The notes under the pieces: generated by a model | Databases searched by the model: none | The model's input: the letters and a program-made list of their open reading frames with translations, nothing else | What the model was told of the DNA's origin: nothing | Assembly (NCBI GenBank): GCA_019120075.1 | Contig: DWVT01000203.1 | Coordinates: 1 to 33,889 of the forward strand | Reading direction: 5' to 3' | Source of the DNA: Candidatus Mediterraneibacter excrementigallinarum | GTDB lineage: Bacteria; Bacillota; Clostridia; Lachnospirales; Lachnospiraceae | Length of the DNA: 33,889 nucleotides | In this document: positions 1 to 33,889 of the stretch, piece by piece | Position numbering within the stretch: position 1 is the stretch's first letter | Layout of the letters: the number at the start of each line of letters is the position of its first letter | Position numbers and translations under genes: made by a program

Positions 1-499
1 CCCATATCTCAGGCCCTGTGGTCCTGTAGTGTGCCTCCGGATTGGCTTCATTCACAAACTGCCCCAGCACGATCGCGTTATCCAGTTCTTTTTCCAGTTC
101 TGACGCTTTCTCAATGGCTCCTGCCATACCTTTTGCACCTTCTGTCAGAACGATCTCAGCGCCATAGCCAAGGAGAAGTTTTCTGCGCTCGATACTCATT
201 GTTTCAGGCATGACGAAAACCGCCTTGTACCCCTTTGCAGCGGCAACTGCCGCAAGACCGATCCCCGTATTGCCGCTGGTGGGTTCAATGATCACCGCTC
301 CGGGTCCGATCTTTCCCGCCTTCTCTGCTTCCCTGATCATATTAAGCGCCACTCTGTCCTTTACGCTTCCTGCCGGATTAAAATATTCCAGCTTCACAAG
401 CACTTTTGCCTTGAGATCTCTATCTTTCTCAATATTTACTGTCTCTAAAAGAGGAGTCCTTCCGATAAGTTCTGTTACACTTTTATATATTGCTGCCAT
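1..499 (-). CDS. cysK: Cysteine synthase A (O-acetylserine sulfhydrylase), 5' part only
   Basis: PLP enzyme that makes L-cysteine from O-acetylserine and sulfide in the cytoplasm. Read from the minus strand, the frame starts [18 protein letters not shown] and stays open for 166 codons to the left window edge, so about half the usual ~305 residues is present. The motif NPAGSVKDR carries the PLP-binding lysine (about residue 44), and PTSGNTG is the substrate/phosphate-binding loop. Both are hallmarks of the CysK/cystathionine-synthase fold. The ATG at 497-499 is supported by a GGAGG about 8 bases upstream. A consensus promoter lies at 553-581. A CBS-like paralogue is possible in principle, but the N-terminus is typical of CysK. 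Confidence 0.93.
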
Positions 500-552
500 A
501 ATGCCTACCTCCGTTTAATTCCTAGTATTTTAGTGTGTTTTATTTGTCTACT

Positions 553-581
553 GTTATACCCTATATTTTTCTTCTTGTCAA
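553..581 (-). promoter_or_regulatory. Sigma-A promoter of cysK
   Basis: On the minus strand TTGACA (576-581) and TATAAC (553-558) are separated by exactly 17 bases, a near-perfect housekeeping promoter. It gives a leader of about 45-50 bases. The leader contains a TAGGAATTAA stretch resembling half of a CymR-type (Rrf2) site. I see no full palindrome, so cysteine-responsive control is only a guess. Confidence 0.75.
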
Positions 582-716
582 TCAGTCTGTCCTTTTTTAT
601 CTGCCTTTTTTCCGAAATACGCCAGTCTTTCAATCGGCACAATCCCTGACAGTCTGCCCTTTCAAACAACTCCCCTCCGCTTTTTGTGTAAAATTACGAA
701 TCACACGATTAATACG

Positions 717-745
717 TTGACTTTTATTGTTAAACATGCTACACT
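717..745 (+). promoter_or_regulatory. Extended -10 sigma-A promoter of the cold-shock gene
   Basis: TTGACT (717-722), a 17-base spacer and TACACT (740-745) preceded by TGC, giving an extended -10. Transcription should start near 752, leaving a leader of about 58 bases before the csp ATG. The 300 bases between cysK and csp hold only the two divergent promoters and the stem-loop at 752-777; I see no further gene. Confidence 0.75.
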
Positions 746-751
746 GTCACA

Positions 752-777
752 GTATTGGCATAAGTTTATACCAATAC
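752..777 (+). promoter_or_regulatory. Stem-loop or operator at the csp transcription start
   Basis: Inverted repeat with 11-base arms (752-762 and 767-777), one mismatch (C759/A770) and a 4-base AGTT loop. It begins at the predicted +1 of the csp transcript. It could be a 5'-terminal mRNA hairpin affecting stability or translation, or a repressor operator overlapping the start site. The sequence alone does not decide between these. Confidence 0.6.
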
Positions 778-809
778 AGCAACTTATCAATCTTATGGAG
801 GGTAACACA

Positions 810-1007
810 ATGACAGGTACAGTAAAATGGTTTAACAACCAGAAGGGATACGGATTCATCTCAGATTCTGAGGGCAATGATATCTTTGTCCACTACACAG
901 GACTCGTAATGGATGGATTCAAAACTCTGGAAGAAGGCCAGGCTGTCGAATTTGAGGTGACAGAAGGCGCAAAAGGACCACAGGCAACTAACGTAGTAAA
1001 ACTTTAA
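810..1007 (+). CDS. csp: Cold-shock protein (CspA family)
   Basis: A 65-residue single-OB-fold protein that binds single-stranded nucleic acid and acts as an RNA chaperone and transcription antiterminator. The RNP1-type motif KGYGFI follows the start TGTVKWFN, and RNP2 is DIFVHY; both aromatic binding strips are intact. The length matches the family (65-70 aa). I chose the ATG at 810 because GGAGGG sits 7 bases upstream. An open frame continues further 5' but is non-homologous leader. It is a single-gene unit with its own promoter (717-745) and terminator (1094-1127). The genome probably has other csp paralogues, so I give no number. Confidence 0.97.
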
Positions 1008-1093
1008 TCAGATTTTTTAATGTACCTTCTTAATATATAAATCAGACAGGCATTTAATATTAAAAAGCAATACAGAAAAAAGAGATTAAAAAA

Positions 1094-1130
1094 ATACCGC
1101 CGGACAGTTTCTTCTGCCCGGCGGTATTTT
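1094..1130. terminator. Bidirectional intrinsic terminator between csp and the ior/paaK operon
   Basis: Perfect 10-bp GC-rich stem (1094-1103 with 1118-1127), plus CAG/CTG inside. It is flanked by an A-run on the left and TTTTT on the right, so it can end csp transcripts on plus and the ACT-domain gene transcripts on minus. Confidence 0.9.
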
Positions 1131-1134
1131 TCTG

Positions 1135-1584
1135 CTATATTCTTCCTTTGATATTGGAAACGTATGCTTCCGAAGCTTCCCATACGTCAAATCCGCTTCC
1201 CCGCAGGATATCGACCACTCTGGCCGGATCATCCGTCTTCAGGACCGCAGATGCGTCATCGCCGTTTGCAAAGGCATACATATACTCTATGTTTACCTCG
1301 CCCTCAACGATCTGATGCATGGCCTTGCTCAGAGATCCGGTCTCATGCGGCACTCTCAGAGCAACGACATCCGTGAGCATGGATGTGATCCCATTCTCCT
1401 TCAGGACGGCCTTTCCCTTGTTCGGATCTGAAACGATCATCCGGAGCATGCCGTATTCAGCTGTGTCGGCAAGACTGAGCGCTACGATATTGACATCATT
1501 CCCCGCAAGCACAGAAAGCACTTCGTCGAGACGTCCTTCCCTGTTTTCCAGAAATACAGATAACTGCTGGATCGTGATTCCCAT
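1135..1584 (-). CDS. Tandem ACT-domain protein, last gene of the ior/paaK operon
   Basis: A 149-residue protein made almost wholly of two ACT domains: about 4-70, with IQQLSVFLENREGRL and a DVNIVALSLAD strand, and about 73-145, with VPHETGSLSKAMHQI. ACT domains bind amino acids and usually act as regulatory modules. Stand-alone double-ACT proteins are known neighbours of arylpyruvate oxidoreductases and phenylacetate-CoA ligases. There is no DNA-binding or catalytic domain. It lies 19 bases downstream of paaK (1604-2935) and ends just before the terminator at 1094-1130. It is a paralogue of the protein at 2978-3397. A role as an aromatic amino acid sensor or allosteric partner of the ligase is inferred from context. 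Confidence 0.85.
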   Translation of the reverse strand: MGITIQQLSVFLENREGRLDEVLSVLAGNDVNIVALSLADTAEYGMLRMIVSDPNKGKAVLKENGITSMLTDVVALRVPHETGSLSKAMHQIVEGEVNIEYMYAFANGDDASAVLKTDDPARVVDILRGSGFDVWEASEAYVSNIKGRI

Positions 1585-1603
1585 AGTATAATCCTCCCTT
1601 TTT

Positions 1604-2935
1604 CTACAGATTCCTGTTATCGATCACGCGAACCGCTTTTCCTTCGCTTCTCTGGATCGTCTTCGGCTCGACAAGTTTGACTCTCACAGAGATGCCCAGA
1701 GCCGTCTTCAGGACAGCTGCGATCTTGTTTCTCAGTGCATCAAGCTTTCTGATCTCATCGGAGAACATACTCTCGTCTACCTCGACCATAACCGTGAGCA
1801 CATCCAGATTGTCCTCTCTGTCCACGATCATCATGTAGTGCGGCGCGACTGCTCCGCCCATACTCAGCAGCGCTGTCTCAACCTGTGTCGGGAATACATT
1901 GACGCCCCGGATTACCTTCATGTCATCTGTTCTTCCCTTGAACTTGGATATCCTGGGAAGAGTCCTTCCGCACTCACAGGTGCTGTGGTCAATGCTCGTC
2001 AGGTCTTTTGTCCTGTAGCGGATCAGAGGCATTGCCTCTTTTGCCAGAGTCGTAAATACCAGTTCACCTGTCTCACCGTCCGCACATTTCTCCTGCGTTG
2101 CCGGATTGAGCACTTCCGGATAGAAATAATCGTGATGGACATGGAGTCCTGCATGGTGGATACAGTCCTGAGCCACGCCCGGGCCCGTTACTTCGCAGAG
2201 TCCGTAGATATCAAAGCAGTTGATATGGAGAATTCCCTCGATCTTTTTACGCATCTCTTCTGTCCAGGGCTCGGCACCATGTATGCCGGCTTTCAGCTTC
2301 AGTCTGTCAACAACACCCGCTTCCTGAAGTGATTCGGCAAGATAAAGGGCATAGGACGGAGTACACGCAAATGCAGTTGCTCCCAAATCCTCCATACACA
2401 TCATCTGTCTCTTCGTGTTTCCTGCCGACATCGGGATCGCGGTGGCGCCCAGCGCCTTTGCACCATAATCAAGCCCCATTCCGCCGGTGAAAAGGCCATA
2501 TCCGTAACACACGTGGATGATATCCTCGTCCGTCAGGCCTGCCATCACCAGACCCCTTGCGACACATTCTCCCCATACGTCCACATCTTTCTGAGAATAT
2601 GGCGCTATGGTCAGTTTACCTGTTGTTCCGGAAGTTCCCTGTACGCGGACCACATCCTTCATGGGGATTGCGAGGAGTCCGAAAGGATAATTGTTCTTCA
2701 GATCCTCTTTCGTCGTAAAGGGGAGCTTGCTGATATCCTCGATGGATCTGATATCCCCCGGCTCCACACCGATATCCTGCATTTTCTTACGGTAGAATTC
2801 CACGTTGTTATACACCCTGTTTACCACGTCCACAAGGCGTCTGCTCTGCAGGTCTGCCATCTCGTCCCTGCTCATACATTCAATTTTCGGGTCTCTGATC
2901 TTCTCGACCCAGTTCTCCAATGATACTGCCGCCAT
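1604..2935 (-). CDS. paaK: Phenylacetate-CoA ligase family enzyme (copy 1 of the operon)
   Basis: A 443-residue AMP-forming aryl-acid:CoA ligase, the usual PaaK length (~430-440). It would activate phenylacetate, indoleacetate or a similar acid with ATP and CoA. Visible features: TSGTTGK (101-107), the adenylate P-loop; IYGLCEVTGPG, the adenylation signature; YRTKDLT; and C-terminal RGVNVFPTQVE, typical of PaaK. A CECGRT motif resembles a metal-binding hairpin. It has a distinct paralogue at 5773-7083 in the same operon. It sits 42 bases after one ACT gene and 19 before the other. The natural acid cannot be read from the sequence. In a fermenting anaerobe the reverse direction is thinkable but not shown. 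Confidence 0.92.
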   Translation of the reverse strand: MAAVSLENWVEKIRDPKIECMSRDEMADLQSRRLVDVVNRVYNNVEFYRKKMQDIGVEPGDIRSIEDISKLPFTTKEDLKNNYPFGLLAIPMKDVVRVQGTSGTTGKLTIAPYSQKDVDVWGECVARGLVMAGLTDEDIIHVCYGYGLFTGGMGLDYGAKALGATAIPMSAGNTKRQMMCMEDLGATAFACTPSYALYLAESLQEAGVVDRLKLKAGIHGAEPWTEEMRKKIEGILHINCFDIYGLCEVTGPGVAQDCIHHAGLHVHHDYFYPEVLNPATQEKCADGETGELVFTTLAKEAMPLIRYRTKDLTSIDHSTCECGRTLPRISKFKGRTDDMKVIRGVNVFPTQVETALLSMGGAVAPHYMMIVDREDNLDVLTVMVEVDESMFSDEIRKLDALRNKIAAVLKTALGISVRVKLVEPKTIQRSEGKAVRVIDNRNL

Positions 2936-2977
2936 CGCTTTTTTCTCCTTACTGAGTGTTTCTCTTTCTTTTCAGAG

Positions 2978-3397
2978 TCAGATCTCTGTCTCTTCGATCA
3001 GTTTTACATCCGCGTCCCGCAAAACCTGTTCCGCCAGCTCAAAATCATCTGTGTGGAAGATCATCACGGGAGCCTTGTCCTCACGGATCACAAAGGAATA
3101 GATATAATTTACATTTATCTTTCCGTCCGCAAGGATCTTCAGCATCTGATTGAGATTTCCTTTTTTATCCTCCAGTTCCACACCGATCACATCATTGACT
3201 CTTGTGACAAATCCCTTTGAAGTCAGACTTTCCTTCGCTCTTTCCGGCTCGTCCACGACAAGACGCATGATTCCGAACTCCGGTGTGTCAAACGTGGAGA
3301 TCGCCCGGATGTTGATATGTGCTTCCGTCAATGCGGATGTGACCCGCATCATGCTTCCGGGCTCATTTTCCACAAAAACTGATATCTGCTTGATCAA
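2978..3397 (-). CDS. Tandem ACT-domain protein (second copy)
   Basis: A 139-residue protein with two ACT domains in tandem, about 1-68 (QISVFVENEPGSMMRV) and 70-135 (LEDKKGNLNQMLKIL). The motif ENEPG is the classic ligand-binding loop of ACT folds. There is no other domain. It lies 55 bases downstream of iorB and 42 upstream of paaK copy 1, so it is co-transcribed with both. It is clearly related to the ACT protein at 1135-1584, for example in the EFGIMRLVV/EYGMLRMIV strand. Regulation by phenylalanine, tyrosine or tryptophan is inferred from the pathway. Confidence 0.87.
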   Translation of the reverse strand: MIKQISVFVENEPGSMMRVTSALTEAHINIRAISTFDTPEFGIMRLVVDEPERAKESLTSKGFVTRVNDVIGVELEDKKGNLNQMLKILADGKINVNYIYSFVIREDKAPVMIFHTDDFELAEQVLRDADVKLIEETEI

Positions 3398-3452
3398 TAT
3401 CCCACCTCCTCAACTTTTCTTCTCTGATTTCTCCGCCTGCTGTCTGACCATG

Positions 3453-4022
3453 TCAGAGACTGTATCCGACATCAAACGCCTTCTTGTTGATCTCGATCGT
3501 CTTTGGCGGTACGGTCTTCTCGATGACATCATACCACTGCTCTTTCGTAAAATCCATATGCTGAGCCGCAACACCGAGCACGATCAGGTTAAATACCTTC
3601 GGATTTCCAAGTTTTTTGGACTCTTCTGTTGCATCCACACGATAAACCTTATATTCCTTTTCCAGGTCTTCCAGAATATGTTCCGGATACTCCGCGTTTC
3701 CGATCACGACCGGCATAGGATCGATCCGCCAGTCATTTACAATGATCACGCCGTCCTTTTTCAGGAAATGTGCATAGCGCAGAGCCTCCAGGCGCTCAAA
3801 GGCGATGATCACATCCGCCTGTCCTTCCTCCACGATCGGCTCGGCCACCTTATCGCCATAGCGGACAAATGTGACGACGCTTCCTCCTCTCTGTGCCATT
3901 CCGTGCACCTCGGACAGTTTCACGTCATAGCCTCCCGCAATGGTAAGTCCTCCCAGGATCCGGCTGGTGAGCAGGGTTCCCTGCCCGCCCACTCCGACGA
4001 TCATAATATTCTTTACAGCCAT
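3453..4022 (-). CDS. iorB: Indolepyruvate:ferredoxin oxidoreductase, beta subunit
   Basis: The small subunit (189 aa) of the heterodimeric IOR. The enzyme decarboxylates indole-, phenyl- or hydroxyphenylpyruvate to the arylacetyl-CoA and reduces ferredoxin. The N-terminal GVGGQGT motif (about 10-16) and EVHGMAQRGGSV are diagnostic of the gamma-type domain shared by 2-oxoacid:ferredoxin oxidoreductases. Only 3 bases separate it from the iorA stop codon, so the two are likely translationally coupled. A short TCTGAC/GTCAGA dyad spans its stop codon (about 3443-3457). Confidence 0.95.
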   Translation of the reverse strand: MAVKNIMIVGVGGQGTLLTSRILGGLTIAGGYDVKLSEVHGMAQRGGSVVTFVRYGDKVAEPIVEEGQADVIIAFERLEALRYAHFLKKDGVIIVNDWRIDPMPVVIGNAEYPEHILEDLEKEYKVYRVDATEESKKLGNPKVFNLIVLGVAAQHMDFTKEQWYDVIEKTVPPKTIEINKKAFDVGYSL

Positions 4023-4025
4023 CTT

Positions 4026-5783
4026 CTATTCACCCGCCTTTACCAGTTCTATCGCATCGAATTTACAGAGTGTCTCGCACAGACCGCAGCCGGTGCACAT
4101 CGTATCGTCAATATGTATCGTGCCGTCCCCGTTCTTTGTCATGGCAGGACATCCCGGCTTCATACACATGCCGCATTTCTTACATTTATCCGGATGCGCG
4201 ATATAAAGCGGTTTCTTCCTCTTGTCGAGAAGTACGCAGGGTGTCTTCGTGATGATCACGGACACTTCATCTTTCGCCACTTCTTCTTTTATGGTCTTTT
4301 CCAGAAGATCAATGTCAAATGCGTTTACCTCGATCACATTCTTCACACCCATGGCGCGGCAGATACCGGGAATGCTGATCGCATAGGTCGGGTCTCCCTG
4401 AAGGGTCTTTCCCGTGGCAGCGTGATCCTGATGTCCGGTCATGCCTGTCGTGGAGTTGTCCAGAATGATCACTGTGCCGGTAGCCTTGTTGTATACCATG
4501 TTCATCAGCGAGTTAACGCCGGTGTGCATAAACGTGGAATCGCCGATCACCGCAACCCAGTTCTTTATATAGTCTTTTCCTTTCGCCTTCTCCATCCCGT
4601 GAAGCGTGGAGATGCTTGAACCCATGCACATGGTGGTGTCAATGACGCTCAGGGGAGCAACTGCGCCGAGCGTATAACATCCGATATCTCCTGCGGCGTG
4701 CATTTTCAGTTTGCCGAGGACATAGAATACGCTTCTGTGAGGACATCCGGGGCAGAGAATGGGCGGTCTTCCCGGAGCGTCGGCCGGCTGTTTAAGATCA
4801 AGATCCTGCTTCAGGATCGCCTTACGGAGCATATTTGCACTGTATTCACCCTGCACCGTGAAGATCTCTTTTCCGATCACTTTGATTCCCCAGGACTTTA
4901 CCTGCTCCTCGATCACCGGATCCAGTTCTTCCACTACATAGAGAGTATCTACTCTGGATGCAAAGTCCTCGATCAGCTTTCTCGGAAGTGGATTGACCAT
5001 TCCCAGTTTCAGGACAGACGCCTCCGGCAGAGCCTCTTTCACATACTGGTACGGGATTCCGCTGGTGATCACACCAATCTTCGTGTCATTCATCTCCACC
5101 CGGTTCATGGGAAGGGTGTTTGCCGCCTCTGCCAGTTCATTGTTCAGTTTCTCGATCGCAACATGGCGCACCTTTGCATTTCCCGGCATCATGACGTTCT
5201 TCTGGATATTTTTTACATACGGCTTATCCTCCGGCTCCACACGGTCCTTCAGCTCTACAAGTCCCTGAGAATGAGCCAGTCTCGTCGTAGTGCGGAAGAT
5301 AAACGGGCGGTCGAATTTCTCGCTCAGCTCGAAGGCTTCTTTAAACAGATCTTTTGCCTCTGCACTGTCAGAAGGTTCTATCACAGGAATCTGAGCTGCA
5401 CGGGCCACCATCCTTGTATCCTGCTCATTCTGAGAACTGTACAGACCCGGATCGTCTGCGACAACGATGACAAGTCCGCCGTTTACTCCCATATAGGACA
5501 CGGAATAGAGCGGATCCGCAGCCACGTTCAGTCCTACATGCTTCATACATGCCATGGAGCGGACGCCCGCAAGACTTGCCCCCACAGCCACCTCGGTCGC
5601 CACTTTCTCGTTCGGCGCCCATTCTTCATATACATCGTCCCGGTACTGCACCAGGTATTCACTTATCTCCGTACTGGGTGTTCCCGGATATGCGGATGAG
5701 ACTTTTACGCCTGCTTCATATGCTCCGCGGGCGATTGCCTCGTTTCCCAGCATGATCACTTTTTCTCCCATTTTATAATCCAT
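4026..5783 (-). CDS. iorA: Indolepyruvate:ferredoxin oxidoreductase, alpha subunit
   Basis: A 585-residue large subunit of IOR. The N-terminal pyrimidine-binding domain carries YPGTPSTEI (about 32-40). The TPP/Mg region shows GDIGCYTLG and then GDSTFMHTG. The C-terminal ferredoxin domain has two cysteine clusters, CKKCGMC (from about 534) and CTGCGLC (from about 563), each completed by a fourth Cys, consistent with two 4Fe-4S clusters. Length and domain order match archaeal and clostridial IorA. The start overlaps the paaK copy 2 stop by 11 bases, which implies coupling. The reaction takes transaminated aromatic amino acids to arylacetyl-CoA and CO2. Confidence 0.96.
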   Translation of the reverse strand: MDYKMGEKVIMLGNEAIARGAYEAGVKVSSAYPGTPSTEISEYLVQYRDDVYEEWAPNEKVATEVAVGASLAGVRSMACMKHVGLNVAADPLYSVSYMGVNGGLVIVVADDPGLYSSQNEQDTRMVARAAQIPVIEPSDSAEAKDLFKEAFELSEKFDRPFIFRTTTRLAHSQGLVELKDRVEPEDKPYVKNIQKNVMMPGNAKVRHVAIEKLNNELAEAANTLPMNRVEMNDTKIGVITSGIPYQYVKEALPEASVLKLGMVNPLPRKLIEDFASRVDTLYVVEELDPVIEEQVKSWGIKVIGKEIFTVQGEYSANMLRKAILKQDLDLKQPADAPGRPPILCPGCPHRSVFYVLGKLKMHAAGDIGCYTLGAVAPLSVIDTTMCMGSSISTLHGMEKAKGKDYIKNWVAVIGDSTFMHTGVNSLMNMVYNKATGTVIILDNSTTGMTGHQDHAATGKTLQGDPTYAISIPGICRAMGVKNVIEVNAFDIDLLEKTIKEEVAKDEVSVIITKTPCVLLDKRKKPLYIAHPDKCKKCGMCMKPGCPAMTKNGDGTIHIDDTMCTGCGLCETLCKFDAIELVKAGE

Positions 5784-7083
5784 CCTTTCGTAAATCTGTC
5801 ACTCTCTTTGCCTTGCCCTCGAACCGTTTCAGAGAATTCGGCGCCACGAGGCGGATCTGTGTCGCGAGACCGAGCTGCGCCTTAAGCGCTTTCTTTATCC
5901 TTAATTCCAGTTCACTTAACTGTGCATAACTGTCAAGCAGTCTGTCATCTACCAGTTCCACAGTGATCGTCATCACGTCCAGTCTGTTCTTTCGTTCAAC
6001 CAGGATCTCATAGTGCGGTCCGATCTCATTGATCTTGAGAAGGACTTCCTCGATCTGTGTCGGGAAGACATTCACGCCGCGGATCACGAGCATATCGTCC
6101 GCACGGCCTGAAATATTCTCCATCCTGCACGTCGTGCGCCCGCATTTACATGGTTCGTACATCAGCCGCGTCATGTCTCCTGTGCGGTATCTCACCAGGG
6201 GCAGAGCCTCCTTGCCGAGACAGGTCATGACAAGTTCTCCTCTCTCTCCCGGCGGGAGCACTTCCTCCGTTTCAGGATCGATGATCTCCGGAATAAACCA
6301 GTCTTCATTCACGTGCATTCCACACAGCTCCGTGCACTCGCCTGCCACTCCAGGACCGCAGAGTTCGCTCATCCCGTAATTCTGAGTGCAGATAAAGTTT
6401 TCCCCCCAGACTTTATGCATCTCATCCCGCATGGGTTCAGTCATACCTTCTCCTCCAAAAAGACCGATATGGAGTTTCAGGTCTTTCTCCGGGTCGATTC
6501 CTCTCTTGCGCACTTCCTCACCCAGATGAAGCGCATAGGACGGAGTCGCCACAAGAAGCGTCACTCCCATGTCCTGCAGAAACATGATCTGCTTGTTCGT
6601 ATTGCCGGACGACATCGGAATGACTGATGCCCCGATCTTCTCCAGCCCGCCGTGGAGGCCGAGGGCACCGGTAAACGTTCCGTACCCGAATGAGATCTGA
6701 GCCACATCATCCGCTGTCGCTCCGCCCATGCAGGCAAGCCTTGCCACATTGTTCAGCCACATATCCAGATCGTTTCTCGTGTATCCGACAACCGTCGGTT
6801 TTCCCGTTGTCCCCGAGCTGGCATGATAACGGACGATTTCTTTCTTGTCTACGGCAAAAAGTCCGTCCGGATAGTTGTCCCTGAAGTCTGATTTATATGT
6901 AAAAGGCATCCGCTTCAGATCCTCGAGAGTCCGGATATCCTCCGGCTTGATCCCTGCCGCATCCATCTTCTCACGATAAGGTTTTACACGCTCATAAATA
7001 TACCTTACCGTTTCCTTAAGCTTCGCAAGCTGGATCGCTTCGATCTCACTTCTTGGCAGAGTCTCTTCCTTTGCCCAAATCAT
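5773..7083 (-). CDS. paaK: Phenylacetate-CoA ligase family enzyme (copy 2, first gene of the operon)
   Basis: A 436-residue adenylate-forming aryl-acid:CoA ligase. Motifs are SSGTTGKPT (89-97), NYGMSELCGPG, YRTGDMT and RGVNVFPTQIEE. The CKCGRTTC segment is cysteine-rich like that of its paralogue at 1604-2935. The two copies share architecture but differ enough that they may act on different aryl acids. The start at 7083 is supported by AAGGAGG about 9 bases upstream. As the first gene behind the promoter at 7124-7152, it leads paaK-iorA-iorB-ACT-paaK-ACT. Confidence 0.93.
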   Translation of the reverse strand: MIWAKEETLPRSEIEAIQLAKLKETVRYIYERVKPYREKMDAAGIKPEDIRTLEDLKRMPFTYKSDFRDNYPDGLFAVDKKEIVRYHASSGTTGKPTVVGYTRNDLDMWLNNVARLACMGGATADDVAQISFGYGTFTGALGLHGGLEKIGASVIPMSSGNTNKQIMFLQDMGVTLLVATPSYALHLGEEVRKRGIDPEKDLKLHIGLFGGEGMTEPMRDEMHKVWGENFICTQNYGMSELCGPGVAGECTELCGMHVNEDWFIPEIIDPETEEVLPPGERGELVMTCLGKEALPLVRYRTGDMTRLMYEPCKCGRTTCRMENISGRADDMLVIRGVNVFPTQIEEVLLKINEIGPHYEILVERKNRLDVMTITVELVDDRLLDSYAQLSELELRIKKALKAQLGLATQIRLVAPNSLKRFEGKAKRVTDLRKDGL

Positions 7084-7123
7084 TGTGTTTACCCTCCTTC
7101 GCTATAAAAATTAGCCTTTCATT

Positions 7124-7152
7124 AGTATAACACAATACTTTGTCAATTTAAA
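7124..7152 (-). promoter_or_regulatory. Promoter of the paaK-ior operon, with a small dyad
   Basis: On the minus strand TATACT (7124-7129) is preceded by TGT, an extended -10. The -35 position at 17 bases reads TTTAAA (7147-7152), which is weak. A better TTGACA (7141-7146) is only 11 bases away, too close to serve. A 5-bp dyad (AGTAT/ATACT, 7124-7139) overlaps the -10 and could be an operator. Regulation by a repressor is only an inference. Confidence 0.55.
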
Positions 7153-7169
7153 GCGAAAAATTGCGGGGT

Positions 7170-7357
7170 CTGACGGAAGAGGGGAAAACTGTAAGGGAGG
7201 AGGTGTCCGCCGGAGGGAGATGCCGTCTTCGGACCCGCTCCCGCTCGGAAAACAACGCAGCGGTACATAGGCGCGCAAAGAACGCGCGCCAAGGACCGGC
7301 GTTGTTTTACGGTCCTTATCCGGCATCTTCCTCCGGCTGGGCTGTTCTCTCCGGTTG
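7170..7357 (+). ncRNA. Structured element E1 (candidate non-coding RNA), diverged copy of the element at 33381-33554
   Basis: No gene fits 7084-7603. Within it I see a basal stem (7174-7181 with 7347-7353, one bulge) and a 17-bp stem P1 (7209-7225 with 7321-7337, one G-U if read as plus RNA). P2 pairs AAAACAACGC (7249-7258) with 7299-7308, extended by CGGT (7261-7264)/ACCG (7295-7298). P3 is GGCGCGC/GCGCGCC (7270-7276, 7284-7290) with loop AAAGAAC. Seven blocks recur in order in the second element: CTGACGGA, TCCGCCGGA, CGCTCGG, GTACATA, GCAAAGRACGC, TACGGYCCTT and TCTCCGG. Stems differ in sequence but keep pairing. The G-U pair favours the plus strand as the RNA. I do not recognise the family and found no convincing plus promoter; a dispersed DNA repeat is the alternative. 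Confidence 0.6.
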
Positions 7358-7360
7358 TTT

Positions 7361-7450
7361 TCTCTTCTCGCCAGCAGATCTTGCAGAAGAGACAGGCGGA
7401 AGAAAGGCGGAGGTTTTAATCCGAGGGGCGGGAGGACGCGCCTTCGGCGC
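7361..7450. other. Further hairpins between E1 and the glyA terminator
   Basis: Two more inverted repeats fill this stretch: TCTCTTCT/AGAAGAGA (7361-7368 with 7385-7392, 16-base loop) and GCGCC/GGCGC (7438-7442 with 7446-7450). No reading frame has coding character; the open frames over 7111-7607 are arginine/serine-rich and lack ribosome sites or homology I can see. Function unknown. Confidence 0.4.
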
Positions 7451-7496
7451 TGTTTCCGGAGTGCGGCAACGGTCAGATCCTTATAAATTGTGTACG

Positions 7497-7560
7497 AAAA
7501 GGGAGCGGTGCAGACATAGCCGGATTGTAATCTTTCCGTTCTGTCTGCACCGCTCCCCTT
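7497..7560 (-). terminator. Intrinsic terminator of glyA
   Basis: Perfect 16-bp inverted repeat (7501-7516 with 7542-7557) with a 25-base loop that can fold further. Read leftward from glyA it is followed by TTTT (7497-7500). It could also slow plus-strand transcription, which would meet only a short T-run. Confidence 0.85.
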
Positions 7561-7603
7561 TATCCCGATCCGCTGCGGCGGGAACAGCCCACCGAATCAG
7601 ATT

Positions 7604-8839
7604 TTAACAGAGCGGATACTTCTCCGTCAGCTCTGCAACCATCTTCCGTGCCTTCTCCACGTTATCCTCGCTCTCGATCACCATGGCGATGATCTCCGCG
7701 ATCTTATCCATATCGTCCTCTTTCATCCCGCGTGTAGTCACTGCCGGAGTGCCAAGGCGAACACCGCTTGTGACAAACGGAGAACGGGGATCGTTGGGGA
7801 TCGTATTCTTGTTGCATGTCACGTGCGCATCGTCGAGACGCTTCTCCAGCTCTTTTCCGCTGACTCCTGCCTCTGTCAGGTCTACCAGCATGAGATGGTT
7901 GTCCGTATCGCCGGATACGATCTTCACACCGCGTTTTTTCAGCCCTTCGCACAGAGCCTTTGCATTCTTCACGATCTGTTTCTGATACTCTTTGAACTCC
8001 GGCTGAAGCGCCTCTTTGAAGCAGACTGCCTTTGCCGCGATCACATGCATCAGAGGACCTCCCTGGATTCCCGGGAATACAGCCTTATTGAAGTTGAACT
8101 TCTCGTTCATCTCATTGCTGGAGAGGATCATTCCTCCGCGGGGACCACGCAATGTTTTGTGGGTCGTAGTCGTCGTCACATGTGCATAAGGGATCGGGCT
8201 CGGGTGCAGTCCTGCAGCCACAAGACCTGCGATATGCGCCATATCAACCATGAGATATGCTCCGACTTCATCCGCGATCTCGCGAAAACGTTTGAAATCG
8301 ATAGTGCGGGCATATGCGCTGGCGCCGGCTACGATCATTTTCGGTCTGCACTCTTTTGCGATCCGAAGTACCTCATCATAGTCGATCACGCCTTCATCGT
8401 TCACGCCGTAGGGAACTACATTGTAATATTTTCCTGACATATTGACCGGTGATCCATGAGTCAGGTGTCCGCCATGATCCAGGTTCATACCCATATATGT
8501 GTCTCCCGGCTGAAGTATGGCAAAAAATACTGCCATATTTGCCTGTGCGCCGGAATGGGGCTGGACATTGACGTATTCGCAGCCGAAGAGTTCCTTTGCA
8601 CGCTCCCTGGCAAGGTCTTCCACCACGTCAACACACTGGCATCCGCCGTAATAACGTTTTCCCGGATATCCTTCCGCATATTTATTGGTCAGCGGACTTC
8701 CCATTGCAGCCATCACTGCCTTGCTGACCCAGTTTTCAGACGCGATCAGCTCGATATGCGAATTCTGTCTCTCCATCTCGTCCTTGATCGCCCCTGCGAT
8801 CTCCGGATCCGTTGCCATGATCTCATCGAAGTCGTACAT
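7604..8839 (-). CDS. glyA: Serine hydroxymethyltransferase
   Basis: PLP enzyme interconverting serine + tetrahydrofolate and glycine + 5,10-methylene-THF, the main source of one-carbon units. About 411 residues, the family length. The PLP lysine lies in [15 protein letters not shown] (about residue 228). SENWVS near the N-terminus and the [13 protein letters not shown] folate/dimer region are typical. Two in-frame ATGs exist, at 8845 and 8839. I prefer 8839 because GGAGG then lies 9 bases away, whereas it would nearly touch the first ATG. It has its own promoter (8938-8966) and a strong terminator (7497-7560). Confidence 0.96.
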
Positions 8840-8878
8840 TCTCATTCTCCTCCATATAATTTAGTCCAGACAGCAGCC

Positions 8879-8916
8879 ATGGAAATCTTTTCCATCCGCC
8901 GACAGGTTTTCCTGCC
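8879..8916 (-). promoter_or_regulatory. Hairpins in the glyA leader
   Basis: The ~90-base leader of glyA contains two short hairpins: a perfect 7-bp ATGGAAA/TTTCCAT (8879-8895, loop of 3) and a 6-bp stem with an AAAA loop (8901-8916). I could not match them to the glycine, THF or SAM riboswitch consensus and see no anti-terminator arrangement, so regulation here is unproven. Confidence 0.35.
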
Positions 8917-8937
8917 CCTGCGCCGCCTATGAAAAAG

Positions 8938-8966
8938 ATTATATCACGCTCCACCCGCTTCGTCCA
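8938..8966 (-). promoter_or_regulatory. glyA promoter
   Basis: Minus-strand TATAAT (8938-8943) with an upstream TGA (extended -10), a 17-base spacer and TGGACG (8961-8966) as a weak -35. It lies just downstream of the polC terminator, so glyA is an independent unit. Confidence 0.7.
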
Positions 8967-8976
8967 TAAGAAAGTA

Positions 8977-9009
8977 GGTCCGCCGGCAGTACATCCCCGC
9001 CGGCGGACC
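8977..9009 (-). terminator. Terminator-like hairpin after polC
   Basis: Perfect 11-bp GC-rich stem (8977-8987 with 8999-9009) and 11-base loop, 19 bases past the polC stop. Leftward it is followed by the T-rich TACTTTCTTA rather than a solid T-run, so termination may be partial. In an organism with rho this could also be assisted. Confidence 0.7.
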
Positions 9010-9028
9010 CAGACTCCCGCCAGAAGCC

Positions 9029-12000
9029 TCAGAAATCAAACAGCGACAGCTGATTGCTCTGCGGCAGATCTCCAAACAGTCCCAGATCAGCCATCAGATC
9101 GATGACCGTCTTGCTGACTTTCGTCCGCTGACGGAAATCATCCAGAGACAGATAGGGACCGTCTTTCGACGCTTCTTCCACCGCCTCCGCGGCCTTGTCG
9201 CCCATACCTTCAATACTCGCAAGAGAAGGCATGAGTTTGCCGTCTATGATCTGGAACATCTTTGCCTTTGCCCGATAGATGTCAATGGGCATAAATTCAA
9301 ATCCCCGGGCATACATCTCCTGGACGATCTTCATATCCTTCATGACATCCTGTTCCTTCTTGCTCAGAGAATCGCTCCTCTTTTTATAATCTTTCATATA
9401 ATAATCCAGTTTTTCTTTTCCCTGACACATAATCTCATAGGAAAAGGCATCCGCCCTGATTCCGAAATACGCCGCGTAGTAGGCAAGGGGATAATGGATC
9501 TTGCAGTAAGCGATACGGTAAGCCATCATGACATAGGCCGCGGCATGTGCCTTCGGGAACATGTAGCTGATCTTTTTACAGGACCAGATATACCAGTCAG
9601 GAACATCCTGCGCTTTCATGGCTTCCTCCCACTCGGGCTTGAGTCCCTTTCCTTTACGGACACTCTCCATGATCGTAAACGCAAGCGCGCTCTCCACCCC
9701 TTTGTTGATCAGATAGATCATGATATCGTCTCGGGTACAGATTGCCGTGGAGATGGTCGCCTTCCCGGACTTTACCAGTTCCTGGGCATTTCCCAGCCAC
9801 ACATTCGTTCCGTGCGACAGCCCGGAAATACGGATCAGATCCGAAAGAGTCTGAGGTTTTGTGTCCTCTACCATCTGGATGACGAAATCCGTACCAAACT
9901 CCGGAATTCCAAGACAGCCCAGCTTACATCCGTCGATATCCTCCGGTTTGATTCCCAGCACGTCCGTGCCATGGAAAAGCTCGATCACTTCCTTGTCATC
10001 CAGCGGGATATCCGTTGCGATAAACGGATGCTCCGCGTTGTATTCATTGTCCATTGCATCAGAGGTGATATAGTCCTCAAGTGTACGGATCATCGTCGGA
10101 TCATCATGACCCAGGATATCCAGCTTCAACAGGTTATGATCGATGGAATGGTAGTCGAAATGTGTTGTCGTGATCCCGCATTCCATATCGTTGGCCGGAT
10201 GCTGCACCGGCGTGAATTCATTGATGTTGTGTCCGTGAGGAAGGACGACAATACCGCCGGGATGCTGTCCGGTACTCCTCCGGATCCCGGTACACCCTTC
10301 TGTGATCCTCTCTATCTCACAGCGCCGTTTTCTCTGATCATGATCCTCGTAATAGTTTTTCACAAAGCCGTAAGCCGTCTTATCCGCAAGCGTGCCGATC
10401 GTTCCGGCTTTAAATGTATGGCCTTCTCCAAAAAGGACCTCCGTATATTTGTGTGCTTTTGCCTGATAATCTCCGGAGAAGTTCAGGTCGATATCCGGCT
10501 CCTTATCGCCCTTGAATCCAAGGAAAGTCTCAAAGGGAATATCAAATCCCGCCTTCACCAGCTTTTCCCCGCATACAGGGCAGTTTTTATCCGGCATGTC
10601 ATACCCGCATCCTCCTGCAAACGCGCGGACCTCCTCGGATTCAAAATCGCTGTAATGGCATTTCTTGCAGTAATAGTGGGGGCTTAACGGATTAACCTCC
10701 GTAATCCCGGCCATGGTCGCCACAAAAGACGATCCGACAGATCCTCTTGATCCTACCAGATATCCGTCTGCATTGGATTTCCACACCAGTTTCTGGGCAA
10801 TGATATACATAACGGCATAACCGTTGGATATAATCGAGTTCAGTTCTTTTTCCAGTCGGGAGGAAACCTGTACCGGCAGATCCTCTCCATACATCTCATG
10901 TGCCTTTCTGTAACAGATATTGCGAAGTTCCTGGTCTGAATTTTCAATGACCGGAGGACATTTGTTGGGATTTACCGGCGAGATCTTCTCCACCATTTTC
11001 GCGATCTTGTTCGGGTTGTCGATCACGATCTCCCGCGCCTTCGCGGATCCAAGATAGGCAAATTCGTCCAGCATCTCCTCCGTCGTCCGCAGGAACAGAG
11101 GCGGCTGAGTATCTGCGTCGTCAAATCCTTTTCCTGCCATGATGATACGGCGGTACACTTCGTCCTCAGGATCAAGGAAATGAACATCACAGGTCGCCAC
11201 AACAGGTTTCTTGAATTTTTCTCCCAGTTCCACGATCTGTCTGTTCAGATTGCGAAGATCTTCCTCTGACGTCACATCCGGGATCTTGTCGCTTTCGATC
11301 ATAAACCGGTTGTTTCCAACAGGCTGGATCTCGTAATAATCATAGAAATCCGCAAGACGCGCGATCTGTTCGGAAGAACGTTTTTCAAGCACAGCTCGGT
11401 AAAGCTCGCCGGCCTCGCAGGCACTTCCGATGATCAGCCCTTCCCTGTGTTCATTCAGAAGGCTCTTTGGAATTCTCGGTCTTCTGGCATAATAAGTCAG
11501 ATGGGATTCCGTGATCAGCTGATACAGATTGAATCTTCCGATATCGTTCTTTGCAAGGATAATGATGTGATATGTGGCCATTTTCCGTATGGCATTCACA
11601 TTCCGGTCTCCAAAATGGTTCATCTCCCTGAGTGTGTTGATGTTTCTTTCCCGGAGCATCTCCACAAACTTGACAAAGATTTCCGCGGTCGCCCCCGCGT
11701 CATCCACAGCCCGGTGGTGATTCTCCAGGGAGATTCCCAGTGCTTTCGCCACAATATTCAGCTTATATTTGGACAGCGTAGGAAGGAGCACTCTGGCAAG
11801 GGCAACCGTATCCACATAGGTAAACTTCCTGTCAACAGCCTGATTTCTGCAGTTTTCCTCGATAAATCCCACGTCGAATCCGGCGTTGTGAGCAACAAGG
11901 ATACCATCACCCATAAACTCAAGAAACTGCGGAAGGATCACTTCGATCGTCGGCGAATCCATGACCATCTCATCCGTGATACTGGTCAGGTTTGTGATCT

Positions 12001-13552
12001 CAAAGGGAATGGGGCGCTCCGGATTTACGAAAGTGCTGAACCTGTCCACGATCTCGCCGTTGACAACTTTTACCGCGCCGATCTCGATGATCCTGTCACG
12101 GACCGCGCTGAATCCGGTAGTCTCTATATCGAAGACGATGTAGGTGTCATCCAGTGTCTGGTCTCCCGCATTCACTGCAATGTCAGTAAGATCATCTACC
12201 ACATAGCCCTCCACACCGTAGAGTACTTTAAAAGGATCGTCCGCATCCAGTGTCTCTATGTAATGATTGGCGTCTGGAAACGCCTGAGCCACACCGTGAT
12301 CCGTGATAGCGATGGCCGGATGTCCCCAGTCATGAGCCCTCTTTACGATGTCTTTCACTTCCGATACTCCGTCCATATCACTCATCTTTGTATGGCAGTG
12401 GAGTTCCACCCTTTTCGCAGGGCTCAGGTCCTTTCTTGAGACAGTAAAATCGCCGATCTTTTTGATGCCGGTCACAGAGCCGATAGTCAGCTCGCCGTCA
12501 AACTTGTCAATGGTAGTGATACCTTTGATCTTTACAAAAACACCTTTTTTCAATTCTGCAAGGATCTCGGGAAGCTGATCATTTCTCGTAAACATTTTCA
12601 CTGTGATCGTATCTGTAAAATCTGTCACCGCGAACATGATGATCGTCTTTTCATTCCGGATCTCACGGGTATCAAAGTTAATGATCTTCCCGTGGATCGT
12701 AATCTCACCCATCTCTGTGATCACCTGATCCAGTGTGATCGGTTCGTCATCAAAATTCTTTCCGTAAATAAGGTTCGGATCATCTCCGATCTTGACCGGA
12801 CGGTAGAAGTCCTTTTTCCGGAATTCCTTTCTCCCCTTCTCCCTGTGTCCATTACCTGACCCGGATTTTCCGCTTCCCTGACCGGAAGGTGAAGTTTTTT
12901 TCTCCGGATCGTCTTTCTTTTTCTCACTCTTCTGCGGGGGCTCCTCGCCGCGCTGCCTTGCCCGTCTCTCAAAGATAGCGTTGATCTCCTGCTGGATCCG
13001 CTGCTCGTCATATTCCCGCGTCCCGCTTCCCTCTGAGGAGCGGTAGGATATACGGATATCCGCCGGTATTCGGAACCTGCGGTCATAAATTTCTTCAAGG
13101 AGAGACAGGATTTCTTCCTTCCGCCCTTCCGATACGATCGTATTGACCAGCCCCAGATTGACAATCCCGCCTTCTTCAAAAGTGATCTCAGCTTGAGCAA
13201 ACATATTTGCCGCAAGGACACTGATCGTCTTAAGCTCCTCTATGATACTCTCTCTGTATTCCCTCATAAGCGCTTCTGCGGTGTACTGTCCGGACAGTTC
13301 ATAGACTTCCCTGATCTGAACAGCTACAGATGTTGTCCCGAAGAGCTGTTCCTTGATCCGCTGTTCCATCTGCCAGATCTGTTTCTTCTGGATCAGATGC
13401 CGGCTGAAAATGTGAACGTGAAGAAAATCACGACTGGAATTCGTCGTGATCTTCTGTACTTCTACATCTCCGAAGAGAATCCTTATATCGTCCTCCACCT
13501 TCAGTGTGGGGAACACATTGAAAAACGTCTTTTCGTTTTTTACTGCTTCCAA
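9029..13552 (-). CDS. polC: DNA polymerase III, PolC-type alpha subunit with proofreading exonuclease
   Basis: The replicative polymerase of low-GC Gram-positives, 1507 aa (usual ~1430-1460). Order: N-terminal region (1-195); a Lys/Glu/Gly/Ser-rich linker (about 197-250); OB domain ([15 protein letters not shown], about 283-370); PHP domain opening at [11 protein letters not shown] (about 382); the DEDD exonuclease starting VFDIETTG (about 473) inserted in PHP; then the polymerase core with the catalytic aspartates in [11 protein letters not shown]. The long charged linker explains the extra length. The start overlaps the ispG stop by 13 bases, implying translational coupling. It is the last gene of the long minus-strand run. 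Confidence 0.97.
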
Positions 13553-14595
13553 TCTAACAACTCCTGACGTAATGTGCTGAGAAGTTCCTCCTCTTTTACC
13601 TTCTTTACGATCTGTCCCTTTTTGATGAGAAGACCTTCGCCGATACCGCCTGCGATCCCGATGTCCGCCTCTTTCGCCTCTCCGGGGCCATTTACCGCAC
13701 AGCCCATGACCGCCACTTTGATATCCAGCGGAATGTCAGCCACCATTTTTTCCACTTCGTTGGCAAGTCCTATCAGATCGATCTTTGTCCTTCCGCAGGT
13801 GGGACAGGATACCACTTCGATGCCGCCTCTGCGCAGTCCAAGCGTCTTCAGGATCAGCTTTGCGGTGCGGATTTCTTCCACCGGATCCCCTGTAAGAGAA
13901 ACCCGGATGGTATTTCCGATCCCTTCATGGAGGATGATCCCCAGCCCGACGGAAGACTTGATATTTCCGGAATATACCGTGCCGGACTCCGTGATGCCTA
14001 CATGGAGCGGGTAGGGACACTGTTTCGCGATCAGTTCATGTGCCTCGACGCACATCATCACATCCGATGATTTGATACTGACGACAAGATTGTCATATCC
14101 CATCTCCTCGATCATATGGACTTTGTCGAGCGCGCTCTCTACGATTCCTTCTGCGGTCACACCGCCATATTTCTCCAGCAGATGTTTCTCCAGAGAACCG
14201 CTGTTTACCCCCACACGGATCGGTACGCCGTACTCTTTTGCCTTATCCACCACAGCCTGCACTTTTTCCCGTGAGCCGATATTTCCCGGATTGATCCGGA
14301 TCTTGTCCGCCCCGTTCTCGATCGCCGCGATGGCAAGTCTGTAGTCAAAATGGATATCCGCCACAAGCGGAATATGGATATTCTTCTTTATCTCTCTGAG
14401 CGCCTCCGCTGCCTCCATGGTCGGAACCGCACAGCGTATAATATCACATCCGGCCGCCTCAAGGCGCAGGATCTGTTCCGTTGTCGCCTTAACATCTTCT
14501 GTTTTCGTATTTGTCATGGACTGGATGGCGATGGGATTGTCCCCGCCGATCTTTACATTTCCGATCAAAATTTCCTTTGTCTGATTTCTGTACAT
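13540..14595 (-). CDS. ispG: 4-hydroxy-3-methylbut-2-en-1-yl diphosphate synthase
   Basis: The penultimate step of the MEP isoprenoid pathway, converting MEcPP to HMBPP with a 4Fe-4S cluster. 351 residues, the bacterial length. The N-terminal TIM barrel has [11 protein letters not shown] and IRINPGNIG. The cluster ligands are visible as CPTCG (Cys264, Cys267) and GCAVNGPGE (Cys299 and Glu306). It lies between a small anchored protein and polC, overlapping polC by 13 bases. In related Firmicutes ispG also precedes polC, often with dxr and an RseP-like protease; those two are absent here. Confidence 0.97.
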
Positions 14596-14610
14596 CTGAC
14601 TTTTCTCCCA

Positions 14611-15054
14611 TCAATTCTTCTCAAAGACCATCTGGTTCCCATATTCCCTCTCCGTCAGGGTCAGGGTCGTATTTTCGATATTGTATTCATATGTGCCCTC
14701 AATGCTGTCGATCAGGTCTTCAAGCTGCGCCTCGGTGATATCGCCTTCCGAGGATTTCGCCTGCTCCTCGATCATCTCCTCGCTGACATGCACTGTGAGT
14801 ACTTTTGTGGACTTATCCACGCTGCATTCCGTCCTGGCGCCAATGCTGCCGTCTGAAACGAAGACACTGTCCCTTTCATCCGTAAATGTCAGAGTAAGGT
14901 CGCCTTCCTCACTGACCCAGGTTCCCTCAAGAGGGTTATCCGTAAACAGCTTAACGACAAAGAACACTGCCACAATAATGATAAGGACAGAAGAAACTGT
15001 CAGTACAGCCCTCCATGCCGTGTTTCTTTTTTCTTCACTGTTTTTCATAAGCAT
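14611..15054 (-). CDS. Membrane-anchored hypothetical protein with an extracytoplasmic beta-rich domain
   Basis: About 147 residues. A short basic N-terminus is followed by one membrane segment (about 15-38, AVLTVSSVLIIIVAVFFVV), then an outside domain opening with NPLEGTWVSEEGDLTLTF. The repeated GTW.../TLTLTE strands resemble small lipocalin-like domains seen in Firmicutes (DUF5640-like), but I cannot name it with confidence. Near the start, GTG at 15060, ATG at 15054 and ATG at 15048 are in frame. I chose 15054 because AAGGGG lies about 10 bases upstream. It has the same strand and close spacing as ispG (15 bases). Function unknown. Confidence 0.7.
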   Translation of the reverse strand: MLMKNSEEKRNTAWRAVLTVSSVLIIIVAVFFVVKLFTDNPLEGTWVSEEGDLTLTFTDERDSVFVSDGSIGARTECSVDKSTKVLTVHVSEEMIEEQAKSSEGDITEAQLEDLIDSIEGTYEYNIENTTLTLTEREYGNQMVFEKN

Positions 15055-15099
15055 GATCACATTTCCCCTTCCGTCCTTAATGATGTCTGGCTTATCTGT

Positions 15100-15609
15100 C
15101 TATCCGAACAGGAATCCGAGAAAACCGTATGACAGCACTGTCATGATAAATGCTGCGAGGCAGACGCCCAGCACGATCGCCGGAAACGCTTTCCGGAAGC
15201 GGATTCCCAAAAGAGCGGCAATCAGCGCGCCTGTCCATGCTCCTGTACCCGGCAGCGGTATTCCCACAAAAATCACCAGTCCCCAGAACTCATACTTCTC
15301 GATCTGATCACTCTTGCTCATCGCTTTTTTCTCCAGCTTTTCCACGATGGGCTTCAGTTTTTTCGTTCCCTTCATCCAGTCAAAGATCTTTGTGATCAGA
15401 AGAAGGATGAACGGGATCGGGAGCAGATTTCCGACCACACAGATCGGGATTGCCTGCCACATCGGGATGTCAAGCAGCGCCGGTCCGGCTGCAAGAAGTC
15501 CGCCTCTGAGTTCCAGGATCGGCACCATGGAAATGATAAACGCGATAAATTCTTTACCGATCTTTCCTCCAAGTGCTCCGATAAACCAGTCTATTAATGC
15601 TTCACTCAT
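15100..15609 (-). CDS. Small multidrug export-like membrane protein (COG2426)
   Basis: A 169-residue integral membrane protein of the Sm_multidrug_ex (PF06695) type. About four hydrophobic segments are visible (20-45, 50-75, 108-130, 140-167), with family-typical ELRGGLLAAG near the N-terminus and GIPLPGTGAWTG in the second half. The family name suggests export, but no transport activity is firmly established. It is 14 bases upstream of the region holding hisC's stop and may be cotranscribed with it. Confidence 0.85.
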   Translation of the reverse strand: MSEALIDWFIGALGGKIGKEFIAFIISMVPILELRGGLLAAGPALLDIPMWQAIPICVVGNLLPIPFILLLITKIFDWMKGTKKLKPIVEKLEKKAMSKSDQIEKYEFWGLVIFVGIPLPGTGAWTGALIAALLGIRFRKAFPAIVLGVCLAAFIMTVLSYGFLGFLFG

Positions 15610-15623
15610 AAATAGAATTCTCC

Positions 15624-16688
15624 TTATTTCTTGATATATTCATCGAGGAAATCAAAGAGAGCCTTCATTTCCTCCGGCGTTCCTATGGTGATCCGGAGAT
15701 AATCTCCGATTCTGCCGCCGTCCCAGTGTCTGACATAGATGTCATTTTCTTTCAGCGCGCGGAACAGTTCTCCCGCGTCTTTCTCCGGATGGGACGCAAA
15801 AATAAAATTAGCCTTTGCGTCCGGAAAGATAAAGCCGAGTTCTTTCAGTTTTTCCTTTGCCTGCTCTCTGGTCTCTACTATCTTACGGACACTTTCATGG
15901 AAATATTCCCCATCCTTCACAGCCTCCACGCCGCATAGGATGGATGTCTGGTTCATGGTATAGGAGTTGAAAGAATACTTCACATTATTCAGCGCCCGGA
16001 TCAGATCCGGATTGGAGACCGCGTATCCGATCCGCATCCCCGCCATGCTCCTGGCCTTGGAAAAAGTCTGGACCACGATCAGATTGTCATACCTGTCGAT
16101 CAGCTCCATGGCCGATTTCCCGGCAAAATCAATATAAGCCTCGTCAACGATCACAACAGAATCTCTGTTGTGTTCCAGAATATCTTCCACAAAGTCAAGT
16201 TCCTCATAGATTGCTGTAGGAGCATTCGGATTCGGGAAAATGATTCCTCCATTCTCCCTGTAATAATCCTCCCTCACGATCCGGAAATCCTCATCCAGCG
16301 CGGGGCACTCATAGGGAATCCGGTAGAGATCCGCCCAGACTTTATAAAAGGAGTATGTAATGTCCGGAAAAAGGATGGGTTTCTCTGAATTGAAAAATGT
16401 GAGGAAGCACATGGAGAGCACGTCATCGGATCCCACTCCCACAAACACCTGATCATCCCCGACTCCGTAACACTCCGCGAGCGCATGCGCAAGTAAGCCT
16501 GCCTCCGGATCCGGATACAGTCTGAGTCTGTCTGTATCCATCTCCTTCAGGACTCTGCGCACTCCCGGCGCCGGCGGATACGGGTTCTCGTTGGTATTCA
16601 GTTTGATGACCCGGTTCTGGGGCTGCTCCCCCGGCACATAAGGCTCCGTTCTCCGGATGTTCTTCAGTAACTCTGCTCTTATCGTCAT
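15624..16688 (-). CDS. hisC: Histidinol-phosphate aminotransferase
   Basis: A 354-residue fold-type I PLP aminotransferase that converts imidazole-acetol phosphate to histidinol phosphate. LNTNENPYPPAP near the N-terminus and TFSKARSMAGMRIGY (PLP lysine about 211) are strong HisC features. VDEAYIDF supplies the PLP-ring Asp. No other his gene lies in the window, so it is a stand-alone hisC in a housekeeping run. It follows another aminotransferase by 16 bases. Such enzymes can also accept aromatic amino acids, which would link it to the ior operon, but that is speculation. Confidence 0.9.
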   Translation of the reverse strand: MTIRAELLKNIRRTEPYVPGEQPQNRVIKLNTNENPYPPAPGVRRVLKEMDTDRLRLYPDPEAGLLAHALAECYGVGDDQVFVGVGSDDVLSMCFLTFFNSEKPILFPDITYSFYKVWADLYRIPYECPALDEDFRIVREDYYRENGGIIFPNPNAPTAIYEELDFVEDILEHNRDSVVIVDEAYIDFAGKSAMELIDRYDNLIVVQTFSKARSMAGMRIGYAVSNPDLIRALNNVKYSFNSYTMNQTSILCGVEAVKDGEYFHESVRKIVETREQAKEKLKELGFIFPDAKANFIFASHPEKDAGELFRALKENDIYVRHWDGGRIGDYLRITIGTPEEMKALFDFLDEYIKK

Positions 16689-16704
16689 GATCCTTCACTC
16701 CCGC

Positions 16705-17892
16705 TTATTTGTATTCTGCTGCAAGTTCCGCAAACTTCGGCAGAGAGTTGACGATGGTCTCATATGCAACGCAGTAGGCAATGCGGACATATCCCGGACA
16801 TCCGAAAGAGCTTCCCGGAACAAGAAGGATATTGTATTTCTTTGCCGCCGCACAGAATTCTTTCTCGTCCTCCACCGGTGATTTCACAAACAGATAAAAC
16901 GCTCCCTCCGGTTTGATGCACTCAAAGCCCAGGTCTTTTAATCCATTATACAACGTTTCCCTGTTTCTGTCATAGAAGGAAATGTCTGTTTTTTCATTGA
17001 GGCAGGCTTTCACCACTTTCTGCTGAAGAGTCGGCGCGTTGACAAATCCCAGGATACGTGTCGCCACGTTTGCAGCCGCGATCAGATCCTCACTGTCCGC
17101 GGCCTCATCCGGGATCACCAGATAGCCGATCCTCTCTCCCGGAAGGGAAAGGGATTTACTGTAGGAATAGCCCACTACCGTATTGTCATAATATTTAGTA
17201 AGGTAAGGAACCTCGACGCCGTCATAGGCCAGTTCTCTGTAAGGTTCATCCGAGATCAGATAGATATCCGTCCCGTATTCCTTCTGTTTCTTCTCCATAA
17301 CCGCAGCCATCTTTTTGATGGTATCCTCAGAGTAGACAACTCCGGTGGGGTTGTTCGGCGTATTGACGATGACCGCCTTTGTCTTTGGGGTGATCTTCTC
17401 CTCGAACTCATCCAGTTTCGGCTGGAATGTGGCAGTGTCAGGAGATATCTCCACGAGCACGCCGTCGTAATTGTTCACATAGCTTCTGTACTCTCCGAAA
17501 TACGGAACAAAAGTGATCACTTCGTCACCCGGATTGAGAAGCGCCTTCAGGATCACATTCAGACCTCCTGCCGCCCCCACTGTCATGGTGATGTTTTTCC
17601 CGGAAAAGGCTGTGCCAAACCGATCATTGAGAGACTCTGCCACTGCCTGACGCACATCTTCATACCCGGCATTGCTGTTTGTATACCCATGAAGAACAAC
17701 CGGATCCTCCTCGTTAAGGAGATCAATGATCGCCTTCTTCACAGCCTCCGGCGCAGGGACATTCGGGTTGCCCAGACTGAAGTCAAAGACATTCTCCGCC
17801 CCGTAGATCTTTGCCAGACGGTTGCCTTCCTCAAACATCGCGCGGATCGCCGAACTGTTTGCCACCATGTTTTCCATTTTCTTTGAAATCAT
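16705..17892 (-). CDS. Class I/II PLP-dependent aminotransferase
   Basis: About 395 residues of fold-type I aminotransferase. Visible: SLGNPNVPAP, the substrate-pocket loop; NTPNNPTGVVY; SDEPYRE; and the PLP lysine in YSYSKSLSLPGERIG (about 246). It groups by look with aspartate/aromatic aminotransferases of clostridia; I cannot fix the amino donor. A GTG at 17901 is in frame, but GGAG lies 8 bases before the ATG at 17892, so I start there. It is 16 bases upstream of hisC. It might supply arylpyruvates to IorAB, an inference from chemistry rather than location. Confidence 0.88.
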   Translation of the reverse strand: MISKKMENMVANSSAIRAMFEEGNRLAKIYGAENVFDFSLGNPNVPAPEAVKKAIIDLLNEEDPVVLHGYTNSNAGYEDVRQAVAESLNDRFGTAFSGKNITMTVGAAGGLNVILKALLNPGDEVITFVPYFGEYRSYVNNYDGVLVEISPDTATFQPKLDEFEEKITPKTKAVIVNTPNNPTGVVYSEDTIKKMAAVMEKKQKEYGTDIYLISDEPYRELAYDGVEVPYLTKYYDNTVVGYSYSKSLSLPGERIGYLVIPDEAADSEDLIAAANVATRILGFVNAPTLQQKVVKACLNEKTDISFYDRNRETLYNGLKDLGFECIKPEGAFYLFVKSPVEDEKEFCAAAKKYNILLVPGSSFGCPGYVRIAYCVAYETIVNSLPKFAELAAEYK

Positions 17893-17917
17893 CACTTTCA
17901 CTCCATTTCTTCTGTAA

Positions 17918-18811
17918 TCATATTTCTGTCACAATACCTTTTTCTACCATAAACGCCGGCCTGTAGGACAGCTTTGCCTTCCGCAGGCCCTCTGAGCCTG
18001 CATCGTCTTCTCTGTTCACGTACTTGTAATCCATACACTCATGCTGCACAAACTGCTGATTGATCATAGGGTAGGCTCCTTCAATATCCGCAAAAGCCTT
18101 CTCGATATGGACCACAAAGGTATCACTGCAGAGAGGCTCTCCCATAGAGAACGCAGCGATCTGCCCGTTCACTCTGAGTATTCCCCCTGTCAGCCCCAGT
18201 TCTTTATACAGGCGCAGGGAATTCAGTGTTACGCACATCTCCGCGTTCTTCTCCGCATCGTCGTCGCAGCCGTTTTGATTTCTCCACTTAAGCGCCATCT
18301 GGAAACATTCTTCAACATTTTCATCATTGATATGTTCATAGGACCATTCAGGATAAAGTGTCTTGAATTTGTTGATATGGTTTCTCTTTCCGTGGAGTTT
18401 CTTTCCCGCAAGAGTCGCCAGTTTCTCTGTCTCGTACACATAGTCCGCCACGTCCCTCACGTATTCTATCCGGAATCTGCCCGGGAACCACTGATCAAGC
18501 TGTTCAAAATGCTCCGGCGTCACATTGTAGAGCTTAAAAGGATGTCCTTTTTCTTTTGAATATTCCATCAGTGCTTCCAGAGCATTTCTCACAGCCTCAG
18601 GTTCTCCTGCCGGATACGCAAACGCATATCCGTCGCTCTCATCCCGGAATACCAGCGCATCCCGGATCACCGCAAACTTCACTTTATAATGTCTGGACCA
18701 GAGGAACACATTGACAAAAGTCCTCTCGCAGCTTCTTCCCGGAGCCTGGAAAAAGTAATGATTTACCAGGTCTCTGTCCTCCAGCTCAGGGCGTTTAAAA
18801 TCATATTCCAT
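17918..18811 (-). CDS. DUF2156 (phosphatidylglycerol lysyltransferase C-terminal domain-like) protein
   Basis: A 297-residue cytoplasmic protein with two GNAT-like halves, typical of stand-alone DUF2156 proteins in Clostridia. KLHGKRNHINKFK (about 138-150) and the C-terminal GLRKAKLSYRPAFMVEK are family hallmarks. MprF enzymes use this fold to move lysine from lysyl-tRNA to lipid, but this protein lacks the membrane flippase part, so its substrate is unknown. It starts 6 bases after the prfA stop and precedes two aminotransferase genes. Confidence 0.85.
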   Translation of the reverse strand: MEYDFKRPELEDRDLVNHYFFQAPGRSCERTFVNVFLWSRHYKVKFAVIRDALVFRDESDGYAFAYPAGEPEAVRNALEALMEYSKEKGHPFKLYNVTPEHFEQLDQWFPGRFRIEYVRDVADYVYETEKLATLAGKKLHGKRNHINKFKTLYPEWSYEHINDENVEECFQMALKWRNQNGCDDDAEKNAEMCVTLNSLRLYKELGLTGGILRVNGQIAAFSMGEPLCSDTFVVHIEKAFADIEGAYPMINQQFVQHECMDYKYVNREDDAGSEGLRKAKLSYRPAFMVEKGIVTEI

Positions 18812-18817
18812 GGATCA

Positions 18818-19888
18818 TCACTCCTCCATCTTCGCCAGTTTTGCCGTCTGGTCTGCCGCGATCAGACTGTCTATGATCTCATCCAGATCTCCGTTCAGAA
18901 TGCTGTCCAGCTTGTGCAGTGTCAGCTTAATCCGGTGATCTGTCACTCTTCCCTGCGGGAAGTTATAGGTCCTGATCTTCTCGGATCGGTCTCCTGTCCC
19001 GATCTGGCTTCTTCTCGCTTCTGCCTCCGAAGCCTGCTGTTTCTCCAATTCCAGATCATACAGTTTGGACCGGAGCAGGCGGAACGCCTTCTCCTTATTC
19101 TGGAGCTGTGACTTCTCTGTCTGGCTGTAGATCACGATTCCCGTGGGATAATGGGTAAGCCGGACCGCGGAATCTGTCGTGTTGACACACTGGCCTCCGT
19201 TTCCGGACGCACGCATGACATCGATACGGATATCTTTCTCATCGATCACCACATCCACTTCTTCCGCCTCGGGCATGATCGCCACAGTGATGGTTGATGT
19301 ATGGATCCTTCCGCCGCTCTCTGTCTCCGGCACTCTCTGCACCCGGTGCACGCCGCTCTCGTATTTCAGACGTGAGTATGCTCCCTGTCCTGTGATCATA
19401 AACACACATTCTTTGAAACCGCCGATCCCGTTTTCATTCAGGGAGATCATCTCTGTCTTCCACCCGCGCTTATCAGCATAATGCACGTACATGCGGTAAA
19501 CTTCCGCGGCAAACAGTGCCGCTTCATCGCCGCCTGCGCCGGCACGGATCTCCACGATAACGTTCTTGTCGTCGTTCGGATCCTTCGGGAGAAGAAGGAT
19601 CTTCAGCTGCTGTTCCAGCTCGGCTACTCTCTCTTTGGATTCGTTCAGTTCTTCCTTTGCCAGTTCCTTCATCTCCTCATCGGATTCTTCTTCCAGCATG
19701 GCAAGACTGTCCTCTATATTCTGATTGCACGCCTTATATTCCTTATACGCTTCGACGATAGGCGCAAGGTCACTCTGTTCTTTCATCAGCTTCCGGAACC
19801 TTTCCGGATCATTGGCCACGTCAGGTTCCTGCAGTTCCCCCATCACCTCTTCATATCGAATCAGTAAATCGTCTAATCTGTCAAACAT
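18818..19888 (-). CDS. prfA: Peptide chain release factor 1
   Basis: Recognises UAA/UAG in the ribosomal A site and hydrolyses peptidyl-tRNA. 356 residues. The stop-codon-reading PxT motif reads PET (187-189) in [15 protein letters not shown], marking RF1 rather than RF2. The catalytic GGQ is at 231-233, followed by Cys instead of the more common His. The coiled N-terminal domain is complete. It lies downstream of prmC, which encodes the enzyme that methylates this GGQ glutamine, the usual pairing in Firmicutes. Confidence 0.97.
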
Positions 19889-19936
19889 TTTCTATCTGTC
19901 CTTTTCTCTTTCTATCTCTTCTCTGTTTCTCCTGAA

Positions 19937-20830
19937 TCACTGTAACACGGCTGACACGACACGGTCAAGTCCTGCCAGATCCTTTTTCACCGTTATCTCT
20001 GTATATCCCGCTTTGCGTAAAAGTTCCGAAACGTCTTTTGCCTGGTCGTATCCGATCTCAAATATAAGGATTCCGCCCTGCTCAAGATGCGGCTGTGCCT
20101 CACTTACGATCCTTCGATAAAAATACAGGCCATCCTCTCTTCCATCCAGCGCAAGGACAGGATCATGGAACCTGACCTCGTCCTGAAGCCTGCTGATCTC
20201 CTCTGTCCGGATATAGGGAGGATTGGAAAGGATCACGGAATACCTCCCTGGAACATTCCCGAACAGATCACTTTGTATAAACCCTGCCTCCGGATACAGT
20301 TTTTGAGCATTTGTCCGGGCAACCTGAAGCGCCTCCTCCGAGACGTCCGCTCCGGTTCCTTCTATCCTCAGTTTCCTGTTACAGTGCCTGTTTTTTCTTA
20401 TATATCTCTCTGCATATATCAGTACACTCAGAAGGATGCATCCGGATCCGGTGCACATATCCAGAATCCGGAGAGAGTTTTCAGGCGCCGGCACTTTTCC
20501 CTTCTCCAGGTACTCCAGCGCATGTTCCACAAGAGTTTCTGTATCCTGTCTCGGTATAAGCACATGCTCATTCACCTGAAACTCCAGCCCCATAAACTCC
20601 TGCGATCCGGTCAGATGCTGGAGCGGGATATGTTCCCCTCTCTTCCGGATCAGGGTGCGGTAGTCTTCTTCCTGCTTCTCAGCTATCTTCCTTCCCGGGT
20701 CTGCATAGTAGGACGCTCTGCTTACTCCCGTCACATACTCCAGGAGATACCAGGCGTCAAGCTGCGCGTCCTCCACGCCTTTTGCAGCAAGCTGCTCCTG
20801 TCCCCATATGCAGGCTTCTCTGAGCGTCAC
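19937..20830 (-). CDS. prmC: Peptide chain release factor N5-glutamine methyltransferase
   Basis: A 297-residue SAM-dependent methyltransferase that modifies the GGQ glutamine of release factors. It has an N-terminal helical domain, then the Rossmann SAM site LDMCTGSGC (about 123-131) and the catalytic NPPY (203-206). LIPRQDTE is a PrmC-specific motif. The start is GTG, overlapping the TGA of the DUF1385 gene (GTGA, 4 bases), with AGGAG inside that gene, so translation is coupled. It precedes prfA. Confidence 0.96.
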   Translation of the reverse strand: MTLREACIWGQEQLAAKGVEDAQLDAWYLLEYVTGVSRASYYADPGRKIAEKQEEDYRTLIRKRGEHIPLQHLTGSQEFMGLEFQVNEHVLIPRQDTETLVEHALEYLEKGKVPAPENSLRILDMCTGSGCILLSVLIYAERYIRKNRHCNRKLRIEGTGADVSEEALQVARTNAQKLYPEAGFIQSDLFGNVPGRYSVILSNPPYIRTEEISRLQDEVRFHDPVLALDGREDGLYFYRRIVSEAQPHLEQGGILIFEIGYDQAKDVSELLRKAGYTEITVKKDLAGLDRVVSAVLQ

Positions 20831-21741
20831 AGGTTCTCCTTCTGCCAGGTCCGCCAGTCAAAAACTTCCTCCACTGCACGGATCCCCACTTCGATCATGC
20901 TGTCATCCGGCTCTTTGGTAGTCATATTCTGAACCCACATTCCCGGTCTGCTCAGAAGATTGATAAATACATTGTCGCTGTTGCCCGCCAGACGGATGAT
21001 CTCATAGGAAACCCCTGCGATCAGCGGCAGCAGAGCGATACGGATGACCACGCGCAGGACCTGTGATTTTGCAGTGATGAAGAAACAGAATATAATACTT
21101 ACGATCATCACAAAGAACAGGAAACTGGTCCCGCACCTCTTGTGCTGCTTGGAACTTTTCCTCACATTCTCCACATTCAGTTCCAGGCCGTGCTCGATAC
21201 AGTTGATGCACTTGTGCTCCGCCCCGTGATACATAAAAGTTCTCTTTATATCCTTCGTCCTCGAGATCAGGAAGATATAGAGCAGAAAAATGGCAACGCG
21301 GATCACTCCTTCAAAGATTGTCATCAGCGCCCGAGATGAAGTATATCTCTCCACCACGCTGCTGAGAAAATACGGCAGAACCATAAAGATCACAACAGCG
21401 ATCACCACTGCGAAAGCAACCGTCAGATTCATGATCAGCTTCTCGCTCTTTTCCCGCTTTGCCGCCTCCTCTTCCGTCAGCAGTTCTTCCTCTTCATCCT
21501 CAAAAAAACTGGCTGAAAACATCAGCGTCTTCATACCCAGCACAAGTGAATCCACAAAATTAAAAATCCCCCGGACAAACGGGATCTTCATCGGAGCCTT
21601 CCAGGGGATAACGCTTTTATAGTCCTGCACATCGACCGCGATCTCTCCATCGGTCTTACGCACAGCAACGGAATATTTTCCGCCGTTTCTCATCATAATG
21701 CCTTCCAGGACTGCCTGTCCGCCGATATTAGATGATTTCAT
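20827..21741 (-). CDS. DUF1385 membrane protein
   Basis: A 304-residue COG3872-type protein. GGQAVLEGIMMR at the N-terminus and MYHGAEHKCI (about 165) are the conserved family motifs; the His/Glu/His set suggests a metal site. Several membrane segments lie between about 105 and 250. Its function is unproven, but the gene is a stable neighbour of rpmE, prmC and prfA in Clostridia. A GGAGG lies 6 bases before the ATG. An acidic patch (DEEEEL) sits in the first half. Confidence 0.9.
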   Translation of the reverse strand: MKSSNIGGQAVLEGIMMRNGGKYSVAVRKTDGEIAVDVQDYKSVIPWKAPMKIPFVRGIFNFVDSLVLGMKTLMFSASFFEDEEEELLTEEEAAKREKSEKLIMNLTVAFAVVIAVVIFMVLPYFLSSVVERYTSSRALMTIFEGVIRVAIFLLYIFLISRTKDIKRTFMYHGAEHKCINCIEHGLELNVENVRKSSKQHKRCGTSFLFFVMIVSIIFCFFITAKSQVLRVVIRIALLPLIAGVSYEIIRLAGNSDNVFINLLSRPGMWVQNMTTKEPDDSMIEVGIRAVEEVFDWRTWQKENL

Positions 21742-21772
21742 AATGCCTCCTGTGAACTGTAATCTAATGAAA

Positions 21773-21800
21773 CAGGCTGAGATGCTTCCACCTCAGCCTG
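21773..21800 (-). terminator. Weak terminator or attenuator after rpmE
   Basis: Perfect 9-bp stem (21773-21781 with 21792-21800) and 10-base loop, followed leftward by only TTT. It lies between rpmE and the DUF1385 gene and may lower read-through rather than stop it, giving more L31 mRNA than downstream message. Confidence 0.5.
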
Positions 21801-21813
21801 AACCATGTCTTCC

Positions 21814-22014
21814 TTATTTGATACCGTATTTTTTGTTGAACTTGTCAACACGGCCGCGGGCCTGTGCCGCTTTCTGCTGTCCTGTGTAGAACGGATGGCA
21901 CTTGGAGCAGATTTCCACGTGAATGCTCTTGTTTGTGGAACCTGTGACAAATGTGTTTCCGCAGTTGCAGGTTACAGTTGCCTGATAGTATTCGGGATGT
22001 ATTCCTTCGCGCAT
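21814..22014 (-). CDS. rpmE: 50S ribosomal protein L31, zinc-binding form
   Basis: A 66-residue large-subunit protein. The four cysteines CNC and CSKC identify the zinc (C+) form, and HPFYTGQQK is the family signature. A GTG at 22023 is in frame, but GAGGTG lies 6 bases before the ATG at 22014, giving the expected MREGIHPEY start. It has its own promoter (22070-22098) just after rho and a weak terminator (21773-21800). Confidence 0.97.
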
Positions 22015-22069
22015 GATCTTCACCTCTCTATTTTAAAATTACTTATTATACTCTCTAAACAGCTTTCTC

Positions 22070-22098
22070 ATTGTAGCATAAGATATTTTCTTTTGCAA
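22070..22098 (-). promoter_or_regulatory. rpmE promoter
   Basis: Minus-strand TTGCAA (22093-22098), a 17-base spacer and TACAAT (22070-22075) preceded by TGC, an extended -10. A second TATAAT (22045-22050) nearer the gene lacks a good -35. The site begins 8 bases after the rho stop codon. Confidence 0.7.
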
Positions 22099-22105
22099 TA
22101 CTTTT

Positions 22106-23455
22106 TTATATAAACTTCTGACGGATCACCTGATGAACCAGTTCTGCGTTCGTTTTTGTCCTTGCAAACATGTTAAGAAGGTTGTCCACCGCCTCTTCCG
22201 CTTTCATTCCATTCATGGCACGGCGCATGATGTACACTGCTTCCTGTTCGTCCTTATTAAGAAGAAGATCTTCTCTTCTGGTACCTGACTTCGGGATGTC
22301 CACAGCAGGGAACACTCTTCTCTCCTGAAGTTTTCGGTCAAGGATCAGTTCCATATTGCCTGTCCCCTTAAATTCCTCATAGACAACATCGTCCATCTTG
22401 CTTCCCGTATCCACCAGTGCGGTGGCCAGGATCGTCAGGCTTCCTCCCTCTCTCATATTTCTTGCCGCGCCGAAGAAACGCTTCGGACTGTAAAGAGCTG
22501 CCGGATCAAGACCACCGGAAAGGGTCCTTCCTGACGGCGGCACGGTGAGATTGTATGCTCTTGCGAGCCTTGTGATACTGTCCAGAAGGATCATCACATC
22601 CTTGCCGTGCTCTACAAGCCGCTTCGCACGCGCGATCACCATCTCGGAGACTCTCTTGTGATGCTCCGGAAGCTCGTCAAATGTCGAGTGGATAACTTCC
22701 ACATTCGGTCCCTCAATGGCTTCCTTGATATCTGTCACTTCCTCCGGACGCTCATCGATCAAAAGTATGAGCAGATGCATATGAGGTTCACTCTTCTGTA
22801 CGGAGAGCGCAACTTCTTTGAGAAGAGTTGTCTTTCCAGCTTTCGGCGGGGACACGATCATTCCTCTCTGACCTTTTCCGATCGGGGATACCAGGTCAAC
22901 GATCCTCATCGCCATGCTGCACCCGGGAGTCTCCAGGCGGATCCTCCTGTTCGGGAAGATCGGTGTAAGATCCTCAAAGTTCTTTCTCTTCATCGCCTCA
23001 GAAGGACGCATCCCATTGATCGTGGAGACATAGAGAAGCGCGCTGAACTTCTCTCCCTGGGTCTTGATCCTGGTATTTCCCATAATGATATCACCGGTCT
23101 TCAGACCGAATCTGCGGATCTGTGACGGAGATACATAGACATCATTCTCACCGGGAAGATAATTCTCACAGCGGATAAAGCCGAACCCGTCCTGCATGAC
23201 CTCGAGGATCCCGTTTGCAGTATGTCCGCTGTCAAGCTGTTCGATATCCGTCTCCTCTTTCTTCTCCTTCATCTCCTCTTTCACTTCTTCTTTTGCCTCT
23301 TCGCTGGCCTCTTTCTGTTTTTCCTTCTCATCAAGAGCGAGCATGGCATCGATCAGATCCCCCTTTTTCATACCGGAGATTCCTTTCATCTTTCTTGCTT
23401 TTGCCAGCTCTTTCAATGTGGCCAGAGGCAGAGATTCGTATTTTTCTCTCGTCAT
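22106..23455 (-). CDS. rho: Transcription termination factor Rho
   Basis: A 449-residue hexameric RNA-dependent ATPase helicase. It has an N-terminal SAP-like helical region (1-42), then a Lys/Glu-rich insert (about 43-70) and the cold-shock-like primary RNA site starting [14 protein letters not shown]. Walker A is SPPKAGKTT (about 202-210), Walker [15 protein letters not shown], and the bicyclomycin-contact/R-loop region [21 protein letters not shown] is intact in short segments. Length exceeds minimal Rho (~420) because of the charged insert. It is the first gene of the long minus-strand run, with a promoter at 23557-23585. Confidence 0.97.
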
Positions 23456-23556
23456 AAAACCTTTCCTTTCTATTCAGTTAATATCTTTCAATCTGTTGTA
23501 TCGGGATTTAACAGTCTGAATCGACTTTTATGTGAAAAAACTTCAAATATGTGTTT

Positions 23557-23585
23557 ATTATACAGCATGTCAGAAAAAATGAAAA
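23557..23585 (-). promoter_or_regulatory. rho promoter
   Basis: Minus-strand TATAAT (23557-23562), a 17-base spacer and TTTTCA (23580-23585), a 4/6 match. The leader is about 95 bases. It is divergent from the radical SAM promoter, so the 210-base gap serves both. Confidence 0.6.
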
Positions 23586-23603
23586 GCTTTTTTTCATATT
23601 TGT

Positions 23604-23632
23604 TTGCACATAAAGATCAGTAGTGTTATGAT
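23604..23632 (+). promoter_or_regulatory. Promoter of the radical SAM/DUF4364 pair
   Basis: TTGCAC (23604-23609), 17 bases, then TATGAT (23627-23632) with TGT before it, an extended -10. The start would be near 23639, leaving a short leader with AAGGAG 9 bases before the ATG at 23666. Confidence 0.6.
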
Positions 23633-23665
23633 AATCAGAAGTATGAGAAAAAGGAGATCGATCTG

Positions 23666-24601
23666 ATGGACCAGACCAGACGCTGGGGAGAAAAACGTTA
23701 TCATTCTCTGGACTGGGCTCTGCGGAGCAGATACGGGGAAAAAATATATAAGATCACACTGAACGGCGGAATGACCTGTCCCAACCGGGACGGAAAAGCC
23801 GGCACAGGCGGATGCATCTTCTGCAGCGCAAAAGGATCCGGAGATTTTGCCGGTTCCGCTGCAATGTCTGTTCCCTGCCAGCTCAAATCCGGGAAGGAAC
23901 AACTTCTTTCCAAACGTCCTGTCCGATCCTACATCGCGTATTTTCAGGCCTTCACCAATACCTACGCGCCTGTGGAATATCTGGAAAAGATCTTTACCGA
24001 GGCGATTTCGGATCCTGACGTTAAGATCCTTTCCATCGCTACACGCCCGGACTGTCTGGGAGACGATGTGCTCGCACTGCTGGATCGTCTGAACCGGATC
24101 AAACCGGTGTGGGTAGAACTGGGGCTGCAGACGATCCACGAAGATACCGCCCGCTTTATCCGCCGGGGATATTCCCTGGATGTATTTGACTCCGCGGTCG
24201 AAAATCTCCGCCGGATCGGGATCGAGACGATTGTCCATGTAATCCTCTTCCTGCCGGGAGAGACCGAAAGCGAGATGCTTGAAACGGTCAGATATCTGAA
24301 CAGTTCCCATATACAGGGAATCAAACTTCAACTTCTCCACGTTCTCAAAGGGACAGACCTGGCTTCTTTTTATGAAGCACACCCCTTCCACGTTCCCGAT
24401 ATGGAGGAATATATCCGTCTGCTGGGGCGCTGCCTCTCTCTTCTTGATCCGGAGATTGTCATTCACCGGCTCACAGGAGACGGACCAAAGGATCTTCTCA
24501 TTGCGCCGCTTTGGACAGGAGCCAAGCGGACCGTACTCAACCGGCTGAACCAGTATCTTAAGGAAAACGATATCTGGCAGGGAAAGGAGTATTATGGCTG
24601 A
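23666..24601 (+). CDS. TIGR01212 family radical SAM protein (YhcC-like)
   Basis: A 311-residue radical SAM enzyme. The cluster cysteines are Cys38, Cys50 and Cys53 (C-x11-C-x2-C, with TCPNRDG and GGCIFC), the arrangement of the YhcC/TIGR01212 family rather than plain CxxxCxxC. ELGLQT and VHVILFLPGET follow, as in Elp3/MiaB-like radical SAM barrels. The reaction of the family is not established as far as I know; an RNA modification role is often suspected. Its stop overlaps the DUF4364 start by 8 bases, so the two are coupled. Confidence 0.92.
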   Translation: MDQTRRWGEKRYHSLDWALRSRYGEKIYKITLNGGMTCPNRDGKAGTGGCIFCSAKGSGDFAGSAAMSVPCQLKSGKEQLLSKRPVRSYIAYFQAFTNTYAPVEYLEKIFTEAISDPDVKILSIATRPDCLGDDVLALLDRLNRIKPVWVELGLQTIHEDTARFIRRGYSLDVFDSAVENLRRIGIETIVHVILFLPGETESEMLETVRYLNSSHIQGIKLQLLHVLKGTDLASFYEAHPFHVPDMEEYIRLLGRCLSLLDPEIVIHRLTGDGPKDLLIAPLWTGAKRTVLNRLNQYLKENDIWQGKEYYG

Positions 24602-25106
24602 GACATACACATTATACAAACTCATTGTACTTTACATGCTGGAGAGGGTGGATTTTCCGCTCACCACATCCCAGATTTCCGATTTTATACTTGATAAAGG
24701 TTACACTTCCTACTTTAAACTCCAGGAAATCCTTTCCGAGCTGACTGAATCAGATCTTCTCAAAGTGGAGACAACACACAACCGCACCCTGTATCACCTG
24801 ACAGAGAACGGGGAGGAAACAATCCACTTTTTCAGCAATAAAATATCTCCCGCCATCCGGCAGGAGATTGATGATTTCCTTAAAGAGAAACGGTATGACC
24901 TGAAAGAAGAGGTCTCCGTAAAATCCGACTATTATCTGAATACCAACCATGAATTCGAGGTGCGGTGCCAGATCGTTGAGAACGGATACAGCCTGATCGA
25001 CCTGAAACTCACGGTCCCGACCGAGAAAGAGGCGGAGACCATCGCCGCCAAGTGGTCCCTGAAGAGCCAGGAAATATATACTTCACTGCTGACGGATCTT
25101 CTCTAA
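24594..25106 (+). CDS. DUF4364 family protein
   Basis: A 170-residue protein typical of Lachnospiraceae/Clostridia. The first ~80 residues look like a winged helix (LTTSQISDFIL...LQEILSELTESDLL...YHLTENGEE), so DNA or protein binding is likely. The C-terminal half is mixed alpha/beta with no motif I can name. The ATG overlaps the end of the radical SAM gene (ATGGCTGA). Its last 24 bases overlap the 3' end of rarA on the other strand. Function unknown. Confidence 0.88.
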   Translation: MAETYTLYKLIVLYMLERVDFPLTTSQISDFILDKGYTSYFKLQEILSELTESDLLKVETTHNRTLYHLTENGEETIHFFSNKISPAIRQEIDDFLKEKRYDLKEEVSVKSDYYLNTNHEFEVRCQIVENGYSLIDLKLTVPTEKEAETIAAKWSLKSQEIYTSLLTDLL

Positions 25107-26399
25107 GTATTCTTTGATCGATTTTTCATATCCGAGATCGCCGGGTTCATAGAACCTGGCGTCTTTTATCTCATCCGGCAGATACTGCTGTTTCACATAA
25201 TGTCCCGGATAATCGTGAGCATACTTGTACCCTGTTCCGTGTCCAAGTTTCTGCGCTCCTTTGTAATGGGCGTCCTGGAGATGTACCGGAACCGTCGTCC
25301 TGTACTTTCTGACCGCTTCGTTCGCCGCAAATATTGCGTTGCATGCGGAATTACTCTTCGGAGCTGTGGCAACATAAGTCACTGCCTGTGACAATATGAT
25401 CTGTGCCTCCGGCATCCCGATCCGTTCCACTGCCTGCGCTGCCGAAACTGCCACAGTCAGCGCCATGGGATCCGCATTTCCCACGTCCTCGGATGCACAG
25501 ATCATGATACGCCGCGCAATGAACTTGATATCCTCCCCTGCATAGAGCATCTTTGCAAGATAGAATACTGCCGCATCCGGATCCGAACCACGCATACTTT
25601 TGATAAAGGCAGAAATGATATCATAGTGATTATCGCCCTTCTTGTCATAATTTACCACTCTCTTCTGAATACATTCCGAGGCGACATCCAGAGTAATATG
25701 GATGATTCCATCCTCTGAGCGATCCGTGGTCAGTATCCCAAGTTCTACAGCATTCAGTGCGTTCCTGGCGTCTCCGCCAGAGATATCCGCAAGAAAATCG
25801 AGAGCGTCCTCATCGATCTGCGCATGAAAACTGCCCATCCCTTTCTCTGTATCATTGACAGCGCGCAGGATCAATGTTCTGATGTCTTCTCTGCTCAGCG
25901 CTTTCAGTTCAAAGATGCTCGACCGGGACAAAAGGGCCCCGTTCACCTCAAAATACGGGTTCTCTGTTGTGGCGCCGATCAGGATGATCGTCCCGTCCTC
26001 GACAAATGGCAGCAGATAATCCTGCTGTCCTTTGTTAAAACGATGGATCTCATCAATGAACAGGATTGTCTTCTTCCCATACATTCCCTGCAGGTCCTTC
26101 GCCTCCTTCACCACTTCCTCCATATCCTTTTTCCCTGCCACAGTGGCGTTGATCTGCTTGAATTCGGCGCTGGTCGTGTTGGCGATCACCTTTGCCAGCG
26201 TTGTCTTCCCCGTTCCGGGAGGTCCGTAAAAGATGATCGATCCCAGTTTATCTGCCTTGATCGCCCGGTACAAAAGCTTGTCCTTTCCGATAATATGCTG
26301 CTGTCCCACCACCTCTTCAAGTGTCGTGGGACGCATCCTGGACGCCAGAGGCGATTCCTTTTTCTGATTTGTCTCTCTCATATAATCAAAAAGATCCAT
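25083..26399 (-). CDS. rarA: Replication-associated recombination protein A (MgsA/RarA AAA+ ATPase)
   Basis: A 438-residue clamp-loader-like AAA+ ATPase that acts at stalled replication forks. Walker A is GPPGTGKT (59-66), Walker B LFIDEIHRFNK, sensor 1 IGATTENP, and the C-terminal MgsA/tetramerisation region has GSDPDAAVFYLA and LGHGTGYKYAHDYP. Length fits the family (~420-445). The 3' end converges on DUF4364 with a 24-base overlap and no terminator between. It lies 38 bases after tcdA, likely in the same operon. Confidence 0.96.
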   Translation of the reverse strand: MDLFDYMRETNQKKESPLASRMRPTTLEEVVGQQHIIGKDKLLYRAIKADKLGSIIFYGPPGTGKTTLAKVIANTTSAEFKQINATVAGKKDMEEVVKEAKDLQGMYGKKTILFIDEIHRFNKGQQDYLLPFVEDGTIILIGATTENPYFEVNGALLSRSSIFELKALSREDIRTLILRAVNDTEKGMGSFHAQIDEDALDFLADISGGDARNALNAVELGILTTDRSEDGIIHITLDVASECIQKRVVNYDKKGDNHYDIISAFIKSMRGSDPDAAVFYLAKMLYAGEDIKFIARRIMICASEDVGNADPMALTVAVSAAQAVERIGMPEAQIILSQAVTYVATAPKSNSACNAIFAANEAVRKYRTTVPVHLQDAHYKGAQKLGHGTGYKYAHDYPGHYVKQQYLPDEIKDARFYEPGDLGYEKSIKEYLEKIRQQ

Positions 26400-26437
26400 T
26401 TTCTTCCTCCAAACTGTAACTGAAAATTATTCCGGAT

Positions 26438-27157
26438 TCATCCGATCTCCGCCAGTTCCCGGATTACCTCTCCGGCAATCAGAAGTCCTGCCACCGGCGG
26501 GACAAAGGAAATGCTCCCCGGGATCGAACGGCGCTTTCCTGTATCCTCATCCGTGGTCCTGCCGGAAGTATCCACCGGCTTTTCCTTTGAATAGAGCACC
26601 TTCAGATGGAAGATCCCGCGTGCCTTCAGTTCTCTGCGCATAACACGGCACAGAGGGCATACGCTGGTCTTTGAGATATCCGCGATCTCAAACATCTCCG
26701 GATGGAGTTTATTTCCCGTCCCCATGCTGCTGATCACGGGAATCTTTTTCTCCAGCGCGGTCTGTATGATCGCCAGCTTGGCCGTCACTGTGTCCACGGC
26801 GTCGATGATATAGTCCTCCTCTCCGGTGATCACATCCTTTACATTATCATTCAGAATAAAGGTTTCATGGGTATCCACCCGGATCTCCGGATTGATATCC
26901 CGGATCTTCTCCTTCATGACCTCTGTTTTATACCGTCCCACCGTACTGTGAAGGGCAATGGACTGACGGTTGATATTCGTCACTGAAACGACATCGTTAT
27001 CTACAAGAGTCAGACGCCCGACTCCGCTCCTGGCAAGGGCTTCAATGCAGTGTGATCCGACGCCTCCCACGCCGAAGACCAGCACCGACGCTCCCTGCAG
27101 GCGTTCCATCCCCTCTTTTCCGATCAGCAGTTCTGTTCTTTTGTACTCTTCCGACAT
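26438..27157 (-). CDS. tcdA: tRNA threonylcarbamoyladenosine dehydratase
   Basis: An E1-like adenylating enzyme that cyclises t6A37 of tRNAs to ct6A. About 239 residues. The ATP site is FGVGGVGSH (about 28-36), with the E1 NINRQ arginine finger and DAVDTVTAK following. Two cysteines in SVCPLCR are typical. The upstream in-frame ATG at 27178 lacks a ribosome site; GGAG lies 7 bases before the ATG at 27157, so I use that. Between a polysaccharide deacetylase and rarA, same strand. Confidence 0.94.
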   Translation of the reverse strand: MSEEYKRTELLIGKEGMERLQGASVLVFGVGGVGSHCIEALARSGVGRLTLVDNDVVSVTNINRQSIALHSTVGRYKTEVMKEKIRDINPEIRVDTHETFILNDNVKDVITGEEDYIIDAVDTVTAKLAIIQTALEKKIPVISSMGTGNKLHPEMFEIADISKTSVCPLCRVMRRELKARGIFHLKVLYSKEKPVDTSGRTTDEDTGKRRSIPGSISFVPPVAGLLIAGEVIRELAEIG

Positions 27158-27193
27158 TCTTCCACTCCATTTTCTCATTTTTTATACTCCGCC

Positions 27194-27979
27194 CTACTCT
27201 ATGAGCAGACGGTCGGCTGTAACGAACTCATATCCTTCTGCCTGAAGGATATCGATGATCTGAAATGCCGCCTGAACGGAAGTATCATAGCAGTCGTGCA
27301 GAAGAATGATATCATTTTCCTGCACATCCGTCACTACTTTCCTCACGATCTCATCCACATTTTTAGTTGTCCAGTCCAGAGGATCCACGGTCCATTTCAC
27401 GTAGATCTTATCGATTTCCTCAACAAGAGAAGAAGGGAACGCACCAAAGGGAGGTCTCACCAGAGAAGTCTCTTCCCCGGTAATTTCCCGGATCACTTCA
27501 TCAGTCATCGCCAGTTCTCTGTGTGCATCCTCATAACCGAGCTTTGACAGATCCACATGGTGGTATGTATGGTTTCCGATCTCGTGTCCTTCCTCATTCA
27601 TCCTCTTTATGATCTCCCGGTTATCCTCTTTTTCAATGTTTTCTCCGATCACGAAAAAAGTAGCCTGAACATTCCGCTCTTTAAGCCCGTCCAGAAGGAC
27701 CGGCGTGGATCCCGCGTCGGGTCCGTCATCAAAAGTCAGAGCGATCATCGGCCCCGGACTGTTGGCCCCCGCGCTTTTTCCGGAAATCTCATCTGCATTG
27801 CTTTCCCTGACTCTTTCATCGTTCTGGATCTGACCTCTCTTCTCCCTCTGTAAGGCAGCGTTCATATTTTCAAAATAATCCGTTACCGGGAGAAAAAGCA
27901 GGATAAAAAGCAGGCCCGCGGCCTGCATCCATTGTTTCAGTTCCCGCCGCGTACCGTGTCCCTCCGTCCGCCCTGCCAT
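27194..27979 (-). CDS. Polysaccharide (NodB-type) deacetylase, membrane-anchored
   Basis: A 261-residue CE4 enzyme removing N-acetyl groups from peptidoglycan or another glycan outside the cell. One N-terminal membrane segment (about 20-34, AGLLFILLFLPV) serves as signal anchor, followed by a charged spacer. Catalytic motifs are all present: TFDDGP with the base and metal Asp; HTYHH; RPPFG; DPLDW; and ILLHD. There is no clear ribosome site before the first ATG, so the true start may be a little different. It heads the run toward tcdA and rarA. Confidence 0.9.
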   Translation of the reverse strand: MAGRTEGHGTRRELKQWMQAAGLLFILLFLPVTDYFENMNAALQREKRGQIQNDERVRESNADEISGKSAGANSPGPMIALTFDDGPDAGSTPVLLDGLKERNVQATFFVIGENIEKEDNREIIKRMNEEGHEIGNHTYHHVDLSKLGYEDAHRELAMTDEVIREITGEETSLVRPPFGAFPSSLVEEIDKIYVKWTVDPLDWTTKNVDEIVRKVVTDVQENDIILLHDCYDTSVQAAFQIIDILQAEGYEFVTADRLLIE

Positions 27980-28067
27980 CCGGCATATAAGGCTCTTCCA
28001 GTCTCTTCCTATTCATATGCAGTTTTTTTGTTTCTCATTCCGTTTCAAAATGACATCTTTCTCTTTT

Positions 28068-28913
28068 TCATGTAGTCTGAGAGCGCTTTCTTTTTCTGTA
28101 TTCCGAAGGACTGATCTGTTTCTGCTTCTTAAAAGCCTTTGAAAAATAAAGATTATTCTCAAATCCTACCGAATATGCTATCGCAGAGACAGACAGGTTT
28201 GTCTCCTTGAGCAGATGGCAGGCCTGCTTGATCCGGTATTCCGAGAGATATTCCTTGGGTGATTTCCGCAGATACGCCTGAAAAGAACGGAAAAGATGAC
28301 TCCGGCTGATTCCCACATATGCCGCCACATCCTCCACTGTGATCGGGTAAGAATAGTTTGTCCCGATATATGTCTCCGCCTTTTCAACATAAGTCATCTG
28401 GACATCCTTCTCCCGAACTTCTCTCTCACAGTAATGCATGAACACGGCGAGCATGCTGTAGAGCGCGCCCGCCATGGCGACCGTTGCCTCAAACGTATTT
28501 CCCTTGACCGCATAGATATGTTCCAGTCCGTCCCGAATCCTGTCGCCCGGGATACGGCCTTTGCGAATATACGGGTTCTCTTTCGTAAACTCGGTGCTGT
28601 GTATGATGGAGGCTGCGTCCGTTCCCATAAATCCTGCCCAGGCATACTCCCACGGTTCGTCTTTATCTGCAAAATACTTTACCTCTTCACCCGGAAAAAT
28701 GATAAAGGTATCGCCCTCTTCCAGACGGAACGTATGGCTTCCGGCCGTATAATATCCTTTCCCCGAAAGAATATGGTGGATGCAGTAGTGATCCCTCACT
28801 CCGGGCCCCCACTGATACTCCGGCTCGCATTTCTGATGTCCCACATTATATACGGAAAGAGAATTTAAGAGATCCTCCCCTACTTTATACGAATATTTAT
28901 ATGTATCTGCCAT
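28068..28913 (-). CDS. AraC family transcriptional regulator, likely of galKT
   Basis: About 281 residues: an N-terminal cupin-like sugar-sensing domain (VRDHYCIHHILSGKGYY, then EGDTFIIFPGE) and a C-terminal pair of helix-turn-helix motifs (ITVEDVAAYVGISRSHLFRSF and VSAIAYSVGFENNLYFSKAFKK, in separate halves). An ATG at 28934 is in frame but lies upstream of the GGAGG, so I start at 28913. It is divergent from galK with a 226-base gap that holds two direct repeats next to the galK promoter. Control of galactose genes is inferred from this arrangement. Confidence 0.92.
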   Translation of the reverse strand: MADTYKYSYKVGEDLLNSLSVYNVGHQKCEPEYQWGPGVRDHYCIHHILSGKGYYTAGSHTFRLEEGDTFIIFPGEEVKYFADKDEPWEYAWAGFMGTDAASIIHSTEFTKENPYIRKGRIPGDRIRDGLEHIYAVKGNTFEATVAMAGALYSMLAVFMHYCEREVREKDVQMTYVEKAETYIGTNYSYPITVEDVAAYVGISRSHLFRSFQAYLRKSPKEYLSEYRIKQACHLLKETNLSVSAIAYSVGFENNLYFSKAFKKQKQISPSEYRKRKRSQTT

Positions 28914-28957
28914 GTTCTGTCTGTCCCTCCGCATTCTCTTATCAGGTCGCTTCTTTT

Positions 28958-28986
28958 ACTATACTTCCTTTTTCATATTCCCACAA
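28958..28986 (-). promoter_or_regulatory. Promoter of the araC-type gene
   Basis: Minus-strand TATAGT (28958-28963), a 17-base spacer and TTGTGG (28981-28986). The start would lie about 38 bases before the ATG. Confidence 0.5.
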
Positions 28987-29012
28987 GTTTTTTCTTTTCC
29001 GAGGTTTTATAT

Positions 29013-29057
29013 TGCACAACATTTTTACATATTTCTGCACGTATTTTTTATATACTC
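29013..29057 (+). promoter_or_regulatory. Two direct repeats, probable AraC-type operators of galK
   Basis: TGCAC-(2-3)-ATTTTT-A/T-rich units start at 29013 and 29036, 23 bases apart (about two helical turns) in the same orientation. Two direct half-sites are how AraC proteins bind. The second runs into the weak -35 of the galK promoter, the layout of class II activation. That the neighbouring regulator binds here is inferred. Confidence 0.55.
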
Positions 29058-29080
29058 TTTTCTCCTCAGAGATATATAAT
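29052..29080 (+). promoter_or_regulatory. galK promoter with poor -35
   Basis: TATAAT (29075-29080) is perfect, but the -35 position 17 bases away reads ATACTC (29052-29057). A good -10 with a poor -35 fits an activator-dependent promoter. The galK ribosome site AGGAGG lies 8 bases before the ATG at 29140. Confidence 0.6.
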
Positions 29081-29139
29081 AGAAACAGAAAGCGACAGTC
29101 GGTTCAGCAATTTTCACAACATTTCAGGAGGAAATCAGA

Positions 29140-30312
29140 ATGAAGAAAAAGTTATTTGACAAATTTGCAGAGCTTTTCGGAAGTGCGGACAATGCACATT
29201 TCTATTTCTCACCAGGACGGGTCAACCTGATCGGTGAACACACAGACTATAACGGAGGTCACGTTTTTCCATGCGCACTGACGCTTGGCACATACGGCGC
29301 AGCGCGCAGAAGAGACGACCGTCTGATCCATTTCTATTCCATGAACCTGGATTCTTTCGGAGTGGTCGAGGTCTCTCTTGATGATCTTACATATAAAAAG
29401 GCCTATAACTGGGCGAACTATCCGCTTGGCGTTGTCTGGGCTTTCGACGAGAAGGGCTACAAGCTGGAGAACGGGTTTGACATGGTCATCTGGGGAAATA
29501 TCCCCAACGGATCCGGTCTCTCCTCTTCCGCATCACTGGAAGTTCTGACAGGAGTGATCCTGACGGATCTTTACGGCATCGACACACTGACCATGACTGA
29601 CCTCGCCTTTATCGGTCAGTATTCTGAGAATAACTTCAACGGCTGCAACTGCGGTATCATGGATCAGTTTGCCGTTGCAATGGGAAAGAAAGACAATGCC
29701 ATCTTCCTTGACACAAATACAATGAAATATGAATATGCTCCCATCGTCCTTGACGATGCAAAGATCATTATCACAAACAGCAAGGTGAAACACAGCCTTG
29801 TAGATTCCGCCTACAATGACAGGCGCCAGGAGTGTGCGGATGCGCTGGCCGCACTCCAGACAGAACTGGACATCAAAGCACTGGGCGATCTGACACCGGA
29901 TGAATTTGAGGCACACAAAGGACTGATCAAGGATCCGGTACAGCTGAAACGCGCGAAACATGCTGTATATGAGAACCAGAGGACGATCGACGCGGTAGCT
30001 GCCCTGAAAGAAGGAAATATCACAAAGTTCGGGGAACTGATGAACCAGTCTCATATTTCCCTGCGCGACGACTATGAAGTTTCCTGTGAAGAGATCGATA
30101 TCCTTGTGGATCTTGCATGGAAGATCCCGGGTGTGATTGGTTCCCGTATCACAGGCGGCGGTTTCGGCGGATGTACGGTCAGCATCGTAAAGAACGACGC
30201 GGTCGACACATTTATCGAGAGCATCGGAAAGACTTACAAAGAGGAAGTCGGACATGAAGCGGAGTTCTACACCGTTGATATCGGCGACGGAGCTTCCCGC
30301 ATTGACGGGTAA
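29140..30312 (+). CDS. galK: Galactokinase
   Basis: A 390-residue GHMP kinase that phosphorylates D-galactose to galactose-1-phosphate with ATP. The galactokinase signature GRVNLIGEHTDYNGG (26-40), the phosphate-binding NGSGLSSSASLEV and the C-terminal GGGFGGCTV are intact. Length is typical. First gene of the galKT unit; galE and an aldose epimerase are not in the window. Confidence 0.97.
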   Translation: MKKKLFDKFAELFGSADNAHFYFSPGRVNLIGEHTDYNGGHVFPCALTLGTYGAARRRDDRLIHFYSMNLDSFGVVEVSLDDLTYKKAYNWANYPLGVVWAFDEKGYKLENGFDMVIWGNIPNGSGLSSSASLEVLTGVILTDLYGIDTLTMTDLAFIGQYSENNFNGCNCGIMDQFAVAMGKKDNAIFLDTNTMKYEYAPIVLDDAKIIITNSKVKHSLVDSAYNDRRQECADALAALQTELDIKALGDLTPDEFEAHKGLIKDPVQLKRAKHAVYENQRTIDAVAALKEGNITKFGELMNQSHISLRDDYEVSCEEIDILVDLAWKIPGVIGSRITGGGFGGCTVSIVKNDAVDTFIESIGKTYKEEVGHEAEFYTVDIGDGASRIDG

Positions 30313-30336
30313 TTTCCTGTCAGTTCATGTCTGTAT

Positions 30337-30366
30337 GAGAAGGCAGACTTCTTTGTCTGCCTTCTC
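30337..30366 (+). other. Perfect hairpin between galK and galT
   Basis: A 12-bp perfect stem (30337-30348 with 30355-30366) with a 6-base loop, not followed by a T-run. It is therefore unlikely to be a classical terminator. It may protect galK mRNA or tune the galK:galT ratio. Confidence 0.6.
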
Positions 30367-30429
30367 TGATGATAAAAACAGAACCCGTTCTTTCAATATG
30401 ATTTCAACAATAACAAGGAGGTTACAGCA

Positions 30430-31920
30430 ATGATCTATGAAGCGGTCAAGAAACTGGTACAGTACGGAATCGATACCGGGCTCACCCCGGAGTCAGAAAG
30501 GATCTATACGACCAACCTTATCCTCGATGTGATGAAAGAGGATGAATATGAGGATGTGGACTGCGACCTGAGCAATATTGTCCTGGAAGACGTGCTCCGC
30601 GAACTTTTGGACGAGGCGGTAAAGAGAGGTCTGATCGAGGACAGTGTCACGTACAGGGATCTCTTTGACACACGTCTTATGAACTGTCTGATGCCCCGCC
30701 CGGCACAGGTTCAGGAAAGATTCTGGAAAGAATACGAAAAGTCTCCTGAAGATGCCACAGCCTACTACTACAAGCTGAGCCAGGACAGCGACTATATCCG
30801 CCGGTACCGCATCAAAAAAGACCGGAAGTGGACGGTCGATACTCAGTACGGCACACTGGATATTACCATCAATCTGTCCAAACCGGAAAAAGACCCGAAA
30901 GCAATAGCGGCTGCCGGAAAGGCGAAATCAGCATCGTATCCGAAATGCCAGCTCTGCATGGAAAATGAAGGATACGCAGGCCGCACCAATCATCCCGCAA
31001 GAGAGAACCACAGGATCATCCCGATCCAGATCCAGGGAAGCAAATGGGGATTCCAGTACTCTCCCTATGTATATTACAACGAGCACTGTATCGTATTTAA
31101 CGGAGAACATATCCCGATGAGGATCGACCGGAAGGCATTTACAAAACTGTTCGATTTCATCAAGCTTTTCCCCCACTATTTCCTGGGATCCAATGCTGAT
31201 CTTCCGATCGTAGGCGGTTCCATCTTAAGCCACGACCACTTCCAGGGAGGAAATTATACTTTCGCCATGGCGAAAGCACCGATTATAGAGAACTTTACCG
31301 TTGCAGGCTATGAGGACGTCAACGCAGGCATCGTGAAATGGCCGCTTTCTGTAATCCGTCTCCAGAGCAAAGACGTTGAGAGGATCATCGATCTCGCTGA
31401 TCATATCCTGACCAAATGGCGTGGTTATACTGACGAGGCTGCCTTCATCTATGCAGAGACAGACGGAACTCCTCATAATACGATCACTCCTATCGCACGG
31501 AAACGGGGAGACCTCTATGAGCTGGATCTGACACTGCGCAACAATATCACAACGGAGGAACATCCGCTGGGCGTATATCATCCCCACGCAAAACTCCATC
31601 ATATCAAGAAAGAGAATATCGGTCTGATCGAAGTCATGGGACTTGCAGTACTGCCTGCACGTCTCAAAGGCGAAATGGAACTTCTGAAGGAATACATCCT
31701 GGAAGGGAAAGATATCCGCAGCAACGAACAGATTGAAAAACATGCGGACTGGGTAGACGAGTTCCTTCCAAATTATTCTGATATCAACGCGGACAACATC
31801 GAATATATTCTGGAGCAGGAAGTAGGAAAAGTCTTCTGCCAGGTACTCGAGGACGCCGGAGTATATAAATGTACAGAAGACGGACTGAAAGCATTCCACC
31901 GTTTCATCGACATCCTCTAA
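30430..31920 (+). CDS. galT: UDP-glucose--hexose-1-phosphate uridylyltransferase, class II
   Basis: A 496-residue Firmicutes-type GalT, which moves UMP from UDP-glucose to galactose-1-phosphate. The class II family is longer than the ~350-aa class I and lacks its HPHxQ motif. It shows SHDHFQGG (about 266-273) and TNHPARENHR, and the cysteine pair CQLCMENEG. It follows galK by 117 bases with its own AAGGAGG 8 bases before the ATG. A terminator lies at 31943-31990. Confidence 0.96.
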   Translation: MIYEAVKKLVQYGIDTGLTPESERIYTTNLILDVMKEDEYEDVDCDLSNIVLEDVLRELLDEAVKRGLIEDSVTYRDLFDTRLMNCLMPRPAQVQERFWKEYEKSPEDATAYYYKLSQDSDYIRRYRIKKDRKWTVDTQYGTLDITINLSKPEKDPKAIAAAGKAKSASYPKCQLCMENEGYAGRTNHPARENHRIIPIQIQGSKWGFQYSPYVYYNEHCIVFNGEHIPMRIDRKAFTKLFDFIKLFPHYFLGSNADLPIVGGSILSHDHFQGGNYTFAMAKAPIIENFTVAGYEDVNAGIVKWPLSVIRLQSKDVERIIDLADHILTKWRGYTDEAAFIYAETDGTPHNTITPIARKRGDLYELDLTLRNNITTEEHPLGVYHPHAKLHHIKKENIGLIEVMGLAVLPARLKGEMELLKEYILEGKDIRSNEQIEKHADWVDEFLPNYSDINADNIEYILEQEVGKVFCQVLEDAGVYKCTEDGLKAFHRFIDIL

Positions 31921-31942
31921 AAGATTTTGCATAATAGAAAAC

Positions 31943-31995
31943 AACCCGGGAGACAGGCCGTGAATATAAAGCCGTAACATCTCCCGGGTTTTCTT
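31943..31995. terminator. Terminator after galT (bidirectional)
   Basis: Perfect 11-bp stem (31943-31953 with 31980-31990), loop of 26 bases with an inner GGC/GCC, followed by TTTTCTTT on plus. On the minus strand GTTTTC follows, so it can also end the blaR1-like pseudogene transcript. Confidence 0.88.
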
Positions 31996-32965
31996 TATTG
32001 CTCCTCTTCAGGATAAATCGAAATATCCAATTCATCATTATCTCCATAATCAGCTTCAGCATGATACGTATTATCATTCTGTACTGTTACTTCCACATCT
32101 GTCAGGCCGTCTTTTGACTGAAAATGTCTGGTACCTGTAGTACCTTTCTCGCCTATTTCCACCATTCCGGCACTGACTTCGGAGCTTTTTCCCGGTGCAG
32201 CAGTGCTTCCGCCGGCGAATACCGTCATTGCCGTACCTGCCAGATCAAGCAAAGTTTCTGCATATTTTTCTTCTGCTTTTCTCCGTATATTTCGAGGACT
32301 CTTTCATCACATGAAAGTTCGATATCCCGGTCGAAGAACAGATACATCATCCATGCAAGGGGATTAAACCAGTGGATGCAGGCTGCCATGAGCATGATCA
32401 TCTTTAAAACATTATCAACTCTCCTGATATGGACCATCTCATGAGCAAGAACATATTTTAAGTCTATGCGGTCTGCCCTGAGCTGCTTTGGAAGAATAAT
32501 CCGCGATTGTACCATACCGACTGTCAGCGGTGTAGATGTTCTGTCAGAAACATATATCTTCACTCTCTCCGGGATCTTCACCAGCATCCGTAAAATCTCA
32601 TCCTCATCTTTTGATACAGGCAGGGCGTCAGCCAGCCGCTGAGATTCTCTGTAATAACGTATTCCAAAGATAAACAGCAATATTGCAATCCCAGAGATCC
32701 ATAAGATCCATAGCACCATCCTCCAGTCAATAATTCCGGCAGCCGGCCTGCTCACGTCTAACACTGCTTTTTCAGCATGTACAACTACCGGAGAAACTAT
32801 CCCGTAACGAAGAGGTAAATCAAAAGGGATCAACAATCGCAATGCGGCAATCTCCCACAACAACACAAATACTTTTTTGGGAAGCCGTTTTATCGCCAAC
32901 ATTCGCAATGCCAAGATCAGAATGATCAGAATCCCGCCGGAAATACTCATGTGCATCAACATCAT
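31995..32965 (-). pseudogene. BlaR1/M56 family antirepressor peptidase, frameshifted
   Basis: A membrane zinc peptidase of the BlaR1/MecR1 type. The first frame (to 32225) has several membrane segments, the zinc motif HEMVHIRR and FDRDIELSCDERVLE with the third ligand. It then leaves the family sequence after GEKQKK. A shift at a run of five A's (minus strand; 32265-32269) restores YAETLLDLAG and stays open to 31995, so one A seems lost. The remaining tail (VFAGGSTAAPGKSSE..., ending in an acidic PEEEQ) does not look like the usual BlaR1 middle or a penicillin sensor, so an internal deletion is likely too. Start chosen at 32965, after GAGGTGG. A sequencing error could mimic the shift. Confidence 0.7.
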
Positions 32966-32972
32966 ATCCACC

Positions 32973-33278
32973 TCATTGCATTTGATCAATCATATCTCTT
33001 AGCTGCTTCAGTTCTTCCGCGTCTAGCATTGATTTATCCGACAACAGAGCGGCAAAAAACTGCTGCTTTGATCCGTCAAACATTCTCTTAATCAGTTCAT
33101 GCGTCTCATACGCCTGAACTTCCTCCTTTGAGATGACAGCACGGCAGATAAATTTAGGCTCGATCCGCTCGATCGCTCCTTTTTCAATACACTTTTTAAT
33201 CACAGTATATGTGGTATTTCTGTTCCACCCGATTTCCTGATTCAGTATCTTAGCAATCTGACCTGCAGTCAGATCACG
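32973..33278 (-). pseudogene. BlaI/MecI family repressor missing its N-terminus
   Basis: The winged-helix repressor partner of BlaR1. From 33278 the frame reads RDLTAGQIAKILNQEIGWNRNTTYT and on through IKKCIEKGAIERIEP to a normal C-terminus (KQLRDMIDQMQ), about 101 residues. A stop codon (33279-33281) sits immediately before, where the first ~17-20 residues should be. None of the three frames upstream resembles a BlaI N-terminus. A GTG at 33203 is the first start-like codon and would drop the recognition helix. It lies 8 bases from the blaR1-like frame, the normal pairing. Confidence 0.75.
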
Positions 33279-33284
33279 TCAACG

Positions 33285-33380
33285 CCTTTTTACTATTAAA
33301 GTAGTCCTCTGTTGATATAAGAACTGACACACTGTCGAAGACAGCAAACAGATACACAAGCACCTAATACAACTACAACC
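33285..33380. other. Unassigned sequence at the broken end of blaI
   Basis: Between the BlaI break and element E2 I see no recognised gene. On minus one frame is open from about 33371 to 33279, and a small CTGTC-GAA-GACAG hairpin lies at 33332-33344. It may be the edge of a past insertion or deletion. No inverted terminal repeat or target duplication is evident. Confidence 0.4.
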
Positions 33381-33554
33381 CTGCCGGAGACAAAAAACAG
33401 CCGGAACACAGGTATCGCTTAAAGGGCCGTAGAGCAACATCAGCACTTAGGCTGCGTCCTTTGCAGCCTTATGTACTGCTATGTTGCGGCCCGAGCGAAA
33501 GCGCGCCCGCAAGCGATACCTGTATTCCGGCGGATTATTTTGCATCTCCGTCAG
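33381..33554 (-). ncRNA. Structured element E2 (candidate non-coding RNA), second copy of the E1 family
   Basis: Folds as a rod: basal stem (33381-33390 with 33545-33554, 9 of 10), P1 of 21 bp (33400-33420 with 33511-33531, one U-G on minus), P2 (33424-33429/33487-33492 and 33435-33440/33481-33486, with a 5-base bulge), an AGCA/TGCT step and P3 GGCTGC/GCAGCC (33450-33455, 33463-33468) with a 7-base loop. A GC-GAAA-GC mini hairpin sits at 33495-33502. It shares seven ordered blocks with 7170-7357. On minus, T6 (33392-33397) follows P1, so it could also end fumarase transcripts. Begins 5 bases after the fumarase stop. Family not recognised. Confidence 0.6.
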
Positions 33555-33558
33555 CTAA

Positions 33559-33889
33559 TTATTTCTTAGAATCAAGATAAGCTTTTCTTCCCTCTTCGTA
33601 AAGGTTATTTCCCTCGCTGTCAATAATAACAACGAGCGGCATATCCTCAACGTAAAGCTTTCTCAGCGCCTCTGCGCCGAGATCTTCGTATGCGATAAGC
33701 TCAGCTTTCTTGATACATTTTGCAAGAAGAGCTCCCGCGCCGCCAATGGCTCCGAAATAAACGCCGCTGTACTTTTTCATGGCTTCTACAACTTCCGGAA
33801 GACGTGCGCCTTTTCCAATCATTCCGCGGGCTCCTACTGACATCATTGTCGGAGCGTATGCATCCATACGTCCGCTGGTCGTCGGGCCT
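33559..33889 (-). CDS. fumB: Class I fumarate hydratase, beta subunit, C-terminal part
   Basis: The 4Fe-4S fumarase interconverting fumarate and malate (two-subunit form in anaerobes). The visible part runs from GPTTSGRMDAYAP at the window edge to GRKAYLDSKK. GPTTSGRMD is the substrate-binding signature of the beta chain, and GKG and YFGAIGGAGALL follow as in FumA/L-tartrate dehydratase beta. About 109 residues are present and the 5' part lies outside the window. A tartrate dehydratase beta subunit is the alternative. Confidence 0.93.
   Translation of the reverse strand, partial: GPTTSGRMDAYAPTMMSVGARGMIGKGARLPEVVEAMKKYSGVYFGAIGGAGALLAKCIKKAELIAYEDLGAEALRKLYVEDMPLVVIIDSEGNNLYEEGRKAYLDSKK

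Follow-up and report, generated by a model that had tools for sequence, protein, structure and literature searches.

A dispersed family of giant-hairpin repeats with a conserved core in gut Lachnospiraceae

What are the two similar intergenic elements found on a contig of Candidatus Mediterraneibacter excrementigallinarum, and which of their strands folds? The window considered here, that is the whole stretch of 33,889 nucleotides analysed (contig DWVT01000203.1, assembly GCA_019120075.1), contains two copies, c1 and c2, which were originally predicted to be one unrecognised structured RNA present twice. Each of the seven sequence blocks on which that prediction was built is indeed found once in each copy, and the two copies share the order of the blocks. 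The parts of the two copies are given below in the originally proposed orientation, R1 being a covariance model built from 51 aligned copies, c1 and c2 among them.

7170..7357, plus (original orientation; folded strand probably minus): c1, whole element (R1 match, fold z, outer blocks)
7211..7228, plus: c1, 5′ arm of outer stem P1 (model alignment)
7318..7335, plus: c1, 3′ arm of outer stem P1 (model alignment)
7231..7315, plus: c1, conserved apical core, GGAC...GTCC (alignment of 51 copies)
7237..7244, minus: c1, two-pair hairpin, with a GGGA (GNRA) loop on the minus strand
7275..7285, plus: c1, apical loop of the long hairpin, GC-AAAGAAC-GC (alignment and shared blocks)
33381..33554, minus: c2, whole element (R1 match, fold z)
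33511..33528, minus: c2, 5′ arm of outer stem P1 (model alignment)
33403..33420, minus: c2, 3′ arm of outer stem P1 (model alignment)
33424..33508, minus: c2, conserved apical core, GGGC...GCCC (alignment of 51 copies)
33495..33502, plus: c2, two-pair hairpin, with a GAAA (GNRA) loop on the plus strand
33454..33464, minus: c2, apical loop of the long hairpin, GC-AAAGGAC-GC (alignment and shared blocks)
33392..33402, minus: c2, terminator-like U-tract GGCTGTTTTTT after the hairpin base (sequence; ordinary terminators here in other species)

Compared with dinucleotide shuffles, c1 folds with a z of -5.4 and c2 with a z of -9.0, and in neither case was any of 200 shuffles as good. R1 scores 128.1 bits for c1 (match 7211-7335) and 130.5 bits for c2 (match 33403-33528), and a scan of the whole window up to E 10 found no third place. 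A known Rfam family can be rejected, as no match reached a curated gathering score: a scan of the whole window against Rfam 15 returned nothing at the element, and with permissive filters the best match was 10.6 bits (E 9.5-9.8) for c2 alone and 20.3 bits (E 0.26) for c1 alone, the latter to a plant-type miRNA hairpin with a gathering score of 137. The Rfam check proposed with the original prediction therefore gives no credible family for either copy. Elsewhere in the window, a sub-threshold match to the cspA thermoregulator (633-1036, plus strand; 26.5 bits, gathering 78) lies over an apparent cold-shock gene and is probably coding similarity.

Members of the family consist of two stems, a copy-specific outer one and GGAC/GTCC, and two hairpins, of which one has two pairs and the other is long, contains internal loops and ends in a seven-base loop (consensus AAAGGAC); the apical core of ~85 nt is conserved across copies. 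One copy with a broken arm (L057:1465) was excluded from the alignments, as were three further near-duplicate rows from the alignment of 51 copies. In the latter, read in the original orientation, 93.4% of cells pair and both sides change in 39 of 44 pairs, with a covariation score of 0.654 against 0.219 for shuffled and 0.10-0.16 for slid partners. Covariation this far over the controls supports the earlier argument that conserved loops on covarying stems mark a selected fold, and the stems that had been named from two sequences are backed by covariation across other copies.

The model search of this genome and of other Lachnospiraceae found the homologues with covariation that had been anticipated, but did not support the simple picture of a two-copy RNA gene. 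What emerges, in place of one RNA present twice, is a family of dispersed repeats that numbers at least 31 copies in this genome and has members that appear to have moved, and c2 looks like a stand-in for a terminator. A BLAST search with c2 gave matches in 26 of the 61 genomes searched: 25 of the 37 in the genus (own genome included) and one, of 29 bases, among the 24 outside it. With R1, copies were found in 44 of 58 genomes of the genus (14 were without any), reaching at least 47 per genome elsewhere in the genus; these copy numbers are lower bounds, at most 60 candidates having been scored per genome. Across a sample of Lachnospiraceae, 109 of 299 genomes carried copies (at most 11 candidates scored in each). 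Order-wide 45 of 344 genomes were positive and class-wide 10 of 391, every one of them Lachnospiraceae, although neither count states how many genomes were sampled outside that family. The exact core pattern occurred in 104 stretches of named genomes, and the 80 listed were mostly from Mediterraneibacter, Acetatifactor, Eisenbergiella, Ruminococcus turbiniformis, Anaerobium and other Lachnospiraceae/Clostridiales; three records from other phyla among the matches listed (L106, L164, L175) had no R1 match. A phage or plasmid origin was rejected, since the exact core pattern was unmatched in viral contigs and a distant BLAST with c2 was unmatched in plasmids and phages. Head-to-tail tandem copies were seen in genome G191, three in L218 and three in L222, at spacings of 187 nt and 211 nt.

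Where the copies lie relative to genes was assessed at 181 sites, orthologous sites included, with open reading frames of at least 120 aa standing in for genes. At 105 sites the closest gene end is a 3′ end co-directional with the original orientation, a median of 39 nt from the model edge; at the others it is an opposing 3′ end (24) or a 5′ end (33 and 19). c1 is an exception to this stop-codon rule, lying downstream of SHMT and 86 nt upstream of an AMP-ligase gene, and genome G247 has no gene-sense bias (two sense, four opposing, two other). Neighbouring copies within a locus form 36 pairs, of which 26 are convergent (c1 and c2, 26 kb apart, being one), nine tandem and one divergent. Runs of at least five T within 40 nt downstream accompany 17 of the 83 copies from the genus and 3 of the 91 from elsewhere, hence the majority of copies are not obvious terminators. 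Between the two window copies, 3′ of SHMT, there is also a long near-perfect hairpin (7495-7568) with a sub-threshold mir-31 match, which is probably the SHMT terminator.

The site of c2 allows a closer comparison, as the element starts four bases past the stop codon of a ttdB-like gene (33559-33867, Pfam Fumerase_C; ttdB below). A search with the ttdB end matched 36 of 58 genomes, and the 3′ flank was inspected in 27 loci (L374-L400). Six of these (L374-L378, L386) bear the element with a U-tract at its end, three (L390, L394, L399) show this outer hairpin closed by a short loop, the core being absent, and five (L379, L387, L391, L392, L395) bear a different giant hairpin. L390 is counted as core-less from its sequence, against an automated flag that marked a core there. 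The remaining 13, judged by eye, comprise ten with a plain stem-loop and T-run, two with a stem-loop lacking a clear T-run (L382, L383), and one with no stem-loop (L400). Judged from these flanks, the element at the c2 site occupies the place of ordinary terminators in other species, and c2 itself has the GC-rich stem and following U-tract, after a stop codon, by which an intrinsic terminator is predicted from sequence. The forms that lack the core may represent sites before insertion, or else products of deletion. As a separate observation, the five loci with a different giant hairpin join L436, L437, L438 and L448 in a second family, whose short core differs (consensus about CAACTCGCTTACGCTCAGACA) and whose arms are variable yet complementary; a pattern search did not find this core in the window.

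Orthologous copies show how the parts of the element change. Mean identities of the core, the arms and the 300 nt upstream, the last partly non-coding, were 0.953, 0.774 and 0.909 at ttdB; 0.890, 0.667 and 0.920 at carB; 0.863, 0.687 and 0.865 for the far copy at ileS and 0.879, 0.733 and 0.890 for the near one; and 0.976, 0.900 and 0.719 at the nrdG-leuS site (carB, ileS and nrdG being named from translations, leuS from a T-box match). For c1 and its orthologue in G007, the identities were 0.953, 0.694 and 0.865. The arms thus evolve faster than the core while complementarity is retained. Recent transfer may account for part of the ttdB set: SHMT diverges by 17% between G000 and G002, yet the ttdB ends of these two genomes and of G076 share 97-99% identity. 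Other hairpins were noted at these genes. In the region of the nrdG-like gene and the leuS T-box (L062, L063, L068, L074), another long conserved hairpin, starting about CAAAACATCCAAGCGGGAGCGTTCC, stands beside the family copy, and L062 and L068 matched in Rfam only the T-box and a weak chance hit. Two otherwise unlike long hairpins 3′ of SHMT, L315 (G020) and L319 (G002), share CTCCGGTTACAGG and CAAAGTAACAA, and are possibly a further family with the same architecture.

Evidence of movement is clearest in single genomes. G247 has eight closely similar copies at unrelated sites, and 9 of 10 full-length core-bearing units (259-260 bp) are bordered at their inverted ends by direct repeats that match exactly over 6-9 bp; one full-length unit has none, and the count leaves out a 179-bp core-bearing piece. 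The same test gave direct repeats at none of five sites in G191. In G628, eight copies confirmed by the model share ends other than those of G247, and paired ends ATACTTTATTGTT occur at 16 sites, mostly 197-199 bp apart, all with the core motif by a loose test; three genomes of the same genus gave two to three matches to this type of end, not above a backwards control. A TA target duplication in G628 was considered and dropped, as the ends continue into longer repeats, and there is no clear target-site duplication for c1, c2 or G628. Non-coding, multi-copy units with inverted ends, as in miniature inverted-repeat elements (MITEs), are found in G247 and G628, the ends of c1 and c2 not being defined, while G118 and G187 have yet other arms. 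Since unrelated ends share one core, a single transposase cannot account for all units. No inverted ends of the G247 type enclosed a reading frame of at least 110 aa in the 50 loci read for an autonomous partner, and no travelling transposase recurred among 901 clustered reading frames from 206 loci, which were mainly housekeeping genes. The clusters included a nuclease-like family in 11 loci (without a Pfam match), which we take to be Rpn-like, and an AAA-ATPase_like/PDDEXK_9 family in five. A synteny search of 16 genomes for empty sites found no clean one, the compared sites being too different; the syntenic site in G065 looks like a core deletion.

The family is dispersed and multi-copy, with a conserved core and covarying stems. 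As to its nature, we favour, with a probability of about 0.55, a non-autonomous mobile hairpin restricted to Lachnospiraceae and resembling a MITE, including the terminator and core steps described here. This reading draws on the copy numbers, the range within one bacterial family, the direct repeats in G247, the ends in G628, the bias towards stop codons and the terminator replacement at the c2 site, and also on the retention of the core while arms diverge between orthologues and the high share of pairs that change on both sides. It is weakened by the failure to find a transposase, the result in G191, the lack of sense bias in G247, the few T-runs and the want of a clean empty site. Under the MITE-like reading, an element would insert behind a gene, act there as an intrinsic terminator and be kept by descent. 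The core of ~85 nt could be a folded binding platform for a trans-acting factor, either aiding spread or used by the host; the platform would be made of RNA or, with lower probability, of single-stranded DNA, and would probably be formed by the complementary strand. The arms would need complementarity only, so that their sequence could drift while selection or palindrome-driven correction restored pairing. The G247 units are like bacterial MITEs in being short, non-coding and multi-copy, and in having direct repeats as well as inverted ends. The ends are what a usual MITE preserves, whereas this family conserves its centre and varies its ends among lineages.

Which strand folds bears on the strongest alternative. 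The original strand was chosen because the mismatches in the outer stem become G-U pairs in that orientation, which fails in the larger set: 166 sets of outer arms (12 of them perfect) contain 3990 Watson-Crick, 100 G-T, 172 A-C and 260 other pairs, an A-C mismatch on one strand corresponding to G-U on its complement. Core cells, taken from 82 matches with 74 distinct rows, lean the same way, with 1804 Watson-Crick, 28 G-T, 31 A-C and 39 other pairs, 17 of the 28 G-T pairs coming from a single column pair. The small hairpin loop could be parsed in 171 of 182 distinct copies and is GNRA on the complementary strand in 166 (GAAA 68, GAGA 46, GCAA 27, GGGA 13, GCGA 8, GGAA 4, with AAAA 4 and ACAA 1 besides), with varying closing pairs, the parser having favoured loops starting with T and ending with C wherever several windows fitted. 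Free energy is lower on the complementary strand in 140 of the 182 copies and higher in 41; since the copies are related, p-values for the loops and for free energy overstate. c2 by itself folds better on the original strand. Read on the complementary strand, 94.4% of cells pair and pair types exceed those of all shuffles; further pair types on the original strand show no excess (432 of 500 shuffles as high). Against a revision stands the co-directional placement of the original strand at the 105 sites, and covariance models of the two strands tied on 36 matches in held-out loci (17 better, 17 worse, 2 equal), so model score was dropped as a criterion. The A-C excess, the GNRA loops and the free energies indicate that the original strand is probably reversed, though the model scores favour neither strand. 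Much of this would also suit a functional RNA from the complementary strand, either trans-acting or leading a gene at its 5′ end, with the GNRA hairpin docked into the long one and with repetition secondary; at 33 of the 181 sites, that of c1 among them, the complementary strand would be a 5′ leader to the nearest gene. We consider such an RNA possible but unlikely: non-Watson-Crick pairs are scarce on both strands, which is unusual for a diverged RNA, no common promoter or gene class was seen, and the tie between the strand models and the preference of the loop parser count against it.

The near-purity of Watson-Crick pairing on both strands, and the rewriting of arms with complementarity kept, could suggest a structure at the DNA level, a single-stranded hairpin or cruciform that would be a recognition site for a recombinase or HUH-type enzyme, as with REP elements and integron attC sites. 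Sites of the attC type lie behind stop codons and fold on the complementary strand, and the placement of this family resembles that. We find a DNA structure doubtful, however, as a purine (A or G) occupies the third loop position in 171 of 171 parsed loops, as for an RNA GNRA loop, and no enzyme was found nearby. Conservation, moreover, lies at the centre of the family and not at its ends, whereas attC has conserved end boxes, its other mark being a nearby integron integrase.

A similarly doubtful idea is that the apical core is itself mobile, a module entering the tips of existing DNA hairpins such as terminators or MITE centres. It is suggested by the outer hairpin of the c2 site, which occurs with the core in six loci and without it in three, and by units with unrelated ends that bear one core; loss of the core by deletion fits the c2-site case equally well. 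Least probable is an immobile, vertically inherited 3′-UTR RNA of the sense strand, an elaborate terminator, which would explain the sense placement near stop codons, the terminator replaced at the c2 site and the retention at orthologous sites, but is weakened by the unrelated sites and direct repeats of closely similar copies, by the overall scarcity of T-runs and by a wobble bias on the other strand, whereas 72 ordinary terminator-like hairpins in the same DNA have the opposite, sense bias (31 G-T vs 16 A-C).

Among known systems, intrinsic terminators and REP-like palindromes resemble the family in forming a long hairpin past stop codons, with a U-tract at the c2 site, and differ in that the tip here bears a conserved branched core of ~85 nt. 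TwoAYGGAY RNA (RF01731) is alike in having a branched conserved core atop a long outer stem in gut Clostridia; its core sequence and fold are unlike those of the family, and neither c1 nor c2 matches RF01731. Passages of one report class it as a probable, non-cis-regulatory RNA of gut, Gammaproteobacteria and Clostridiales (PMC2864571), and passages of another describe poor conservation of its external stem and propose that it binds CsrA (PMC4333381). For the present family, CsrA binding was rejected because GGA is unconserved in its loop in the 51-copy alignment. CsrA requires GGA. A TwoAYGGAY match of 95 bits (gathering 43) at L228:1116-1279 (minus strand) adjoins a copy of the giant-hairpin family, in a unit of ~600 bp common to L223, L225 and L228 (L223 and L225 by similarity), which implies that the family is not alone in its architecture. 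In Fremin et al. (2021), 250 of 3161 candidate RNAs are palindromic and 230 of the 250 are predicted terminators (PMC8040213); the family may overlap with these palindromic candidates. No recognised description of the family was found in the literature covered, a coverage that stops short of subscription papers and supplements, and it is apparently unlisted so far.

For the study of such elements, the family carries a caution, in that covariation by itself proves neither an RNA gene nor its strand. Because orthologous arms are rewritten while the core is kept, the many copies are natural replicates with which RNA selection could be separated from palindrome correction in long hairpins. Should the core prove to be mobile, unrelated palindromes across a bacterial family would share one RNA-like tip, and a dedicated partner of the core, if one exists, would represent a new factor for binding nucleic acids or for mobilisation. 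Common gut bacteria, in any case, gain an apparently unlisted repeat family that is present in at least 47 copies in one genome.
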